This document shows positions 1 to 64,000 of a DNA stretch of 64,000 nucleotides, piece by piece. Numbering within the stretch: position 1 is the stretch's first letter; each line of letters begins with the position of its first letter. The stretch comes from Tidjanibacter sp. (lineage in GTDB: Bacteria; Bacteroidota; Bacteroidia; Bacteroidales; Rikenellaceae): assembly GCA_017466345.1 (NCBI GenBank), contig JAFTUI010000017.1, positions 1 through 64,000 on the forward strand, in the 5' to 3' direction. A program made the position numbers and the translations under genes. A model generated the notes under the pieces. That model was not told where the DNA came from, did not search any database, and saw only the letters and a program-made list of their open reading frames with translations.

Positions 1-3
1 ACA

Positions 4-47
4 TCTCAATTCTAAACTCTCAACTCTCAACTCTCAACTCCCAACAT
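4..47. repeat. Period-7 tandem array (TCAACTC type)
   Basis: Degenerate heptad repeats of the type TCAACTC/TCAATTC run through the start of the window. The same heptad family recurs near 11.7, 22.0, 26.5, 32.15, 55.55 and 62.8 kb. It has no coding capacity of its own and lies upstream of a clear promoter. Confidence 0.75.
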
Positions 48-86
48 CTACCATTCGTCACTTTTTTTTTGATTTTCAGCGGAAAT

Positions 87-118
87 TTTGTGTGTTTCGG
101 ATAAATTTACTATCTTTG
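87..118 (+). promoter_or_regulatory. Bacteroidota-type promoter
   Basis: A TTTG box at 87-90 and TATCTTTG at 111-118 are 20 nt apart, matching the Bacteroidota -33/-7 pattern (TTTG and TAnnTTTG). It would drive the small peptide gene and the lipoprotein gene that follows. Confidence 0.6.
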
Positions 119-228
119 TGTGATTTTGTACACGCGCACAAGGTAAAACTATGCGCCACAGCGACAAGAAATTACAACACAACAACAATTTTATTAACAC
201 ACAAAAACAACAAAAATTATTAGCAAAA

Positions 229-381
229 ATGAAGAAGAATTACACTTCCCCTGCTATTGAGACTACCGATATTTTGGTAGAGCAGGGTATTGCAATCAGC
301 AACTTTACTCACGAGGTTGACATCTTCAACCTTGACGAGGCTACCTATGATGAGTACAATGGTGGTGCTGCAATTTGGTAA
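229..381 (+). CDS. 50-residue peptide, MKKxYxSPAIE type, function unknown
   Basis: A 50-residue protein beginning MKKNYTSPAIE and ending GGAAIW. I chose the ATG at 229 rather than an in-frame ATG at 151 because the extra N-terminus is low-complexity Lys/Asn/Gln and because short Bacteroidales proteins with an MKKxYxSPxIE start are familiar. There is no signal peptide and no membrane segment; the C-terminal half is acidic (Asp, Glu, Tyr). It lies about 40 nt upstream of a surface-type lipoprotein gene and probably shares its transcript. No function can be assigned. A peptide precursor or a small regulator are possible but unsupported. Confidence 0.6.
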   Translation: MKKNYTSPAIETTDILVEQGIAISNFTHEVDIFNLDEATYDEYNGGAAIW

Positions 382-420
382 TCAACTCAAAGTTTAACAA
401 AAGCAAAAAAGACAAGAACA

Positions 421-1911
421 ATGAAAAAGATTTTTTACATTTTGGCTTCCGCTATTGTTGCTTTGGGCGCAGTAGCTTGTGACAATCAGGATTTGGACAA
501 CATCGCTCCCGGTGTAGGTGGCGATAGCCTCTCTTTCTCCGCAGTAATCGACAACACTAAGACCGACCTCAGTGGCAACACTACCGTTTGGGTAAAGGAT
601 GACGTTGTAGTATTCGAGGGCTACGAGGAGTATGAGTTCGTATACGATGGTAGTGCAAACTTCACTTGTACCGTAGAGGGCGTAACTGCTGCTCTTGGCG
701 ACAAGGATGGTTTGACCGCTTGGTATAACAAGGCTGGTATCGATTCGACCAAAGGTACCGCTGGTGCACAGCTCAAAGCAGAGGGCTGTTCTTTCACAGC
801 ACTCAATCCCAAATTCGCGTTTGCTGTACAGAACGCTTTCTTGAAATTTACTGCTGCTGAGGATGCAGTAGTTACCATTGCTGGCGACAACGATCTTTTG
901 TCGGCTGCAAGCGTAGAGATCACCGGTACAGGTGCTGTTCAGTACGTTGCTATCAACCCCAAGAACGCTACTTTGTCCTACTCGGTGAACGACATTGAGT
1001 GCAAAAAGGTAACTCTGGATTTCGCAGCTAAGAATATCTACAATCTCGGCGATCTGGGCTTGACAGCATCGGGATATAATGTTGTTGGTTCGTTCCAAGG
1101 TTGGGCACCTGAGGCTGGCAAAGCCGTAGTGATGTATAACACCACCGATGGATGGGCTGTGGCAAAAGGTATTGAACTCTACAAATCAGACGAGTTTAAG
1201 ATTGTTAAAGGCAACACATGGACCACCTCTTATGGTTTTGCTTCTGCTGGTGTATTGAAGGTTGACACTGAGACCGCTGTTCAAACTTCCAACAGCCAAA
1301 ACATGAAGGCTGCCAAGAATGGTAAGTTCGATATCTATTTCAATGGCTCGAACAAAGTTAAATATGTATGCGCAGAGGAGTACACTGGTACCGTTAACAT
1401 CACGATAGACAATAAGGCTGGCTGGAATCCCGTTTACATCACTTTGAAGAGTGGTAGCACTACTATCGTAAACAATGCAACCGTATCTAACAATACCTAC
1501 GCTATTAGTATGAATTACATTGGCGAGTCGCTTTCGTACACTCTCTCGAATGGCACCAAAGAGTTGTCGGGCAATGTATCTATTACCAAAGATGGTGCAA
1601 CCATCAACTTGGAGGAGACCATTATCTTGCTGAAAGTTCAACTCAACACCGATAACGCTAAACAATGGTGGGGTAACACCATGAAAATACACGTTTGGAA
1701 TACTGGAACATCGCTTGATACCACTTGGCCTGGTACTGAAATGAAAAATGAAGGAAACTATACTTGGAGTATTCAGATTCCATCTGAGTTGGTAGGCAAG
1801 ACCATTAACTACCTAGTTAACAATGGTGGCAATTGGAAGTCAAATGATGCTAAGGTAACAATCAGTGCAAATGGTAATACCGTTACAGGTACTTCCATTG
1901 GTATCAACTAA
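421..1911 (+). CDS. SusE/SusF-like outer-membrane lipoprotein, predicted carbohydrate binding
   Basis: A 496-residue lipoprotein: the signal peptide ends at Cys20, followed by an acidic stretch (DNQDLD) of the kind that can route lipoproteins to the cell surface in Bacteroidota. Around residues 219-320 is a module opening YNVVGSFQGW, like the SusE/F starch-binding folds. The last ~95 residues (from about 403) resemble a CBM26-type starch-binding module with tryptophans in WWGNTMKIHVW and TTWPG. No SusC/SusD partner is visible within the window, so it may be an orphan binding protein or the edge of a locus lying to the left. Polysaccharide binding is inferred from these modules; the ligand is unknown. 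A strong hairpin terminator follows. Confidence 0.7.
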   Translation: MKKIFYILASAIVALGAVACDNQDLDNIAPGVGGDSLSFSAVIDNTKTDLSGNTTVWVKDDVVVFEGYEEYEFVYDGSANFTCTVEGVTAALGDKDGLTAWYNKAGIDSTKGTAGAQLKAEGCSFTALNPKFAFAVQNAFLKFTAAEDAVVTIAGDNDLLSAASVEITGTGAVQYVAINPKNATLSYSVNDIECKKVTLDFAAKNIYNLGDLGLTASGYNVVGSFQGWAPEAGKAVVMYNTTDGWAVAKGIELYKSDEFKIVKGNTWTTSYGFASAGVLKVDTETAVQTSNSQNMKAAKNGKFDIYFNGSNKVKYVCAEEYTGTVNITIDNKAGWNPVYITLKSGSTTIVNNATVSNNTYAISMNYIGESLSYTLSNGTKELSGNVSITKDGATINLEETIILLKVQLNTDNAKQWWGNTMKIHVWNTGTSLDTTWPGTEMKNEGNYTWSIQIPSELVGKTINYLVNNGGNWKSNDAKVTISANGNTVTGTSIGIN

Positions 1912-1942
1912 TCCCCCACTCCTTTAAGGAGTTAGAATAAGC

Positions 1943-1983
1943 AAACCGCCTCGGTCATCACGACCGAGGCGGTTTAATTTTTC
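1943..1983 (+). terminator. Rho-independent terminator with CATCACG loop
   Basis: A perfect 13-bp stem (AAACCGCCTCGGT with its complement) closes a 7-nt loop CATCACG and is followed by a T-rich run. The same loop sits in three other hairpins at 14.4, 15.2 and 15.4 kb with unrelated stems. Confidence 0.85.
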
Positions 1984-2103
1984 CCTGTTATTCCTATTTC
2001 TCCTGTCATTCCTGCAAGAAAAACAGGGGTTACAGGGGGTTGCAGGGATTACAGGGGTTACAGGGGTTACAGAGATCATAGGGGTGGCAGGGGGCAAGGG
2101 TAG
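1983..2103. repeat. Period-9 arrays, left of the four-helix-bundle gene
   Basis: First a short CCTGTCATT-type nonamer array (1983-2015), then a TACAGGGGT-type nonamer array (about 2022-2103). Bases 2051-2067 match, inverted, an array just downstream of the next gene, so that gene is bracketed by inverted repeats. Confidence 0.75.
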
Positions 2104-2121
2104 CAAAAAATCAGTTAAAAA

Positions 2122-2153
2122 TTTGCATTTTATTGTAGTGAGGGCTACTTTTG
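2122..2153 (+). promoter_or_regulatory. Bacteroidota-type promoter
   Basis: TTTG at 2122-2125 and TACTTTTG at 2146-2153, 20 nt apart, directly upstream of the four-helix-bundle gene. The gene therefore seems to carry its own promoter inside the bracketing repeats. Confidence 0.55.
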
Positions 2154-2172
2154 TACAAAACCCCTACGACCT

Positions 2173-2733
2173 ATGGCACAAGAAAAATTCCTCTCTACGA
2201 CAGGCGACTACAAGACTCTGATTGCATACCAAAAGGCAGAGTGTGTCTATGATGTGACATATCATTTCGCCCATCGTTTTTTGGAAAAGAGCGACCGCAC
2301 CATAGACCAAATGGTGCAGGCAGCACGTTCGGGCAAGCAGAACATTGCCGAAGGAAATGCAGCCGCTGCTACAAGTGTCGAAACAGAACTCAAACTCTAC
2401 AATGTGGCGCGAGCGAGCCTTCAAGAACTGCTAATAGATTACGAGGATTTTTTGAGAGTTAGGGGTTTGGAGCAGTGGAGTGTGGAAGAAGAACGACACA
2501 AAAAGACTCGACAAATATGCAAAGAGCATAACGACTCCGCATTTTACCGCAGCGCGATAGAGGTGCGCTCTTGCGAAACGATTGCAAACATCGCCATAAT
2601 CCTCATACACCAAACCGATAGACTTTTGAGGCTTTTGTTCGAGAGCCGCAAACAACACTTCCTCAAAAATGGCGGAGTGCGCGAGCAGATGACCCGCGCC
2701 CGACTTGCAGTAAGAGAGGAAAAACAACTCTAA
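2173..2733 (+). CDS. Four-helix bundle protein (23S IVS / Avd-like family)
   Basis: A 186-residue, mostly helical protein with the signature of the S23/four-helix-bundle family: an N-terminal LIAYQKAECVYDVTYHF helix, then ARSGKQNIAEGNAAA and ELKLYNVARASLQELLIDYEDF. Relatives are encoded in intervening sequences of 23S rRNA genes, act as accessory variability proteins in diversity-generating retroelements, or stand alone as here. It is somewhat longer than the ~120-residue core because of a C-terminal helical extension. No reverse transcriptase or rRNA is nearby. The gene has its own promoter and is bracketed by inverted period-9 arrays (2022-2103 and 2745-2838), which suggests a mobile or repeat-associated unit. 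Confidence 0.85.
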   Translation: MAQEKFLSTTGDYKTLIAYQKAECVYDVTYHFAHRFLEKSDRTIDQMVQAARSGKQNIAEGNAAAATSVETELKLYNVARASLQELLIDYEDFLRVRGLEQWSVEEERHKKTRQICKEHNDSAFYRSAIEVRSCETIANIAIILIHQTDRLLRLLFESRKQHFLKNGGVREQMTRARLAVREEKQL

Positions 2734-2744
2734 GAGCACCAAGA

Positions 2745-2838
2745 ATTACAAGGATTATAAGGATTGCAGGGAAAATTCCTTGTTACCCTTGTTACCCTTG
2801 TTACCCCTGTAACCCCTGTTACCCTTGCGACCCCTGCA
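2745..2838. repeat. Period-9 arrays, right of the four-helix-bundle gene
   Basis: Short TTACAAGGA/TTATAAGGA nonamers are followed by TTACCCTTG/TTACCCCTG nonamers. Bases 2801-2820 are the inverted counterpart of 2051-2070 (17 consecutive matches). Confidence 0.75.
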
Positions 2839-2891
2839 AAAAAAGCTGACCGCTGGCTGCTGAGCCGTTTTAGGCAAAAAAAGTGCTTTTT

Positions 2892-2924
2892 TTTGTCAAT
2901 TTTCAACTTTAATAGGTATATTTG
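2892..2924 (+). promoter_or_regulatory. Bacteroidota-type promoter
   Basis: TTTG at 2892-2895 and TATATTTG at 2917-2924, 21 nt apart, upstream of the FKBP lipoprotein pair. Confidence 0.55.
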
Positions 2925-2962
2925 TCGGTTAATTTGGGCATAGACTATGCATTTGTGATACG

Positions 2963-3508
2963 ATGAAGCTGAGAAAAAGTATAATTCTTTGGGCGGTGGT
3001 GGCAGCAGTTACCTCCTGCATAGCCATTGATGAGTTCTCGCCCAAGCAGCGCACACAGATAGAAAACTACCTCAACAAAAACGAGTTAGAATATACCATA
3101 ACTGCCGACAGTGCTTATGTCCACTTAGCGGGCAACAAGTACTTGGAAGATGGCGATGAGCGTGGCAGGTGGGCGCAGGTAGGTAGCAAGGTGGTCTTCA
3201 ACTTCGAGGCATATACCTTCGCATCAGCACCCGCCACCACACCTTACTACACCAACAAACGCTATCTTGCCGAAGAGATCTCTGCCGACCTCAACACCCA
3301 ATACTGGGATTTTGAGCCACGAGAGGTGATATTGGGCGATGGAGAGATACTATCTTCGCTCGAAGATGCGTTAGTAGGTAGTCTGAGGGGCGACTCTTTG
3401 GCTGTCTTTCTGACCTCTTCGCTTGCCTATGGTGCGAGCGGTATGGGTGCTGTGCCCGCCAATACAGCGGTGATGATTGTGCTGACGGTCGAAGATGTTC
3501 AGGAGTAA
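2963..3508 (+). CDS. FKBP-type peptidyl-prolyl isomerase lipoprotein
   Basis: A 181-residue predicted lipoprotein (signal peptide to Cys19). From about residue 69 to the end it follows the FKBP fold: GSKVVFNFEAYTF strand, then GDSLAVFLTSSLAYGASGMG and VPANTAVMIVLTVEDV at the C-terminus, which match the conserved AYG..G.G and IP.N..L.F.VEL blocks. It would assist folding of envelope or outer-membrane proteins. Several aromatic residues of the classic active site are not conserved, so activity may be weak. It is followed 34 nt later by a second, larger FKBP-like lipoprotein, probably in one operon. Confidence 0.75.
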   Translation: MKLRKSIILWAVVAAVTSCIAIDEFSPKQRTQIENYLNKNELEYTITADSAYVHLAGNKYLEDGDERGRWAQVGSKVVFNFEAYTFASAPATTPYYTNKRYLAEEISADLNTQYWDFEPREVILGDGEILSSLEDALVGSLRGDSLAVFLTSSLAYGASGMGAVPANTAVMIVLTVEDVQE

Positions 3509-3542
3509 AAAAGAGATTACAAAAGAAGATATATAAATAGGT

Positions 3543-4868
3543 ATGAACTTTCGCAAAATAACACATATAGTTGCTGTGGCGCTCTTCGGGGTGCTCGTGG
3601 CGGCAACTTCGTGCGCCAAAGAGAGCTCTATGGACTACAACGTGCTCGAAAATGAGTCGCTGAGGGCGTGGATGGATAAAAACTATCCGGAGTGGGAGAG
3701 TGATCCCAATTGGATGCGCACCAACAGTGGTGTCTACATCAATTGGATACACACCTCGCCTACCGACTCGCTTGCAGAAAATGGCGACTGGGTGAGGATT
3801 GACTATACGGGTAAAACCCTTAGTGGCGACATCTTCTACACGCACGATGCCGGCGTGGCTAAGATGCAAGGTACTTTCAGCCGCCGCACACACTATGTGG
3901 ACGACTTTGTATATCTCTACTCCGACAACTCATCATTGCCCAAAGGTGTATATGAGGCACTGACGCAGATGAGGGTGGGCGAGATGACAAAGGTTGTTAT
4001 GCCTTCGAGTATGTATAAGGGGGCGAGCGGCTATTCGGCAACCAACGTAGGCTACAATGGTCAGTGGGGTGTGGAAGGCAACAAACCCGTTATCATCGAC
4101 TCGCTGACTATCAAAGAGGTATCCGAGGACCCTATCACGCTCGAAAATAAGCAGGTTAATCGCTACGCCGCCGACCGTTGGGGATTGCAGGAGTCTGATG
4201 CACTCGCCACGGGACTCTATGTGCAGCTGATGACACCATTCCCACTCAAACGCGACTCGGTGGTCACTGCCGAAAAGACCGACTCGGTGCTGACCTGCTA
4301 CTACAAGGGCTATTTCCTCGATGGTTTTGTCTTCGATAGCAACATCGACTCGGTGCAGATGCGCGTGTGGGGCGAGGTTGTGAACGAGGGACCTATGGAG
4401 TGGGATATGAAGAAAACCTCTATGATTGATGGCTTCAAAGAGGCGTGCTGCAAGGCGTGCTATGGCGATCGTATGAGGGCGGTATTTACATCCGCTTATG
4501 GTTATGGTATATCTGGTAGCGCAGCAAGGGCTACTACGGAGTCTTCGAGCGACTCTTCGAGCGACCTTATGGACTACTACAACTACCTCAACTATTACAC
4601 CTATATGAATAATATGTATGGTAGCGGTGCCTACGGAGGCTACTACAACGACTATTACAGCAACTACTATAACCCATACTACTATGGCTACGGATATGGC
4701 AGCAGTAGTAGCAGTAGCTCATCTTCATCATCCTCGATGGAGGACGAAGAAGAGGAAGAAAAGGTGATTATCACCACCGAAATACTCCCCTTTACGCCTC
4801 TGGTATTTGAGATTTGGGTGTGTGCAAACGATGGCTCCGCCGAGGCCCCAGAGCACGATAGTTTATAG
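3543..4868 (+). CDS. Two-domain FKBP-like lipoprotein with a Tyr/Ser-rich insertion
   Basis: A 441-residue lipoprotein (signal peptide to Cys24). Residues ~79-190 form one FKBP-like unit (WVRIDYTGKTLSGDIFYTHD, then PSSMYKGASGYSA). A second unit starts near 246 (LTCYYKGYFLDGFVFDSN) and runs to FTSAYGYGISG near 325. There, in the loop before the last strand (LPFTPLVFEIWV), sits an ~80-residue insertion: Ser/Asp, then very Tyr/Asn/Gly-rich sequence, then a run of twelve Ser and an acidic patch. The insertion is where FKBPs bind substrate, so it could be a tether or binding surface; this is inference. Partner of the upstream FKBP lipoprotein. Confidence 0.7.
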   Translation: MNFRKITHIVAVALFGVLVAATSCAKESSMDYNVLENESLRAWMDKNYPEWESDPNWMRTNSGVYINWIHTSPTDSLAENGDWVRIDYTGKTLSGDIFYTHDAGVAKMQGTFSRRTHYVDDFVYLYSDNSSLPKGVYEALTQMRVGEMTKVVMPSSMYKGASGYSATNVGYNGQWGVEGNKPVIIDSLTIKEVSEDPITLENKQVNRYAADRWGLQESDALATGLYVQLMTPFPLKRDSVVTAEKTDSVLTCYYKGYFLDGFVFDSNIDSVQMRVWGEVVNEGPMEWDMKKTSMIDGFKEACCKACYGDRMRAVFTSAYGYGISGSAARATTESSSDSSSDLMDYYNYLNYYTYMNNMYGSGAYGGYYNDYYSNYYNPYYYGYGYGSSSSSSSSSSSSMEDEEEEEKVIITTEILPFTPLVFEIWVCANDGSAEAPEHDSL

Positions 4869-4886
4869 GCTCGTATTGCAATACAA

Positions 4887-4933
4887 CAAATTGGGCGCAG
4901 GAAGAAAGACTCTTTTCCCTGCGCCCAATTTGT
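4887..4933. terminator. Bidirectional terminator
   Basis: A long stem built on TTGGGCGCAGG and its complement, with A- and T-rich flanks, lies between convergent genes and can end transcription from both sides. Confidence 0.85.
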
Positions 4934-4949
4934 TTGTTGTGGTAGCCTC

Positions 4950-5690
4950 TTAGAAGCGAAGCCTTACGATGAAGGAGTTTTTGCCCTCGACCTTACCCTC
5001 GATATAGTAGGTGTTGTCTGCTGCGCCATAGACTGCAAGCTCTGCGACATCGTTGGGGCGTATCTCTTGGTTGAAGTTGATTTCGAGCTCTCGGAGAGGG
5101 CGCTCCTCGGTAACCTCCAAGCCCACAGCGTCCATAGCCCAAACGGTGTACATCACATTGTTGACGTGGCGATTCATATCCAAGTCGGAGTAGGAGGCGG
5201 TGTGCGAAGTGGTGCGGAGCAGTGTGGCGTCCTCTGGCACCACAACCTTTGCAGCAGGCTCTTCGATGACATTCTCTTTGATGCACTTCGACTCATCGCC
5301 CGCAAACTCCGCAAAGGAGCCTCGGCGTGCAAGCCTTCGGGTGGTCATATCCACCACCAACCACGAGCTGGTAGCCTTGATTAGAGGGTTGCCCTCGCTG
5401 TCGGAGAGTATGAAGTCACGCAGGAACATAAAGCCCGCAGCTCCCTTGTGCCACGATTTGAGGTTTACTGCATCCCTCCATAGGGGCATCCTAAGGAACT
5501 CCACCTTCATACGCGACATTACCCACGCTTGCTGAGCCGCAATAAGCGTGTCGTAGCCCACACCGAGATATTCGGCGTGGTGGTTGGCGGCCTCCTGAGC
5601 CAGATTGAGGAATGCCGCAGGTTTGAGCCTTTTGCGGAGGTCGGTATCGTAGCAAGGGATAATATAGTCTGCACTGAATTTCTCTACCAT
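4950..5690 (-). CDS. Acyl-ACP thioesterase (FatA/FatB-like)
   Basis: A 246-residue protein with tandem hotdog folds of the bacterial acyl-ACP thioesterase family (Pfam PF01643). N-terminal block: YDTDLRKRLKPAAFLNLAQEAA; middle: WVMSRMKVEFLRMPLWRD; second hotdog: SYSDLDMNRHVNNVMYTVWA with the conserved N-x-H catalytic motif. It would release free fatty acids from acyl-ACP in the cytosol. I start at the ATG at 5690; a longer reading to 5975 would run across the promoter and start of the divergent gene. It ends against a shared terminator with the FKBP gene. Monocistronic as far as can be seen. Confidence 0.9.
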   Translation of the reverse strand: MVEKFSADYIIPCYDTDLRKRLKPAAFLNLAQEAANHHAEYLGVGYDTLIAAQQAWVMSRMKVEFLRMPLWRDAVNLKSWHKGAAGFMFLRDFILSDSEGNPLIKATSSWLVVDMTTRRLARRGSFAEFAGDESKCIKENVIEEPAAKVVVPEDATLLRTTSHTASYSDLDMNRHVNNVMYTVWAMDAVGLEVTEERPLRELEINFNQEIRPNDVAELAVYGAADNTYYIEGKVEGKNSFIVRLRF

Positions 5691-5747
5691 AACTAACTTA
5701 CTTTTTGTAGGTAAATAACTGTTTTGACCTTCAAAATTAGTACATTT

Positions 5748-5778
5748 TTTGTAAAACCTCACAAAATTTGTATCTTTG
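5748..5778 (+). promoter_or_regulatory. Bacteroidota-type promoter
   Basis: TTTG at 5748-5751 and TATCTTTG at 5771-5778, 19 nt apart, reading toward the small secreted protein. Its position within the 5' extension of the antisense reading frame supports the shorter thioesterase start. Confidence 0.6.
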
Positions 5779-5847
5779 TTCTCGGTTATGGTGCCCCAAA
5801 AGGGCGCTGTGAGCCGATAATTCTGCGAGTGACAAACACGAAGAGAG

Positions 5848-6240
5848 ATGAAAAAAGGAGTACGAATACTACTGAGCCTCGTTGCGATATTTATCGTGGC
5901 GCAGGTGGCAGTGCCTCGCGAGGCGCAAGCCACCGAGCAGGATGTGTCGGTAGAGTCGATGCTCTTGGACGCCAACCACGAGCGGGACTACTTCTCGGAG
6001 CGCAACACGCGCACTGCTGTGCCCGCTGAGTTCTCTTCGCGTATAGCTCCTCCTTCGGCTCGCACATCCGTTTGGCGCGGACGCACCCACACGAGTTGTG
6101 CCACTCCTACCAGCAATCAGCTTTTGGCTGACAATCACAACGGTCAGAGGGTACAAACGACAGGTATGAGCAATTTCACCCGCTTTGCCTCTCGTGCTGC
6201 GGATTACTACATCTATGCTCTGCGCCATATAATAATTTAG
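5848..6240 (+). CDS. Small exported protein, function unknown
   Basis: A 130-residue protein with an N-terminal signal peptide (positively charged MKKGVR, hydrophobic LLSLVAIFIVAQVAV, cleavage probably after the AQA near residue 28). The mature part is polar, Arg/Thr/Ser/Ala-rich and has no motif I recognise; it ends ADYYIYALRHIII. It has a good promoter of its own. Probably periplasmic; I cannot name a family. Confidence 0.6.
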   Translation: MKKGVRILLSLVAIFIVAQVAVPREAQATEQDVSVESMLLDANHERDYFSERNTRTAVPAEFSSRIAPPSARTSVWRGRTHTSCATPTSNQLLADNHNGQRVQTTGMSNFTRFASRAADYYIYALRHIII

Positions 6241-6386
6241 CGGGCTGGATTTGCCCCTAAATTCAACACCCCTTTTTTTTATTGACGCTTTTTGTGACTG
6301 TGACGATTGACGGAATGATAAGCTCCCCCAATCGTCTTATTATGTATACGAAAGGCATAACTATTTACGTTTAAGAAACAAATTCG

Positions 6387-6869
6387 ATGAAAAATATATT
6401 GAATAAAGAGGACCTCTGCGGATACTTCCCTGAGGTTGTCTTGCGCCCTGCAAGCCGTCTGGTGCCCGCAGTAGCGACTCTTGTTGGACTCATTGTTTTA
6501 GTGTGGGCGAGTAGCCTTACTGAGGCAGATACCCTGAGTGCAGCACTCCTTACGGTGGGTATTGTTATTCTTGCCTATGGAGTGATAAAACTCATACGCC
6601 CCTCGCGCACACTCTACTACCTGCCTACGGGTGAGAAACTCTCGCGCCATTTCGAGGGACACGAGCAGGATATGCGTAGCGAAGTAGACAAGGCTCTCGT
6701 GTCGGGCGATTTTGAGGCTCTCGGCTCGCTCAAAGCACAAAACAGCAGTGCACCTCTCGTTACGGTGACCTATACCACCCCTTCGGGAAGTTTGCGTATC
6801 GGCCAGGCGTTGCACTATGTTCCTTATGAATATGTGCCCCTTATGGAGCCCGTTGTACACAAAAAGTAA
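6387..6869 (+). CDS. Membrane protein with two N-terminal helices, function unknown
   Basis: A 160-residue protein. Two membrane helices at about residues 27-43 and 50-68 are followed by a ~90-residue soluble tail containing LYYLPTGEKLSRHFEGHEQD and a C-terminal LRIGQALHYVPYEYVPL. No enzymatic motif is visible. The gene ends 23 nt before the cation antiporter gene and is likely cotranscribed with it, but nothing in the sequence ties its role to ion transport. Confidence 0.6.
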   Translation: MKNILNKEDLCGYFPEVVLRPASRLVPAVATLVGLIVLVWASSLTEADTLSAALLTVGIVILAYGVIKLIRPSRTLYYLPTGEKLSRHFEGHEQDMRSEVDKALVSGDFEALGSLKAQNSSAPLVTVTYTTPSGSLRIGQALHYVPYEYVPLMEPVVHKK

Positions 6870-6892
6870 AAAAATAACTAATCAATAAACAG

Positions 6893-7870
6893 ATGTTTAT
6901 TCTGCAAATTATCCTCGGAGCTGTACTGCTCAGCATAGGTGCCAACTTCCTTACGGATGGCGCCTCGGCAATTGCCAAAAGGCTCAAAGTATCGGAGTAC
7001 CTTATTGGTGCGACAATCGTAGCGGTTGGCACCTCCACGCCCGAATTGGTTGTTAGCGTTATGAGTGCCATAAATGGTCAGAGCGATGTGTCGATAGGCA
7101 ATGTTGTGGGCTCTAATATCTTCAATATCTACGCCATATTGGGTGCTACGGCTCTGGCAACTCCTTTGCTGCTCACGCGCGAGAATGTGCGCCGCGACAT
7201 CCCCATCTGCTTGGCTACGAGCCTCTTCTTGTGCGCTTTGGCACTCGATGGCTCGCTCTGGGGTGGCGAAGGCAACATCCTCTCGCGTCTCGATGGTGTG
7301 ATGTTGCTCGTGGGCTATGGTCTATTCTTGTGGTATATGATTCGCTCTGGACGCAACGACAGCACTCCTGCACCTGCTTGTGACACTTCCGCAAATGCCG
7401 AAACGGATGACAAAGAGCCTCGCATTGGCGTTGCAATAATGAAAGTGGCACTCGGCTTAGGTGGTCTTGTGTGGGGCTCCGACCTCTTCCTCGATGGCTC
7501 CATAGACCTTGCTCATAGGGTAGGTCTTAGCGAGGCTGTGATTGGTATTGTGTTGGTTGCTGCTGGCACCTCGCTGCCTGAGTTCTTCACCACCTTCATA
7601 TCTGCACTCAAAGGCAAAACCGAAATTGCGCTGGGCAACATTCTTGGCTCGAACATTGCCAATATCCTCTTGATTTTGGGCACAAGTGCTACCATCACAC
7701 CTCTGCGTTTGGGTGGTATCACTTCGCTCGATATGGTTGTGATGTTGTCGGCTGTGGTGGCTACGCTCATTGCGGCATTTACGTTCAAGCGTAACAAAAT
7801 CGACCGCATCGAGGGCTTCGTATTCTTCGCCATCTATGTTGTCTATACCATTTGGCTGTTGAATAAATAA
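6893..7870 (+). CDS. Calcium/sodium antiporter, CaCA family (YrbG-like)
   Basis: A 325-residue inner-membrane protein with ten predicted helices arranged as two inverted halves around a hydrophilic linker (residues ~150-178). Each half has the CaCA alpha-repeat: GATIVAVGTSTPELVVSV with GNVVGSNIFNI in the first half, and GIVLVAAGTSLPEFFTTF with GNILGSNIANI in the second. The acidic residue in each GTSxPE is the cation ligand in the family. It would exchange Na+ (or H+) for Ca2+. It follows a small membrane protein at 23 nt. Confidence 0.93.
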   Translation: MFILQIILGAVLLSIGANFLTDGASAIAKRLKVSEYLIGATIVAVGTSTPELVVSVMSAINGQSDVSIGNVVGSNIFNIYAILGATALATPLLLTRENVRRDIPICLATSLFLCALALDGSLWGGEGNILSRLDGVMLLVGYGLFLWYMIRSGRNDSTPAPACDTSANAETDDKEPRIGVAIMKVALGLGGLVWGSDLFLDGSIDLAHRVGLSEAVIGIVLVAAGTSLPEFFTTFISALKGKTEIALGNILGSNIANILLILGTSATITPLRLGGITSLDMVVMLSAVVATLIAAFTFKRNKIDRIEGFVFFAIYVVYTIWLLNK

Positions 7871-7880
7871 TTATTTTGAC

Positions 7881-7888
7881 TACCTTTG
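7881..7888 (+). promoter_or_regulatory. Promoter -7 element
   Basis: TACCTTTG matches the Bacteroidota -7 consensus 27 nt upstream of the DUF4491 gene start. It lies within what would be an N-terminal extension of that gene, favouring the later ATG. Confidence 0.45.
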
Positions 7889-7914
7889 TCTGCAACAAGG
7901 AAATTGATAATAGT

Positions 7915-8193
7915 ATGAACTATGAAGGATTGATAATAGGCGCTTGTACATTTTTGGTTATCGGCATTTTCCACCCGATAGTCATCAAAACCGAATACCA
8001 CTTTGGCGTGAAGGTGTGGTGGGTATTTCTGCTGCTCGGCTTGGTGGCGCTGGCCCTCTCGCTTGTCGTGCACAATACCATCCTTTCTACGCTGCTGGGT
8101 GTGCTTGCCTTTTCGTCCTTCTGGTCAATCAAAGAGCTCTTCGAGCAACGAGAGAGAGTCCGCAAGGGCTGGTTTCCAAAAAAAGAAGAGTAA
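7915..8193 (+). CDS. DUF4491 family membrane protein
   Basis: A 92-residue protein with three hydrophobic helices and the hallmarks of DUF4491: an opening MNYEGLIIGACTFLVIGIFHP, a central VKVWWVFLLLG and the ending FSSFWSIKELFEQRERV..GWFP. The family is confined mainly to Bacteroidales and has no known function. I use the ATG at 7915; the longer frame from 7876 would include the promoter. A strong terminator overlaps the stop codon. Confidence 0.85.
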   Translation: MNYEGLIIGACTFLVIGIFHPIVIKTEYHFGVKVWWVFLLLGLVALALSLVVHNTILSTLLGVLAFSSFWSIKELFEQRERVRKGWFPKKEE

Positions 8194-8220
8194 CGCTTCG
8201 GGCGTTACTCTTTCTTTTTT
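8188..8220 (+). terminator. Rho-independent terminator
   Basis: A 9-bp stem GAGTAACGC with its complement, loop TTCGG, followed by TTTCTTTTTT. It includes the stop codon of the DUF4491 gene. Confidence 0.9.
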
Positions 8221-8293
8221 CGGTGGCCGAACAAAAAGTGTATTTGGTTATTATGCTTGCCTTCAAAAAGCTCATCTGCGCTCAGAATGGTCG

Positions 8294-10729
8294 TTATTGC
8301 CCTTTCCCCATTCGGCTCTTTTCGTCTTGCGCACCACTCTCCACACTGCGGGCACGGAACATCTTGCCGCTCTGGAAGTTGTAGCGTATGCCGATGTTCA
8401 CGCTGCGGAGCCATAGGTTGGGAGAGTAGAGGCTCCTTGTGAAGCCCTCGCCCGAGGAATATACCTCTTGGTCGGAGGTGGGGAGTAGGTGGTTCAAGCC
8501 TATGTTTAACGTCAGTTTGTCGCCGAGGAGTTGCTTTTTCACTGCAAGGGATATGTTGCCCGACCCCTTCTGCGTAAGGTTGCCGATGTGTGCATCGGTC
8601 ATAAACTGCCCCGTAAGATCCACGCTCCACCCTTTGGGCAACGTGAAGGTGTTTGCCATATATCCCTGCGCTGTGAATGTTCGGTCGTTCTTCTGCTCCC
8701 TAATGATTCTTTGGTCTATCATCACACCCAAGAGGTTGGCGTTTATCGTCCACCAAGGGGTAACTTGTGCGGGTATGGAGAGCTGAGCGTAGTATTGGTA
8801 GACGTTGTTGAGGTTGACGTGCAGATATTTCAGCGTGCGCCCTGTGGGGTCGGCATCATCGACCATCGAGAGTTGCTGTATGGTGTTGTCCTGCAACGAT
8901 GCGCCTAAGGTCAGCGAATAGCGATAGAAGAAGATACCCGTCAGCGAAAGGTTATTGACATAGACGGGTTTGAGATCGGGATTACCCACCTGATAGGAGA
9001 ACTCCGAGAGCTGTGTCCTCACGGGATTCATAGTCCAGAACGAGGGGCGCGAAATAGCCCTCTTGTAGGCTGCCGAGAGTATTACCGTCTGCGTAGGGTT
9101 GAGGGGTAGCGAGGCGTTCAGGTGCGGGAAGAGGCTCACATAACGCTCCGAGAGCTGAGGTATAGCCGTCAACTCTGCACGCAGACCTGCCGAGAGCGAA
9201 GCCCCCGAAAGGAAACGTGTGGAGTAGATACCATAGAGCGCCCCAATGTGCTCGTTGAAGTCGGTCAGCTGGTTGTAGGAGGTCAAATCCTGCCACTCCT
9301 CGCCACGCTTGTAGGCGTAGTCGGTGGTGCTGTAATTGTCCGTAAGGGTGTATTTTGCACCATAGGAGATGGTCGTAAGGTCCGAAAGTTTCTTCTCCAC
9401 CGCCGCAGTTAGCGTGTAGTAGGAGTAGTTGGCCTGCGAGCGATTGCGATAGAGCGAGTCGGTGGGCGTACCTGCCACGCCACCTATGCTTACCACCGAG
9501 GTGTCTAAGTTGTTGTTTTCGCCCGTGGTGCGATTGTTTGCCCAGTCGGCGATGAGTTTGAAGGTGGAGCCTCGCTCATCGAGAGTGCGTATGTAGTTGG
9601 CTATGAGCGATTGGTTTACCGAGTTGTTCGACTGCTCGTAGCGGCTCTGGTGCGACTCGTGGTAGTCGCCAAGCGTGTAGTCCAGAGTGCTGAGATTGAC
9701 TGTGGGCTCTGTGGGCGAGAGCCATAGGTTGTACTCCACGCCAACACTACTCCTCTCGTCAATGTCGTAGATTGCGCCCACCATACCGCCACCCGAAGAA
9801 CCACCATTCTCCATAGCGGTAGTGGAGGTCATCGAGGCGCCATTGTCGTATTGGGTGCTCTCGCTCATTGAGTAGTCGCCAGAGTTGTAGGTGTAGTTAG
9901 ACATCGAAAGGTTACCATAGAGGTTCCATTTACCGTTCTTGTAATTGAGATTACCGTTGGGACCTATGGTGTAGTTGGGCGTTAGAGTAGAGAAATGACC
10001 TCCCATAGCCACCGAACCACTTATACCCTCGTCCCTCTGACGGCGAAGCGTGATTTTTATGATGCCGCTTGCGCTGTTGGCGTCATAGTCGGCACCACTC
10101 TCGGGTATGATTTCGATTTTTTGGAGGTTCTCGGCAGGGATGGCTTTTAGGTAGTTCATCAGTTGCTCGCCCGTCATACGCACCTCGCGCTCGTTGATGA
10201 GGATTTTTGCGCCCGACTTGCCGTTTATGCTTATGCCACCGCTGTTGTCGGCATAAACACTTGGCGCAAGGCGCAGCATTTCGTAACTGTCGCGCCCCTT
10301 GGCTATGGTGCTCTCCGAGAGGTTGTTCATCACAAAACGGTCTGCCTCGCGAGTTATCAGATTGCCTGTAATGGTCACTGCATCAATTGCTTCGGCACTT
10401 TGCGCGAGGGTGATGGCTCCGAGGTCGGTGGCGGCAGTGAGCGCAACCTCTATGGTACTGCTCTCGTAGCCCACGCACGATAGCGAGAGGGTGTAGTTAC
10501 CCTCTGCGGCTTCTATGGAGAAATTGCCCTGCTTGTCGGAGAATGTTATGTGATGGTTGGGTTTTTCGGGGCTGTACTCCTCGCCTTGGGGCGTGAGGAC
10601 AACCGATGTGTAGGCAACGGGTGTGCCTTCCGAGTCCACCGTACGACCTTTAAGTTGGAGGGTTTGGGTTTGTGCCACTGCCGCAATGGTCATAAGCAGT
10701 AGGGCAAGTAGTGTGGTAAGGCGTTTCAT
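8294..10729 (-). CDS. TonB-dependent-receptor-like outer membrane protein (OMP_b-brl_3)
   Basis: An 811-residue protein with a signal peptide (cleavage near AVAQ, residue ~20), a CarboxypepD_reg-like domain at ~24-110 (VDSEGTPVAYTSVVLTPQG, SLSCVGYESS), a plug-like region at ~115-230 (APSVYADNSGGISINGKSGAKILINE, IEIIPESGADYDANSASGIIKI) and a large C-terminal beta-barrel of the OMP_b-brl_3 type. These proteins look like TonB receptors but lack a canonical barrel family match; substrate unknown. No operon partner is evident; a promoter must lie in 10730-10780 or beyond, where a GTTAGAC-type heptad array sits. Confidence 0.85.
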   Translation of the reverse strand: MKRLTTLLALLLMTIAAVAQTQTLQLKGRTVDSEGTPVAYTSVVLTPQGEEYSPEKPNHHITFSDKQGNFSIEAAEGNYTLSLSCVGYESSTIEVALTAATDLGAITLAQSAEAIDAVTITGNLITREADRFVMNNLSESTIAKGRDSYEMLRLAPSVYADNSGGISINGKSGAKILINEREVRMTGEQLMNYLKAIPAENLQKIEIIPESGADYDANSASGIIKITLRRQRDEGISGSVAMGGHFSTLTPNYTIGPNGNLNYKNGKWNLYGNLSMSNYTYNSGDYSMSESTQYDNGASMTSTTAMENGGSSGGGMVGAIYDIDERSSVGVEYNLWLSPTEPTVNLSTLDYTLGDYHESHQSRYEQSNNSVNQSLIANYIRTLDERGSTFKLIADWANNRTTGENNNLDTSVVSIGGVAGTPTDSLYRNRSQANYSYYTLTAAVEKKLSDLTTISYGAKYTLTDNYSTTDYAYKRGEEWQDLTSYNQLTDFNEHIGALYGIYSTRFLSGASLSAGLRAELTAIPQLSERYVSLFPHLNASLPLNPTQTVILSAAYKRAISRPSFWTMNPVRTQLSEFSYQVGNPDLKPVYVNNLSLTGIFFYRYSLTLGASLQDNTIQQLSMVDDADPTGRTLKYLHVNLNNVYQYYAQLSIPAQVTPWWTINANLLGVMIDQRIIREQKNDRTFTAQGYMANTFTLPKGWSVDLTGQFMTDAHIGNLTQKGSGNISLAVKKQLLGDKLTLNIGLNHLLPTSDQEVYSSGEGFTRSLYSPNLWLRSVNIGIRYNFQSGKMFRARSVESGAQDEKSRMGKGQ

Positions 10730-10744
10730 AATCGTATATTTTCT

Positions 10745-10763
10745 GTCTAACGTCTAACGTCAA
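10745..10763. repeat. Period-7 array (GTTAGAC type)
   Basis: Two to three copies of TCTAACG, the reverse complement form of GTTAGAC heptads found at many other intergenic sites of this window. Confidence 0.6.
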
Positions 10764-10782
10764 TATCTTGACTTATTGTGTT

Positions 10783-11721
10783 TTACAGCGTGGAGTGGAA
10801 TATGCGGTCGTGCGAGCGGTCGTAGAGGTACAAGAGGGCGATAACGACCACCATAGCCATCATTCCTGCCACGCCCGTCATACCCGTAAGGAGTGCACTA
10901 CTACCCGGGTACATCAGCATAGCCATACCCGCCAGAGCATTGATGGTGCCGTGGATGAAGACCGCAGCCCACATTGAGCCGCTCTTCAAAACAAAGTAGA
11001 GCTCAATGATACCGCCCAAGATGCAGAAGAGCACCATCATCCCTACGCCAGCCACTCTCGCATCGGGGTAGTTGTGCCCCATAAGAATCATAGGTGCGTG
11101 CCAAATGCCCCACACGAAGCCGATGAGGAGTGCTGCCGAGAGGAACTTGCGCCCACCGAGAGCCTTTACCATATAACACCTCCAACCATACTCCTCGCCA
11201 AAGGCAAACAGGGCATTTATCGTTACACCCGCAAAGATGCCCGAGAGTACCGTAGAGAGCACCATAACCCACTCGGGCATAGCCTCCACTTGCGCAATCT
11301 GCTCGGCAGGTACATTGTCTATGCCCTGAGCGATGATGAGGTCGAGAGTGGTCTCCTTCATAGTCGAAAAGTCGGCAAAAAGTGCCGAGAAGAGCAGCGA
11401 GAGAGCCACCATCGCTACGGTTGTGAGTATTGCTACAAGCCAGCTCCAACGTGGACGGAACTTTAAGAGTGAGTTGTCGGTGGGAACAATCTGAATGCGC
11501 GTGGCGTGTCGCCTTACGATGCTCAACTCGCCACCCACAGCCTGCATAACGAGTGCTACAATGGCGGGTAGGAACATATAAGCCATTGCAAAGGTGCGGA
11601 ATTTCAGAGCCACTTCAACGCCCGACTCAGGACCTGTGTAGCCCGTTGCAAGGTGGAAAACGAGTGCTGCAATCCAACTCACACCACACAATACTGCCGA
11701 ATATATAATAGCCTTTTTCAT
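10783..11721 (-). CDS. CPBP family intramembrane metalloprotease
   Basis: A 312-residue polytopic membrane protein of the CAAX-protease/bacteriocin-processing (Abi) family. The three signature motifs are present: FGEEYGWRCYM (EExxxR) near residue 176, WHAPMILMGH near 205 and FIHGTINA near 260. The Glu and His residues bind the catalytic zinc in the family. Start chosen at the ATG at 11721, as an upstream in-frame codon at 11733 is TTG. It is followed in the same direction behind a ribbon-helix-helix gene and an SPFH gene, possibly one functional group. Substrates are unknown. Confidence 0.85.
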   Translation of the reverse strand: MKKAIIYSAVLCGVSWIAALVFHLATGYTGPESGVEVALKFRTFAMAYMFLPAIVALVMQAVGGELSIVRRHATRIQIVPTDNSLLKFRPRWSWLVAILTTVAMVALSLLFSALFADFSTMKETTLDLIIAQGIDNVPAEQIAQVEAMPEWVMVLSTVLSGIFAGVTINALFAFGEEYGWRCYMVKALGGRKFLSAALLIGFVWGIWHAPMILMGHNYPDARVAGVGMMVLFCILGGIIELYFVLKSGSMWAAVFIHGTINALAGMAMLMYPGSSALLTGMTGVAGMMAMVVVIALLYLYDRSHDRIFHSTL

Positions 11722-11723
11722 AA

Positions 11724-11757
11724 TGGTTTTCAATTTTCAATTTTCAATTTTAAATTC
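11724..11757. repeat. Period-7 array (TTTTCAA type)
   Basis: Four near-perfect AATTTTC heptads in the gap between the CPBP and ribbon-helix-helix genes. They occupy the untranslated leader of the CPBP gene if the three genes are cotranscribed. Confidence 0.7.
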
Positions 11758-11774
11758 GAAAGAAGTCTAACGAC

Positions 11775-11957
11775 CTATTCGTTAGACTTCTTCTTTGGCT
11801 TGCGCCCGCTCTTGCGGAGAGCCTCGGCGATAATCCACTGCAACTGACCGTTGATGCTGCGAAACTCATCGGCAGCCCACTTTTCGAGGGCGTCCATAGT
11901 CGCTGCATCTACTCTCAGCACGAAACTCTTGGTGTTATTTGAGGTGTCTTTCGCCAT
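11775..11957 (-). CDS. Arc-like ribbon-helix-helix DNA-binding protein
   Basis: A 60-residue protein with the ribbon-helix-helix pattern of Arc/MetJ regulators: a strand KSFVLRVDAATMDAL, helix LEKWAADEF and second helix RSINGQLQWIIAEALRK, then a basic tail. RSINGQL is the typical loop-helix of Arc-family proteins. Start at the ATG at 11957. It may regulate its own group (SPFH upstream, CPBP downstream). I recall SPFH and Arc-like genes being neighbours in other bacteria, but cannot verify this here. Confidence 0.8.
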   Translation of the reverse strand: MAKDTSNNTKSFVLRVDAATMDALEKWAADEFRSINGQLQWIIAEALRKSGRKPKKKSNE

Positions 11958-11974
11958 AATTCTTATCACTTTGT

Positions 11975-12060
11975 TGTCTAACGTCTAAGGTCTAACGTCA
12001 AAAGTTCCAAGTCTTTTTTCGGACACGCAGTGCCCGCTACATTAGACGTTAGACGTTGGT
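11975..12060. repeat. Paired GTTAGAC-type heptad arrays
   Basis: TCTAACG heptads at 11975-12000 and the opposite-strand form at about 12040-12060 (ATTAGACGTTAGACGTT) form an inverted pair in the gap between the SPFH and ribbon-helix-helix genes. Confidence 0.65.
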
Positions 12061-12092
12061 CGTTTGACTGCTAAAAGTCGTGAATTCGACTT

Positions 12093-13049
12093 TTAGTTGT
12101 AGAGCGAGCCTGTGTTCACTACGGGTTGTGCGCTCTCATCAGCACAAAGGACAACCAAGAGGTTGCTGACCATAGCCGCCTTGCGCTCCTCGTCAAGTTC
12201 CACAACACCCTCGGCTTTGAGTTTGTCGAGAGCCATATGTACCATCGAAACGGCACCCTCCACAATCTTCTCCCTTGCGCTGATGATGGCGTCTGCCTGT
12301 TGACGGCGCAACATAACGGCTGCAATCTCGGGAGCGTATGCGAGGTAGTTGATGCGAGCCTCCACAGCCTCAATACCTGCAATTGCCAAGCGCTCGTTGA
12401 GAGTTTTGCGCAAGAACTCATTTATCTCGTCTGCTCCACTGCGAAGAGTCAACTCACCTTCCTCGCCATTGTTGTTGTCGTAGGCATACATACCTGCTAC
12501 TTGACGAAGTGCTGCATCGGACTGTACCCTTACAAAGTTTTCAAAGGCAAGCATACGACCTGCGGCAGCACCCACACCCTCAACTTCGCCACCTTTGCCG
12601 ACCTTGACGGTCTGAGTCATCGTCTGTGAGTCAATCTCGAAGAGAGCCTTGTAGGTATCCTTCACCCTCCATACAACCACCAAACCAATCATTATGGGGT
12701 TGCCGGTCTTGTCATTCACCTTGATGGCATCGGCATTGAGGTTGCGAGCGCGGAACGACACGCTCTTGGCTGTGTAGAAGGGGTTGGTCCACCAGAAACC
12801 CTCCTCGGTAAAGGTGCCTTTGTACTTGCCAAAGAAGACCATCGCGCGAGCCTGATTGGGCTCCAAGGTGCGGAAACCTGCGCTGGCAATACTGGCTACC
12901 ACTATGCCAACAATACCCAATACGGGCACCTCATCGCCTACCAATGTCGCAAAATCCCAAATCGACAATCCAATAATTGCGAAAATGAGAAAGAGAGCAG
13001 CAAAACCGCTCATCCTAAAACCGCTAAATTTGTACTCTTTGTTTTCCAT
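12093..13049 (-). CDS. SPFH domain (band 7/stomatin-like) membrane protein
   Basis: A 318-residue protein with two N-terminal membrane helices (~13-52) then an SPFH domain: AGFRTLEPNQARAMVFFGKY, FWWTNPFYTAKSVSFRARN, AIKVNDKTGNPIMIGLVVVWRV, and ALRQVAG..NERLAIAGIEAVEARINYLAYAPEIAAVMLRRQQA leading into a helical coiled segment. SPFH proteins form large membrane-anchored cages that organise membrane proteases or microdomains. The neighbouring CPBP intramembrane protease is a plausible client, which is inference. Transcribed first in the group SPFH, ribbon-helix-helix, CPBP. Confidence 0.9.
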   Translation of the reverse strand: MENKEYKFSGFRMSGFAALFLIFAIIGLSIWDFATLVGDEVPVLGIVGIVVASIASAGFRTLEPNQARAMVFFGKYKGTFTEEGFWWTNPFYTAKSVSFRARNLNADAIKVNDKTGNPIMIGLVVVWRVKDTYKALFEIDSQTMTQTVKVGKGGEVEGVGAAAGRMLAFENFVRVQSDAALRQVAGMYAYDNNNGEEGELTLRSGADEINEFLRKTLNERLAIAGIEAVEARINYLAYAPEIAAVMLRRQQADAIISAREKIVEGAVSMVHMALDKLKAEGVVELDEERKAAMVSNLLVVLCADESAQPVVNTGSLYN

Positions 13050-13205
13050 AGTTGTTTTTATCGTTAGTTAGGGTTATTAAAGTTATCTGTTTTTTCCAAT
13101 TCAAAATGATATTAAAATGATATTACAAAAGTACGGCAATTTTTTGAATATGCAAGGGTTGAAGAAAAATTTTTGTAATTTTGTTTGCGAAAAGATGCAA
13201 AACCT

Positions 13206-14000
13206 ATGGAACAGGAGAAAAAACAGTGGGCACTATTGACGGGCGCGAGCCGAGGAATTGGCTTGGAGTTGGCGCGAGGACTTGCCGCAAGGGGATATTG
13301 CCTTGCGCTGGTGGCTCGTGGCGAGGAGGGACTGCTGACGGCACGAGAGAGGCTGCTGAGCGAGGGTGCCCCCGAGGTTGTGACCATTGCCCTTGACCTT
13401 GCCGAGAGTGGCGCACCCCAGAGGCTCTATGAGGAGTGCGTGGGGCGTGGCTTGGAGGTGGAGGTGCTTGTGAATAATGCGGGGGTGTTCGCCTACTGCG
13501 ATTTGTGCGATATGGAGCCCGAGAGGGTGGAGCAAGTGCTCGCCCTGCACGTTGAGGCTACAACGCATCTGTGCCGACTCTTCGCACGCGATATGCGCTC
13601 GCGCGGGCGCGGACATATCCTTAATATGTCCTCTTATGCTTCGTGGTTGCCACTTGGCGGACTGTCGCTCTACGCTCCCACGAAGGCTTATGTCAGGGAG
13701 TTTTCGTACGCACTAAGGGAGGAGATGCGAGGTTGTGGCGTGAGTGTTACGGTGGCGGTGCCTGCGGGCGTGGCTACCGACCTCTATGGACTCTCCGCAG
13801 ACTACCAACGCTTGGGTGTGCGCCTTGGTGTGCTCCTTACGCCCGAGAAGGTCGCTCGGAAGTGCCTTAGTGGTATGTTTGCGGATAGACGTAGGGTTGC
13901 TTTGGGTTGGGGTTATAGAGTGCTGATACCACTCTTGCGCCACCTGCCGAGGGGTGTAAAAAAGTTGATTAAGCAAAAAACGCTTGTATTTCAAAAATAA
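13206..14000 (+). CDS. Short-chain dehydrogenase/reductase (SDR)
   Basis: A 264-residue classical SDR: TGASRGIG at residues 12-19 for dinucleotide binding, NNAG near 90, Ser in the NMSSYAS strand and the catalytic pair YAPTK (Tyr156, Lys160). It resembles DltE/YqjQ-type short-chain dehydrogenases acting on unknown substrates. The ATG at 13206 sits at the usual distance before the first beta-strand, so I prefer it to the one at 13185. The gene is unusually G/C-rich at third positions. tRNA-Pro follows 24 nt after the stop. Confidence 0.88.
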   Translation: MEQEKKQWALLTGASRGIGLELARGLAARGYCLALVARGEEGLLTARERLLSEGAPEVVTIALDLAESGAPQRLYEECVGRGLEVEVLVNNAGVFAYCDLCDMEPERVEQVLALHVEATTHLCRLFARDMRSRGRGHILNMSSYASWLPLGGLSLYAPTKAYVREFSYALREEMRGCGVSVTVAVPAGVATDLYGLSADYQRLGVRLGVLLTPEKVARKCLSGMFADRRRVALGWGYRVLIPLLRHLPRGVKKLIKQKTLVFQK

Positions 14001-14023
14001 TTCATATATTTGCACCATCAACT

Positions 14024-14098
14024 CGGGGCGTAGCGCAGTCCGGTTAGCGCACCTGCTTTGGGAGCAGGGGGTCGAGTGTTCGAATCACTTCACCCCGA
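14024..14098 (+). tRNA. tRNA-Pro (anticodon UGG)
   Basis: Cloverleaf: acceptor CGGGGCG with CACCCCG, D-arm GCGC/GCGC, anticodon stem CCTGC/GCAGG with loop TTTGGGA (anticodon TGG), T-arm GAGTG/CACTT with TTCGAAT loop, discriminator A. CCA is not encoded. The acceptor stem has a C-A mismatch at pair 6-67 and the T-stem a G-T pair at 49-65, which is unusual for this isoacceptor. Its 3' end forms one arm of a large inverted repeat with 14231-14252. Confidence 0.92.
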
Positions 14099-14252
14099 CA
14101 GAGAATGAAAGGAAGACCACTCGCAAAATGCGAGTGGTCTTTTGCGTGAGAAAGGGGCTATGAATTATATTCATAAAGCCCCTTTACCACGCAAAAGAGT
14201 GCCTGCCTGTGGCAGGTCTTCCTTTCATTCGCTTCTGCGGGGCAAAGTGATC
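14083..14252. repeat. Nested palindromic structure anchored on the tRNA-Pro 3' end
   Basis: Outer arms 14083-14118 and 14215-14252 are imperfect inverted repeats; the inner 16 nt (GAATGAAAGGAAGACC, 14103-14118 against 14215-14230) pair perfectly, and the outer part pairs the tRNA 3' end with a diverged inverted copy. Inside lie GACCACTCGC hairpin (14115-14139), the pair TCTTTTGCGTG/CACGCAAAAGA enclosing an AAAGGGGCT palindrome (about 14151-14186), and a CCTGCC/GGCAGG hairpin (14202-14216). Could be a MITE-like element, a structured RNA or a processed tRNA trailer. Confidence 0.7.
14115..14143 (+). terminator. Terminator after tRNA-Pro
   Basis: Perfect 10-bp stem GACCACTCGC with its complement around AAAAT, followed by TTTT. 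It would end the tRNA-Pro transcript and is part of the larger nested structure. Confidence 0.75.
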
Positions 14253-14451
14253 ACGGCGCGAAGAGCCGCCTTGCGCGGCTCGTAACGCCGTAATCACAAA
14301 ACCTTACCCACAACATATTTTGGGAGATATGAGAGATATGGGAGAAATGGGAGATATGAGAAATCACCCAACGAAAAAAGGGGCAGGACCATCACGGTTG
14401 TACCCCTTTCAAAACTACTAACCCAAGGGTTGTATAACTTTAATGTATAAC
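14253..14451. other. Gene-free stretch with hairpins and a nonamer array
   Basis: Contains an imperfect inverted pair GTGATCACGGCG / CGCCGTAATCAC (about 14248-14296) enclosing a GAGCCGC/GCGGCTC hairpin, a GAGATATGG-type period-9 array (14331-14363), and one copy of a 58-nt repeat (14369-14426). No gene is visible. Confidence 0.6.
14369..14426. repeat. 58-nt direct repeat, copy 1 (CATCACG hairpin)
   Basis: Matches 15378-15435 at 57 of 58 positions. It contains an AAAGGGG/CCCCTTT hairpin with a central CATCACG loop, followed by ACTACTAACCCAA. Together with copy 2 it brackets the GIN-domain lipoprotein gene. Confidence 0.85.
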
Positions 14452-15096
14452 CTAATTAAACTCCACATCCGCGCCGCCTGATACATCCCAATGTACAATT
14501 TGGGGATTGCCTTTGATGTGTATATCCGCACCACCCGATGCTGTTAATGAGAGTGTACTGTTGGCTACAGCATCAATATCAGAGCCTCCAGATGCGTTGA
14601 TGGTGACATCCTCAGCCTCCAGTTCGCCGCACTTGACATCTGCACCTCCGGAGCCATCAATGCTTAGTTGCTGTGTGACACCCTTAATCTGACAGTCGCC
14701 ACCGCCTGATACTGAGATAGATAATACATCACTATTGCAGCTATTCCACAAGAAATCGCTTCCACCTTTCAACGCAACACGCTCATACGCAACTGAAGGT
14801 ACATATACCAAACAACGATTACAGCCAAATATAGATGTAGATACTCCAATATGTAGTGTGCCGTCATTAACCTCAACGCTCAACCTATTGAAATTATTAG
14901 CATTTGTCAAGGCATATACTTGGTCATGGGGCAGAGCATCGTCCACGATAACATCCACGCCATTTGATATCTCAAGGGCTGATATCTCCTCATAAAGAGT
15001 ATATGTTTTGTGATTCGTAAGCTCGGTGTCATCAACTTCACATCCCGTACACACCATAGCAACAACGCCAACTAATAGGGTAAAAATAGTTCTCAT
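14452..15096 (-). CDS. GIN-domain (DUF2807) lipoprotein
   Basis: A 214-residue lipoprotein: signal peptide MRTIFTLLVGVVAMVCTGC with Cys19 as the lipidated residue. The rest is a right-handed beta-helix-like GIN/DUF2807 domain with its repeated short strands rich in SGGxD: LKGGSDF, VSGGGDCQI, GSGGADVKC, ASGGSDIDA, ASGGADIHI, VSGGADVEFN. Family members are annotated as putative auto-transporter adhesin heads, but the role is not established. I use the ATG at 15096; the frame upstream begins with TTG. The gene is bracketed by two direct copies of a 58-nt repeat. Confidence 0.85.
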   Translation of the reverse strand: MRTIFTLLVGVVAMVCTGCEVDDTELTNHKTYTLYEEISALEISNGVDVIVDDALPHDQVYALTNANNFNRLSVEVNDGTLHIGVSTSIFGCNRCLVYVPSVAYERVALKGGSDFLWNSCNSDVLSISVSGGGDCQIKGVTQQLSIDGSGGADVKCGELEAEDVTINASGGSDIDAVANSTLSLTASGGADIHIKGNPQIVHWDVSGGADVEFN

Positions 15097-15624
15097 AGTC
15101 AACTGATAAGGTTTTGTTCAATATTACAAAGTTAAGCAAAAAATTTTGACATCAAAAACAAAGAATTAGGCGGGAGTCATCACGACTGCCGCCTATACCC
15201 TCAGAAATAAATTCTGAAAAAACTACTAACCCAAACTTAAATAGGAATATATGTTGTGGAGGCTCTATGGAGCCGACAACCGCTTTCGAGCCGCGAGGCG
15301 AGTAGTAAGTCCTCCTTCTCAAAGGAGGATTTAGGAGGATTGTAAAAGTTATTTATTGGTTTCTTCATTTGGCTACACAACGAAAAAAGGGGCAGGACCA
15401 TCACGGCTGTACCCCTTTCAAAACTACTAACCCAAACTTAAATAAATGAAGAAACCTTGTGTAGTCTTGCGACTACGCCATTAGAGGTTGCAAAGTGCGT
15501 GCCACAATTCGTGCAGGGGCGTGAAAAAGAGATTTTTTTGCGCCATACGGGATATTTGCACTCTTTTTGCGGTGAGGTTGGGGTGTGAAATCCTAATGTT
15601 AAACCAAAAAAAGAGTAACGAAGT
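15097..15624. other. 528-nt gene-free region made of repeats and hairpins
   Basis: From left to right: an AT-rich leader, a GGCGG/CCGCC hairpin with loop CATCACG (15172-15195), a TCAGAA/TTCTGA hairpin, ACTACTAACCCAAACTTAAAT also found in the 58-nt repeat, a CTCCTTCTCAAAGGAGGATTT palindromic repeat near 15310, inverted GGTTTCTTCATTT arms (about 15357-15370 and 15444-15456) enclosing repeat copy 2, and a GTAGTC/GACTAC hairpin. No credible coding sequence. Confidence 0.65.
15378..15435. repeat. 58-nt direct repeat, copy 2 (CATCACG hairpin)
   Basis: One mismatch to 14369-14426. Enclosed by inverted arms GGTTTCTTCATTT / AAATGAAGAAACC. Confidence 0.85.
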
Positions 15625-16050
15625 ATGAAAAAAGTTTTTATGACCTGCCTTGCGGCGGTGTTTACCTTCTTGTCGGTGAGTGCTGCCGAGATTACGCTCA
15701 AACAGCTGCCCCAGCAGGCTCAGCAGTTTATCCACGAGTATTTTGCTAAGGACCAGATACGCAAAATACACTCCCATATGCACCGCCACGGGGCGAGCTA
15801 CAATGTGCTCTTTACCGATGGCTCGAAGATTAACTTCGATGCGAGCGGTCAGTGGACAAAGATTAAACTCCGCAACGACTCCATCCCCGTAGAGATTATC
15901 CCCGAGTATATCACGACCTACATCTGGGATAACTACCCCAACGAGGCTATTATGTGCATCGAAACTGAGGGTGCGGGTCACGAGGTGGAACTGTCGAGCG
16001 GCACCGAACTGACCTTCAACCCCAAGAAAGGGATTGTGAAGATTGACTAA
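15625..16050 (+). CDS. PepSY-like secreted protein
   Basis: A 141-residue protein with a signal peptide (MKKVFMTCLAAVFTFLSVSA) and a PepSY-like domain (PF11396 type): QLPQQAQQFIHEYFAKDQIRKIHSH, YNVLFTDGSKINFDASGQWTKI, then a second half VEIIPEYITTYIWDNYPN..I..IETEGAGHEVELSSGTELTFN. Such Bacteroidales proteins are periplasmic and of unknown role. A copy of the dispersed stop-proximal hairpin element follows directly. Confidence 0.85.
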   Translation: MKKVFMTCLAAVFTFLSVSAAEITLKQLPQQAQQFIHEYFAKDQIRKIHSHMHRHGASYNVLFTDGSKINFDASGQWTKIKLRNDSIPVEIIPEYITTYIWDNYPNEAIMCIETEGAGHEVELSSGTELTFNPKKGIVKID

Positions 16051-16140
16051 AACGTGCAAGCACATCTTGCGGGTAACTTTTGCACCAAAATTCAGGGGCG
16101 GCTTCCTCATTTACGCTTGGTAAACTGCGGAGCCGCTCCC
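16051..16140 (+). repeat. Stop-proximal hairpin element, copy A
   Basis: Begins at the stop codon of the PepSY-like gene. It has the CAAGCACATCTTGCGGG start, a TTTTGCACCAAAA centre and the main hairpin 16095-16140 with inner TTTAC/GTAAA pair and outer GGCGGCTTCC/CGGAGCCGC arms. Same family as elements at 31.88, 53.35, 55.17, 62.27 and 62.54 kb. Confidence 0.75.
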
Positions 16141-16149
16141 TCTTGTTTG

Positions 16150-16202
16150 CTCCCATTACTCCCATATCTCTTATTACTCCCATTTCTCCCATTTCTCCCA
16201 AG
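16150..16202. repeat. Period-9 array (TTCTCCCAT type)
   Basis: About six degenerate nonamers (ACTCCCATT, TCTCCCATT) after the hairpin element; the same array type occurs at 14.33 kb on the opposite strand. Confidence 0.7.
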
Positions 16203-16262
16203 CGCGGGGATTAAAAAAGATACCTGCGCCCTAAGGATGTACCATAATCAAAATTATTTCCT

Positions 16263-16270
16263 TATATTTG
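16263..16270 (+). promoter_or_regulatory. Promoter -7 element
   Basis: TATATTTG fits the -7 consensus about 58 nt upstream of the next start codon. No convincing -33 box is visible. Confidence 0.4.
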
Positions 16271-16327
16271 TGGTGTCGGGTTGGCGTTAAGACCTCGGAT
16301 GTGACTAACTCATAAAAACTAAGAACA

Positions 16328-17146
16328 ATGAAGAAAACACTACTAACGCTATTGTTGCTGTTCGGTCTTTCGGCGAGCGTCAGTGCCGCTTCGTTTGAAT
16401 ATGTGAAAATACACATCAGCAACAGCATTTGTTTGCCAGTGAAGGTAAATACCGACAAAGGAACATTTACCATTCGAGATACCAGAAACACAACCCTCCG
16501 AGCAAGAAGAATTAATAGCGCCTACGATTGCCGAGGCAATAGAATCATCTACAAGGAGGTAAAGAATTGGTCCTCGTCTGGGGATGATTTCTATTCGTAT
16601 GAGTTTACCAGCACCTACTCTTCCTCTTCGGACTATTCATCTTCTTCGAGTTACTCTTCTTCCTATTCAAGCAGCTATTCCTCTGCGGCCTATGGCTTAG
16701 GTGGTGCTATTGGTATGGGCTTGGCATCGCTCGGTGACGGTTGGGACGATGAATGCCATAGGATAGATGTTGCGGCTGGCTATGGCTACTCCTATGGTGG
16801 TTATGGCGTTGCAATTAACTATCAAGCACCCTTTGTCTTTGGTGTTTCTTTTGGTTATGGCAAAAACCCCAACTATGGAGAGTGGGGAGAGCATAAGAAA
16901 AATTGTTTCCATGTCGGTCTGCAAATGTGGTTCTCCTCGCACTGGAACCTCGAGGTTGGAGGTGGTAACTGCTTTATGGAAGGAGACTCAGGTATGACCG
17001 TGGGTACAAACCTGCAATTCCCATTTACAGAGAGATTGGGAATAAGAGCTGGTGTCGCAGATGCACTGACCTTTGAGAGCAACCCCGATAGTTATCTGTT
17101 GTGGAACATCGGTCTTGTATGGCGACTATTCGCCGAAGAATGGTAA
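16328..17146 (+). CDS. Secreted beta-barrel-like protein with Ser/Tyr-rich linker
   Basis: A 272-residue protein with signal peptide (to about residue 20). After an N-terminal beta domain (YVKIHISNSICLPVKVNTDKGTFTI) there is a ~35-residue Ser/Tyr repeat region (residues ~95-130), then Gly/Tyr-rich sequence and alternating hydrophobic strands ending ...LLWNIGLVWRLF, consistent with a small outer-membrane beta-barrel. No known family recognised. The following gene starts 25 nt later and has a similar design (signal peptide, N-terminal domain, low-complexity linker, barrel-like C-terminus). Confidence 0.6.
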   Translation: MKKTLLTLLLLFGLSASVSAASFEYVKIHISNSICLPVKVNTDKGTFTIRDTRNTTLRARRINSAYDCRGNRIIYKEVKNWSSSGDDFYSYEFTSTYSSSSDYSSSSSYSSSYSSSYSSAAYGLGGAIGMGLASLGDGWDDECHRIDVAAGYGYSYGGYGVAINYQAPFVFGVSFGYGKNPNYGEWGEHKKNCFHVGLQMWFSSHWNLEVGGGNCFMEGDSGMTVGTNLQFPFTERLGIRAGVADALTFESNPDSYLLWNIGLVWRLFAEEW

Positions 17147-17171
17147 TTAAATAATAAAAATGACTAACATT

Positions 17172-17957
17172 ATGAAGAAGTTTTACTTATTATTGATTGG
17201 CGTGTTGTTCTTGTCAACAACTGTCGAGGCGCAGGATGTGATTGTGCGCAAAGATGGCACAACCATACTCGCCAAAGTTGAGAAGGTGGGCGAAGCCACT
17301 GTTGAATATCGCAAATGGGGCAACCAAGAGGGTCCCATCTATACTATCTCCGTTGCCAACATTCTCTCCATAAACTATGAGAATGGCACACACGATAGCT
17401 TTGAGAGTGCAGCAAGTAAGGATGCTCCCGTAACCACGTCTGGTGGTATAAGTGCCCCTGCAAGTGGTAGCTCAACTCCCACCAAAACAACCACACAAAC
17501 CACAACAACTACCACTGCCAAAAAATCAAATTGGTATAGAGATGAAAAGTGGTTTGTGATAAACCAAGATCTTTTAGGTTTGTGCTTCGATCCAGATGAA
17601 GGTTTAGTTGGTACCCACACTTCAATTTTGTGTGGTCGCAACTTAGGACGCTTTTTCTCCGCTGGTGTTGGCTTTGAATGGTTTACCGACACCTACTACC
17701 AATACTACGACAACAATAGTCTTTATAGTCTTTATGCTGATTTACAGTGGTATATTTTAGGCAAGAAAAAGATTACCCCTTTCTACGATATTAGATTAGG
17801 CTTTTGCATCGAGGATGGTGGCACTTATGTTAGCGCAAGGCTTGGACTTGCAATTCACAACTTTACCATTTCGTATGGTGCAACCGAACGCTGCGATGTT
17901 TACCCCGGCATTTGGCCATCACTTGATGTTAGCTTAGGCTGGGCAATTCGCTTCTAA
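17172..17957 (+). CDS. Secreted protein with Thr-rich linker and barrel-like C-terminus
   Basis: A 261-residue protein starting at the ATG at 17172 (MKKFYLLLIGVLFLSTTVEA signal peptide). Residues ~22-75 form a small beta domain of a type common in Bacteroidales (VIVRKDGTTILAKVEKVGEATVEYRKW, then IYTISVANILSINYENG). A Ser/Pro/Thr linker (~85-115) leads to a C-terminal region of alternating strands that ends in Phe (SLGWAIRF), as in outer-membrane barrels. Likely cotranscribed with the gene before it. Function unknown. Confidence 0.65.
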   Translation: MKKFYLLLIGVLFLSTTVEAQDVIVRKDGTTILAKVEKVGEATVEYRKWGNQEGPIYTISVANILSINYENGTHDSFESAASKDAPVTTSGGISAPASGSSTPTKTTTQTTTTTTAKKSNWYRDEKWFVINQDLLGLCFDPDEGLVGTHTSILCGRNLGRFFSAGVGFEWFTDTYYQYYDNNSLYSLYADLQWYILGKKKITPFYDIRLGFCIEDGGTYVSARLGLAIHNFTISYGATERCDVYPGIWPSLDVSLGWAIRF

Positions 17958-17979
17958 GGGTAATTTTGACATTAGGTAT

Positions 17980-18017
17980 AACACAAACGCAACCCACCAT
18001 TGGGTTGCGTTTGTGTT
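17980..18017. terminator. Bidirectional terminator
   Basis: A perfect 17-bp stem (AACACAAACGCAACCCA with its complement) and a 4-nt loop between convergent genes; it overlaps the stop codon of the M64 peptidase gene. Confidence 0.85.
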
Positions 18018-19305
18018 ATTCGGTATAGAAACGAATCATTCGTTCGAGGGCTCTTTGGCAGACGGGGCAAAACCCAGTAGCGGTGTTGTTGCGCATACGG
18101 CACACAACCGCCGGGCGGTATGCCCCTCGGGTCATATAGTTTGCACCCTCATAGACGCCCACAGTATAGTTGCGCTCCGCTTTTTTGGTCGGCTCGGAGG
18201 GTATCTCGGCGCCCTCGGGCATCATATCTGCCCACTTACTCCCGAAGTCGGCAAGGTTGGTGATGTTCTGCTGCCAGGGCTCGATGGTTTGAACAAGCGG
18301 ATTGGAGGCGATGTCGGGGGTGTCGTAGAAATACTCGTCCGCTAAGCCGCCAAAACTATGCCCGAACTCGTGTACCACAACGGGCGCAAAGTGTGTGTGG
18401 TGGGCTGTGGTGAGGGTGTAGGAGTTATAGATGCCGCCACCACCGTAAGTGTCTGTATTGGCGAGTACTATGATGTGCTCGTAGGGGATGCCCACCAGCA
18501 AGTCTGCCATACGGAATACGGCACTTGTGGTCAGGTAGCGGTCGGCATAGAAGGTGTCGAAATGGCTCCTTACGGCACTCTCGGTCCACTTGCCCTCGCG
18601 AGGAATACTAACGCCACTCTCGGGGCTCGCGCTCTCCACTGCCACAAAGTTGAAACGCTCCCTAAGACCTCCGAAAGGCTCGTGCGAGAAGAGAGCCTCC
18701 ACTGTTTTGAGCGCATCCTCGCGGAAGAGCGCCATCTCCTCCGAGGTGTAGCCCTCGGCAACTATCGCCACATCAATCTTCTCGCCCTCGAAGTTGCCAC
18801 TGAAAATGGTGGTGTGGGGCATTTGTGGACGACCATCGAGCGAGCGGATGAGTATGTCGGAGGGGTTGAGCCTTGTGACCATTTCGGCTGCCACCTGCTG
18901 TTCGGGATTGTAGAGCACCACGCGCAGGGTAGCGGGTGCGATGGGTAGGGGAGCGAGCACCGTAAACTCGTAGGCTCGCGAGGTGTACTGAGCCTCCTCC
19001 ATCGAGAGCCACTCCTGAAAGAGCGAAGAGAACGTAGTGCGATAGATTACCTCTCCCGTAGCCTCGTCTGTGAGCGAAAGTTCGCCATCGCCCCTGAGGG
19101 GTACTTCGTTGAGGTTCAGACGCCTACCCGCCCAACTGCTCCACGAGGCGAGGCTGTGGAGTGTAACATTCTGCTCTTGGGCATCGCCCGAGAAGATGAG
19201 GTCCACACGCAGTGTGCGATCGGTAAAATATCGGTCAAAGTTCTGCGCCCCGAGGCTCAATGTCGCCACCAATGCACAAACCAAAAGGGCAAAGTATCGT
19301 TTCAT
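18016..19305 (-). CDS. Peptidase M64 family (IgA-peptidase-like) secreted protease
   Basis: A 429-residue protein with a signal peptide ending near LGAQ (residue ~20). An N-terminal beta-sandwich-like domain is followed by the M64 catalytic domain: EKIDVAIVAEGYTSEEMALF, PREGKWTESAV, and the zinc motif HEFGHSFGGLADE with His312, Glu313, His316 and Asp323. C-terminal ANYMTRGAYRP..VCRMRNN..GFCPVCQRALERMI carries conserved cysteines. The founder of the family cleaves IgA, but most Bacteroidales members have unknown substrates. Probably periplasmic or exported. Confidence 0.92.
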   Translation of the reverse strand: MKRYFALLVCALVATLSLGAQNFDRYFTDRTLRVDLIFSGDAQEQNVTLHSLASWSSWAGRRLNLNEVPLRGDGELSLTDEATGEVIYRTTFSSLFQEWLSMEEAQYTSRAYEFTVLAPLPIAPATLRVVLYNPEQQVAAEMVTRLNPSDILIRSLDGRPQMPHTTIFSGNFEGEKIDVAIVAEGYTSEEMALFREDALKTVEALFSHEPFGGLRERFNFVAVESASPESGVSIPREGKWTESAVRSHFDTFYADRYLTTSAVFRMADLLVGIPYEHIIVLANTDTYGGGGIYNSYTLTTAHHTHFAPVVVHEFGHSFGGLADEYFYDTPDIASNPLVQTIEPWQQNITNLADFGSKWADMMPEGAEIPSEPTKKAERNYTVGVYEGANYMTRGAYRPAVVCRMRNNTATGFCPVCQRALERMIRFYTE

Positions 19306-19319
19306 ATATAGGACTTAGG

Positions 19320-19351
19320 TCGGTTAGACGTTGGACATTAGACGTTAGACA
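19320..19351. repeat. Period-7 array (GTTAGAC type)
   Basis: GTTAGACGTT and ATTAGACGTTAGAC heptads upstream of the M64 peptidase start, next to the SulP terminator. Confidence 0.6.
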
Positions 19352-19386
19352 AAAAACTACGGGCGCAGACACTCTGCGCCCGTAGT
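19350..19386 (-). terminator. Terminator of the SulP gene
   Basis: Read on the minus strand: 14-bp stem ACTACGGGCGCAGA with its complement and a run of T. It lies 12 nt past the SulP stop codon. Confidence 0.85.
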
Positions 19387-19397
19387 AAAAGATGTTG

Positions 19398-21125
19398 TTA
19401 GATATTTTTGCTGAGTTCCTCAGCCCTTGCGAGGGCCTTGTTGATGTGATCGAGGACGTTCTGCTCGCCCACCATAGCCACAATGCCTCCCTGAACGAGA
19501 GCCTCATAAACATCACTATTTACACCCGAAAGGATGATTGTCTGTCCCTCTTTGAGTGCCGACTCGATGAAGATTTCGAGGTTGTGGATACCCGTAGCGT
19601 CAATAAAGTTTACGCGGCGCATACGGATAATACGGATGGGTTGGCTCTTGCGGTTGCGCTGCAACTCCTCGAATCGGTTTGCCACACCAAAGAAGAAGGG
19701 ACCCTCAATCTCGTATACCTCGGTGTGGGCAGGAAGCGAAATTTTCTCGTCCAACTCGCCACCGCTATTGAGCGACATCTCCTTCTCGACAACCGAGATG
19801 TTGACACTCTCCATAACACGTTTCATAAAGAGCACCACAGCCAAGATAAGACCTACCTCGATAGCAATCGTAAGGTCGAAGATGACAGTCAAGAGCAGTG
19901 TGAGGAACAGAACGGCAATGTCGCCCCTCGACTGACGGCACATAGAGCGTATGGTGCGCCAGCCACTCATATTGTACGACACCACAATCAGCACACCTGC
20001 CAAGCAGGGCATAGGAATCATACCCACCAAGCCGCCCAAGAAGAGCAACACGAGGAGCAGTACGATGGTGTGAACAATGCCTGCAACGGGAGTGCGACCT
20101 CCGTTGTTGATGTTTGCCATTGTGCGGGCAATAGCACCCGTTGCGGGGATACCGCCAAAGAAAGGAGCGATGATATTTGCCACACCATTACCTATAAGTT
20201 CGGTGTTGGAGTTGTGGCGGTCGCCCACTACACCGTCTGCTACCATTGCCGACAGCAGACTCTCAATGGCACCCAGCATAGCGATAGTGAAGGCTGCGGG
20301 AAGCACTGCCTGAGCCGTAGAGAAGAATGTTTCGCCCTCGGCAAGTGCGGGTACTCGGAACGAAGGCAAGCCTTTGGGCAGTGTGTAGAGGTCGCCGATT
20401 GTCTTGATGGAGTCGACACCCGTATACTCTCTTAGGAGCCAGCATACAACGGTCATCACCACAATCGCAAGCAACGAGCCGGGGATTTTCTTGGAGAATT
20501 TGGGGGTGTAGGCAATAATCAGTATGCTCACAATACCCACTGCAAATGCCCACCAGTTGATTTTGTCTATATTCTCGAAATAGCAAGCCCACTTGTCGAT
20601 GAAGTTTGCGGGCACGCTCTCAATACCCATACCAAAGAGGTCGTTCATTTGGGTGGAGAAAATCGTAATAGCGATACCGCCCGTAAAACCGACAATGATG
20701 GGGTAGGGCATAAACTTGATGACGCTACCGAGTTTGAAGACACCCATAAGCACCTGCATAACGCCCGCCATAACCGTAGCAATAGCCAAGCCTGCAAGTC
20801 CGAACTGCTGGATGATGCCATAGACGATGACGATAAACGCACCCGTAGGTCCGCCAATCTGCACATTGGTACCGCCCAATGCCGAGATGAGGAAACCGGC
20901 GATGATAGCGGTTACAAGACCCTCGGTGGGACCCACGCCCGAAGCAATACCGAATGCAATAGCCAATGGAATGGCTACGATACCTACAATAATACCCGCC
21001 ATAAGGTCCTTCGAGAAACGCTCCTTGTTGTAGCCCTTCATCGAAGTGAACAATCGTGGCTGGAAATCAAACGAAAACTTAGCACCTTTCTGACTCTTTG
21101 TTTGTGCTTTTTGGGTTGCTGCCAT
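19398..21125 (-). CDS. SulP family anion transporter with STAS domain
   Basis: A 575-residue inner-membrane transporter: FSKDLMAGIIVGIVAIPLAIAFGIASGVGP at the start of the membrane domain, GGTNVQIGGPTGAFIVIV, IELIGNGVANIIAPFFGGIPATGAIART, and a cytoplasmic STAS domain from about residue 435 (VYEIEGPFFFGVANRFEEL, VNFIDATGIHNLEIFIESAL). SulP proteins carry sulfate, bicarbonate or C4-dicarboxylates; the substrate cannot be read from the sequence. Divergent from pnuC; single gene with its own terminator. Confidence 0.95.
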   Translation of the reverse strand: MAATQKAQTKSQKGAKFSFDFQPRLFTSMKGYNKERFSKDLMAGIIVGIVAIPLAIAFGIASGVGPTEGLVTAIIAGFLISALGGTNVQIGGPTGAFIVIVYGIIQQFGLAGLAIATVMAGVMQVLMGVFKLGSVIKFMPYPIIVGFTGGIAITIFSTQMNDLFGMGIESVPANFIDKWACYFENIDKINWWAFAVGIVSILIIAYTPKFSKKIPGSLLAIVVMTVVCWLLREYTGVDSIKTIGDLYTLPKGLPSFRVPALAEGETFFSTAQAVLPAAFTIAMLGAIESLLSAMVADGVVGDRHNSNTELIGNGVANIIAPFFGGIPATGAIARTMANINNGGRTPVAGIVHTIVLLLVLLFLGGLVGMIPMPCLAGVLIVVSYNMSGWRTIRSMCRQSRGDIAVLFLTLLLTVIFDLTIAIEVGLILAVVLFMKRVMESVNISVVEKEMSLNSGGELDEKISLPAHTEVYEIEGPFFFGVANRFEELQRNRKSQPIRIIRMRRVNFIDATGIHNLEIFIESALKEGQTIILSGVNSDVYEALVQGGIVAMVGEQNVLDHINKALARAEELSKNI

Positions 21126-21212
21126 AGCAAAAGTAAGTTTGTGTTAGAAGTTGTTTATTTGCCCGCAAAGATACTATCAAATTCAAAATTCAAAATTATT
21201 TGCTTTTTGTGT

Positions 21213-21220
21213 TATCTTTG
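21213..21220 (+). promoter_or_regulatory. Promoter -7 element of pnuC
   Basis: TATCTTTG 34 nt upstream of the pnuC start, in a short divergent intergenic region. No clear -33 box. Confidence 0.45.
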
Positions 21221-21254
21221 TGGGTTGTAAGGCTACATCAGCAAAACAAGAACT

Positions 21255-21953
21255 ATGAAAAAAACTGCGACACTTCGACCTTTCGACATATTTATCATTG
21301 TCTGCACTGTGGGTTCGGCACTCGCCTATTCGCTCATAAAGGGGCAATTCGAGTTGCTCGGTACGGTGGCTCTCTTGATGGGTGTTACGGGTACGGTGCT
21401 GAGTGCCAAGCGCAGTATTTGGAACTTCCTTTTTGGTGCCGTAAATGTTACACTCTACGCCATAATTGCCTACAAAACAAGCAACTACGGGCAGGCGGCA
21501 CTCAATGCACTCTACTACCTGCCGATGCAGTTTGTGGGTTGGTGGATGTGGAGCCACCGCAAAGAGGAGGGCGAAAAGTCGAAGGTGCAGTCGCGCTCTA
21601 TGCGCCCCGTGCAAATCCTTGTGGCAGTGCTCTGCACCGCAGCAGGAACACTGCTTTTGGGCTATCTGCTGAGCCGCTATACAGACGCTACACAGCCACT
21701 GAAAGATGGTTTTGTGACGACCGTATTTATTGTAGGACAGATTCTTATGACCTTGACCTTCTGGCAGCAGTGGTTCTTCTGGATAGCGGGCAACCTGCTC
21801 AATGTGGTGCTGTGGGCAGTTGTTATGGCAGAGGGCGAGATGCTCGGTGGACTGATGCTCATCAAGTACTCGATGTACACCCTCAACTCCATCAACGGCA
21901 TCCTCATCTGGCACAGAGCAGCGAAGAGAATTGAGAAAATCGCGAGTAAGTGA
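21255..21953 (+). CDS. pnuC: PnuC-type nicotinamide riboside/vitamin transporter
   Basis: A 232-residue membrane protein with about seven helices. Family signatures: FLFGAVNVTLYAIIAYKTSNYG, the diagnostic NALYYLPMQFVGWWMW, FVTTVFIVGQILMTLTFW and NVVLWAVVMAEGEMLGGLMLIKYSMYTLNSINGI. PnuC proteins equilibrate nicotinamide riboside and rely on intracellular phosphorylation. In Bacteroidota some relatives (PnuT) carry thiamine instead; no thiamine gene or TPP riboswitch is adjacent, so NAD precursor uptake is the default guess. Confidence 0.9.
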   Translation: MKKTATLRPFDIFIIVCTVGSALAYSLIKGQFELLGTVALLMGVTGTVLSAKRSIWNFLFGAVNVTLYAIIAYKTSNYGQAALNALYYLPMQFVGWWMWSHRKEEGEKSKVQSRSMRPVQILVAVLCTAAGTLLLGYLLSRYTDATQPLKDGFVTTVFIVGQILMTLTFWQQWFFWIAGNLLNVVLWAVVMAEGEMLGGLMLIKYSMYTLNSINGILIWHRAAKRIEKIASK

Positions 21954-22124
21954 GGGCAGAGCGGGCTTGCACGCTATGCCGAGCGGGAGCGATTTGGAGC
22001 AACCGTAGGTTGGTCAATTGAGAATTGAGAATTGAGAATTGAGAATTTCCCATAACTCTCATAACTCCCATAAGACTTAGGACTATTGACATTAGACGTT
22101 AGACGTTAGACAAAACTAAATAAT
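21954..22124. other. Leader region with heptad and nonamer arrays
   Basis: Holds TTGAGAA heptads (about 22014-22046), CATAACTCC nonamers (22047-22075), the motif CTTAGGACTATTGAC (about 22076-22090) and ATTAGACGTTAGACGTTAGAC heptads to 22111, ending just upstream of the cyclophilin leader reading frame. Confidence 0.7.
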
Positions 22125-22172
22125 ATGAAATACGCAATTATCCTTACTGAGAAGGGCGTTCTTCATCCGTAG
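22125..22172 (+). pseudogene. Truncated duplicate of the cyclophilin start (15-codon reading frame)
   Basis: The first 34 nt match the start of the cyclophilin gene at 22303 with only silent differences ([11 protein letters not shown] in both), then the sequence diverges into a repeat-like insert and reaches a TAG after 15 codons. Either a relic of a tandem duplication interrupted by a small element, or a leader peptide. Silent-only differences hint that the peptide was once under selection. Confidence 0.65.
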
Positions 22173-22302
22173 GATGACCAAGCCACTCCCCTGAGGGGAG
22201 GGGTTTGGGGAGGGGGTAAGAAGTCGAAGAGAAAACGCAGTTTTCCTCTTCATTTCGCCCCGACATCCAAACAGCGAGCAATTAAACACAAAATATACTA
22301 CA
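22159..22302. repeat. Hairpin-rich insert between cyclophilin start copies
   Basis: Contains CATCC/GGATG, CTCCCCTGAGGGGAGGGG and GAAGAGAAAAC/GTTTTCCTCTTC hairpins. The middle part is the CCCTCCCC-type palindromic repeat common in Bacteroidota genomes (reads PSPNPSPQG on the minus strand); relatives occur near 26.43 and 55.43 kb. The segment CTTCATTTCGCC near its right end is an inverted copy of the start of the intact gene. Confidence 0.65.
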
Positions 22303-22740
22303 ATGAAATACGCAATCATCTTAACTGAGAAGGGCGAAATGAAGGCGGAACTCTACGAGAACGAGACCCCTATCGCCGTAAATAACTTTATTAAACTTGC
22401 CACATCGAGGTTCTACGATGGCTTGACCTTCCACAGGGTTATTCCCGACTTTGTGATTCAGGGCGGTTGCCCCATCGGTAATGGTGCGGGTGGTCCCGGC
22501 TACACCATCAAGTGCGAAACCTCGGCTCCCCGTCAGTACCACGACCGAGGTGTACTCTCGATGGCTCACAGGGGCAAGGATACGGGTGGCTCGCAGTTCT
22601 TCATCTGCCACAACCGCCAGAATACCCAGCACCTCGATGGCGTACACACCTGCTTCGGCAGGGTTGTGGAGGGCTTGGACGTTATTGACGACATCCGCCC
22701 CGGTGACCTCATACTTTCCATCACTATTGTCGAAGAGTAA
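22303..22740 (+). CDS. Cyclophilin-type peptidyl-prolyl cis-trans isomerase
   Basis: A 145-residue cytosolic cyclophilin without signal peptide. Active-site blocks: [25 protein letters not shown] (Arg and Phe of the catalytic site), [19 protein letters not shown] (Met, Ala, Gln-Phe-Phe) and [19 protein letters not shown]. First gene of a tight operon with rarA (9-nt gap) and a DUF486 gene. An interrupted copy of its first 34 nt lies upstream. Confidence 0.95.
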
Positions 22741-22749
22741 CCCCGCACT

Positions 22750-24018
22750 ATGAGTCAAGCACCTCTTGCAGAACGCCTGCGCCCACAGTCGCTCGATGAG
22801 TACATCGGTCAGAAGCATCTGGTCGGTGAGGATGGCGTCATACGCCGTTTTGTGGAGAGCGGCAACATCCCTTCGTTTATCCTCTGGGGACCTCCGGGGG
22901 TGGGCAAGACCACTCTCGCCAAACTTGTCGCACTCGCTTTGGGCAGACAGATGTTCACGCTCTCGGCTATTGCGAGCGGTGTGAAGGAGGTGAGGGAGGT
23001 TATTGAGGCTGCCCGCAAGAGCCGCTTCTTCAATAGCGGTGCGCCCATACTCTTCATAGACGAGATTCACCGCTTCAATAAGGCTCAGCAGGACTCTCTC
23101 TTAGGTGCTGTCGAGCAGGGCACCTTTACACTGATTGGTGCCACCACCGAAAACCCCTCTTTTGAGGTCATCACACCCTTGCTCTCTCGCTGCCAGGTCT
23201 ATGTCTTGAAGGCTATGGACGAGAGCGAGTTGCAGACGCTCTTGGAGAGAGCCATAACCAAAGATAAGACACTCGTGGAGCGAGGTGTGAGGGTGGAGCA
23301 GACCCACGCCCTCTTTGAGTTCTCGGGTGGCGATGCGAGGAAACTGCTCAACATTCTGGATATTATGGCGGGTGCCAGCGAGGGCGAGATTGTCATCAAC
23401 GACCAGAGGGTTACCGACTGCCTGCAACAGAACATTGCGCTCTACGACAAGGGTGGCGAGCAACACTACGATATCATCTCGGCATTCATCAAGAGCATCC
23501 GAGGCAGCGACCCCGATGCGGCAATCTACTACCTGTCGAGAATGTTGGCAGGTGGCGAGGATGTGAAATTTATTGCCCGCAGACTCGTAATCTCCGCCTC
23601 GGAGGATGTGGGCTTGGCAAATCCCAATGCACTGCTGCTGGCGAACGCCTGCTTCGATGCGGTGCACAAACTCGGTATGCCCGAGGCGCGTATCCCGCTT
23701 GCCGAGGCTACCATCTACCTTGCCACAAGCCCCAAGAGCAACTCGGCATACCTGGCTGTGAATGAGGCAATGGCGTTTGTGAGCAAAGATACTACCAACC
23801 GCCCCGTACCCCTCCACTTGCGCAATGCACCCACGAAACTTATGGATAAGTTGGGCTATGGCAAGGGCTATAAGTATGCCCACGACTACGAGGGTAATTG
23901 GGTGGAGCAGGAGTTTATGCCCGCAGGGTTGGAGAACAAGAAGTTCTACGCCCCACAGCACAAGCGCGAAACAGACGCTATGGCTTGGAAAGAGATACTC
24001 AAACAGAAGAAACAATAG
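22750..24018 (+). CDS. rarA: Replication-associated recombination protein A (RarA/MgsA)
   Basis: A 422-residue AAA+ ATPase. PLAERLRPQSLDEYIGQKHL start, Walker A GPPGVGKTT at residues 47-55, Walker B ILFIDEIHRFNK near 101, sensor VGATTENPSFE (here IGATTENPSFE), arginine finger LLSRCQVY, and the C-terminal tetramerisation part with RGSDPDAAIYYLSRMLAGGED and SEDVGLANP..A. It acts at stalled replication forks. Lies between cyclophilin and a DUF486 membrane protein in one operon. Confidence 0.96.
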   Translation: MSQAPLAERLRPQSLDEYIGQKHLVGEDGVIRRFVESGNIPSFILWGPPGVGKTTLAKLVALALGRQMFTLSAIASGVKEVREVIEAARKSRFFNSGAPILFIDEIHRFNKAQQDSLLGAVEQGTFTLIGATTENPSFEVITPLLSRCQVYVLKAMDESELQTLLERAITKDKTLVERGVRVEQTHALFEFSGGDARKLLNILDIMAGASEGEIVINDQRVTDCLQQNIALYDKGGEQHYDIISAFIKSIRGSDPDAAIYYLSRMLAGGEDVKFIARRLVISASEDVGLANPNALLLANACFDAVHKLGMPEARIPLAEATIYLATSPKSNSAYLAVNEAMAFVSKDTTNRPVPLHLRNAPTKLMDKLGYGKGYKYAHDYEGNWVEQEFMPAGLENKKFYAPQHKRETDAMAWKEILKQKKQ

Positions 24019-24024
24019 TCGCTT

Positions 24025-24396
24025 ATGAAAGGCTTGGTTACGATAGGTATGCTGGTGCTGTCGAATGTCTTTATGACATTTGCTTGGTATGGCAACCTGA
24101 AACTGAGGGATATGAATGGCGGTAAAGACCCTTTCCCTCTATTTATCATCATATTGCTTAGTTGGGGTATTGCCTTTTTTGAGTACTGCCTGACAATTCC
24201 CGCCAATAGGATAGGCTTTGTGGGCGGTGGTGGACCTTTCTCGCTCTTTCAGCTGAAAATCATTCAGGAGTGTATCTCGCTTGTTGTCTTTACGGTGCTG
24301 GCTCTGGCACTCTTCAAGACCGAGACCTTCCGCTGGAACTATATTGTGTCATTTGTGTTGATACTCTTGGCGGTCTACTTCGCGTTCAAAAAATAA
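24025..24396 (+). CDS. DMT family membrane protein (DUF486)
   Basis: A 123-residue protein with four membrane helices; diagnostic blocks FMTFAWYGNLK, SWGIAFFEYCLTIPANRIG and FSLFQLKIIQECISLVVF match DUF486 (PF04342), a small drug/metabolite-transporter-like family of unknown substrate. It starts 6 nt after rarA and ends in a terminator that overlaps its stop codon. Confidence 0.9.
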   Translation: MKGLVTIGMLVLSNVFMTFAWYGNLKLRDMNGGKDPFPLFIIILLSWGIAFFEYCLTIPANRIGFVGGGGPFSLFQLKIIQECISLVVFTVLALALFKTETFRWNYIVSFVLILLAVYFAFKK

Positions 24397-24427
24397 GACG
24401 AGAAAACTTCTCGTCTTATTTTTTTTT
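24392..24427. terminator. Bidirectional terminator
   Basis: 13-bp stem AATAAGACGAGAA with its complement and an AAC loop, followed by T-run on plus and preceded by A-run (T-run on minus). It separates the cyclophilin operon from the converging urease/nickel operon. Confidence 0.9.
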
Positions 24428-24431
24428 GAAA

Positions 24432-25382
24432 TTACTCTTTCCCTCTTTTTTTGCTACCGCTACCTACCCACGCCACAAGGAGAATACCCGCTGTGGCGAG
24501 AAGACCTGTGTAGTCGCCTTCGTAGTCGGGAGCCACAGCCAACGAGGCTTGCAGAGCATCTGCTTTACGCTGTATCTGCTCTACTGCAAGAGGCTCGCCA
24601 CCCTGCAAACTCTGCTCAATAGACCATTCCAAGCCATCGGGATTCTCCGAGGCAGCCATCGACACGCCACCCAAAAAGAGTGCGCTCAGGGCGAATACCG
24701 CAATGGCACTTTTGTGGTCTGTGCGGAGTGCTTTTGTGCGTTGGCTGTTGCACTCCAAGAGTGCTGGCCAGCGTGCGGCAACGAGCGCAAGTACCAAGCC
24801 TGTGATGACTCCTTCGCCAATGCCTATGGCGATGTGTGAGGGGAGCATAAAGCCCCAAAATTCGCCCATAGGTAGCCCTGTGCCCGATAGCGAGGTCTCG
24901 ATAGTGAGGCATACTGCGCCCACTACTACTGCTACCATCGAGGTCAAAAAGCCCGCACCGAAGAGTCTGCCTGCCGAGTGGTGGTGCTTGGTCATAGGCT
25001 CAAAGATGAGCGGATAGACCACCAACGAGCCAACGGCTGCCATATTCACGATGTTCCAGCCGAGAGCCATAATACCCCCATCGGCAAAGAGTAGGGCTTG
25101 GAGTGTGAGGACTCCCGAGAGAGTGAGGAAGCCTACCCACTTACCCAGCATTGCCGCAAGGAGTACGGCTCCAATTAGATGTCCGCTGAACCCCATATCC
25201 CCGAATGAGAAGTTGAGCATCTGGGCAGCGAAAACAAAAGCTCCCATAACGCCCACAAGGGGCAACTTGTCGGCAAGCGATGTGCGCCTTGCCTTGGCGA
25301 TGGCAACTCCGATGAGTGTTGCAGCCACCGCACCGCCGAGTATGGCTACCTCGGGCGAAAGAAGATGATTTGGTGTGTGCAT
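24432..25382 (-). CDS. NikM-NikN fusion, ECF-type nickel transporter substrate component
   Basis: A 316-residue membrane protein. The N-terminus starts MHTPNHLLSPE, keeping the His2 that coordinates the metal in CbiM/NikM, and residues ~1-205 follow the CbiM fold (GAFVFAAQMLNFSFG, GFSGHLIGAVLLAAMLGKWVG, SHIAIGIGEGVITG). The C-terminal third has a PDGLE motif (ENPDGLEWSIE) and a last membrane helix, i.e. NikN. Nickel rather than cobalt is inferred from the position at the end of the urease operon. The ATPase (NikO) and T-component (NikQ) are not in this window. Confidence 0.85.
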   Translation of the reverse strand: MHTPNHLLSPEVAILGGAVAATLIGVAIAKARRTSLADKLPLVGVMGAFVFAAQMLNFSFGDMGFSGHLIGAVLLAAMLGKWVGFLTLSGVLTLQALLFADGGIMALGWNIVNMAAVGSLVVYPLIFEPMTKHHHSAGRLFGAGFLTSMVAVVVGAVCLTIETSLSGTGLPMGEFWGFMLPSHIAIGIGEGVITGLVLALVAARWPALLECNSQRTKALRTDHKSAIAVFALSALFLGGVSMAASENPDGLEWSIEQSLQGGEPLAVEQIQRKADALQASLAVAPDYEGDYTGLLATAGILLVAWVGSGSKKRGKE

Positions 25383-25406
25383 AGTGTTTTAGTGATTTAG
25401 AGTGTG

Positions 25407-26399
25407 TTATTGTTGGTTTGTAACCTTTTTCTTGTGCCACGAGGAGTGATCCTCATCGGTCTGCTTGTGTCTGTCTAACCTAATTAGAGGTAGCAGGAAT
25501 AGCCACGTTGTGAGGCAGAATGGGGCGGTGAGTGCCGGCAATCCGAGTGGTTCGAGGAATACGTTGAGGGCAGCCTGAGCGAAGAGTGTAGCCACCGCTC
25601 CCAGCAGTGCCCATATCGCCGACCGCCACGAGGGAGTGTAGAATACCGCACCGAGTGCAATGGCAGTGAGGGCGGGCGAAAAACCATACAACCCCGAACT
25701 TACAGCCACTTCGGAGGCTCCGTAGAGCAGTGCACCATAGGTGCCTACTGCCGAGCCTACCAGAGCCCAAAGTGCCGCCCAAGGGCTACTGAATAGCAAT
25801 CCTACCACGAACAGAAATCCTGCCACCCACGAATCCTGCAACATAATCTGCCCAACGCCTCGGAGCACCCACCTTACTCCCTCCAAAACGGAGTCGGGGG
25901 GTGTGGCGGCGATGTCGTAGTGGTGTACAGATGGGAGCATAGGGTGGGCAAGACTCACCTCATCAAGCCCCGTGAGTACCCTCGCTGCTGCCAGAAAGAG
26001 CCAGGTGCAGAGCACAAAGGGAAATGTGAAGGAGTTGACCTTGTGGCGAGCCCCCACACGATTGAGCCCCTCTCGCACCCAAGTGCTCATTGCCGAGGCG
26101 AGCACAAGAGCAACCCACGATAGGGGAGTGCTACCCAAGAAGGTCATCATTGCCGCGCCCACAAGCACGCCATTGAAGCCCCAAAGCCCCTCTTCGCCCT
26201 CCTCCTGTGGTAGGGCGAGGATGTAGCCCGTAAGTGTGGCTACCACAAGCCCCACCACAGCACCCAGAGCCACCTCGGCGTGCCCGCCCTCTATGGCACC
26301 CCAAAAGATGCCCGCAAGCATAAGCACGCCCCCGATGGCACTCGGCTGAAACATTACTTGCGCAGTACCGCGCAAAAAAGATATAGTCTTCATTCTCAT
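25407..26399 (-). CDS. Urea transporter (UT family)
   Basis: A 330-residue polytopic protein of the urea channel family (PF03253). The two pseudo-repeats show GLWGFNGVLVGAAMMTFLG and LYGFSPALTAIALGAVFY, the Phe/Gly-rich elements lining the selectivity filter in family members. The protein ends in a short hydrophilic His/Lys-rich tail. An alternative ATG lies two codons downstream at 26393. It lies between the urease accessory genes and the nickel transporter, so the cassette couples urea entry with urease assembly. Confidence 0.9.
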   Translation of the reverse strand: MRMKTISFLRGTAQVMFQPSAIGGVLMLAGIFWGAIEGGHAEVALGAVVGLVVATLTGYILALPQEEGEEGLWGFNGVLVGAAMMTFLGSTPLSWVALVLASAMSTWVREGLNRVGARHKVNSFTFPFVLCTWLFLAAARVLTGLDEVSLAHPMLPSVHHYDIAATPPDSVLEGVRWVLRGVGQIMLQDSWVAGFLFVVGLLFSSPWAALWALVGSAVGTYGALLYGASEVAVSSGLYGFSPALTAIALGAVFYTPSWRSAIWALLGAVATLFAQAALNVFLEPLGLPALTAPFCLTTWLFLLPLIRLDRHKQTDEDHSSWHKKKVTNQQ

Positions 26400-26415
26400 T
26401 TTTTATTTTTTTACA

Positions 26416-26521
26416 TTCCTCTCCCGCCCTTCGGGCACCCCCTCTAACTTAGAGGGGGAATAATAATTTTCAATTCTCAATTTTCAATTTTCAATTCTCA
26501 ATTTTCAATTCTCAATTCTCC
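26416..26521. repeat. Palindromic repeat plus heptad array inside the urease operon
   Basis: A CCCTCTAACTTAGAGGGGG palindrome (about 26442-26460) is followed by about seven TCAATTC/TCAATTT heptads (26466-26520) between the end of ureD and the urea transporter. This is the only sizeable gap in the cassette and would sit in the untranslated part of the mRNA. Confidence 0.75.
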
Positions 26522-27367
26522 CTATCTCCACGGAAACTCCTCTTGCAGTGGAGCACCTTTGACCTCTTGACGTACCATAGAGCAGATGTCGCGTATCTCT
26601 CTGAGTATCCTCTCCGAGGAGTGTCCCAAGAGCCTCAGCGATAGACCATTGTTACCCCTAAGACTCGCTACGCTCATCCTCAGTTCCTCGCTCACATTGG
26701 GGCTGAGGAGTGAGAGGAGTTTGGAACATATCTCTGGGGGTGTTACAACCACAATCGAGCCAAAGTGCGTAAAAGAGCCCATAAAAGCTCGCTCCGAAGG
26801 CGAAAACTCCTCGGGTACAATCCTCGCTCCCGCCCGCGCTATGGCACTACCATTGGGGCGGAAAACTGACTCCCGAAGTTCCAATTCTCGGTAGTCAAAC
26901 CTCTCGCCACTGTGGAGCCTGCCACACGCCACAACCTCCGAGAAGAAGAGCGTTGCCGAGGGGGCTACGACCATCTCGGTGTGGGCTGTGTAGCGTGAAC
27001 GGGCAGCGGGAATAATGGCTTGGGGTAGCCACTCCAAATAGGCTCCCTCGCCAAGAGTGATGGTTTGGCGCAACTCTGCCCCCGAATGCTCCATAGGTGC
27101 TATGATGGTCGCTGCACCCGTTAGTATCTGAGCCATAGCCCCCTCGCCAAGCCTAATATCCACTCGGTAGCGGTCGCCCTCCAAATGGGGACCTCCCGAG
27201 GAGAGGATGTAGATGCAGGGTAGGTGTGGAAGATGCTCATCGAAGTAGAGAGCCTGCTGCACCACCATCGGCACCTCGCGGTGGAGGTGGCTTAGCACAC
27301 TGCGCCCCGAGGAGTCCACCTCAAAGCCCATCTCCAACACCCCATATTTCCCACACCAAGAGGTCAT
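26522..27367 (-). CDS. ureD: Urease accessory protein UreD
   Basis: A 281-residue UreD/UreH protein: [66 protein letters not shown] match the conserved UreD blocks. UreD serves as scaffold for UreF and UreG on the urease apoenzyme and forms the tunnel through which nickel travels. Its start overlaps the ureG stop by 4 nt (ATGA), indicating translational coupling. Last accessory gene; the urea transporter follows after a 122-nt repeat-filled gap. Confidence 0.93.
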
Positions 27368-28005
27368 AACGCCTTGTCTTTGTCGAAGAGTGCCATATCG
27401 GATATAAGGTCGAGTAACTCCTCGATACCTTCGCCCGTAAAGCAGTTGGTCATCACAAAGGGTTTGCCCCTGCGCATCATTCGTGAGTCGTGGCGCATAA
27501 CGGCAAGGTCGGCACGAACATAGGGGGCAAGGTCGGTCTTGTTGATTACCAAGATGTCGCTGTGCGATATTCCCGGTCCATCTTTGCGGGGTATCTTGTC
27601 GCCTGCGGCAACGTCTATGACGTAGATGAAAAAGTCGACCAACGCGGGCGAAAAAGTGAGCGTCAGGTTGTCGCCTCCCGACTCTATGAAGAGAATATCC
27701 GTATCGGGAAACCTCTCCTCCATCTCCTCCACTGCCGCCAAATTCATTGAGGGGTCTTCGCGGACGGCTGTGTGTGGACAGGCTCCCGTCTCTACTCCCG
27801 CAATGCGCTCTTCGGCAAGCCTGCCACGCAGTATGCGTCTGACGTGCTGAGCATCCTCGGTTGTTACGATGTCGTTGGTGATGATTGCCACCTTGTAGCC
27901 CTTCGCCAAAAGACGCGGCGTGAGGGTTTCAATGAGTGCGGTTTTGCCCGATCCTACGGGACCTCCTACACCAATGCGACAAGTGTTCTTGTGGTTTGAT
28001 GTCAT
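27364..28005 (-). CDS. ureG: Urease accessory GTPase UreG
   Basis: A 213-residue SIMIBI GTPase. P-loop GPVGSGKT at residues 15-22, [10 protein letters not shown], the [13 protein letters not shown] segment containing the Cys-Pro-His nickel motif, [26 protein letters not shown], and guanine motif NKTDL. Start at the ATG at 28005 (an in-frame TTG two codons earlier is less likely). It delivers Ni2+ to the UreDF-apourease complex on GTP hydrolysis. It overlaps ureD and lies 14 nt after ureF. Confidence 0.96.
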
Positions 28006-28019
28006 ACTCAATAGGAATG

Positions 28020-28721
28020 TTAGTTCATAAATAGTCGCCCTATGCCCCGCTCGTGGAGCGAGGCGGCAAGTTCTAAGGTTGGTATAAAAGAGGTCATCTC
28101 CTCCATTGTGCGTGAACCGTAGAGGTCGTAGAGCCTCTCGCAGAGTGGCGATAGGCGGTAGATTATTGCCTGTGTGTCGTAGTGCGAAAGGCGCATAAGC
28201 CTTAGGGCTGCCGAGAGTATGGTATTTGCCACACCATAGAGATGTGCGGCATAGAGAGCCCTCTCGCCAATGCCTAAGGCGTAGCCAGCAAGAGCTTGTG
28301 CCGTAGGATAACAGCCCGCAGTTGTTCCCTCCACAACCTCGCCATAGAATTCCTCGGTGAGTGGCGTGGGGCAGATGGAGTGTATGAGTTCTATGAGCCT
28401 GCGCCCCATACGGAGAGTCATCTCGCGAGCCTCCTCGCCAGCCTTGAACGATAGCAGATGTGCATCTGCATCCTTCACTCTTGTATGGTCGCCATCGGCA
28501 ATGGCCCTATAAGCCTCCAACATCGCCACTCCGTCACACTCGGCAGCCCCATAGAGCGCCCCAATGGTGTACTCTTCGAGCGAGGAGAGGTCGCTAACCA
28601 ATCCACTCTCTACCGCCCCCTCCAAGCCGAGCGAAAAACTGAAAGCCCCCGTAGGCAGTGCGCTGTCCGAAATCCACGCCAGCCGAAAGAGCGATAGGAG
28701 TGTTGAGGTGTCGCTACACAT
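28020..28721 (-). CDS. ureF: Urease accessory protein UreF
   Basis: A 233-residue all-helical Ure[31 protein letters not shown] near the start, [83 protein letters not shown]. UreF bridges UreG and UreD and controls GTPase action. Its start overlaps the end of ureE by 8 nt. Confidence 0.94.
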
Positions 28722-29295
28722 AGTCCTCTATGGTGTGTGGATGGGTGTGGGGCGTGTGGCTCTGTGGCGAGGTGGAGCCAAAGAGTACCCTTATCTCCGA
28801 GGGGGTTAGATAGGGCACAATCTCCCGCCCGGGGCGGAACGAAAAGTCTATGCCCTCGAAGTTGTAGGTGCGCATAACGCTTAACATTACCTTGCGATCG
28901 ACCGTAAGAGGTATCATAAGGCTGTTGCCCCTTACGAGTGCTGCCCAATGTTGGTTGCCGATGGCGTGACCGAGCTCTATGGCAAGAGCCACCGCCTCTG
29001 AGTGTGGGCGGCGTTCGAGCGAGGAGAGGTCCACAACCATCACATCGCCCAGTCGGAGTTTTATGACCGAGGCGTTGCCCGAGTGGGAGTCGTAGGCTAT
29101 GATGTCGCCATCCGAGAGCCTCACCCCACGCTCGAAAGCCATTGCATAGGGCTTGCCGCTCTCGCCAACTGCCAACAGACGGCTCTTTTGGGCGTTCCAT
29201 TGGTCGAGTTCTATGTAGTCGATTGTTGCCCCTTCGAGGCGTGGCTGCCACTCAGGCGAGTGGCTGTTGCCGAGTATTTTTGTGTAAACTTCCAT
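28714..29295 (-). CDS. ureE: Urease accessory metallochaperone UreE
   Basis: A 193-residue protein with an N-terminal UreE domain (KSRLLAVGESGKPYAMAFERGVRLSDGDII) and a C-terminal metal-binding domain (AIELGHAIGNQHWAALVRGNSLMIPLTVDRKVMLSVM). The tail [14 protein letters not shown] is a His-rich nickel-binding end typical of UreE. Longer than the usual ~150-160 residues. It supplies Ni2+ to UreG. Gene order ureE-F-G-D follows ureABC with overlaps. Confidence 0.92.
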   Translation of the reverse strand: MEVYTKILGNSHSPEWQPRLEGATIDYIELDQWNAQKSRLLAVGESGKPYAMAFERGVRLSDGDIIAYDSHSGNASVIKLRLGDVMVVDLSSLERRPHSEAVALAIELGHAIGNQHWAALVRGNSLMIPLTVDRKVMLSVMRTYNFEGIDFSFRPGREIVPYLTPSEIRVLFGSTSPQSHTPHTHPHTIEDYV

Positions 29296-29313
29296 TTCTT
29301 TCTGTTGCGCTTA

Positions 29314-31035
29314 TTATGAGAACCAATAGAGTTGAGCCAGCGAGAGCGATTTGGCGGGTGTGAGTTCCACGAGTTTGCCATCCACCCTCACTTTGAATGT
29401 TTCGGCATCGACCTCAATTAGTGGCGTCTGGTCGTTGAGGACCATATTGCCCTTTGTGAGTGAGCGAGTGCCCCTCACAGCCATCACATTCCTTTGGAGT
29501 CCCAAACGCTCCTTTATTCCACACTCCAATGCCGCACGCGAAGTGAAGGTCCAGCAAGTGGCGGGCAGGGCACCTCCAAAGGCACCGAACATAGGACGAT
29601 AGATGATGGGCTGAGGGGTGGGAAGCGAAGCGTTGGGGTCGCCCATCAGCGACCAAGCAATCATTCCGCCCTTGATAATCATCTTGGGCTTCGCGCCAAA
29701 CATTGCGGGCTCCCACAATACCAAGTCGGCAACCTTGCCCACCTCCACCGACCCAAAGAGGTCGTCAATGCCGAATGTTATGGCGGGGTTGATAGTGACC
29801 TTTGCCAAATAACGCCTCACACGGAAGTTGTCGTTGCCTTCGGCATCTTCGGGGAGCCTTCCGGTGCGGTTTTTCATATAGCACGCCATCTGCATAGCCC
29901 TCATAAAGTTCTCTCCCACACGCCCCATAGCCTGCGAGTCGGACGAAATCATCGACAGAACGCCTCTGTCGTGGAGGTAGTTCTCGGCAGCCTGCGTTGC
30001 GGGGCGCACACGGCTCTCGGCAAATGCCACATCCGAGGGAATCTTGGGGTTGAGGTTGTGGCACACCATAATCATATCGAAGAGTTCTGCCTGGGAGTTT
30101 ATGCCGTAGGGGAGTGTGGGATTGGTCGAGGAGGGGAGTATGTTCCTCTCGCCAGCCACCCTCAAAAGGTCGGGGGCGTGACCACCACCCGCACCCTCGG
30201 TGTGGTAGGTGTGGATTGTTCTGCCATTTATGGCGGCTATGGTGTCCTCCACATAACCTCCCTCGTTGAGGGTGTCGGTGTGTATTGCCACCTGCACATC
30301 GTAGAGGTCGGCAGCCCTTAGCGCAGTGTCTATCGCCTTGGGCGTGGAGCCCCAATCTTCGTGCACTTTCAGTCCCATAACACCCCTTTCTATCTGCTCG
30401 CTAATAGGCTCCAAGGTCGAACAGTTGCCCTTGCCCAAGAAGCCGAAGTTTATGGGCAGGTTCTCCACACTTTGTATCATACGGTCTATGTTCCAGTTGC
30501 CCGAAGTGATGGTGGTGCCGTTGGTGCCGTCCGTAGGACCTATGCCGCCACCAATCAGGGTTGTGATACCGCCACTGAGGGCTGTATCAACCTGCTGGGG
30601 TGAGATGACGTGAACGTGACCGTCTATGCCTCCGGCTGTGAGTATAAGGTGCTCGCCACTTATGGCGTCTGTGGAGGCTCCTGTTACCATATTGCGACTT
30701 ACACTGTCCATAGTGTTGGGGTTGCCCGACTTACCTATGCCGACTATCCTGCCATCTTTGATACCCACATCAGCCTTCACAACTCCCAGCACTGCATCTA
30801 TAATAGTGACGTTGGTAATCACAAGGTCGAGCGAGCCACTCTGGGAGGTGGCGGTGTTGTCCAAACCCATACCATCCCTCAGTGTCTTGCCACCGCCATA
30901 GACCACCTCATCGCCATATCCGCCCCTCAGGTCGCGCTCAATCTCCACATAGAGCGAGGTGTTGCCAAGTCTTATCTTATCCCCCACAGTGGGTCCGTAG
31001 AGGTCGTTGTACTGTTTTCGCGATATTTTTGCCAT
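29314..31035 (-). CDS. ureC: Urease subunit alpha (catalytic)
   Basis: A 573-residue urease alpha subunit. Start at the ATG at 31035 ([24 protein letters not shown]); the longer frame overlaps ureB. Nickel and active-site elements: HVHVISPQQ, the carbamylated Lys in GLKVHEDWG (~222), [21 protein letters not shown], catalytic Cys-His in MVCHNL near 323 and AFAESRVR. The second His of the common CHHL flap motif is Asn here, but the catalytic His is retained. It hydrolyses urea to ammonia and carbamate in the cytosol. Two nt separate it from ureB. Confidence 0.97.
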
Positions 31036-31036
31036 A

Positions 31037-31483
31037 CTACTTTTTTGTTGATTTATATCCTCTTTTTTCTGCCTTTTTGAGAGCCTTTGCGAATGTGGGG
31101 TAGTAGGTGGGAGTGCTCTCGCCACCCGCATAGCCACCCGTAAGCCCGCCGAAGCCTACAATGTAGCACTTACCCCCAAAGGGCACCACCTCCACACTCT
31201 TCTCCTCGCCCGGCTCGAAACGTATGGCTGTGGTGGCGGGGATGTTTAGATGACACCCAAAGGCTGCCTTCCTGTCGAACTCCAAGAGGCGATTGACCTC
31301 GAAAAAGTGGAAGTGCGAGCCCACCTGAATGGGTCTGTCGCCCGTGTTGCGTACCTTCATCTTGCGCACTTTGCGCCCAGCGTTGTACTCGATGTCCCCC
31401 TCGGCAAGCACCACACCGCCTACGGGACAGAGTGAGGAGGGTTGCTGGCTCTCCTGATTGTTTTTAGTTCTTTTTCGCTCCAT
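31037..31483 (-). CDS. ureB: Urease subunit beta
   Basis: A 148-residue beta subunit, longer than the ~105-residue core due to a Lys/Gln/Ser-rich N-terminus and a basic C-terminal tail ([18 protein letters not shown]). Core blocks: [92 protein letters not shown]. Structural subunit that packs on UreC. Starts 7 nt after ureA. Confidence 0.95.
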
Positions 31484-31490
31484 ACTTGTC

Positions 31491-31793
31491 TTACTTTATA
31501 GGGTTGTGAATACTCACAAGTCGTGAGCCGTCCGTAAAGACCGCCTCGACCTGTAACAGACCAATCATATCCGCTACGCCATCCATCACGTCATCCCTTG
31601 TGAGGACCTTTGCGGCATCGGTCATAACCTCCTCTACACTCTTACCTTCGCGGGCTCCTTCGAGTGCCGAACAGGTGATGTAGGCTACTGCTTCGGGGTG
31701 GTTGAGTTTCAACCCCTTCTCCTTGCGCCGCTCGGCAATCATACCCATTGCCAGCAGCATTAGTTTTTCTTGTTCTTTTGGTGTTAAATGCAT
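31491..31793 (-). CDS. ureA: Urease subunit gamma
   Basis: A 100-residue gamma subunit: [88 protein letters not shown]. First gene of the urease operon; its promoter should lie in 31794-32050, where no convincing TAnnTTTG/TTTG pair on the minus strand was found. No Ni- or nitrogen-responsive site can be recognised. Confidence 0.96.
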
Positions 31794-32100
31794 ACCTTTT
31801 TATTCTATTGGTTGTTTGTGTTTCTTTTTACCCACGAGCGCATCTCGCGGGCATCTGCTGCGTTACGCTCGGGCTCGGAATGCTCATTTACGCCTTGTAA
31901 ACTCCGCTTCCTCGCCCTTCGCAAGCCTTGCATCTGCTCCACGATATGCACTCGGGCTCTTTGGAGCGTTTGTTTCTGCAAATCGCAACCGTGTGCTAAT
32001 TACCCATTATTTTTCTGCTCCACCGCGGGCATCTGCTGCGTTACGCTCGGGCTCTAAATGTCTAATGTCTAACGTCTAACGTCTAATGTCTAACGTCAAT
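31794..32100. repeat. Region upstream of ureA: 31-nt direct repeats and hairpin element copy F
   Basis: A 31-nt sequence (CGCGGGCATCTGCTGCGTTA...) occurs identically at 31846-31876 and 32024-32054. Between them, about 31881-31912 carries the TCATTTAC/GTAAACT core of the stop-proximal hairpin element. From 32056 a TCTAACG/TCTAATG heptad array runs to about 32092. No gene is visible; the ureA promoter is expected here. Confidence 0.65.
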
Positions 32101-32195
32101 AGTCCTAAGGCATATGAGAGTTATGGGAGATATGAGAGATATGGGAAATTCTCAACTCTCAACTCTCAATTCTCAATTCTCAACTTTCAACTTTC
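32101..32195. repeat. Nonamer and heptad arrays upstream of crcB
   Basis: TAGTCCTAAG motif, then GAGATATGG/GAGATATGA nonamers (32112-32146), then TCAACTC/TCAATTC heptads (32147-32195). An in-frame extension of crcB through these repeats gives low-complexity residues, so it is not used. Confidence 0.7.
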
Positions 32196-32245
32196 TTGCC
32201 ACACTTTTCAATGTAGGCACTATCTTTGTCGAACTATTCGACAAA
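32196..32245 (+). promoter_or_regulatory. crcB promoter with overlapping palindrome
   Basis: TTG at 32196-32198 and TATCTTTG at 32221-32228. A perfect 9-bp palindrome, TTTGTCGAA-CTA-TTCGACAAA (32225-32245), overlaps the -7 box and expected start of transcription, where an operator or a 5' mRNA hairpin would act. It does not resemble the fluoride riboswitch. Confidence 0.5.
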
Positions 32246-32263
32246 ACAAATGCCTTAATAGAT

Positions 32264-32635
32264 ATGTTGAAAATGATGTTTCTTGCCGGATGTGGCGGAT
32301 TTGTGGGAACGGCACTGCGTTTCCTTACGGGTAAAATTTGTGGCTACATTAAGTTGGGCGACTTTCCGCTCGGCACTTTTGTGGTCAATGTTGTGGGTAG
32401 CCTGCTCATAGGTATCCTCTTTGGGCTTGCCGAACAGCGGGGTGCGCTCTCGCCATCGGCGAGTGCGGTGCTCATTACGGGATTTTGTGGTGGTTTTACG
32501 ACCTTCTCGACCTTTGCAGACGACATCTTCCTGCTGCTCCAAAAAGGTCAGTGGCTCATCTTTGCCACCTATGTAGCCCTCAGCCTTGTTGTGGGTGTGT
32601 TACTTGTCTGGGCAGGCAGGTCGTTGGTGAGATAA
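32264..32635 (+). CDS. crcB: Fluoride efflux channel CrcB (Fluc)
   Basis: A 123-residue membrane protein with four helices; start at the ATG at 32264 (MLKMMFLAGCGGFVGTALRF). Fluc signatures: GGFVGTALRF, PLGTFVVNVVGSLLIGILFG with the channel Asn, and GFCGGFTTFSTFADD with the Phe-box and central Na+-site residues. It would form a dual-topology dimer exporting fluoride. A hairpin terminator follows. No fluoride riboswitch is evident upstream. Confidence 0.93.
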   Translation: MLKMMFLAGCGGFVGTALRFLTGKICGYIKLGDFPLGTFVVNVVGSLLIGILFGLAEQRGALSPSASAVLITGFCGGFTTFSTFADDIFLLLQKGQWLIFATYVALSLVVGVLLVWAGRSLVR

Positions 32636-32639
32636 AAGA

Positions 32640-32677
32640 AAGGTGTTGTTCACGGACTGAGCAACACCTTATCTTTT
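32640..32677 (+). terminator. Terminator after crcB
   Basis: AAGGTGTTG/CAACACCTT stem with a 13-nt loop followed by a T-rich tail; shared with the convergent porin gene end. Confidence 0.75.
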
Positions 32678-33749
32678 ATATCTCCACGATTACCTTCATC
32701 ATAGCGATTGTGTAGTCGCCGCGGGAGGCGTGGACACGATGGAGGGCAGGTTGGAGTTTTAGGTAACGCCAGCGGTAGGAATATGTGACCTCCAACTGCG
32801 TTTCGTAGCCACCTCGGTAGAGTCCTCGGCTGACCAGAAAGCCCACATAGTCCTCCTTTGCAAGCAGCGAGCGGCACACCAAAGCCCCCGCACCATAGAG
32901 GTCGCAGTCGCTCCTCGGAGCCCACGCACCGTGAACAATTAGGTACAACTCCCGTCCGCCACGTTGTAGCATAAGGGGTTGTTCGGCAAGCACCCAAAGC
33001 GATGCACGGCTCACTTTGCGCACTCCGCCCCGCTCCAACTCTTGGGCAGTGGGTGCGTAGCCATAGGTCGCCCCCAGATTGTAGGTGCCCAAGTAACTCT
33101 CCCCATCGCCCTTGTAGCCCACCTCGCCAATGGCAAAAATGCCGTCACGCCTGAGGTTCAGGCGGAAGAGTTCGTTCCACTGTTGCGAAGCCACGCCATC
33201 GTAGAGCGAGAGTTTTACGCTCCACCTCTCCGATGGGTGCCACTCGGTGTGGAGTGCCATAGCCGCCAGAGGGGCATCTGCCACCGCAAAATTGGTCGAT
33301 ATGGAGGGAAACAAACCGTTCATTGCCGATGTAAAGACCGAGTTCCACGGCTCGGTGAAGTAGTCTTTGCCGAGATTGCGTATGCCCGCATATACGAACC
33401 ACCGATTGTCCGAGAAGTGCTGACCTATGCCAAATGCCATAAGCGCAAGGGTGGAGGGCGAGTCCTCTATGGCAGAGAAGAGGTGGAGGTCGTCTGCCAC
33501 GCCACCTTTGCCCTGCTCGTGGCGCAGGTTGTTGACAGAGAGCAAATCGAGCGAGAAGGCACCATCTTGCCATATAGGAAATTCATAGTCCACATTCAAG
33601 ATGTTTACCCAGTTGGCAATGCCCGTTGTGGTGTTCCACAGCCCCTCGGTGGTGTAGGCGATGGTGGGTGTGGGGTCTTGGGGCTCTTGTGCGCACAGTT
33701 GAGAGGTCGGTAGTATTACGGCGGCTAAAAGTATTAGAAATTTCTGCAT
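32676..33749 (-). CDS. OprB-like carbohydrate porin
   Basis: A 357-residue outer-membrane protein: signal peptide ending near LCAQ (residue ~21) and a beta-barrel of the OprB/carbohydrate-selective porin type. Recognisable blocks are GLWNTTTGIANWVNILNVDYEFPIW, FSLDLLSVNNL, WFVYAGIRNLGKDYFTEPWNSVFTS and LFPSISTNFAVADAPLAAMALH. The C-terminus alternates hydrophobic residues (YTIAMMKVIVEI). Substrate unknown; single gene. Confidence 0.8.
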   Translation of the reverse strand: MQKFLILLAAVILPTSQLCAQEPQDPTPTIAYTTEGLWNTTTGIANWVNILNVDYEFPIWQDGAFSLDLLSVNNLRHEQGKGGVADDLHLFSAIEDSPSTLALMAFGIGQHFSDNRWFVYAGIRNLGKDYFTEPWNSVFTSAMNGLFPSISTNFAVADAPLAAMALHTEWHPSERWSVKLSLYDGVASQQWNELFRLNLRRDGIFAIGEVGYKGDGESYLGTYNLGATYGYAPTAQELERGGVRKVSRASLWVLAEQPLMLQRGGRELYLIVHGAWAPRSDCDLYGAGALVCRSLLAKEDYVGFLVSRGLYRGGYETQLEVTYSYRWRYLKLQPALHRVHASRGDYTIAMMKVIVEI

Positions 33750-33828
33750 AAGAAAACGGATTTTGTAATTGACCGTAAAGTCGCTACAAAACCCGTTCCA
33801 ATTTTGTTCTCTCTTGGCTATTGCTGTG

Positions 33829-34293
33829 CTATTTCTTTGCCTCGAAGAGGAGTTTTAGTTCGCCATCATCGAAGAGGAAAAGGCGGTTGCCCTCGATTGT
33901 GAAGGCATCAACCTTGGAGAGGTGCTCGAAGAGTGCCATCTCCACTTGGTCGTTGGGGCAGTAGCGCTTGGTGGACATAATGTTTGCAAAGGAAATTTTG
34001 CCTGCAATATCCTTCTGTGAGAGCGCCTCGCTGGGCGTCATAGAATACTCGCCGCCCATAGAGTTGCAGCCCGCAAAGCCGCCAAACGAGCCCTCCGCGC
34101 CAAGAATAAGGCGAGGTGTCTCATCGGGAGTGAAGAGCGAGGTTATGTTTTTGCCATCCATCTGCACAAGGCTCCACTCGGTGGAGAGGAGTGGCAGATG
34201 GTTGCGGTTGGATGCCTTGCGGCAGGGACAGCACGAGGTTGCCACGAGGGCGGCAATCGCTACGCCCAAGAGTAGATTGAGTGACTTTTTCAT
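33829..34293 (-). CDS. META domain (HslJ-like) lipoprotein
   Basis: A 154-residue lipoprotein starting at the ATG at 34293; lipobox LVATSC at Cys21. The META domain follows: LPLLSTEWSLVQMDGKNIT, PRLILGAEGSFGGFAGCNSMGGEY, IAGKISFANIMSTKRYCPNDQVEMALFEHLSKVDAFTIEGNRLFLFDDGELKLLFEA. HslJ relatives are linked to heat and novobiocin stress but the biochemical role is not known. Monocistronic. Confidence 0.88.
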   Translation of the reverse strand: MKKSLNLLLGVAIAALVATSCCPCRKASNRNHLPLLSTEWSLVQMDGKNITSLFTPDETPRLILGAEGSFGGFAGCNSMGGEYSMTPSEALSQKDIAGKISFANIMSTKRYCPNDQVEMALFEHLSKVDAFTIEGNRLFLFDDGELKLLFEAKK

Positions 34294-34376
34294 AATGATA
34301 GGTTTGCTTGTTTGGCTACAAAGATATAAATTTGTGCCAAGATTTTTCAATTCATTAACCAATAAACGAAAAAAAT

Positions 34377-34751
34377 ATGAAACGTATTATCTGTTCGCCC
34401 GAGGCTCCCGCAGCCGTAGGTCCCTATTCGCAGGCTATTGAGGCTAATGGTGCGCTCTACGCATCGGGTCAGCTGCCCCTTATTCCCGCCACCGGCGAGA
34501 TGCCCGAGGGTATAGAGGCTCAGACTCGTCAGTCGCTCGACAATCTGGGCGCAATTCTCCGCGAGGCTGGCTACTCGTTCAACGATGTAGTGAAGACCAC
34601 CGTACTCTTGCAGCACATCTCCGATTTTGGCGCAATGAATGCCGTATATGCCGAGTACTTCACAGGCGACAAACCCGCCCGCATCTGCTACGAGGTTGCC
34701 GCACTGCCCAAAGGCGCACTCGTAGAGATTGACTGTGTAGCAGCAAAATAG
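34377..34751 (+). CDS. ridA: RidA family enamine/imine deaminase
   Basis: A 124-residue YjgF/YER057c/UK114 protein. Blocks: PEAPAAVGPYSQAIEANGALYASGQLPL, ARICYEVAALPKGALVEIDCVA with the catalytic Arg of the family (PARICYEV). It removes reactive enamines such as 2-aminoacrylate. Short intergenic start region; followed by a good terminator. Confidence 0.95.
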   Translation: MKRIICSPEAPAAVGPYSQAIEANGALYASGQLPLIPATGEMPEGIEAQTRQSLDNLGAILREAGYSFNDVVKTTVLLQHISDFGAMNAVYAEYFTGDKPARICYEVAALPKGALVEIDCVAAK

Positions 34752-34778
34752 TTTTTTGAGGAAACTAATCCCTTGACT

Positions 34779-34809
34779 GCCCTCCGATGATTAGTCGGGG
34801 GGCTTTTTT
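34779..34809 (+). terminator. Rho-independent terminator after ridA
   Basis: GCCCTCCGA/TCGGGGGGC stem followed by six T. Confidence 0.85.
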
Positions 34810-34845
34810 GTGCGCTGCGGCGATAAAAATCCCAATTTTTGGGTA

Positions 34846-34876
34846 TTGCTGGGCTAAGAAAGTTGCTCTACTTTTG
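34846..34876 (+). promoter_or_regulatory. Bacteroidota-type promoter of the TonB receptor
   Basis: TTG at 34846-34848 and TACTTTTG at 34869-34876, 20 nt apart, 38 nt before the start codon. No Fur-like or other operator is recognisable. Confidence 0.5.
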
Positions 34877-34913
34877 CACCGTCAAAATTGTTATTAATGA
34901 TAAATAACTATGT

Positions 34914-37229
34914 ATGAAGAGATTTTTCACCCTACTTGCGCTCTTTTGCGCAACCACTCTGGCGACCTACGCCAACATTCCCCCAACCGTTAGTGCCATA
35001 GCACAAAACCCCACCGATGCCCATCTTTTCGGTCACGTTGTGGATGCCGAGACGGGCGAGCACCTTTCGTATGTTACGGTGGTCTTGGAGGGCACCCCTA
35101 CGGGCACCACTACCGATGCTACGGGACACTTCCTGCTGCGTAACCTTCGCCAAGGCACCTACACCGTAACCGTAGAGGCTATCGGCTACGAGAGTGCCTC
35201 GCAGGAGGTCACTATTCACAAGGGCGAAACTGTGGAGTTGGACTTTGCCATCAAGGCTATGCCACTGACTCTCGAACAGGTGGTCGTTACGAGCAGTCGT
35301 AGCGAGCGACTCAAACAAGAGGCTCCTTCGCTTGTGAGTGTCATCGACTCCAAACTCTTCGACCGCGTGGCTTCCCAATCGCTTGCGGGTGGTCTTACCT
35401 TTCAGCCTGGTGTGAGGGTGGAGAACACCTGTCAAAATTGCGGCTTCCCCCAAGTGAGAATAAACGGTTTGGATGGTAAATACTCCCAAATCTTGGTCGA
35501 TTCTCATCCCTTGTTCTCATCGCTTACGGGTGTCTATGGTTTGGAGCAGATACCCGCCAATATGATTGAGCGTGTAGAGGTTATGCGTGGTGGTGGCTCG
35601 GCATTGTATGGTTCGAGTGCCATTGGCGGCACCATCAACGTCATAACCAAAGAGCCCAAGACGAGTATGGCAGAGATGTCGCATACAACCACCTCCATAG
35701 GTCTTACGGGTGCAATGGAGAACTCCACCACCCTCAATGCTTCGCTCGTGTCGGCGAGCCGCAGGGCAGCAATCAGCGTCTTTGCCCAGAGTCGTTCGGG
35801 CGATGGCTACGACCACGATGGCGATGGTTTTACGGAGATTCTCACGACTTCCTCGGAGGCTCTCGGTATGAGGAGTTATTTCCGCACAGGTCCCTACTCG
35901 CGCATTACTGCCCAATATCACCGCATCAAGGACTATCGCCGAGGTGGAGATGCTCTCGACAAGCCACAGCACGAGGCTGAGGTATGCGAGCAGGCAGACC
36001 ACACCATAGACGGAGGTAGCCTTATGTTCGATTGGTCGAACCCCACCCACACCAACCGCTTCAACATCTACGGAGCCTTCCAAAACACCGCCCGTAGTAG
36101 TTACTATGGCGCAGGCAAAGATCCCAACGCATACGGTCGCACCGCCGACCTTACGGCATCTTCGGGTGTGCAGTATATCCACTCGTTCGAGGAACTTCTC
36201 TTTATGCCTGCCGAACTGACTATGGGTGCCGAGTTGAGCCACAACGACCTGCACGATACCTCGGTGGGCTATGAGATTGACACCAAGCAGATTGCCAACA
36301 TCTATGGCGCATACTTTCAGAATGAGTGGAAGAACAAACGCCTCTCCCTCTTGTTGGGCGGACGTTTGGATAAGCACAACTTGGTAGAGAAACCCATCTT
36401 CTCGCCCCGTGTGAACTTGCGCTACAACCCCACGGGAGAGTGGAGTCTGCGACTGAGTTATGCCGAGGGTTATCGTGCACCCCAAGCCTACGATGAGGAT
36501 CTGCATATCGCCATTGTGGGTGGCGAGCGCACACGCATCCAACTTGCCGAGGATTTGAAGGAGGAGCGTTCCTCCTCGCTGAGTGCCTCGGTGGAGTACT
36601 CGGCCTCGTTTGATAATATGGCTCTCAACATCGTTGCCGAGGCGTTCCATACCACTCTCTCGGATGTCTTTGCTCTGCGCGAGATTGGTCACGATGACAA
36701 AGGCGTGGCTGTTCAGGAACGCTACAATGGTTCGGGTGCAACAGTTAGCGGTGTAAACTTGGAGGGCAGAGCAATGTTTGGCTACAACTGCGAGTTGCAG
36801 GCGGGCTTTACCTTCCAGCGCAGCCGCTATGTGGAGGCTGAGCAGTGGAGCGAAACCGCACCCGCCGAGATAGATATGTTCCGCACCCCCAACCACTACG
36901 GATATTTCACTCTGATGCTCCGCCCCGTCCGTAACCTGAACATAGATGTTACGGGTAACTACACAGGCTCGATGCTCGTGCAGCACTATGCAGGCTACAT
37001 TAAGGAGGACGTTGCCGAGAGGACCGAGTCGTTCTTCGATATGGGCTTGCGAGTGGGCTACAACATCCGCCTCTATACCGATGCCAACCTCGAACTCTTC
37101 GGTGGCGTGAAAAACATCTTCAACTCCTATCAGAGCGACTTCGACAAGGGTGCCGACCGCGATTCGGGCTATGTCTATGGTCCTCTCCAACCACGCAGTG
37201 CATACTTGGGTGTGAAGATTTCGTTTTAG
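34914..37229 (+). CDS. TonB-dependent outer-membrane receptor
   Basis: A 771-residue receptor: signal peptide (to ~20), CarboxypepD_reg-like domain (~37-125, HVVDAETGEHLSYVTVVLEG), plug (~130-250: VVTSSRSERLKQEAPSLVSVI, IERVEVMRGGGSALYGSSAIGGTINVI) and a 22-strand barrel ending LGVKISF. The plug carries a CQNC pair (Cys173, Cys176) next to GFPQVRINGLDGKYSQILVD, as in a Bacteroidales subgroup of siderophore/haem-type receptors. Substrate not known. It stands alone, with no SusD, TonB or ABC genes adjacent. Confidence 0.93.
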   Translation: MKRFFTLLALFCATTLATYANIPPTVSAIAQNPTDAHLFGHVVDAETGEHLSYVTVVLEGTPTGTTTDATGHFLLRNLRQGTYTVTVEAIGYESASQEVTIHKGETVELDFAIKAMPLTLEQVVVTSSRSERLKQEAPSLVSVIDSKLFDRVASQSLAGGLTFQPGVRVENTCQNCGFPQVRINGLDGKYSQILVDSHPLFSSLTGVYGLEQIPANMIERVEVMRGGGSALYGSSAIGGTINVITKEPKTSMAEMSHTTTSIGLTGAMENSTTLNASLVSASRRAAISVFAQSRSGDGYDHDGDGFTEILTTSSEALGMRSYFRTGPYSRITAQYHRIKDYRRGGDALDKPQHEAEVCEQADHTIDGGSLMFDWSNPTHTNRFNIYGAFQNTARSSYYGAGKDPNAYGRTADLTASSGVQYIHSFEELLFMPAELTMGAELSHNDLHDTSVGYEIDTKQIANIYGAYFQNEWKNKRLSLLLGGRLDKHNLVEKPIFSPRVNLRYNPTGEWSLRLSYAEGYRAPQAYDEDLHIAIVGGERTRIQLAEDLKEERSSSLSASVEYSASFDNMALNIVAEAFHTTLSDVFALREIGHDDKGVAVQERYNGSGATVSGVNLEGRAMFGYNCELQAGFTFQRSRYVEAEQWSETAPAEIDMFRTPNHYGYFTLMLRPVRNLNIDVTGNYTGSMLVQHYAGYIKEDVAERTESFFDMGLRVGYNIRLYTDANLELFGGVKNIFNSYQSDFDKGADRDSGYVYGPLQPRSAYLGVKISF

Positions 37230-37246
37230 TCAACCGACTACCAACC

Positions 37247-37288
37247 AACCGATTGGGCGAGCCAAGCGTGGCTCGCCCAATCGGTTTT
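37247..37288 (+). terminator. Rho-independent terminator
   Basis: Perfect 18-bp stem starting AACCGATTGGGCGAGCCA with loop AGCG, then TTTTAG; ends the TonB receptor transcript. Confidence 0.9.
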
Positions 37289-37357
37289 AGTGAGCCTACC
37301 AAAGAATTTCTAATTCTTTGTAGTATTTTTGCGGCTCGAAAACGAAGAACATAACGT

Positions 37358-38692
37358 ATGTCAAAAACAATATCACTCTCGGATCACTTCAACTCGGCAC
37401 GTCTGCTACGCTACACGTTACCGACCATCGTGATGATGGTTTTTACCTCCATCTATGGTGTTGTAGACGGCATTTTCGTGTCGAACTTTGCGGGCAAGAC
37501 GCCCTTTGCGGCTGTCAATCTCATCTATCCACCCTTTATGGTCATTGGTGCCATAGGTTTTATGATGGGTACGGGTGGTAGTGCTCTGGTGGCTAAAATT
37601 CTGGGCGAGGGCGACCGCCAGAGGGCCAATAGCACCTTCTCGCTCATTGTCTATACTACGATAGTTGTGGGTGTGGTCATCAGCTCGGCTCTCTTTGCAC
37701 TCTTGGAGCCTGTGGCACGCTGGCTTGGTGCCGAGGGAGAGATGCTCGACTACTGCGTGCGCTATGGGCGTATCTTAACTCTTGCACTGCCGATGTTCCT
37801 CTTGCAGGGTATGTTCCAGCCCTTTATGGTGGCTGCTGACCGCCCCTCGTTGGGACTCATCATCTCGCTCTGTGCAGGCTGTACCAACATTGTTTTGGAC
37901 TACCTGCTGATAGTCCCTTGCGGACTTGGACTCGAAGGTGCAGCCATAGCCACAGCAATGAGCCAATGTGTGGCAGGTATAGTTCCTCTCGTCTATTTTG
38001 GGCATCGTAACAAGAGTATGCTCCGTTTGGGGCGCACTCGCTGGGATGGAGGGGCTCTTTTGCAGACCTGCCTGAATGGTTCCTCGGAGATGGCAACCAA
38101 TGTTTCTGCCTCCATTGTCGTAATGCTCTACAACTACCAACTCCTGCGCTACATTGGCGAAGATGGTGTGGCAGCATACGGTGTTATTGGATATGTGCTC
38201 TTCATCTTCATCGCCATATTTTTGGGTTACTCTACCGGCTCGGCACCCATTGTGAGTTACAATTTTGGGGCTCGGAATTGGGATGAATTGCGTGGTGTAG
38301 TGCGCCGTAGTGGTCGCCTTATAGTGATTATCTCTGTGGGGCTTACAATCCTTGCCGAAGTGCTCTCTGCGCCACTTTCGCGCCTCTTTGTGGGTTACGA
38401 TGAGGGACTCTTTGAGCTGACGCATAGGGCGCTGAGTATCTACTCCGTTTCGTTCCTGCTGTGTGGAGTGAATATCTACACTTCATCGCTCTTCACTGCC
38501 CTCAACAATGGTGTCATCTCGGCTGTCATCTCCTTCTCGCGAGCCCTCGTCTTTGAGTGCGGTGCGGTGTTGCTCATACCTCTTTTCTTTGGCATTGATG
38601 GCATTTGGTGGGCTATCACTTTTGCCGAAGGTGCAGCACTCATTATGAGCCTTGCAATGCTCCTTCGCTATCGCCATAGATACCACTATTAG
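37358..38692 (+). CDS. MATE family efflux transporter
   Basis: A 444-residue, 12-helix exporter: LRYTLPTIVMMVFTSIYGVVDGIFVSNFAG, MGTGGSALVAKILGEGDRQRAN, SSEMATNVSASIVVMLYN and GYSTGSAPIVSYNFGARNWDELRGVVRRS in the second half. MATE proteins expel cationic drugs or metabolites using Na+ or H+. The substrate is not predictable. It may share a transcript with the GtrA-like gene that starts about 100 nt later. Confidence 0.93.
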   Translation: MSKTISLSDHFNSARLLRYTLPTIVMMVFTSIYGVVDGIFVSNFAGKTPFAAVNLIYPPFMVIGAIGFMMGTGGSALVAKILGEGDRQRANSTFSLIVYTTIVVGVVISSALFALLEPVARWLGAEGEMLDYCVRYGRILTLALPMFLLQGMFQPFMVAADRPSLGLIISLCAGCTNIVLDYLLIVPCGLGLEGAAIATAMSQCVAGIVPLVYFGHRNKSMLRLGRTRWDGGALLQTCLNGSSEMATNVSASIVVMLYNYQLLRYIGEDGVAAYGVIGYVLFIFIAIFLGYSTGSAPIVSYNFGARNWDELRGVVRRSGRLIVIISVGLTILAEVLSAPLSRLFVGYDEGLFELTHRALSIYSVSFLLCGVNIYTSSLFTALNNGVISAVISFSRALVFECGAVLLIPLFFGIDGIWWAITFAEGAALIMSLAMLLRYRHRYHY

Positions 38693-38788
38693 TCCACTTT
38701 GGGCATCGTAAAACAGGCGCGTTTTTCTATACCGTTTTTGTCAAAAAAACTCCACTTTTGCGCCCCGAAACCAAACACGTCACAGAAA

Positions 38789-39220
38789 ATGGAGAACAAC
38801 AATAATAAGATGAAGGAGTTTTGGAGGGTGCTCAAATTCGTGCTCTTCTCCGCCAGTGCAGGCATTGTGCAGATAGGCTTGTTTACTCTGCTGAACGAAC
38901 TAACAGAGTGGCAATACTACGCCTGCTATCTTCCCTCGTTGCTTCTTTCGATTTTGTGGAACTTCACGCTCAATCGTAAGTTCACGTTCAAATCGACCGC
39001 CAATGTTACGGGGGCTATGCTGAAAGTCTTGGGCTACTACTGCATTTTCACGCCCACAACCACCCTGCTCGGCAACTTCCTCGCCGAAGACCTCTTGTGG
39101 AACGAATACTTAGTCACTGCACTAAATATGCTTCTCAACCTCTCCACCGAGTACCTCTTCCAACGCTATGTGGTCTATCGTGGCAAGGTTGATAACGCAG
39201 TAAAAAGTGCCAATGAATAA
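38789..39220 (+). CDS. GtrA family membrane protein
   Basis: A 143-residue protein with four helices: FWRVLKFVLFSASAGIVQIGLFTLL, YYACYLPSLLLSILWNFTLNRKFTF (diagnostic WNFxxNRxFTF motif of GtrA) and NMLLNLSTEYLFQRYVVYR. GtrA proteins take part in moving lipid-linked sugars across the inner membrane. I use the ATG at 38789; the longer frame from 38699 has no sensible N-terminus. A later ATG at 38810 is also possible. Confidence 0.88.
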   Translation: MENNNNKMKEFWRVLKFVLFSASAGIVQIGLFTLLNELTEWQYYACYLPSLLLSILWNFTLNRKFTFKSTANVTGAMLKVLGYYCIFTPTTTLLGNFLAEDLLWNEYLVTALNMLLNLSTEYLFQRYVVYRGKVDNAVKSANE

Positions 39221-39221
39221 C

Positions 39222-39262
39222 AAAAGAAAAATCCTATCCGTTAGGATTAGGATTTTTCTTTT
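39222..39262. terminator. Bidirectional terminator
   Basis: 15-bp perfect stem AAAAGAAAAATCCTA/TAGGATTTTTCTTTT just after gtrA and before the end of the methylase gene; works on both strands and marks the left edge of the AT-rich island. Confidence 0.85.
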
Positions 39263-39285
39263 CAGCATCATTACCTTGATTTTTA

Positions 39286-41286
39286 TCAATAATTGGTAAT
39301 CAAAAGGTGAGTTGTTTTTTTGTCATTTCTATTCATAAAACTCACAAGATACTCCTTGTCGAAGGTTTGGATATTTATACCTTCCTTGTTATATAAATCA
39401 TATATAAAGTCAGTGTTTTTGATAATCAGCATCCATTTAGCTTTACACTCATTGAGCATAAAGTTAGCAAGTCTTTCATGATCTGATTTTGAGAATGAAT
39501 TCTGAGCATATGTGCTAAATTCACTATCATACGGAGGGTCTAAAAATACAAAATCATCCTCATTAGGTCGCATTTTTCTAAGGAACATCTCAAAATCGAG
39601 ATTATAAATGTGGGTATCAGCAAAGTGACTAAGCAATGGTATTGAACGATAATAGTTAAGTTTCTTTGACATTAGTTTACGATTGTACGCAATACCGCCA
39701 TATGGAACATTGAACTCTCCTTTGCTACTATATCTAAACATACCACTATAAGCATAGTTGCGTATAAAGAAGAATAATGCACAATGCAGCACTTTATCTC
39801 GTTCTACGATACTCGTATCGTTATACATGTGCCGATAATTCATATATACAGCACTCTTTATAGCAGTCTCAATATTATCAAACAAATCGCCATCCGACAA
39901 TGGGTGTTTTTTTACTTCAAGTTCCCGCATTCGTTGCATCTTTCGGAATAGATTTGTTTCCATTTCTTTGAGAAGGATGCATGAATATGAGGGAAAAGAT
40001 TTTCCTACTATATCAAGAATATCATCCTCCTTATCCTTGCAAAATTGGCAAATTAGTAATTTAAGAACATGCTTATTAATTATACCATTCTTATATTGTA
40101 GGTATATCTCTATAAGGGATTTGTTATCATTAAAGAAGTGACGAGCATTCTCCCATGATTTGTCAATTAATTCTACATAGCGGAAAAATGCTTTATCAGA
40201 AGTCGCAATGTAATTATACAGCGAAATCAGCTCTGAAGAGAAATCGTTAATATGATACTCTCCTGCTTGTACTGCCATAAAGACTGAGCCACCCCCCACA
40301 AAGGGCTCAAAGTACTTATTAAATTGGGGAATATTAGGCAGTATATATTTCAACTCTTTTTCTTTACCTCCAGGCCATTTGATTATAGGCTGCAGCCCAG
40401 TATGCGTATGAGGTATGTTATTTCTTGTTTCTTTACCTTTGAAGAACTCTTCAAGTTCATAATAGGATGTACCATATGAAACTGCGACATCTCGAATCTC
40501 AGAAGATGAAACATTATTATCCACTGTTTTATATGAATCTGAATATGCCACTTGTTGCCTAGATTGATTTGTTTGTAATATAGTATTTATTCTGTTATTT
40601 GCTGCGTTGAAATAATCTTCATTGATTTCAACTCCAATATAGCGTCTTCCAAGTTTTAGAGCAGCAACACCTATTGAACCCACCCCCATAAATGGATCAA
40701 AAATAATATCTTCCTTATTAGAGGCAATTTCAATCATCTTTGTCAAAATAGCAATAGGCTTTTGAGCCGGATGTTTTGGATTACTCAATCTCTCTGGGCG
40801 CATACATATTGGACTCTCAATGAAGTTATGCATCTCTGATTGAGAGATAAAATTCCATGTATGTTTCTTATTCCAACAAGTAAAAATCATTTCACAACTA
40901 TTCAAGAACCCTGCCTTAAATATCTTTGGAGCCGGATTAGTCTTGTGCCAAATCATAAAGTTTGATGTATCAAACCTATGATCAAGACAATTATACCAAC
41001 GACCTAATTGGTTGTACGATGTGAATATAAATAAATTTCCTGTCGGTTTAAGTATTCTCACAAACTCATCCACCCATTCTTCAGGATTAAAGTCAATCAT
41101 ATCCCATGCCGCAACATCATTATTCATGGCAGAACGACCGGGTAATGGTATGTTACCAGTTGAATGCTGACCTAAATTGTATGGTGGATCAGTGAATATA
41201 AAATCAATAGAGTTATCAGGAATCCTTTTTATTACATCCTTACTATCTCCTCGCAGAACACATTTGCGCCAATTTGGATTTTTCAT
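39286..41286 (-). CDS. Double DNA methyltransferase (beta-class plus Dam-like alpha-class fusion)
   Basis: A 666-residue protein with two complete methyltransferase modules. Module 1 (~1-225) is permuted, beta-type: FTDPPYNLG with catalytic DPPY at 33-36, then the AdoMet motif DPFMGVGSIGVAALKLG near 196. Module 2 (~298-666) is D12/Dam-like, alpha-type: KWPGGKEKELKYILP near 300, FEPFVGGGSVFMAV, and FLDPPYDSEF near 582. Both DPPY motifs predict N6-adenine methylation, so it may modify both strands of an asymmetric site. It overlaps the upstream restriction gene by 4 nt. The region is clearly more AT-rich than its surroundings, pointing to transfer. Confidence 0.92.
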   Translation of the reverse strand: MKNPNWRKCVLRGDSKDVIKRIPDNSIDFIFTDPPYNLGQHSTGNIPLPGRSAMNNDVAAWDMIDFNPEEWVDEFVRILKPTGNLFIFTSYNQLGRWYNCLDHRFDTSNFMIWHKTNPAPKIFKAGFLNSCEMIFTCWNKKHTWNFISQSEMHNFIESPICMRPERLSNPKHPAQKPIAILTKMIEIASNKEDIIFDPFMGVGSIGVAALKLGRRYIGVEINEDYFNAANNRINTILQTNQSRQQVAYSDSYKTVDNNVSSSEIRDVAVSYGTSYYELEEFFKGKETRNNIPHTHTGLQPIIKWPGGKEKELKYILPNIPQFNKYFEPFVGGGSVFMAVQAGEYHINDFSSELISLYNYIATSDKAFFRYVELIDKSWENARHFFNDNKSLIEIYLQYKNGIINKHVLKLLICQFCKDKEDDILDIVGKSFPSYSCILLKEMETNLFRKMQRMRELEVKKHPLSDGDLFDNIETAIKSAVYMNYRHMYNDTSIVERDKVLHCALFFFIRNYAYSGMFRYSSKGEFNVPYGGIAYNRKLMSKKLNYYRSIPLLSHFADTHIYNLDFEMFLRKMRPNEDDFVFLDPPYDSEFSTYAQNSFSKSDHERLANFMLNECKAKWMLIIKNTDFIYDLYNKEGINIQTFDKEYLVSFMNRNDKKTTHLLITNY

Positions 41287-42101
41287 CGTGAATTAGGCAA
41301 ATAAGCATTTTTGATCTCATCCAAAGCCTCATTTATGTAATGGGCATTCCTATTATACTCGTCTATAACGATATCGTATCCATATTCTGACTTACATACT
41401 AGATTCCAAAAAGCACGACTAATACACAACTCTTCTTCACAGAAAAATTGACGAACACGTCCTTGTGTCCAAGGTTTCCCTTCACCATAGCGATTGTATG
41501 CTGTTGCAAAAAGTATCTTTACTCTTTCTTCACCTAGTCGATTAGTAAGAATACAATACTGTTCAAGCAGGGCCTCTTTCTCTGAGCGAGCTTTCTTATT
41601 ATCAAGATCTCCTCCAATTTTAAGTTCTATAAGATAATGCATACCGCTTTCCTCGTCACGAAGGTAATAATCGCTTTCATGACGTTTTGTTTCAGCAGTT
41701 CCCCTTCTTTGAGATATACCCTGATAATCCGTTAAACTTGGCACTCTTCTATTGTGACTTCTCTTATATTGTTCAAGTAGTTCTGCGATGTAATCCGTTT
41801 GCTCTTTATAAAGTACCCCTTCTACATGCTGACTAACCTCATAATGAAGTGCTGCAATACTAATAGCCATGCTTTCTAGCATGTTCCCTAATGAACTATC
41901 AAGAGAGCGGGCTAGCGCAGAATAGTATTGAATTTCAGGGCCCAATGCTGCGATGAATACATTGTGTATTTTCATATTGATTACTCCATTTTCATCATCT
42001 ACTTCTGCAATATGACGAGTTGAAAAACCATTAGCATAAGACCTCACAGCACTGCTCACAATGCTACGAATAGCTCTTTCATTATCTATCGTTTGAGTCA
42101 T
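41283..42101 (-). CDS. Type II restriction endonuclease, TdeIII-like
   Basis: A 272-residue protein resembling the TdeIII/MjaII restriction endonuclease family (PF09520), as far as I can recognise: N-terminal helical IVSSAVRSYANGF, HNVFIAALGPEIQYYSALARSLDSSLGNMLE, and a candidate PD-(D/E)xK core with ESDYYLRDE and IELKIGGDLDNKKARSEK near residues 145-170. Transcribed ahead of, and overlapping by 4 nt with, the double methylase. Recognition sequence cannot be read from the protein; two unlike methylase modules argue for an asymmetric site rather than the palindrome cut by some relatives. AT-rich like its partner. Confidence 0.8.
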   Translation of the reverse strand: MTQTIDNERAIRSIVSSAVRSYANGFSTRHIAEVDDENGVINMKIHNVFIAALGPEIQYYSALARSLDSSLGNMLESMAISIAALHYEVSQHVEGVLYKEQTDYIAELLEQYKRSHNRRVPSLTDYQGISQRRGTAETKRHESDYYLRDEESGMHYLIELKIGGDLDNKKARSEKEALLEQYCILTNRLGEERVKILFATAYNRYGEGKPWTQGRVRQFFCEEELCISRAFWNLVCKSEYGYDIVIDEYNRNAHYINEALDEIKNAYLPNSR

Positions 42102-42149
42102 AGTTTTTTGTTTAATCTAAATTGTAATGCTAATATATAACCTATTTTG

Positions 42150-42157
42150 CAAAGATA
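42150..42157 (-). promoter_or_regulatory. Promoter -7 element of the R-M operon
   Basis: On the minus strand TATCTTTG lies 49 nt upstream of the endonuclease start in a very AT-rich gap. No matching -33 box and no controller-protein operator are evident. Confidence 0.4.
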
Positions 42158-42263
42158 GTAAAATCTTTAATATAAATTTTGGAGAATAAAATATTACTCA
42201 AAAAACATAAGTTCTCAACCGATTTTTAATTACGGTAACTTATTGTAGATTACTACGTTTTAT

Positions 42264-43214
42264 TTATAATCCTTTGTGCGCCAAACGCCACGCCAATCGA
42301 TTGTAGAGTGCGTGAACTTGTGGGCGCAGGCTGCGGGGCACAAGCAGCAGCAGGCGCAGTTTCCAAAGTCCTCGGCGATAGTGACGGGTGTAGCCAAAGT
42401 CGCGCACCGTTCTACGCCCAAACTCCGTATCACCCTTTGCAGTGAGTGTCAGAGCCTTACCTATGGCGCACTTGGCAACAAACTCCGCCCTCCAAAAGTC
42501 CTCTTCGCGCGAAGGATAGGGTGGCTCGAAAAACGCAGTTAAGTCGTTGGGGCACCTCTCGGGCGTGTAGATAGCCCCCGAGCGGTTAGACGCCACCATA
42601 GAGTAGTTGCACAGCGCACGAGGCGAGAAGCAGACTTTGTAGCGGCTCGCCACTTTGAGCCACATCCATTGGTCGCCGCCCATCTTCATACCCTCGGGGA
42701 AGTCTCCCACCTCCTCCACAACGCTACGAGGCAGTACGGTTGCCGAGGGGATGGTAACATAATGAGTCATACTCTCCTTCCAGAAGTTCTCCACAATACC
42801 CCTCTCTTTGGGGCAGTTGCCACGCACCGTGCCCGTAGGACTTACAATATCGAAAGCCGTAGAGTAGATGCCGCAGTCGGGAAACTCGTCAATCATTGCT
42901 ACCATCTCCTCCAAAAATTCGGGCTTCCACTCGTCATCGGCATCTATGAGGGCAAACCACTCGCCGCGAGCCTCACTCATAGCCCTATTGCGTGCCGCGC
43001 ACTCGCCCGCATTGGGCTGGCGGATGAGCCTTACAAGTGGCGAGCCCAACTGCTCGACAATCTCGGCACTGCGGTCTGTGGAGCCATCATCGACCACCAC
43101 AATTTCCAAAGGCTGGTAGGTTTGAGCCAACACCGAACGCAGTGTTGCCCCAACCTCGTGCTCCTTGTTGTAGAGCGGCACGATGACCGAAAATGTGGGT
43201 TGCGTATTACTCAT
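42264..43214 (-). CDS. Glycosyltransferase family 2
   Basis: A 316-residue GT-A fold enzyme without membrane helices: FSVIVPLYNKEHEVGATLRSVLAQ, VVDDGSTDRSAEIV at ~40-50, PNAGECAARNRAMSEARGEWFALIDADDEW with the D-x-D-like ADD near 95. It would add a sugar to a surface polysaccharide. Its start overlaps the end of the licD-like gene by 8 nt, so the two act together. Base composition is back to the chromosome average, unlike the adjacent R-M genes. Confidence 0.92.
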   Translation of the reverse strand: MSNTQPTFSVIVPLYNKEHEVGATLRSVLAQTYQPLEIVVVDDGSTDRSAEIVEQLGSPLVRLIRQPNAGECAARNRAMSEARGEWFALIDADDEWKPEFLEEMVAMIDEFPDCGIYSTAFDIVSPTGTVRGNCPKERGIVENFWKESMTHYVTIPSATVLPRSVVEEVGDFPEGMKMGGDQWMWLKVASRYKVCFSPRALCNYSMVASNRSGAIYTPERCPNDLTAFFEPPYPSREEDFWRAEFVAKCAIGKALTLTAKGDTEFGRRTVRDFGYTRHYRRGLWKLRLLLLVPRSLRPQVHALYNRLAWRLAHKGL

Positions 43215-44064
43215 AGGTCTTGCCGTTTAGGGTATCGAACGAGAGCCGTAGAGGGGCGTGATTAACCCTCTGCTCCTCGGGAATATCTTTTATCAAGACG
43301 GGATAGTGATGGTGCAGGTAGCCCTCCAAGTCGCGCGGAACATTCACGCTAAGTCTGCCAAAAGGCATCCTTCGAGGATTGCGCAGCGACTCATACTCCG
43401 CCACATCCAATGGCAGGCGCACCACATTTGCCCTTTGGCACCTCTTGTCGCCATTGAACCATCCCATCTCCTTGCACATCTTGTGGTAGAGCCACTCGCG
43501 ACTCACAAGACGGTAGAGCACGCCCAGCACAAGGCGACTCAGGAGGCTCTTCTGGTAGTAGAGCGACTCTCGGCGTGGTATCTCGCCCCTTTTTTGCCAA
43601 TAGGGATAGAGGCTGAAAGCACTTATAAACCACGCGCTCTCGGCTCGGTGGAAACGCTCCAAGAGGTGGTTGTTGGGTATGCGGTCGAAGGGGAAGATGT
43701 CCACAAAGAAGCCGTGCGAGATGTCGAACCACTCAACACCCTTCTCCAAAAAGAGGGTATTGCGCTTGCGCACCTTAGCCCAATAGAACGGGGTGTTGGG
43801 GTCGGTAGTGAACTCCTGCAACTCGAACTCTTCGCCCAGCAGTGCGGGAGCCTCGCGCAAGAATTTGTTGTAGTCCTCGCGGAGCATACCGAAATCCACA
43901 TCGTCATCCCAGGGCAGTATATTCTGCCAAAAGTGCACGCCAATAGCCGTACCACCAATCGCAAAGGTCTTTACCCCCAAAAGGTAGCATACACGCTCGA
44001 TCTCTTCGATGATGTCGAAGAGTTCGGCGTGTATGCCACTAAGTATTTCGGGTGTATAGCGCAC
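43207..44064 (-). CDS. LicD family phosphotransferase
   Basis: A 285-residue LicD-type protein (PF04991): YLLGVKTFAIGGTAIGVHFWQNILPWDDDVDFGMLREDYNKF with the GGT and D-D-D-x-D metal-binding motif near residues 37-56, then FYWAKVRKRNTLFLEK and FFVDIFPFDRIP. LicD enzymes place phosphocholine or phosphosugar groups on cell-surface glycans. The start codon is GTG at 44064, as no ATG lies nearby; the frame continues upstream into trxB. Overlaps the GT2 gene by 8 nt. Confidence 0.9.
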   Translation of the reverse strand: MRYTPEILSGIHAELFDIIEEIERVCYLLGVKTFAIGGTAIGVHFWQNILPWDDDVDFGMLREDYNKFLREAPALLGEEFELQEFTTDPNTPFYWAKVRKRNTLFLEKGVEWFDISHGFFVDIFPFDRIPNNHLLERFHRAESAWFISAFSLYPYWQKRGEIPRRESLYYQKSLLSRLVLGVLYRLVSREWLYHKMCKEMGWFNGDKRCQRANVVRLPLDVAEYESLRNPRRMPFGRLSVNVPRDLEGYLHHHYPVLIKDIPEEQRVNHAPLRLSFDTLNGKTYE

Positions 44065-44090
44065 TTTGTGCAGATTTATGCGCCAAAAAC

Positions 44091-45017
44091 CTATTTCTGA
44101 GCCAAGAGGAAACGCTCGCAGTCCATAGCGGCAATAGCACCGCTACCTGCTGCCACGATACCCTGACGGTAGTGGGGGTCTTTAACATCGCCGGCAGCGA
44201 AGACACCCTCCACCGAGGTTTTGCTCGAAGCACCCTGGGTAACAATATAACCCTCCTCGTTCAGCTCCAACTGACCCGTAAAGAGTTTGGTCTGGGGAGC
44301 GTGACCAATGCCGAGGAAGAAGCCGTCAATGGCAATATCCTCGGTGTGACCATCGGCGTGGATGAGCCTTACGCCCGTAACGCCATTCTCATCGCCCAAA
44401 ATCTCCTGAGTGTTGCAGAGGTAGTGCACCTCGATGTTGGGGGTTGCCTCAACCCTCGCCTGCATAACCTTCGAGGCACGCATATAGTCCTTGCGGATAA
44501 TCATATGCACCTTGTTGCAGATGGATGCCAAGTAGGTAGCCTCCTCGCAAGCGGTGTCGCCCGCACCCACAACAGCCACATCTTTGCGGCGGTAGAAGAA
44601 GCCGTCACAAGTAGCACAAGCACTCACGCCCATACCGCGGAACTTAGCCTCGCTGGGCAGACCAAGATATTTGGCGGTAGCACCCGTAGCCACAATAACA
44701 GCCTCTGCCTCAATCTCGTCAGAGTCATTAACAACCACCTTGAAGGGGCGCTCCGAGAGGTCTATTTTGGTCACTACGCCACCCCTGATGTCGGCACCAA
44801 AGCGCAGAGCCTGACGGCGAATGTCGTCCATCATCTGGGGACCCTGAACGCCCTCGGGATAGCCGGGGAAGTTCTCCACTTCGGTAGTGGTGGTGAGCTG
44901 TCCACCGGGCTCAAAACCCTCATAGAGTACGGGAGCAAGGTTGGCACGCGAAGCGTAGATTGCAGCAGTGTATCCGGCAGGACCACCACCAATAATAAGG
45001 CATCTTACTTTTTCCAT
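44091..45017 (-). CDS. trxB: Thioredoxin-disulfide reductase
   Basis: A 308-residue low-molecular-weight thioredoxin reductase: FAD site GGGPAGYTAAIYASRA at the N-terminus, EGFEPGGQLTTTTEVENFPGYPEGVQGP, redox CATC motif near residue 136, NADPH site GAGDTACEEA, and FAAGDVKDPHYRQGIVAAGSGAIAA. It keeps thioredoxin reduced. Possible -7 box TATCTTTG on the minus strand at 45089-45096. Confidence 0.97.
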   Translation of the reverse strand: MEKVRCLIIGGGPAGYTAAIYASRANLAPVLYEGFEPGGQLTTTTEVENFPGYPEGVQGPQMMDDIRRQALRFGADIRGGVVTKIDLSERPFKVVVNDSDEIEAEAVIVATGATAKYLGLPSEAKFRGMGVSACATCDGFFYRRKDVAVVGAGDTACEEATYLASICNKVHMIIRKDYMRASKVMQARVEATPNIEVHYLCNTQEILGDENGVTGVRLIHADGHTEDIAIDGFFLGIGHAPQTKLFTGQLELNEEGYIVTQGASSKTSVEGVFAAGDVKDPHYRQGIVAAGSGAIAAMDCERFLLAQK

Positions 45018-45088
45018 TGTCTTTTGTCAGTTTATAGTTTTAGTTATTATTTATTGCTTTTTCATCCATTATTTTGCCATTCAACAGA

Positions 45089-45117
45089 CAAAGATAGTGA
45101 TTTATTTGCTACCTTTG
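45089..45117. promoter_or_regulatory. Divergent -7 elements of trxB and pepD
   Basis: CAAAGATA (minus-strand TATCTTTG) at 45089-45096 faces trxB, and TACCTTTG at 45110-45117 faces pepD. The two start regions are only about 20 nt apart, so the promoters overlap. Confidence 0.45.
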
Positions 45118-45165
45118 AAGTCGGAAAGATTTTTTTTGAACAACTAACGGAAAACTATACGGACA

Positions 45166-46617
45166 ATGAGCACACTTGGTCACCTTTCGCCCTCGCTTGT
45201 GTGGGGCATCTTTGAGGAGATTACGCGCGTACCACGCCCCTCGAAACACGAAGAAAAAATCATCGCCTACTTGGTGGACTTCGCCAAGCGTCACAACCTC
45301 CGCCACAAGGTAGACGGAGCTGGTAATGTGGTTATCTACAAGCCCGCAACTGCCGGCTACGAAAACCACCCTGCGGTGGTGTTGCAGAGCCACAGCGATA
45401 TGGTTTGCGAGAAGAACAGCGACACCGAGCACGACTTTATGGTCGATCCCATAGAGGCTTACATAGACGGCGAGTGGGTAAAGGCTAAGGGGACAACCCT
45501 CGGCGCCGACTGCGGTATCGGTATGGCTGCTGCCCTGGCGGTGTTGGTCGATGAGTCGCTCGCGCACCCTGCCATTGAGGCTCTCTTTACAGTGGACGAA
45601 GAGACAGGCCTCACGGGTGCCTTCAACCTCGCACCCGATATGCTCTCGGGCAAGTATCTGCTCAACCTCGACTCGGAGGATGAGGGCGAACTCTTCATTG
45701 GCTGTGCGGGTGGTGTGGATACTCTGGCAACATTCAACTATAAGAGCGAGCGTGCGCCCAAGGATTTTGCGTGGTTGCGCATCGAAATTGGCGGTCTTAA
45801 AGGCGGTCACTCGGGCGACAACATTGGCGATGGCTTGGGTAACTCCAACAAAATTATGGCTCGCCTATTGCAGTTTGGCGAGGAGCGCTATGGTTTAAGG
45901 CTCAGTGACTTCAATGGTGGTAACTTGCGTAACGCCATTCCTCGTGAGGCGTTCGCCATTGTGGGTGTTCCAACCACCAAAAAGGCTGCTTTTTTGCGCC
46001 TTGTGAAGGGCTTTGCAGCGGAGGTCGCCGCAGAGTTACAATATACCGACAGTGGTTTTTGGATGAGGACAGTGGAGTGCGACAAACCCGCGAAGGTGGT
46101 AGATGCCGACACTCAGCACCGCCTGCTCACAGCCATTGTGAGCGTGGCAAATGGTGTGCTGGCGATGAGTTTTGCAATGAAGGGACTTGTGGAGACCTCC
46201 ACAAACCTCGCATCGGTGAAATTCCTGCCCAAATGCCGCATCCAGGTTGTTACCTCACAACGCTCCTCGGTGGAGAGTTCCAAACGCTATGCAGCTCGTA
46301 CCGTAGAGGGTACCTTCCGCCTGGCGGGTGCTAAGGTTGTACACTCGGACGGCTACCCGGGCTGGGCTCCCAACCCCCAGAGCCATCTCTTGGATGTAGC
46401 AGTGGAGAAATACCGCCAGCTGTTTGGCAAAGAGCCCGTTGTGAGGGCCATCCACGCAGGCTTGGAGTGCGGCCTATTCCTCGAAAAATACCCTCACTTG
46501 GAGATGATCTCCTTTGGTCCTACTCTGCGTGGCGTGCACTCGCCCGATGAGCGCTTGGAGATTGCCACTGTGGATAAATTCTGGAAGCATTTGGTGGCGT
46601 TACTCGCCGCTCTATAA
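45166..46617 (+). CDS. pepD: Aminoacyl-histidine dipeptidase PepD
   Basis: A 483-residue M20 family dipeptidase: VWGIFEEITRVPRPSKHEEKI, LQSHSDMVCEKN with metal His near 76, KGTTLGADCGIGMAAALAVL, DEETGLTGAF with the catalytic Glu, and LNLDSEDEGELFIGCAGG; C-terminal HAGLECGLF and SFGPTLRGVHSPDERLEI. It hydrolyses Xaa-His and other dipeptides in the cytosol. Ends before a strong bidirectional terminator. Confidence 0.95.
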   Translation: MSTLGHLSPSLVWGIFEEITRVPRPSKHEEKIIAYLVDFAKRHNLRHKVDGAGNVVIYKPATAGYENHPAVVLQSHSDMVCEKNSDTEHDFMVDPIEAYIDGEWVKAKGTTLGADCGIGMAAALAVLVDESLAHPAIEALFTVDEETGLTGAFNLAPDMLSGKYLLNLDSEDEGELFIGCAGGVDTLATFNYKSERAPKDFAWLRIEIGGLKGGHSGDNIGDGLGNSNKIMARLLQFGEERYGLRLSDFNGGNLRNAIPREAFAIVGVPTTKKAAFLRLVKGFAAEVAAELQYTDSGFWMRTVECDKPAKVVDADTQHRLLTAIVSVANGVLAMSFAMKGLVETSTNLASVKFLPKCRIQVVTSQRSSVESSKRYAARTVEGTFRLAGAKVVHSDGYPGWAPNPQSHLLDVAVEKYRQLFGKEPVVRAIHAGLECGLFLEKYPHLEMISFGPTLRGVHSPDERLEIATVDKFWKHLVALLAAL

Positions 46618-46668
46618 GCCACACAGGACTTATAACGCCTATCGGAGAAATAATCGTTAGACGTTAGA

Positions 46669-46720
46669 CCGACACAAATAGAAAGGGCAACCTCGCGAGG
46701 TTGCCCTTTCTATTTGTCGG
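46669..46720. terminator. Bidirectional terminator
   Basis: A very long stem (CCGAC, bulge, CAAATAGAAAGGGCAACCTC and complement) with almost no loop (CGCG), between convergent pepD and the DUF5723 gene. A GTTAGAC heptad pair lies just upstream (about 46655-46670). Confidence 0.85.
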
Positions 46721-46721
46721 T

Positions 46722-48107
46722 TTAGAACATTCGGGGGCTCAAAGGTATCGAGAGTCCGAACGAGAGATTTACGGAGTTCTGATTCAGAGGGATTGGAATG
46801 GCACCACCCTTTGCAGTACCATACTTCGTAGCGATATAATCTACACCGAAGAAGAAGTTTATGAAGGTGGTGTGGGTGTTGAAGGCAAAGCCCAACACGC
46901 CCAACGAATTAACCCACGAGTAGGTTGTCGAGGCGGTCAGCCAGCGAGTAGGGCGGAAGGTTACAGCACCACCAATAGAGTTCCACTTGCGGTTCTCGTA
47001 GCTCTTGGTGTTCCAAAGTGCGCCCACACCAATCTTGTCGCCCAAGAAGTTATACTCCAAGCCCACAACGATAGAGGAGTGGAGATTGGTCTTACCATCG
47101 GAGGTGTCGGTGGTGGGGGTAAGTGTGATGTTTTCGGGCTGCTCGAAGATAACCTCGTTGGTGGCCAGATCGTAGCCTGAGAACGAGTATGCCACGTTGT
47201 CAATAGTTGCGCAGAACGAGTTGTTGGCACTCCAAGCGTTGAAGCCAAGGTCGTTGATGGCTGCCGAAAGGCGTATCTGCTCATCCTTGAACAACCACTC
47301 GATACCCGCATCAACAGCAAAACCGATACTCTTGATATTCGAGGGATTGAAGTTGTTGAAGTTAGTAACGTGCGAGAGGAACGAATCCATCGACACCTCG
47401 CCCTCAATCTCCTGGAAATTGTAGCCTGCGATGTTGGTTTTGAGCGAACCTGCCATCTCGGCACGATAGCTCTCCTCGCCAATCTCCACATTGAGTTTGT
47501 CAATCTTGGCACTGACGTGTGCAAGACCGAGCAACACTTTGGCGCGGAAGCCGAGTGTGAAGACATCCTGTACGGGGAAGGTGTAGCCCAAAGCAGCCTC
47601 AACAAAGTTGTTGCTCTCCAAGCCCATACCCGAAATGTTGTATGTGCCCTGCGAGAGGGTTTTCGTGAGGGCGAAGAAATCCTTGGGGATGTCGAAGTTG
47701 CTCTCAGAGCGCAGGCGGATACCTACCGACCAGAAGCCACCCTTGAAGTAGTTACCCATACCGAATATCTGGTCGTTCAGACCGAACTCAATGGCGTTCA
47801 CATCGGGCAGTTTTTTGAGAAACTCGTCTGCCGACACACTCTTGTGCATATATGTAACCACGCCATTACCCTCGCTATTGGGATAGAAGAAGTTGTCGGC
47901 ACTGAGGAAGTTGGTCTCCAACGAGGTGTAGAGACTTCCTGCAACGGGAATTGAAATGTAGCCCCTCAGAGGCGAGAGTGCAGGGTTCATCTCATAACGC
48001 TGTGTCGAGCCGTTCATAAAGTACGAGGTGCGGAGTTGTGCTGTTGCCGACTCTGCTGCAATCAGCATTGCTCCCACTGCCACTATTACACTAAATATCT
48101 TTTTCAT
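46722..48107 (-). CDS. DUF5723 family outer-membrane protein
   Basis: A 461-residue protein with signal peptide (cleavage near ATAQ, residue ~24). It begins LRTSYFMNGSTQRYEMNPALSPLRGYISIPVAGS, typical of DUF5723, and continues as a predicted beta-barrel (LGFRAKVLLGLAH, IGFAVDAGIEWLF, LRLSAAINDLGF-like segments, ending VNLSFGLSIPLSPRMF). Related to FadL-like/PorV-like barrels in layout; function unknown. The large lipoprotein gene lies upstream with a 73-nt gap and is probably cotranscribed. Confidence 0.85.
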   Translation of the reverse strand: MKKIFSVIVAVGAMLIAAESATAQLRTSYFMNGSTQRYEMNPALSPLRGYISIPVAGSLYTSLETNFLSADNFFYPNSEGNGVVTYMHKSVSADEFLKKLPDVNAIEFGLNDQIFGMGNYFKGGFWSVGIRLRSESNFDIPKDFFALTKTLSQGTYNISGMGLESNNFVEAALGYTFPVQDVFTLGFRAKVLLGLAHVSAKIDKLNVEIGEESYRAEMAGSLKTNIAGYNFQEIEGEVSMDSFLSHVTNFNNFNPSNIKSIGFAVDAGIEWLFKDEQIRLSAAINDLGFNAWSANNSFCATIDNVAYSFSGYDLATNEVIFEQPENITLTPTTDTSDGKTNLHSSIVVGLEYNFLGDKIGVGALWNTKSYENRKWNSIGGAVTFRPTRWLTASTTYSWVNSLGVLGFAFNTHTTFINFFFGVDYIATKYGTAKGGAIPIPLNQNSVNLSFGLSIPLSPRMF

Positions 48108-48180
48108 AATTGTAATCTTCTCTAATTTACAAATGTTCTCTCTTTCTTAATTTGAAGCATTTACTTTATGCCTAAATACT

Positions 48181-50613
48181 CTACTCAGCGGGGTTTTCGG
48201 ACTCGTTGGGTTCGGGTTGCTCTGGCTGGTTGGGCTCGGGCTTCTCCTCTTCGGGTAAGAGTGTGCCCAAATCAATGGTTATACCCTCTTCGAGCAACAG
48301 CGAGAGTTTGGCAGAGATATACTGCTCGGGGCGCAAGCCGCCACCGGCAAGTGTGGTGCCGTGGAGTGTGCAACGTACCTTCTTGGTGCGAGCAATCTGG
48401 GCAAAGGGAGTAGGTTTACTGCTCTCTGCCGAAGGAGTCTCAATGTTCAGCACTACATCGCACTCGGAGAGTTTGGGCTCTGCGCTGGTTGAACCTGCAA
48501 TCGCGCCTTTGGTGGAGGAGGTAACGCACTCAATGGGTGCATCGTTTTCATCGAGCAACTCCACATCCATTGTAAGGTCAATGGGAAGGGTGCTCTCCGA
48601 AGCCACCTTAACGGTAATGTTCTCCACAAGGATGTCGATATCGGCAAGCGCCGAGAGATCTACATCCTCCAACATTACGGTGTAGTCGATGGAGCCGTCT
48701 TTCTCGGTGTCGAACTTGAAGGCTGCCTCCACAGCGTAATCCACCGTGAAGGTGTACTCGTCTTTGAGTTCGAGTATGTGTGAACTATCTTTGTTTGTCT
48801 CCGCCTCAAATTCTACTACAATTTTGTCGGGCAACGCAGTAATGAGGTCGGTAAGACCCTCCACAACGGTCACGCCCTCGGCGCGCGAAGCGTCACCGGC
48901 AAGAAGTATGTTGGTGGTGGCAGCGGGGAGAATCTGGATGTCGGCAGAAACGACTTCTCCTGCCTCCTCGCCCTTGTATGGGGTGAGTAGGATGGTTGCG
49001 TCAATACCAACACCAATTGGGTTGTCAACCGTCACGCTCAGCAGTGGCGACTCAATGTTGAGGTCCATCTCCAAACCTTTGAGTGCGGAGGTGAAATCTC
49101 CCAAAGGAATCTCCTGTTTGGGCATCATCTGGCTCAAATCGGGGTCGATAAGTCCCTCAACCTCCTTAATGGCAATGTCATCAAGAGTAACGGTGGGCAC
49201 TATCGAAATGTTCTGAGGCGAATTGCTGATGTGTAGCGGAGTGTTTGCTGCAATGGCAACCGTAGCATTCAATCCTATTGCGCTGTCGAGCGAGAGGTTG
49301 CCATCTACAATGTCGAGCGACTTGATGCCATTGATTTTAAGATTAATGATGTGGTTGTCGTTGTTGTTGCTTACTATCAACTTGTCGGCGGGAGTAAGTT
49401 TGCCATCGTTGTAGTTCCAACCCTGAGGAGTCTCAATGTCGAGGAATGTGGGCAGGGTAATCTCTACATCGCGCAGTTCGAGAGCATCTACGGGTGCACC
49501 TGCAAGCGCAATCTCCACGTTGAACTCGGGACTCAAAGTGTTGTCGTTGGCATTGCAAATAGTAAGGCGGTCGATGCGTTTTACAAGGTCGGGCACTGCT
49601 ATGCTCTTCTCAATCTGCTCCTCGAACTCGAAGCTATGAGTAATCTCGTTTACTATGATGGTGGCGTCCGAAACGGTAGGCGTTACGTTCATCTCCACAT
49701 AGGGCGAAACAACCGAAATCTCACCGGGCTGTATTTCAACAGTGGCGTCCAGTGCGAAAGTGACGTCTTCGGTGATGGTAACCATATTGTTCTCATCGAG
49801 CGTGAGGTGGTCGAGCACAACCTTCTCCAAAATGATGTCGAAGACAATGTGACTGCCCGTGAAGGTGTAGTTCTTAATCTCGAAATGGTTGTTGGTTTCG
49901 GAGCCGGTGCCGGGCTTGATGTCTATGTAGTCATAGAGTGGGTCGCTGGGCACTTTGTTTATAACAAAACCTGCTGGAAGCTCGAAGTAGAGGCTGTTGA
50001 TTTTGCAATTTTTGGTTACGCCAGCCAAACCTCCGAGGTCGAACTGTACATCCAAAATCGAGCCATTGCCATCGGTGCCAAAAGTCACCTCCTCCAACGA
50101 TGCCACCTGAGCGGGAAGTTCAATCGAAAAACTCTCCTCGAAAGTGTGGGGCTCGTATTGCATAGGCAGTTGTTCAACACCCAGCATATCAATTAACGGC
50201 TGTGTTAGCGTCATACCACCCGAAAGACCACCGGGAATATCGAGGTCTTTTTTGCCGTAGAAGTTTGCGATGGAGGTGTGAAATCCCTCGAAGAGAGACT
50301 CCTCTATGGGATCGATAGCGGGTGTAAGACCTGTAATGGGATCGAGGGCACCTACTTCAACATTGAATGTAAGTGGTCCCTCTTCGGGGCGATAACTAAA
50401 ACCATAGAAGCCATCCTCACCGGTTCCCAACTCTGCATCTTTCAGCAGGTCGCCTACGGTAATTTTGCCTGTTGTGCCCAGAGGTACGCTAATACCCTCG
50501 GCATCGCCAACGGTCACTTCGAGCGACACTTTGTCGAAGTTGTAGTCGGTGCTACACGCTGCTATAAGCAGTGGCAACACGCAAAGTGTTAAGGTGCGAA
50601 AGAGTTGTTTCAT
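48181..50613 (-). CDS. Large lipoprotein, function unknown
   Basis: An 810-residue lipoprotein starting at the ATG at 50613 (MKQLFRTLTLCVLPLLIAAC, Cys20). Almost entirely beta-rich, with several repeat-like stretches (LPTFLDIETPQGWNYNDGKL, ISVPLGTTGKITVGDLL, NLSLDSAIGLNATVAIAANTPL) and acidic segments; C-terminal tail is Pro/Glu/Asn-rich (EEEKPEPNQPEQPEP). No catalytic motif. It precedes the DUF5723 gene in the same direction, a pairing that suggests a shared envelope role. Reading from 50697 would add a non-signal N-terminus and is rejected. Confidence 0.75.
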   Translation of the reverse strand: MKQLFRTLTLCVLPLLIAACSTDYNFDKVSLEVTVGDAEGISVPLGTTGKITVGDLLKDAELGTGEDGFYGFSYRPEEGPLTFNVEVGALDPITGLTPAIDPIEESLFEGFHTSIANFYGKKDLDIPGGLSGGMTLTQPLIDMLGVEQLPMQYEPHTFEESFSIELPAQVASLEEVTFGTDGNGSILDVQFDLGGLAGVTKNCKINSLYFELPAGFVINKVPSDPLYDYIDIKPGTGSETNNHFEIKNYTFTGSHIVFDIILEKVVLDHLTLDENNMVTITEDVTFALDATVEIQPGEISVVSPYVEMNVTPTVSDATIIVNEITHSFEFEEQIEKSIAVPDLVKRIDRLTICNANDNTLSPEFNVEIALAGAPVDALELRDVEITLPTFLDIETPQGWNYNDGKLTPADKLIVSNNNDNHIINLKINGIKSLDIVDGNLSLDSAIGLNATVAIAANTPLHISNSPQNISIVPTVTLDDIAIKEVEGLIDPDLSQMMPKQEIPLGDFTSALKGLEMDLNIESPLLSVTVDNPIGVGIDATILLTPYKGEEAGEVVSADIQILPAATTNILLAGDASRAEGVTVVEGLTDLITALPDKIVVEFEAETNKDSSHILELKDEYTFTVDYAVEAAFKFDTEKDGSIDYTVMLEDVDLSALADIDILVENITVKVASESTLPIDLTMDVELLDENDAPIECVTSSTKGAIAGSTSAEPKLSECDVVLNIETPSAESSKPTPFAQIARTKKVRCTLHGTTLAGGGLRPEQYISAKLSLLLEEGITIDLGTLLPEEEKPEPNQPEQPEPNESENPAE

Positions 50614-50784
50614 AACGCAAAAATGTTTTTTATGTTTATTTGTTAATTTCTCGTGTTCGGTGGGTATAATCCGACAAATTTGGGATAAATATAGCATTTT
50701 TTTTCGAGATTGTACCGCCTATATATAAAAAAATAGGTAAAAACATCATTTTACCTACTCTTTCTGTCACTAACCGAAGCCCTC

Positions 50785-51702
50785 CTACCTGACTTTTGGG
50801 GTGGGTAGGGCGTCTATGATTTTGTGGAGTTGGTGGGTGTTGATGTGGGTGTAGATTTCGGTTGTCATAATGTTGGAGTGCCCCAAAAGCTCCTGCACCT
50901 GACGAATATCCGCACCACCCTCCAAGAGGTGGCTGGCAAAACTATGGCGTAGGGTGTGGGGCGAGATGCTCTTCTTTATTCCCGCAAACCTTGCGGCCCT
51001 CTCCACAACATTGAATACAGCCATACGACTCAGAGCTTTTCCACCGCGCTGATTGATGAAAATGTGGTCGGCGGAAAGCTCCGTTACGAGTTCGTGACGC
51101 ACTGCGTAGTATGCCACAAGGCGCGATATGGCTTCGGGGCTCATAGGAACAAGTCGCATCTTGCGCCCCTTACCAACAACCCTCACAAAGCCCTCTTCGA
51201 GGGAGATGTCGGAGGTGTGTAGCGAGGTTAGCTCCGACACCCTCAGACCACACGAGTAGAGCATCTCCAAGATGGCACTATCTCGCTTTCCTGCTGTGGT
51301 AGAGGTGTCTATGGTTGCCAACATTGCATCAATCTCCTCGGTAGAGAGTGTGTCTGGAAGACTCCTGCCACTCTTGGGTGCAGAGATGTGTTCGGTGGGA
51401 GATGAGGAGATTATGCGTTCGGTTATAAGGTGCTTGAAAAAACTCCTCAGTGCGCAGAGTGTGCGTGCTTGGGTGGTGGGGGTGGTGCGCCTCTCGTAGA
51501 GAGTTACCATATATCCCTCAATATCCTCGCGCCTTACCTCCGAGGGCGACATTGGAGCCACGGAGTGGAGCAGCCAATCGGCAAAGTCGCGCACATTGTG
51601 GGTGTATGCATCAATAGTGTTGCGCGAAAGCCCCCTTTCGAGAGCCATCGTACGCACCCATTGCTCAATGAGCCTTTCCCACTCTTTCGCTACTATCTGC
51701 AT
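50785..51702 (-). CDS. xerD: Site-specific tyrosine recombinase XerD
   Basis: A 305-residue tyrosine recombinase: N-terminal SAM-like core-binding domain (LSRNTIDAYTHNVRDFADWL), catalytic Arg in MLYSCGLRVSEL, Lys region VVGKGRKMRLVPM, HTLRHSFASHLLEGGADIRQVQELLGHSNIMTTEIYTHI with the HxxR, His and nucleophilic Tyr. Length and sequence fit chromosomal XerD, which resolves chromosome dimers at dif, rather than a transposon integrase. No dif site was recognised in the window. Confidence 0.9.
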   Translation of the reverse strand: MQIVAKEWERLIEQWVRTMALERGLSRNTIDAYTHNVRDFADWLLHSVAPMSPSEVRREDIEGYMVTLYERRTTPTTQARTLCALRSFFKHLITERIISSSPTEHISAPKSGRSLPDTLSTEEIDAMLATIDTSTTAGKRDSAILEMLYSCGLRVSELTSLHTSDISLEEGFVRVVGKGRKMRLVPMSPEAISRLVAYYAVRHELVTELSADHIFINQRGGKALSRMAVFNVVERAARFAGIKKSISPHTLRHSFASHLLEGGADIRQVQELLGHSNIMTTEIYTHINTHQLHKIIDALPTPKVR

Positions 51703-51743
51703 AAAAACTCACTTAGAGAGGGTAAAATTAGCAATTTCTTTTG

Positions 51744-51751
51744 TACTTTTG
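51744..51751 (+). promoter_or_regulatory. Promoter -7 element of nadB
   Basis: TACTTTTG 30 nt upstream of the nadB start, in the divergent gap with xerD. No convincing -33 box. Confidence 0.4.
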
Positions 51752-51780
51752 CCACGCAGGCGAGATAAATTGCTTAGAAA

Positions 51781-53343
51781 ATGAAGAGGAAAACCGATTT
51801 TTTGGTCATAGGTAGTGGCGTTGCAGGGCTCTCTTTTGCCCTCAAAGCGGCTGAGAAAGGTCGCGTAACTATCGTCACCAAAGGAGAAATTAGGGAGTGT
51901 AATACCAACTACGCACAAGGCGGTATCTGCTGTGTTACCTACCCACCCGACACCTTCGAGAAACATATCGAAGATACGATGGTGTGTGGTGCAGGTAAGT
52001 GTGACGAGGCGGCTGTTCGCAAGGTCGTAGAGGGTGCGCCAGAGGGTATTAGGGAGTTGATAGAGTGGGGTACCCACTTCGACCGCACACCCGATGGACG
52101 CTACTCGCTCCACCGCGAGGGAGGACACACCGAACACCGCATACTCCACCACCGCGACCTGACGGGTGCCGAGATAGAGCGTGCTCTCATCACTGCTGTA
52201 AAGCGCCACCGCAACATCGACATCCTCGAACACCACTTTGCAGTAGATGTGCTCACACAGCACCACTTGGGGCAGGAGGTCAATCGCCATATGGACAACA
52301 TAGAGTGCTATGGTGCCTACGTTATGGACGTCAAGCGCGAGAAGATTATGACCATCCTTGCCAAATTTACGGTGGTTTGTACGGGTGGTGTGGGCAACCT
52401 CTACCACACAACCACCAACCCTTCGGTGGCTACGGGCGATGGTATCGCTATGGTACATCGCGCAAAGGGTGTCATTGAGAATATGCAGTACATACAGTTC
52501 CACCCCACAACGCTCTACAACCCCACCGAGCGTCCTGCATTCCTCATTACGGAGGCTATGAGGGGCTATGGTGCAATACTCAAATTGCCCAATGGCAAGG
52601 AGTTTATGCACAAATACCATCCTATGGGGTCGCTTGCTCCGCGCGATGTGGTGGCTCGCAGTATGGACCACGAGATGAAGATTACGGGCTCGGAGTACCT
52701 CTACTTAGACGTGCGCCACAAGCCCGCCGAGGAGACCATCCGCGAATTCCCCAACATCTACCAGAAGTGCCTTACGCTCGGCATAGACATCACTAAGGAT
52801 ATGATTCCCGTAACCCCCGGTGCACACTACTGCTGCGGAGGTGTAAAGGTCGACCTGAATGGCGAGAGTACCATACACCGACTCTACGCCCTCGGCGAGA
52901 GCTCTTGTACGGGTTTGCACGGAGCCAATCGCTTGGCTTCCAACTCCTTGATTGAGGCTGTGGTCTATGCGCGTGCGGCGGCAGATCACGCCACCTCTCG
53001 CATTGCAGAGGTAGATTATGAGGAGCGCATTCCCGATTGGAACGATGACGGAATGGTTGCCACTGAGGAGATGATTCTCATCACGCAGAACTATAAGGAG
53101 ATGCAGCAGATTATGAGCTACTATGTGGGCATTGTGCGCTCCAACTTGCGCTTGGAGAGGGCTTTGAGGCGTATGGAGATAATCTACCGCGAGACCGAAG
53201 AACTCTACCAGAAGAGTCGTCTGAATGTCAACCTCTGCGAACTGCGCAACCTCATAGAGGTCGGCTATCTTATCATCAAGCAGGCGGCTGCAATGAAAGA
53301 GAGTGTGGGATTGCATTACACGATAGACTACCCCACAAATTAG
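51781..53343 (+). CDS. nadB: L-aspartate oxidase
   Basis: A 520-residue flavoprotein of the succinate dehydrogenase/aspartate oxidase family: FAD site GSGVAGLSFALKAAEKGRVTIVTKGE, NTNYAQGGICCVTYPPDT, HREGGHTEHRILHHRDLTG, TTLYNPTERPAFLITEAMRGYGA, and GAHYCCGGVKVDLNGEST..LYALGESSCTGLHGANRLASNSLIEAVVYA. First step of de novo NAD synthesis. nadA and nadC are not adjacent. A stop-proximal hairpin element follows the TAG directly. Confidence 0.96.
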   Translation: MKRKTDFLVIGSGVAGLSFALKAAEKGRVTIVTKGEIRECNTNYAQGGICCVTYPPDTFEKHIEDTMVCGAGKCDEAAVRKVVEGAPEGIRELIEWGTHFDRTPDGRYSLHREGGHTEHRILHHRDLTGAEIERALITAVKRHRNIDILEHHFAVDVLTQHHLGQEVNRHMDNIECYGAYVMDVKREKIMTILAKFTVVCTGGVGNLYHTTTNPSVATGDGIAMVHRAKGVIENMQYIQFHPTTLYNPTERPAFLITEAMRGYGAILKLPNGKEFMHKYHPMGSLAPRDVVARSMDHEMKITGSEYLYLDVRHKPAEETIREFPNIYQKCLTLGIDITKDMIPVTPGAHYCCGGVKVDLNGESTIHRLYALGESSCTGLHGANRLASNSLIEAVVYARAAADHATSRIAEVDYEERIPDWNDDGMVATEEMILITQNYKEMQQIMSYYVGIVRSNLRLERALRRMEIIYRETEELYQKSRLNVNLCELRNLIEVGYLIIKQAAAMKESVGLHYTIDYPTN

Positions 53344-53440
53344 GCGAGCGTGCCTTGTGGGTGCTTTTTGCACCAAACTGCGCATCGCAACGTCCTCATT
53401 TGCGCTGAGCAAACTGCGGAGTTGCTCGCTTGTTTGGCAC
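53341..53440 (+). repeat. Stop-proximal hairpin element, copy B
   Basis: Starts at the nadB stop codon (TAGGCGAGC...). Contains GGTGCTTTTTGCACC and the core TCATTTGC-GCTGA-GCAAACTG with outer arms around CGCAACGTCC/CGGAGTTGC, then TTTGGCACAAAAATC. Most diverged of the copies. Confidence 0.7.
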
Positions 53441-53470
53441 AAAAATCTCACCACAAAACCCACTCGCGGA

Positions 53471-53577
53471 GTTGAGAGTTAAGGTCGTTAAAGTCCTTAA
53501 AGTCCTTAAAGTCCTATAAGCCTTATAAGCCTTATAAGCCTTATAAGCCTTAGGACTATTGACGTTAGACGTTAGAC
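53471..53577. repeat. Composite nonamer/heptad array in the prfC leader
   Basis: TTAAAGTCC nonamers, CCTTATAAG nonamers (four in a row), the motif CTTAGGACTATTGAC, then GTTAGACGTTAGAC, ending 10 nt before the prfC start codon. It should be part of the prfC 5' untranslated region or promoter. Confidence 0.75.
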
Positions 53578-53587
53578 AAAAAAGACT

Positions 53588-55165
53588 ATGACACTAAAAG
53601 AAGAGATAAAACGCAGGCGTACGTTCGCCGTTATTGCCCACCCCGATGCGGGTAAAACCACACTCACAGAGAAACTTCTGCTCTTTGGTGGTGCTATCCA
53701 CGTTGCGGGTGCCGTAAAGAGCAACAAAATCAAAAAGACCGCCACCAGCGACTTTATGGAGATTGAGCGACAGAGGGGTATCTCGGTCGCCACTTCGGTT
53801 ATGGAGTTCGAGTATGAGGGTACCAAAATCAACATTCTCGACACCCCCGGTCACGAGGACTTTGCCGAGGATACCTATCGCACGCTCACCGCTGTGGATG
53901 CCGTAATTATCGTGATTGATGGTGCAAAAGGTGTGGAGAGCCAGACACGCAAACTTATGAACGTGTGCCGTATGCGCTCAACGCCCGTTATGGTCTTTGT
54001 GAACAAACTCGACCGCCCCTGCAAGGAGCCTTTTGAACTGTTGGAGGAGATTGAAAAGGAGTTGCAGATTGCAGTTCGCCCTCTCTCGTTCCCCATTGGT
54101 AGCGGTAACTCGTTCCAGGGTGTCTACAATATCTACGATGAGAGCCTTGCTCTGTTCAAAGAGGTTGATAGACAATATATTGCTGAGAGTGTCCATCTGA
54201 CGCTCGATGACCCTCAGCTGGGAGAGTATATCGGTGCGGGTAATGCGGCGGAGTTGGAGGAGAACTTGGAGATGGTGGCAGAGATGTTCGAGCCCTTCGA
54301 TAGGGACCTCTATTTGCAAGGTCTGCTGGCTCCCGTATTTTTCGGTTCGGCAGTGAATAACTTTGGCGTGAGGGAACTTTTGGAAACCTTCATCCGCATT
54401 GCACCCTCGCCCCACGCAGCACCCACCGAAACACGCCTGGTGCAGGCTGCTGAGGAGAAGATGACGGGCTTTGTCTTTAAGATTCACGCCAATATGGACC
54501 CCAACCACCGCGATAGGCTTGCGTTCTTGAAAATTTGTAGCGGTACTTTTGAACGTGGTAAGAACTACCTCCACGTTCGTAGTGGCAAGCAGATGAAATT
54601 CTCCTCGCCAAGCGTCTTTTTGGCAGAGAAGAAGTCGGTTGTAGACACTGCCTATCCGGGCGATATTGTGGGTTTGCACGATACGGGCAACTTTAAGATT
54701 GGCGACACCTTCACCGAGGGCGAGAAGCTCAAATTTACGGGTATCCCCTCCTTTGCTCCCGAGATGTTCCGCTATATTGAGAATGCCGATCCGTTGAAGT
54801 TCAAACAACTCGCCAAAGGTATTGACCAACTGATGGATGAGGGTGTGGCTCAGCTCTTTACCTCCTCGCTCAATGGTCGCAAAATTATCGGTACGGTGGG
54901 AGCCTTGCAATTTGAGGTTATACAATACCGCTTGGAGCACGAGTATAGCGCAAAGTGCCGCTGGGAGCCTATTGCTATCCATAAGGCGTGCTGGATTGAG
55001 AGCGATAATGCCGCGCAACTTGCCGACTTCAAGAAACGCAAATTTACCAATATGGCAGTGGATAAACACGGCAGAGATGTCTTCCTTGCCGACACCTCCT
55101 ACGCCCTGCAACTTGCCATCGAGAAATTCCCCGATATAAGGTTTAAGTTTACCTCCGAGTTTTAG
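53588..55165 (+). CDS. prfC: Peptide chain release factor 3
   Basis: A 525-residue translational GTPase: [21 protein letters not shown] (G1), [16 protein letters not shown] (G2), DTPGHEDF (G3), [14 protein letters not shown] (G4), and the RF3-type C-terminus [25 protein letters not shown]3 releases RF1/RF2 from ribosomes. The leader is full of tandem repeats, so the promoter could not be located. The TAG stop flows into a stop-proximal hairpin element. Confidence 0.97.
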
Positions 55166-55275
55166 CGAGCACATCTCGCGGGTGAATTTTGCACCGCACT
55201 TCGAAAGGCGAGTTCCTCATTTGCGATAAGCAAACTGCGGACTCGCCTTCTCGTTTGGCACAAAATTCCCTCCGT
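55163..55275 (+). repeat. Stop-proximal hairpin element, copy C
   Basis: Begins at the prfC TAG: TAGCGAGCACATCTCGCGGG, then GGTGAATTTTGCACC, then the main hairpin 55204-55249 (AAAGGCGAGT/ACTCGCCTT outer stem, TTTGC/GCAAA inner stem), then TTTGGCACAAAATTCCC. The best-formed copy together with D. Confidence 0.8.
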
Positions 55276-55721
55276 TCTATGCGTTTTTTGTCGTGGGGTG
55301 GGGGTGAGGGGTGTTAAGGACATTAAGGACATTAAGGACATTAATGCCCTTAAACTCCTATAAGCCTTAGGACTATTGACGTTAGACGTTAGACGTTAGA
55401 CAAAACAACAGACCTCTCCCGCCTTCGGCACCCTCCCCTAACTTAGGGGAGGGTTGTTAAGGTCATTAAGGTCATTAAGGTCATTAAAGCCCTTATACTC
55501 CTGCTATTCCTGTCATTCCTATCACTCTTGTTAAAAAAATACATAATTTTCAATTCTCAATTTTCAATTTTCGCAAATGCGAGTCGAGCGAGGGCAGAGA
55601 AAACAAGTTTTCTATGCTGAGCGGGAGCATTTTAGACGAAAAAACATTTTTTTTCGTCAATTCTCAATTCTTTATTATATCTTTGTAGGTTAGTTGGGAA
55701 AATCTTATAACACAAAATAAT
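55276..55721. other. Gene-free region with arrays, upstream of ileS
   Basis: TTAAGGACA nonamers (55312-55345), CTTAGGACTATTGAC, three GTTAGAC heptads (to 55402), a CCCTCCCCTAACTTAGGGGAGGG palindromic repeat (about 55429-55452), TTAAGGTCA nonamers (55453-55485), CCTGTCATT nonamers (to about 55530), TCAATTT heptads (55543-55573), and a -7 box TATCTTTG (55678-55685). No coding sequence is credible. Confidence 0.65.
55678..55685 (+). promoter_or_regulatory. Promoter -7 element of ileS
   Basis: TATCTTTG 36 nt upstream of the ileS start. No T-box leader is visible. Confidence 0.45.
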
Positions 55722-58700
55722 ATGAGCGGTAAAAAATTCAATGAGTACAAAGGACTCGACCTGCCCGAGTTGGGCTTGGAAGTCCTCAAAAAGTGGGATG
55801 CTGACGACACATTCCACAAGAGTATATCGACCCGTGAGGGTCATCCCACATTTGTCTTCTATGAGGGTCCTCCCTCGGCAAATGGTATGCCCGGTATCCA
55901 CCACGTTATGGCGCGTACGCTGAAAGACGTTATCTGTCGTTTCAAAACCCAGAGCGGCTATATGGTACATCGCAAAGCAGGTTGGGATACTCACGGTCTG
56001 CCCGTAGAGTTGGGTGTGGAGAAGAAACTCGGCATCCGTAAGGAGGATGTGGGTGTTAACATTTCCATCGAGGAGTACAACCGCACTTGCCGCGAGTCGG
56101 TAATGGAGTTTACGGGCAAGTGGGAGGAACTCACTCGCCAGATGGGCTATTGGGTGAATATGGACGACCCCTACATTACCTACGACAATAAGTATATCGA
56201 AACCCTCTGGTGGATGCTCTCGGAACTCTACAAGAAAGGTCTGCTCTATAAGGGCTTTACTATTCAGCCCTACTCGCCCGCCGCAGGTACGGGTTTGTCG
56301 AACCACGAGCTCAACCAGCCCGGTTGCTACCGCGATGTGAAAGACACCACCTGTACGGCTCAGTTCAAGGTTGTGCGCAATGCCGAGAGCGAGAGCCTCT
56401 TTGAGGATGTCGAGGGCGACCTCTACTTCCTGGCTTGGACCACTACCCCCTGGACACTGCCCTCGAATACCGCTCTGGCAGTAGGTCCTTCGATTGAGTA
56501 TGTAAGGGTTAAGTGCGCCAATCCCTATACGGGTATCCGACAGACCGTCATTATGGCTAAGGCTCTTGTGGGCACCTATTTCACAAAGAAGATGGAGGGT
56601 ACCTACACCGTTGAGGAACGCACCTGGAAAGGCTCCGACCTTGCAGGTGTTCGCTACGAGCAGTTGATGGATTGGATGCGCCCCGATGGTGACGCTTTCC
56701 GAGTTATTACGGGCGACTATGTGAGCGTGGCAGATGGTACGGGTATCGTACACATTGCTCCCACCTTTGGTGCCGATGACGACCGCGTGGCTAAGCAGGC
56801 AGGCATTGCGCCTATGTTGCTCGTTGACAAAGCGGGCAAACAGCAGCCTATGGTCGATAAGCAGGGTAAGATGTACCTCATTGAGGACCTCGACCCCGAG
56901 TATGTAAAGAACTTTGTTAATGTGGAGAAATATGCCGAGTGGCAGGGTAGGTTCGTGAAGAACGCCTATGATGAGAACCTTACTGAGGAGGATGCAACCA
57001 TCGATGTTGATATTGCCGTAGGTCTGAAACTCGAAAACAAGGCTTTCAAGATTGAGAAACATACCCACAACTATCCCCACTGCTGGCGTACCGATAAGCC
57101 CGTATTGTACTATCCTCTGGACTCGTGGTTTATCCGTACAACAGCCGTTAAGGATAGGCTCATAGAACTCAACAAGACCATCTATTGGAAACCCGAGTCG
57201 ACCGGTACGGGTCGCTTTGGCAAGTGGTTGGAGGGCTTGGTGGATTGGAACCTCTCGCGTAGCCGCTTCTGGGGTACCCCTCTGCCCGTATGGGCTACGG
57301 AGGACTACTCCGAGATGAAGTGTATCGGCTCGGTGGAGGAACTCAAAGCCGAGGTTGAGAAGGCTGTTGAGGCAGGTTTGATGAGCGAGAACCCCTACAA
57401 GGACTTCGTTGTGGGCGACTTCTCGAAGGAGAACTACGACAAGATTGACCTCCACCGCCCCTATGTAGACAACATTATCTTGGTGTCGAGCAAGGGCGAG
57501 CCTATGCGCCGCGAGAGCGACCTTATTGACGTGTGGTTCGATAGTGGCGCAATGCCCTACGCACAGGTACACTATCCATTCGAGATGACCCGCGAGGAGT
57601 TCGAGAAAGTATATCCTGCCGACTTCATCGCTGAGGGTGTGGACCAGACTCGTGGTTGGTTCTATACGCTCCACGCTCTGGCAACAATGCTGTTCGATAG
57701 CGTAGCATTCAAGAATATCATCTCCAACGGCTTGGTGCTCGATAAGAACGGCAACAAGATGTCCAAACGCCTCGGCAATGCTGTTGATCCATTCGAGGTT
57801 ATGGATAAGTATGGTGCAGATGCTACAAGGTGGTATATGATTAGTAACTCGCAGCCCTGGGATAACCTCAAATTCGATGTTGACGGTGTTGACGAGGTAA
57901 GGCGTAAATACTTCGGTACACTCTACAATACCTACGGCTTCTTTGCCCTCTACGCCAATGTAGACGGCTTTACGGGCAAGGAGGCAGAGATTCCCGTTGC
58001 GGAGCGTCCGGAGATTGACCGCTGGATTATCTCCACTCTCAACTCGCTCGTGAAGGAGGTTACCGAAAGGCTCAACGACTACGACCCCACACCCGCTTCG
58101 AGGGCTATTCAGGAGTTTGTGGGCGAGAATTTGTCGAATTGGTATGTTCGACTGAACCGTAAACGCTTCTGGGGTGGCGGTATGACCAGCGATAAACTTG
58201 CTGCATACCAGACACTCTACACCTGCCTCGAAACTGTGGCACAACTCTCGGCTCCCTTCGCACCATTTTTCAGCGACAGGCTCTTTACTGACCTCAACGA
58301 GATGAGTGGTCGTCACGAGGGCTCCGTACACCTCAACCTCTTCCCCACCTGCAATGAGGCACTCATTGATAGCGACTTGGAGGAGATGATGGCTCTGGCA
58401 CAGAAGAGTACCTCTATGGTGCTGGCTCTGCGTAGGAAGGTGGGCATCAAGGTGCGCCAGCCTCTGACGAAGGTTATCATCCCCATCCTTGACTCGGATA
58501 TGGGACGTAGGTTGGAGGCTGTGAAGGCTTTGGTTATGGGCGAAGTGAATGTTAAGGAGGTAGAACTCATTACCGACACTACGGGTCTTATTACCAAACG
58601 CATCAAACTCAACTTCAAGAACTTCTGCTCGCGCTACGCTAAGTTGGCGAAACCTATGGCTGCACTTGTTGCGACCTTCTCGCAAGAGCAGATTGCCGCT

Positions 58701-59120
58701 ATTGAGGCTGCCGAGCAGACCACTTTGGAGGTTGCAGGCGAGAGCGTAGTTGTAACCCCCGCCGACTTCGATATCACCTCGGAGGATATGCCCGGCTGGC
58801 TCGTGGCAAGCGAGGGTAAACTCACTGTGGCACTCGATGTTACCGTAACGGAAGAGTTGCGCAAGGAGGGCTTGGCAAGGGAACTTGTAAACCGCATCCA
58901 AAATATCCGTAAGGAGAGCGGCTTCGAGGTTACCGACCGCATCAAGGTGGAGATTGAGAAGAAGGAGATGCTCGTGGGAGCCATTGAGGCATTCGGTGGC
59001 TTCATCGCCCAGCAGACCCTGGCTCTGAGCGTTGTTCTTGCCGAGATGCCCGCCGGCGACTTTGTGGTCGATAGCGACATCGATGACGAACCCCTCAAAA
59101 TCGCCGTCACTAAGGCATAA
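55722..59120 (+). CDS. ileS: Isoleucine-tRNA ligase
   Basis: A 1132-residue class I synthetase. HIGH-region PSANGMPGIHHVMART, catalytic core with GWDTHGLPVELGVEKKLG, CP1 editing domain (WTTTPWTLPSNTALAVGPS and GTGIVHIAPTFGADDD), KMSKR loop NKMSKRLGNAVDPFEVM near residue 680, anticodon-binding and a long C-terminal extension. Size and C-terminal form fit the long IleS type (IleS2-like) common in Bacteroidota, which in other organisms is less sensitive to mupirocin; that property is inference here. Single gene with its own promoter. Confidence 0.97.
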   Translation: MSGKKFNEYKGLDLPELGLEVLKKWDADDTFHKSISTREGHPTFVFYEGPPSANGMPGIHHVMARTLKDVICRFKTQSGYMVHRKAGWDTHGLPVELGVEKKLGIRKEDVGVNISIEEYNRTCRESVMEFTGKWEELTRQMGYWVNMDDPYITYDNKYIETLWWMLSELYKKGLLYKGFTIQPYSPAAGTGLSNHELNQPGCYRDVKDTTCTAQFKVVRNAESESLFEDVEGDLYFLAWTTTPWTLPSNTALAVGPSIEYVRVKCANPYTGIRQTVIMAKALVGTYFTKKMEGTYTVEERTWKGSDLAGVRYEQLMDWMRPDGDAFRVITGDYVSVADGTGIVHIAPTFGADDDRVAKQAGIAPMLLVDKAGKQQPMVDKQGKMYLIEDLDPEYVKNFVNVEKYAEWQGRFVKNAYDENLTEEDATIDVDIAVGLKLENKAFKIEKHTHNYPHCWRTDKPVLYYPLDSWFIRTTAVKDRLIELNKTIYWKPESTGTGRFGKWLEGLVDWNLSRSRFWGTPLPVWATEDYSEMKCIGSVEELKAEVEKAVEAGLMSENPYKDFVVGDFSKENYDKIDLHRPYVDNIILVSSKGEPMRRESDLIDVWFDSGAMPYAQVHYPFEMTREEFEKVYPADFIAEGVDQTRGWFYTLHALATMLFDSVAFKNIISNGLVLDKNGNKMSKRLGNAVDPFEVMDKYGADATRWYMISNSQPWDNLKFDVDGVDEVRRKYFGTLYNTYGFFALYANVDGFTGKEAEIPVAERPEIDRWIISTLNSLVKEVTERLNDYDPTPASRAIQEFVGENLSNWYVRLNRKRFWGGGMTSDKLAAYQTLYTCLETVAQLSAPFAPFFSDRLFTDLNEMSGRHEGSVHLNLFPTCNEALIDSDLEEMMALAQKSTSMVLALRRKVGIKVRQPLTKVIIPILDSDMGRRLEAVKALVMGEVNVKEVELITDTTGLITKRIKLNFKNFCSRYAKLAKPMAALVATFSQEQIAAIEAAEQTTLEVAGESVVVTPADFDITSEDMPGWLVASEGKLTVALDVTVTEELRKEGLARELVNRIQNIRKESGFEVTDRIKVEIEKKEMLVGAIEAFGGFIAQQTLALSVVLAEMPAGDFVVDSDIDDEPLKIAVTKA

Positions 59121-59165
59121 CAAACAAAAAGGCGCTTGGGAGAGCCTCTGCGCCCGATAATGACA

Positions 59166-59203
59166 ATTTTTTAAGCCTGCCAATTTTGGTGGGCTTAAAA
59201 ATT
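59166..59203 (+). terminator. Terminator-like palindrome after ileS
   Basis: TTTTTAAGCC/GGCTTAAAAA stem with an inner TGCCAATTTTGG hairpin, 46 nt past the ileS stop. Confidence 0.6.
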
Positions 59204-59268
59204 ATTGGCGAAAAAGTTGCGTATATGTTAAGAAATTATTACCTTTAACAAACCAAAAACGCTAAACT

Positions 59269-59655
59269 ATGTCACAGGAAGTTGAAAAAACCAGATATTC
59301 CGATGAGGAATTAGCCGAATTCAAGGAGATTATCCTCGATATGCTCGGCAAGGCAAAGGACGACTATGAGCTTCTGCGCTCGTCAGTGAACAACTCGGCA
59401 AGCAACGACACCGAGGATACTTCGCCCACCTTCAAGGTGCTCGAAGAGGGTGCTGCAACGCTCACAAAAGAGGAGATGGGGCGCTTGGCACAACGCCAGC
59501 TCAAATTCATCCAGCACCTCGAAGCAGCACTCCTGCGCATCGAGAACAAAACCTACGGCATCTGCCGCGAGACGGGCAAACTCATCCCCAAGGAGCGTCT
59601 GCGCGTAGTGCCTCACGCAACCCTCTCGGTGGAGGCAAAGGAGAATAGGCGTTAG
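59269..59655 (+). CDS. TraR/DksA family zinc-finger-like protein
   Basis: A 128-residue protein: helical N-terminus DEELAEFKEIILDMLGKAKDDYELL, then coiled-coil through LTKEEMGRLAQRQLKFIQHLEAALLRIENKTYGICRETGKLIPKERLRVVPHAT. The C-terminal zinc-ribbon of DksA is degenerate: only one Cys of the usual four remains, so zinc binding is unlikely. Members bind RNA polymerase secondary channel in well-studied species. The stop codon overlaps a GTG start of the RNase H gene (TAGTG). Confidence 0.9.
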   Translation: MSQEVEKTRYSDEELAEFKEIILDMLGKAKDDYELLRSSVNNSASNDTEDTSPTFKVLEEGAATLTKEEMGRLAQRQLKFIQHLEAALLRIENKTYGICRETGKLIPKERLRVVPHATLSVEAKENRR

Positions 59656-60167
59656 TGCTCGGCACGACACATCTCGGGGCAAAATCTGTTAGCAAAGAAG
59701 TAGAATTGCCAAACGTCACGATATACACCGATGGCTCTGCGCTCGGCAACCCGGGTAGGGGAGGCTATGGAGTTGTGCTCCTGTCGCCGCCCTACCGCAA
59801 GGAGTTGAGTGCGGGCTTTCGTATGACCACCAACAACCGTATGGAACTCTTGGCGGTGTGTGTGGCGTTGGAGGCTTTGAAATTCGAGGGTACGGATGTG
59901 ACGCTCTACTCCGATAGCCGCTATGTGGTTGATGCTGTGGAGAAAGGGTGGCTCTTCGGCTGGGAGAAAAAGGGCTTTGCGAAGGCTAAGAACCCCGATT
60001 TATGGATGCGTTTTCTGAGAGTATATCGCCGCCATAGAGTACGGTTTGTGTGGGTAAAAGGGCACGCCACGACTGTTGAGAACAATCGCTGTGACGAGTT
60101 GGCGGTGGCTGCCGCAAATGGCACAAACCTCGCCGAGGATGTGGGATATAAAAAAGCAGAAGAATAG
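59655..60167 (+). CDS. rnhA: Ribonuclease HI
   Basis: A 170-residue RNase H: YTDGSALGNPGRGGYGVVLL, MTTNNRMELLAVCVALEAL, YSDSRYVVDAVEKGWLFGWEKKGF, VKGHATTVENNRCDELA, giving the Asp-Glu-Asp-Asp catalytic set. It removes RNA from RNA-DNA hybrids. No ATG fits; the GTG at 59655 overlaps the previous stop and implies coupling, while a TTG at 59706 would leave just PNVTIYTDG and equally match family N-termini. The 5' end up to ~59700 resembles a degraded stop-proximal hairpin element, favouring the later start. Confidence 0.9.
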   Translation: MLGTTHLGAKSVSKEVELPNVTIYTDGSALGNPGRGGYGVVLLSPPYRKELSAGFRMTTNNRMELLAVCVALEALKFEGTDVTLYSDSRYVVDAVEKGWLFGWEKKGFAKAKNPDLWMRFLRVYRRHRVRFVWVKGHATTVENNRCDELAVAAANGTNLAEDVGYKKAEE

Positions 60168-60203
60168 AACAGTCCTATTATATATTATCCTTAGGACGTC
60201 AAA

Positions 60204-60249
60204 AGCAGGCTTACTGTGACCGAATTTTTGCGGTTATAGTAAGCCTGCT
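60204..60249. terminator. Bidirectional terminator
   Basis: AGCAGGCTTACT/AGTAAGCCTGCT 12-bp stem with an inner hairpin, between convergent rnhA and the DUF4294 gene; overlaps the DUF4294 stop codon. Confidence 0.75.
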
Positions 60250-60848
60250 TCGTAGAGGATAATGATTTGCTCGATGAGTTTGTCCTCGCCCTGTGTGGGG
60301 TCGTACTCTTGTTTGAGGTTGGCTCGGAAGATGCGGGCGATGGTGTTCCAAAACTTGGCGGCAAACTTACCACGGAACTCCTCCACAATCTGATACGATG
60401 TGCGCTCCGTCTCGCGGTCTATGAGGCGGATGAGTATTTTGCCTTGCGAGTAGGTCATCTTTTCCAGCACTGGCGTGTAGCGCTTTATGAGCTCTTTTTC
60501 GAGAGCCTTGGTTATCTTGTTGCGCTCTTTTTCGTTCTGCACGGTGTCGAGTTGTGCGTTGAGCTGCTGAAAGAGGATGCGGGCATCAACAGCGTAGGGA
60601 TAGACAGCTTTCACGTTGCGTATCAGTCGCTTGTGACGCTTTATGTCGCCAATGGATTTGAACTCTATGATGTCGGATAGTTGCACAACATAGGCGGTGT
60701 CGCCCGTTATGGGGTCGACCTCCGTACCCGCTATATACCCACCACCATAGCGAGAGTAGGGGACACTGCGAGTGGTGTGTGACCGCTGAGCCTCTGCCTT
60801 GCCCGCCACGCACAACACCAAAGCCACTATCAACCAAAGTCGTTTCAT
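60234..60848 (-). CDS. DUF4294 family exported protein
   Basis: A 204-residue protein with signal peptide (MKRLWLIVALVLCVAGKAEA). The DUF4294 core follows: GDTAYVVQLSDIIEF, LIRNVKAVYPYAVDARILFQQLNAQL, ERNKITKALEKELIKRYTPVLEKMTYSQGKILIRLIDRETERTSYQIVEEFRGKF, FWNTIARIFRANLKQEYDP. Bacteroidota-specific, function unknown. Single gene. Confidence 0.88.
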   Translation of the reverse strand: MKRLWLIVALVLCVAGKAEAQRSHTTRSVPYSRYGGGYIAGTEVDPITGDTAYVVQLSDIIEFKSIGDIKRHKRLIRNVKAVYPYAVDARILFQQLNAQLDTVQNEKERNKITKALEKELIKRYTPVLEKMTYSQGKILIRLIDRETERTSYQIVEEFRGKFAAKFWNTIARIFRANLKQEYDPTQGEDKLIEQIIILYEAGLL

Positions 60849-61032
60849 TTGTGCAAATATAACGTATTTTTTCCATTATATATTTTCTCGCGAGGCTAAG
60901 TGGCTGAAAGTGGGTAAAATTTAGCGGAAATTATTAAAAATTTTGAAAAATGTTTATACCTTTGTGTGCCTGCTTGTCGAATAAGATGACGGGCAAAGGT
61001 TAGCACAGGTTAAACTCTAAATATAAACACTT

Positions 61033-62265
61033 ATGAAACAAGCAATTGCTATTCTTACAGGTGGCGGTCCTGCACCCGGTATGAACACCGTTGTGGGCTC
61101 GGTTGCCAAAACTTTCATTACCAAAGGTTACCGCGTAATCGGTCTTCACGAGGGCTACACCGGTCTTTTCAAGGAGAATGCTCGCCACGAGGATATTGAC
61201 TTCCGCCGTGCAGACGACATCTTCAATCAGGGTGGTTCGTACCTCCAAATGAGCCGCTTCAAACCCACCGATGCGGATTTTGAGAACAACTTTAACCTCA
61301 AATTCTTCCAGGAGAACAACATCAAACTCCTCGTAACCGTAGGTGGTGACGACACCGCTTCGACTGCAAACCGCATCGCTAAGTTCCTCGAAGCAAAGAA
61401 ATACCCCATCGCCAACATCCACGTTCCCAAGACTATCGACAACGACCTTCCTCTGCCCGCAGGTGCTCCCACCTTCGGCTACGAGTCGGCAATGGACAAG
61501 GGTGCTGTGATTGGTAGGGCTGTCTATTCGGACGCTCGCACCAGCGGTAACTGGTTCATCATCGCCGCTATGGGTCGCTCGGCAGGTCACTTGGCTTGCG
61601 GTATTGGTGCTGCTTGCCACTATCCTATGATTGTCATCCCCGAGATGTTCAACAAGACCGAGATTACCATCGACAAGATTGTAAACCTCGTAATTTCGTC
61701 CATCATCAAACGCAAACTTATGGGTATGGACTACGGTGCTGCAATGGTGTCGGAGGGTGTATTCCACAGCCTTTCGGACGAGGAGATTAAGAACGCAGGC
61801 GTGAACTTCTCATACGATGAGCACGGTCATCCCGAACTTGGCAAGGTGTCGAAGGCTCACGTCTTCAACGAGATTTTGGAGAAGAAGCTCAAAGCCCTCA
61901 AAATCAAGGTTAAATCGCGCCCCGTAGAGATTGGTTACGAGGTACGTTGCCAGACTCCCGTAGCGAGCGACCTTTTGTATTGCACCACTCTCGGTATGGG
62001 TGTCTACAAACTGTTCAGCGAGGGTAAGACCGGCTGTATGGTCTATGTGGCTCAGGATGGTCAGATTAGCCAACTCTACCTCAAAGACCTCCAAGACCCC
62101 ACCACCGGCAAGATTCCTCCCCGTTTGGTTAATCCCGATGGCGACCAGTTCCAGGGCCTCGTGAACAACATTCTTTGCTACATTACCCCCGAGGATTACG
62201 AGGCTGCGAAGGCTTATGTTGCTAATCCTGAGGAGTATGATTTTAAGCGCATTTTGAATTGGTAG
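61033..62265 (+). CDS. 6-phosphofructokinase, pyrophosphate-dependent type
   Basis: A 410-residue phosphofructokinase: GGGPAPGMNTVVGSV at the N-terminus, VGGDDTASTA with GGDD at residues 104-107, PKTIDNDLP with Lys133, and MGRSAGHLACGIG. In ATP-dependent enzymes the corresponding positions are Gly (GGDGS and PGTIDND); Asp107 and Lys133 are the hallmark of PPi-dependent enzymes, making the reaction reversible. It phosphorylates fructose-6-phosphate with PPi. A stop-proximal hairpin element begins at its TAG. Confidence 0.93.
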   Translation: MKQAIAILTGGGPAPGMNTVVGSVAKTFITKGYRVIGLHEGYTGLFKENARHEDIDFRRADDIFNQGGSYLQMSRFKPTDADFENNFNLKFFQENNIKLLVTVGGDDTASTANRIAKFLEAKKYPIANIHVPKTIDNDLPLPAGAPTFGYESAMDKGAVIGRAVYSDARTSGNWFIIAAMGRSAGHLACGIGAACHYPMIVIPEMFNKTEITIDKIVNLVISSIIKRKLMGMDYGAAMVSEGVFHSLSDEEIKNAGVNFSYDEHGHPELGKVSKAHVFNEILEKKLKALKIKVKSRPVEIGYEVRCQTPVASDLLYCTTLGMGVYKLFSEGKTGCMVYVAQDGQISQLYLKDLQDPTTGKIPPRLVNPDGDQFQGLVNNILCYITPEDYEAAKAYVANPEEYDFKRILNW

Positions 62266-62388
62266 CGAGCGAATCTCGCTGGTGAATTTTTCACCAAATT
62301 TCAAAGGCGGCTTCCTCATTTACGCTTAGTAAACTGCGGAGTCGCCTTCTTATTTCGCAAAAAATTCCCTCAGCGATATTCTACTCGC
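62263..62388 (+). repeat. Stop-proximal hairpin element, copy D
   Basis: Begins at the pfk TAG (TAGCGAGCGAATCTCGCTGG), followed by GGTGAATTTTTCACC and the main hairpin 62303-62348 (AAAGGCG.../CGCCTT outer, TTTAC/GTAAA inner). Bases 62314-62388 are repeated nearly perfectly at 62551-62625. Confidence 0.8.
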
Positions 62389-62530
62389 GTTAGGTCTTGG
62401 GTTTGGCACAAAAATCCCTCCGTTCTCTGCATTTTTACCGCTTGGGGAAGGCAAACTGCGGACTCCGCTTTCTCGTATGCCTTGCATCCATCACGTTATC
62501 TGCGTTTTTACGGTCGGGAGTATTCCCTGC
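62389..62530. other. Repeat fragments between hairpin element copies D and E
   Basis: Contains TTTGGCACAAAAATCCC and CCGTTCTCTGCATTTTTACCG, echoing sequence after copy C, plus a partial GGCAAACTGCGGACTCCGC core. No gene. Confidence 0.55.
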
Positions 62531-62625
62531 ACAAAAGCGTCACTCTGACGCCTCATTTACGCTTAGTAAACTGCGGAGCCGCCTTCTTATTTCGCAAAAA
62601 ATTCCCTCAGCGATATTCTACTCGC
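62531..62625 (+). repeat. Stop-proximal hairpin element, copy E (75-nt duplicate)
   Basis: Bases 62551-62625 match 62314-62388 with one difference (GCC for GTC), including a downstream segment ending GCGATATTCTACTCGC. This copy is not at a stop codon, so it is likely a local duplication. Confidence 0.85.
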
Positions 62626-62812
62626 TGCGTTTAACGTCTAACGTCAATAGCCCTAAGGCATATAGGGCATATAGGGCATATAAGGCTTGTGGGAGTTATG
62701 GGAGCTGTCGCAAAGCGACCGAAGGGGGCGTGTGTCTGTAAAAAAAGTGCGGCTGCAAAAGCAACCGCACCTCAATTCTCAATTCTCAAGTCTCAATTCT
62801 CAATTCTATTGG
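62626..62812. repeat. Heptad/nonamer arrays between pfk and adk
   Basis: TCTAACG heptads with GTCAATAGCCCTAAGG (62631-62659), GCATATAGG nonamers (about 62659-62685), GTGGGAGTTATGGGAG, and TCAATTC heptads at 62773-62812 that run up to the adk stop codon. Confidence 0.7.
62738..62771 (-). terminator. Terminator of adk
   Basis: Read on the minus strand: GTGCGG(T)TGC/GCA(G)CCGCAC stem with loop TTTT followed by seven T. It lies 35 nt past the adk stop, after the heptad array. Confidence 0.8.
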
Positions 62813-63381
62813 AGTTTATCCACCGCTTCGCAGAGGCGGGCGAAAATCTCCTCCACCGTGCCTACACCATTGATTGCAACGTGCTTACCCTGCTGTGCGT
62901 AGTAGTCTGCCACCACAGCTGTCTGCTCGTTGTAGATGCGTATGCGGTTGCGGATAACCTCCTCGGAGGCATCGTCTGCCCTGCCGCTCTCCTTGCCGCG
63001 CAACAAGAGTCGCTCCACGAGCTCCTCTTCGGGGACTTCGAGCGATAGCATAACATCCACCTTGCTTTTCCACTGCTCCATCAGCAGGTCGAACTGCTCT
63101 GCCTGATAGGTATTGCGGGGGAAACCATCGAAGATACTACCCTCCACATCTTGATGAGTGGACATAAAATTCTTTACAATCTCAATCACCAAGTCATCGG
63201 GTGCGAACTCGCCGCGAGCGATACACTCTTCGACCTGCTTACCGGCAGGTGTCTGAGCCTGAATTTCGTTCCTAATAACCTGACCTGTTGAAATATGGTT
63301 GAAGCCATATTTCTCTACTAATTTAACCGCCTGTGTGCCTTTGCCGGCTCCCGGAGGTCCAAATAATACGATGTTTTTCAT
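62806..63381 (-). CDS. adk: Adenylate kinase
   Basis: A 191-residue short-form adenylate kinase: GPPGAGKGT P-loop at residues 8-16, HISTGQVIRNEI, GFPRN with the AMP-binding Arg near residue 89, and LLLRGKESGRADDASEEVIRNRIRIY covering the short LID with its arginines. The extended LID zinc domain of many Bacteria is missing, as usual in this size class. It converts ATP + AMP to 2 ADP. Heptads and a terminator follow its stop. Confidence 0.95.
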   Translation of the reverse strand: MKNIVLFGPPGAGKGTQAVKLVEKYGFNHISTGQVIRNEIQAQTPAGKQVEECIARGEFAPDDLVIEIVKNFMSTHQDVEGSIFDGFPRNTYQAEQFDLLMEQWKSKVDVMLSLEVPEEELVERLLLRGKESGRADDASEEVIRNRIRIYNEQTAVVADYYAQQGKHVAINGVGTVEEIFARLCEAVDKLQ

Positions 63382-63466
63382 TTACGCCGAAAATGTGACT
63401 TTTTTCACGAGTGCAAATGTAGTAATTAATCGGCAAAGTTCATACCCAATTAGTAAAAAATTTTAT

Positions 63467-63474
63467 TATCTTTG
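63467..63474 (+). promoter_or_regulatory. Promoter -7 element of thiL
   Basis: TATCTTTG 22 nt upstream of the thiL start in the divergent gap with adk. No TPP riboswitch is visible. Confidence 0.45.
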
Positions 63475-63496
63475 CACCAAATTGCATTTTAGAGAT

Positions 63497-64000
63497 ATGG
63501 AGAAGCGTACAGAGATTGCCGAGGTGGGACACTTCGGACTCATTGATAGACTGACACAAGGTACACAGAGTGCGAATGGTAGCACGGTTGTAGGAGTGGG
63601 GGATGATGCAGCAGTGATTGATGCGGGCGATAGGTATATGCTCGTCTCTACCGAACTGTTGCTCGAAGGAGTCCACTTCGATTTGACCTATTTTCCGCTC
63701 AAACATCTTGGTTATAAGTTGGTTGTGGCGGGTGCGAGCGACATCATTGCAATGAACGGTACGCCACGTCAAGTGACCGTTTCGATAGGCGTGTCGGCAC
63801 GCTTTTCGGTGGAGCACCTCGAAGAGTTGTACGAGGGCGTGAGGGCTGCGTGCAAAGATTACGCTATCGACCTTGTGGGGGGCGATACTACTGCCTCAAT
63901 CAATGGTCTTGCGCTGAGTGTTACCGCTGTTGGCGATGTGGCGAAGGAGAGGCTTGTGCGCCGCTCTGGGGCTAAGGTCAATGACCTCGTGTGCATAACG
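63497..64000 (+). CDS. thiL: Thiamine-monophosphate kinase, N-terminal part (runs off the window)
   Basis: Open reading frame of 168 codons continuing past the right edge. MEKRTEIAEVGHFGLIDRLTQ start, VGVGDDAAVIDAG, YMLVSTELLLEGVHFDLTYFPLKHLGYKLVVAGASDIIAMNGTPRQVTVSIGV and LVGGDTTAS are the metal- and ATP-binding blocks of ThiL. The enzyme phosphorylates thiamine monophosphate to the diphosphate cofactor. No other thiamine genes are present in this window. Confidence 0.93.
   Translation, partial: MEKRTEIAEVGHFGLIDRLTQGTQSANGSTVVGVGDDAAVIDAGDRYMLVSTELLLEGVHFDLTYFPLKHLGYKLVVAGASDIIAMNGTPRQVTVSIGVSARFSVEHLEELYEGVRAACKDYAIDLVGGDTTASINGLALSVTAVGDVAKERLVRRSGAKVNDLVCIT

Follow-up and report, generated by a model that had tools for sequence, protein, structure and literature searches.

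Palindromic hairpin elements at the ends of genes in a Tidjanibacter genome and their relatives in other Bacteroidales

The hairpin element in the window

The window, i.e., the whole stretch of 64,000 nucleotides from Tidjanibacter sp. analysed here, contains genes whose Pfam matches, FAD-binding/fumarate-reductase flavoprotein (nadB), RF3 (prfC), phosphofructokinase (pfk) and PepSY-like, agree with the names given to them in a preliminary description of this DNA, and the same hairpin module lies behind each of the four (Table 1). Its core, CTCATTTRC-N5-GYAAACTGCGGA, is found in the window five times exactly and once at three mismatches, and never in 100 shuffled sequences. A covariance model recovers the six copies previously noted, all on the plus strand, of which the last one is partial. 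The idea that copies begin at stop codons holds for four of them, which start 0–6 nt behind a stop, and fails for the two noted at 31881 and 62531: the former lies between two divergent genes, the minus-strand ureA (Urease_gamma), whose start faces it, and crcB, with no stop codon there, and the latter is a truncated tandem copy.

Table 1. Copies and fragments of the hairpin element in the window
Feature	Position	Strand	Evidence
Hairpin copy behind PepSY-like gene (stop 16048–16050)	16057..16181	+	66.4 bits, covariance model
Divergent CTCCG-type copy between ureA start and crcB	31835..31959	+	74.7 bits, covariance model
Hairpin copy directly after nadB (stop TAG 53341–53343)	53345..53471	+	108.4 bits, covariance model
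Hairpin copy directly after prfC (stop TAG 55163–55165)	55166..55292	+	114.2 bits, covariance model
Hairpin copy directly after pfk (stop TAG 62263–62265)	62266..62391	+	100.9 bits, covariance model
Lone right half, GYAAACTGCGG to GCGTTTTT	62451..62509	+	pattern match 62451–62465 and sequence reading
Partial tandem copy, model positions 14–109	62515..62610	+	42.5 bits, covariance model

The module is one imperfect hairpin of ~127 nt with fixed bulges. It had been described as a row of three hairpins of ~100 nt, but in the predicted fold GCGAG/CTCGC, GGTGAATTTTGCACC and the long hairpin are not consecutive and are nested within a single hairpin, the far right arm being the partner of the left outer arm. 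Where the right arm is absent or of another type, a local hairpin is formed, as in the 16057 copy, whose right outer arm is lost, and in the prfC copy, which by orthologue comparison and folding is a mosaic of a GCGAGC-kind left arm and a GCGTTTTT-kind right arm. Conserved in the inner fold are its tip (TTTRC-loop-GYAAA), a T bulge, a T.C mismatch, a C bulge and internal loops that recur. There are 112 tips of TTTAC/GTAAA and 66 of TTTGC/GCAAA, none being mixed, a count that is unbiased only for the R/Y agreement since the pattern TTTRC...GYAAA had served to retrieve most of the loci. The outer arms within the window's own genome are paired yet different from copy to copy.

Two alignments were made: A1, with 51 copies of the own genome chosen for having a stop no more than 60 nt away (50 of the 51 in some tests), is the basis of the covariation, arm, target-duplication, helix-end and attC-box tests, and A2 holds 77 of 178 extracted copies. 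In the 51 copies, 85.9% of the cells are paired, against 68.0% after shuffling and 37.7–46.7% after sliding, and 388 cells carry double changes (131.7 when shuffled), so that the maintenance of the fold by compensating changes, as originally proposed, is borne out. The strand that it serves is another matter. In well-paired columns the sense-strand ratio of G.T to A.C is 48:53 in A1 and 53:98 in a second count; as counter-evidence, helix 2 alone has 7 G.T against 1 A.C, and poorly paired columns have 40 against 33. The complementary strand folds better in 68/76 own copies, in 101/102 copies of other genomes, in 21/21 of genome G083 and in 17/23 of genomes G190 and G209, compared with 11/32 ordinary hairpins. 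For example, the nadB copy has −49.5 kcal/mol on the sense and −64.6 on the antisense strand, and z of the pfk copy is −6.92 and −7.42, respectively. Because there is no overall G.U excess and the antisense strand is the more stable one, the proposal that the fold is kept as a structure of the mRNA 3′-UTR is unsupported. The element may nevertheless affect termination or stability.

Stop codons and gene ends

Clustering at stop codons, seen in the window, is found throughout the genome with exceptions: 53 of 97 cores are preceded, at a distance of 47–53 nt, by a same-strand stop in frame. Genes were taken here as open frames, without a gene finder. Of 98 distinct copies examined, all except one are preceded on their own strand by an open frame of 50 or more codons whose end is no more than 400 nt away. 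Copies are mostly oriented with the gene in front, and some, including the 31835 copy, are not at gene ends. The count of stop positions also took in genomes G083 and G053 (30 best of 82 copies and 30 best of 105 matches, respectively), and 21/30 of the former start at −2 to +3 of a stop. There are also duplicates in which homology sets in with the stop codon's T. These two observations fit the earlier suggestion that insertion may target stop codons. Furthermore, TGA is the stop of only 1/56 genes with an element versus 29/125 without (p = 0.00014).

The end of the helix can be placed in A1 (50/51 copies). The paired fraction is 0.76 at its last column, which is most commonly (19/48 copies) the stop codon's third base; one base further out it is 0.44 against 0.33 in the shuffled control, and beyond that it equals the shuffled level. 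In this genus, the paired part mostly begins no more than 1–2 bases from this third base, and the element nearly always points the same way as the gene. If the reading favoured below is right, the inner end of the element can be read almost to the base. Such exact anchoring exceeds what is expected from a short target preference combined with selection against hits in coding sequence. That the arms are generally copied from coding sequence was rejected, as past the stop codon pairing drops to that of the shuffled control. A long extension of pairing is seen in single cases only, such as L020 and L023.

Genes bearing an element tend to be at the ends of transcription units, since the next same-strand gene follows within 60 nt in 2/16 of them versus 31/83 others (p = 0.08). 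This tendency, together with the almost invariable frame upstream, suits a host 3′-UTR element, namely a terminator or stabiliser of mRNA kept by selection at the stop and spread by gene conversion between 3′ ends. Indeed, an ordinary terminator is found at +125 to +325 in 5/48 element genes compared with 27/138 likely unit ends that lack an element, at 0 to +200. At prfC, the element is present in 4/19 genomes, eight other close relatives (92–97% identity) have, by eye, an ordinary terminator-like hairpin in the same slot, and seven distant ones (81–82%) show no element in the stretch displayed; in 18/19 prfC aligns through its final residue with no extension, and the sites that lack the element, taken as empty sites, speak for its mobility. 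In 13/23 orthologue comparisons, the stop concerned is followed in a relative too by an element, mostly of a different type, which could mean a maintained function, although this share is inflated because most of the relatives' loci were fetched for holding an element. The strand data given above speak against such a host element, as do L211, L214, L215 and L223 of G083, which by eye carry ordinary terminators behind the element. Besides, elements start mostly within a few bases of the stop, whereas the starts of the genome's ordinary terminators are spread between 0 and +114 (from −9 in another count), so that a role in termination would not by itself require position 0. We therefore regard the host 3′-UTR element as unlikely, though the foremost of the alternatives.

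Other features near the stop were also considered. A (GTCTAAC)n tail within 300 nt accompanies 18/48 element genes and 43/138 others (12/48 and 20/138 in narrower windows), and was rejected as a part of the unit as the frequencies do not differ clearly. A look for elements behind RNA genes, which bears on whether the stop codon itself matters, showed no tRNA in ten exceptional loci; Rfam at gathering score gave nothing but a single tRNA, which lies some way off in L039.

Spread and signs of mobility

The covariance model proposed in the preliminary description was built (127 positions) and finds matches in the own genome, the genus and the order: at least 142 in the own genome (145 candidates scored), in at least 17 of 24 genomes of the genus and in at least 27 of the 149 scored from the order, where the fixed tip and bulges recur across many families. 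These are lower bounds, since at most 145 candidates per genome were scored in the genus and at most 23 in the order. The core pattern at up to two mismatches is found at 100 places in the own genome, with none for the reversed pattern. In size (<200 bp) and dispersal the element thus resembles MITEs. Some dispersed copies are near-identical (L049/L082, 194/197; L033/L034, 133/134; L018/L025, 137/139), and so are those of G083 to each other. Among the copies listed, one lies less than 500 nt from a contig end in 9/30 contigs; the element may account for assembly breaks.

Outside the genus, the same core is found inside miniature transposons. In two distant relatives, G190 and G209, units of 117–145 bp have ordinary terminal inverted repeats and target duplications of 6–7 bp. 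Their conserved end, GGGRSTTCTAAAAAT, gives 109 matches at up to one mismatch in G190 (control 6) and 26 in G209 (control 4), and the duplications reach z = 8.0 against shuffled flanks (21 entries, two with a common right end). Within the window's genus, the outer arms are variable and no duplication is seen: the best of 1482 combinations in the own genome has z of 4.7 and is a two-letter match inside the arms. G083 likewise gave no duplication (the highest z among 182 was 3.1), and no fixed terminal repeat was found in the own genome. The inner core is common to groups with different outer arms, a conservation that an ordinary MITE does not need. No transposase gene between matching repeats was noticed at the 32 loci scanned (reading frames listed for five), and a search for half patterns around a transposase gene gave lone right halves, few lone left halves and no autonomous element. 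Two carriers were rejected. For phage or plasmid cargo, a search that used a single element found nothing, and viral contigs gave no exact core; spread by reverse transcriptase is at odds with RVT_1 being present in 4/24 genus genomes, the own one included, and absent from most element-rich ones.

Taken together, this is probably a palindromic MITE family of the whole order Bacteroidales, with a branch in this genus that propagates as DNA, no duplication being detected, and is fixed to stop codons where transcription units end. The absence of mixed tips and the G.T to A.C ratio of 48:53 are signatures at the level of DNA. Points against this reading are the exactness of the anchoring, the lack of a detected duplication or fixed terminal repeat in this genus, the absence of a noticed autonomous element, the inner core shared by groups with different arms and, with the bias noted above, the elements at the same stops of orthologues. 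The element would be moved by an enzyme supplied in trans that recognises folded or paired DNA. One arm may be rewritten from the other, through template switching or conversion between arms, or the enzyme may require paired arms; either would keep the arms complementary. It may occupy the terminator slot and be tolerated because it brings its own TAA or TAG, and whatever it does to mRNA 3′ ends would be secondary. If so, one hairpin family has more than 100 copies in this genome, most of the placed ones 3′ of genes, and provides a natural experiment on why arms of inverted repeats stay complementary while their sequence changes, and on how mobile palindromes reach gene ends.

Comparison with known systems

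Integron attC sites are imperfect hairpins just after reading frames, with a bottom strand that is the better folder, conserved ends and a variable tip. The element likewise stands behind reading frames and folds better as the bottom strand, so that it might be a recombination site of this kind, whose antisense strand folds as single-stranded DNA and which an integrase-like or other enzyme adds behind genes without duplication. Bulges that give strand identity, the common orientation with the gene in front, variable arms with strictly Watson-Crick tips and the lack of a detected target duplication in the genus are consistent with such a site. However, the element has the reverse arrangement, with a conserved tip and variable outer ends, and target duplications accompany the G190 and G209 copies. 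An integron attC itself was rejected, as the boxes RYYYAAC / GTTRRRY are found on the left in 2, on the right in 1 and on both sides in 0 of 50 copies. A folded attC-like site is accordingly improbable. We give equally little credit to a stop-directed DNA element, for which a recombination system would read the folded antisense strand and place or swap 3′ ends without duplication. The whole 3′ end, with its own stop codon, hairpin and terminator, would there come to lie exactly after the last sense codon of unrelated genes. If true, such an element would be a natural counterpart of frames acquiring attC-like sites or, alternatively, of a translation-coupled (A-site cleavage) route. Long intrinsic terminators alike by convergence would share the slot of terminator-like hairpins, and many copies end in an A-tract and a T-tract, but the fixed tip and bulges across many families, the near-identical dispersed copies, the absence of chance matches in the shuffle and reversed-pattern controls, and the copies away from gene ends make this very improbable.

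No Rfam family covers the element at gathering score, as the preliminary description had anticipated, and below threshold only microRNA models appear (E 0.06–4.6). REP sequences are palindromic and mostly behind genes, like the element, but they are 20–40 bp long and tied to a Y1 transposase, and the paired region here is ~127 nt. REP/RAYT was rejected because the own genome, a 95.6% complete draft, has no Y1_Tnp match (PF01797); the only one among the 24 genus genomes, G065, is without an element match. In REP stems, G.T pairing was taken as a mark of transcription (PMC3733652), unlike the element, which has no overall sense-strand G.T excess. HMP2_4205, a palindromic structured-RNA candidate of 132 bp from Bacteroidetes of the human microbiome (PMC8040213), is like the element in length and phylum, compared by its description there.

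On the best reading, the closest known kind are palindromic insertion sequences of the YPAL/ERIC type, set beside these elements by description. In the original 2006 paper, YPALs reportedly tend to adjoin stop codons on the 3′ side, overlapping terminators. ERIC, NEMIS and RUP are, in the parts of PMC2229807 that treat them, hairpin-forming and mostly intergenic sequences of 107–155 bp with TA ends and terminal inverted repeats; the element resembles them in size class, hairpin and intergenic place and differs in these ends and repeats, and for these three the parts in question make no mention of an anchoring at stop codons. The same source describes YPAL/RU-2 of Yersinia as a dispersed palindromic insertion of ~168 bp, without TA ends and with internal inverted repeats, whose targets adjoin dyad symmetry and are duplicated over 3–26 bp, and which is co-expressed with upstream genes (PMC2229807). 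YPAL belongs to another phylum and is likened by description only, and its targets are duplicated, whereas copies in the window's genus showed no duplication. Unlike YPAL, the element is anchored within a few bases, and its arms vary with each copy.

Copies and fold of the element

The element is a dispersed repeat in its own genome, an assembly of 1.82 Mb in 30 contigs, of which contig C8 holds the window as its first 64 kb. A pattern search with its core, CTCATTTRC-N5-GYAAACTGCGGA, gave five exact matches and one with three mismatches in the window and none in 100 shuffles; in the whole genome, the core was found at 100 places with up to two mismatches and the reversed pattern at none. A covariance model, a step that the preliminary description had proposed, was trained on 77 copies drawn from several species. 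In the window it recovers six copies, each on the + strand, and in the genome at least 142 (145 candidates scored). A copy is listed within 500 nt of a contig end in nine of the 30 contigs (C5, C12, C13, C14, C17, C18, C19, C22, and C29), and therefore this repeat may be a cause of assembly breaks.

The three hairpins described previously are in fact parts of one nested hairpin. Going inward, an outer helix of ~17 bp and an internal loop of GG/CTCC come before the second helix, which is separated from the third by another internal loop, whose 5′ side lies near ACTGCGATA and whose 3′ side lies near TTCTTGTTT. The third helix leads to a bulged T, the pairs CC/GG, a T.C mismatch, the pairs CA/TG and then a bulged C, with TTTRC-loop-GYAAA as the tip. 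The left and right outer arms differ from copy to copy, yet they are complementary within each copy. Indeed, among 51 copies selected by stop proximity, standard pairs occupy 85.9% of the pair cells (68.0% when shuffled, 37.7 to 46.7% when slid), both sides are changed in 388 cells against 131.7 after shuffling, and the covariation score of 0.459 (shuffled, 0.165) was reached by none of 500 shuffles, bearing out the compensating changes noticed earlier in the arms. At the tip, where the search pattern left R/Y agreement free, TTTAC/GTAAA occurs 112 times, TTTGC/GCAAA 66 times and mixed forms never; further double changes are CTTAC/GTAAG (9), CCTAC/GTAGG (2), and CATAC/GTATG (2), and another, mostly unpaired tip is present in five of 196 anchored copies. 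In some copies, like that at prfC, the two arms are of different types, and a local hairpin replaces the lost outer helix.

Some irregular forms were also observed. The right arm in a few copies (locus L020, with gene end GAGTCCAAGTAAATCG, and locus L023) is complementary to the upstream coding end beyond the stop codon, as if copied from it. Lone right halves, exemplified in the window, in L001 after position 1590 and in L061, often lie behind a full copy with a ACYGCTTGGGRA-like sequence in front; lone left halves are apparently rarer.

Separately, short-repeat arrays in which (GTCTAAC)n is continued by CAATAGTCCTAAGG and (TATAGGGCA)n lie between genes, in either orientation, in the window and at many related loci. 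They follow elements (18/48) as well as other gene ends (43/138), and form another repeat system within the genome. An Rfam match opposite a urease gene was probably scored through coding sequence.

Features in the window
Feature	Position	Strand	Remark
Element copy	31835	+	between ureA and crcB; exception to stop placement
Lone right half	62451-62509		
Short-repeat array	53480-53600		
Short-repeat array	55310-55400		
Short-repeat array	62625-62690		
Rfam 5_ureB_sRNA match	30582-30882		opposite strand to urease alpha-subunit gene

Placement behind stop codons

In 97 of 98 distinct copies examined, an open frame of 50 codons or more on the same strand ends within 400 nt upstream. Because such frames are common, the evidence lies in the distance from stop to core, which is 47-53 nt in 53 of the 97 copies and up to 75 nt in 76, as expected from the proposed clustering of starts at stop codons. 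Eleven copies are at 65-72 nt, several of them with an extra truncated left arm between, and about 12 of the 21 farther copies are second copies located 115-328 nt behind another. In named relatives, a frame of this kind is present for 81 of 88 copies, and 36 are at 45-59 nt; the element starts at -2 to +3 of the stop in 21 of the best 30 copies of genome G083, and at -2 to +4 in 15 of the best 30 of G053. In the window's genome, the starts of ordinary terminators are scattered between -9 and +114, and thus the tight position is not a general property of terminators.

The outer helix ends sharply: moving outward, the paired fraction is 0.86, 0.82, and 0.76, then 0.44 (shuffled, 0.33), and then at the shuffled level. 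Among 48 copies with a nearby stop, the 0.76 column coincides with the last base of the stop codon in 19 and is at most one base off in 32. Furthermore, TGA is the stop codon of one of 56 element genes versus 29 of 125 genes without the element (Fisher p 0.00014). An opposite-strand gene ends within -15 to 60 of the right end in nine of 50 copies, a set chosen for stop proximity. Two exceptions, L018 and L025 (137/139 identical), apparently precede, by eye, an opposite-strand frame at its start. The ordinary hairpins that follow stop codons in this genome are long and perfectly paired, with stems of up to 28 bp, some across the last codons.

Strand of the fold

The preliminary description held that either an RNA or a DNA fold is maintained; the fold is indeed kept, but the comparison of strands gives no indication that it is kept in the mRNA. 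Selection on a sense RNA is expected to leave an excess of G.T over A.C. In mostly Watson-Crick pairs, sense-strand G.T and A.C cells number 48 and 53 in the 51 copies, which are from the window's genome, and 53 and 98 in the 77-copy set. Counter-signals come from helix 2 alone (G.T 7, A.C 1) and from poorly paired columns (G.T 40, A.C 33, with 29 G.T in one column). The complement of the gene strand folds better in 68 of 76 copies of the window's genome, 101 of 102 of other species, 21 of 21 of G083, and 17 of 23 of G190 and G209, distant relatives from other families of Bacteroidales, and with DNA parameters in 73, 101, 21, and 22 of the same sets, all counted over related copies and hence non-independent events. 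For ordinary hairpins, the complement folds better in 11 of 32. The hairpin may also end or protect the mRNA; element genes tend toward transcription-unit ends, and in five of 48 the element is followed by a further terminator of the ordinary kind.

Spread, orthologues, and relation to known palindromes

The model matches 17 of 24 genomes of the genus, which seems to comprise public relatives labeled Tidjanibacter, Alistipes or Rikenellaceae bacterium and in many cases sampled from the gut of ruminants, and 27 of 149 genomes of the order. In G190 and G209, the same core lies in 117-145 bp units with a conserved end, GGGRSTTCTAAAAAT, found at up to one mismatch 109 times in G190 (control, 6) and 26 times in G209 (control, 4). 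Across 21 entries from these two genomes, flank repeats of ~6 bp occur at matched offsets (z = 8.0 vs. shuffled partners), including exact duplications of CTTTAG, ATCAAG, and CGATAG, and for 16 entries, which occur in both orientations, a gene directed toward the entry has its stop codon no more than 25 nt away. Given these conserved ends and flank duplications, the family includes classical miniature transposons. Target duplication was found neither in G083 nor in the window's genome. The latter yielded no Y1 transposase. No reverse transcriptase was found to track the element's distribution, though the window's genome has a reverse transcriptase; no autonomous copy was found in the loci examined, and the queries used had no match in phage, plasmid, and viral collections.

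In 18 of 19 genomes, the prfC alignment runs through to the final residue with no extension. The element directly follows the prfC stop in the window's genome, G053, G092, and G103; the slot holds, by eye, an ordinary terminator-like hairpin in G102, G094, G096, G086, G098, G088, G076, and G080, and seven more distant genomes are without the element. The stop codon tracks arm type here, TAG with CGAGC and TAA with AAAACGC or AAAAGCGC. Relatives matched 23 of 76 element genes, and for 13 of the 23 one or more relatives also carry an element at that stop, a share inflated by most relatives' loci having been fetched for holding an element; it is usually of another type, for example L072_3100 versus L132 at 98% protein identity. 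Near-identical copies in G083 (L211, L214, L215, and L223) lie, by eye, between the stop and an ordinary terminator. Six G083 genes in the sample had a G100 orthologue: L227 carries the element in both genomes, the gene end of L220 and L223 is unchanged relative to G100, that of L214 and L226 lies two codons earlier, and the longest frame of L221 runs on into the element for 13 nt. In the window's genome, the youngest duplicates, L049/L082 (194/197), L005/L073, and L060/L083, are homologous from the T of the stop codon on.

The ordinary terminators of L211, L214, L215, and L223, which follow different genes, have TGAGAG...CTCTCA as their common frame and compensated double changes within it (GCAAC/GTTGC, GTGGT/ACCAC), as if they were likewise a dispersed palindrome family.

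Probably, a MITE lineage often landing at gene 3′ ends, as seen in G190 and G209, entered the window's genus. It probably settled between stop codon and terminator carrying its own TAA or TAG, which the duplicates and orthologues support. The element is probably recopied as DNA from gene to gene with each arm rewritten from the other, since double changes appear without wobble intermediates.

We file the element as a variant of palindromic miniature insertion sequences, with YPAL as the nearest. In the mostly non-subscription literature covered, searches on Alistipes, Bacteroidetes, and Bacteroidales repeats and on YPAL found no publication naming this family, which is weak evidence. Palindromic candidates of similar length have been named in Bacteroidetes (PMC8040213). 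In the original 2006 paper, YPALs are reported to favor positions at stop codons. YPAL is a palindrome of ~168 bp whose inverted repeats are internal; it targets sites near dyad symmetry and is expressed with upstream genes (PMC2229807). Unlike YPAL, the present element has near-exact stop anchoring with gene-strand orientation, variable but matching arms, no detectable target duplication in the window's genus, and an inner fold conserved across the order.
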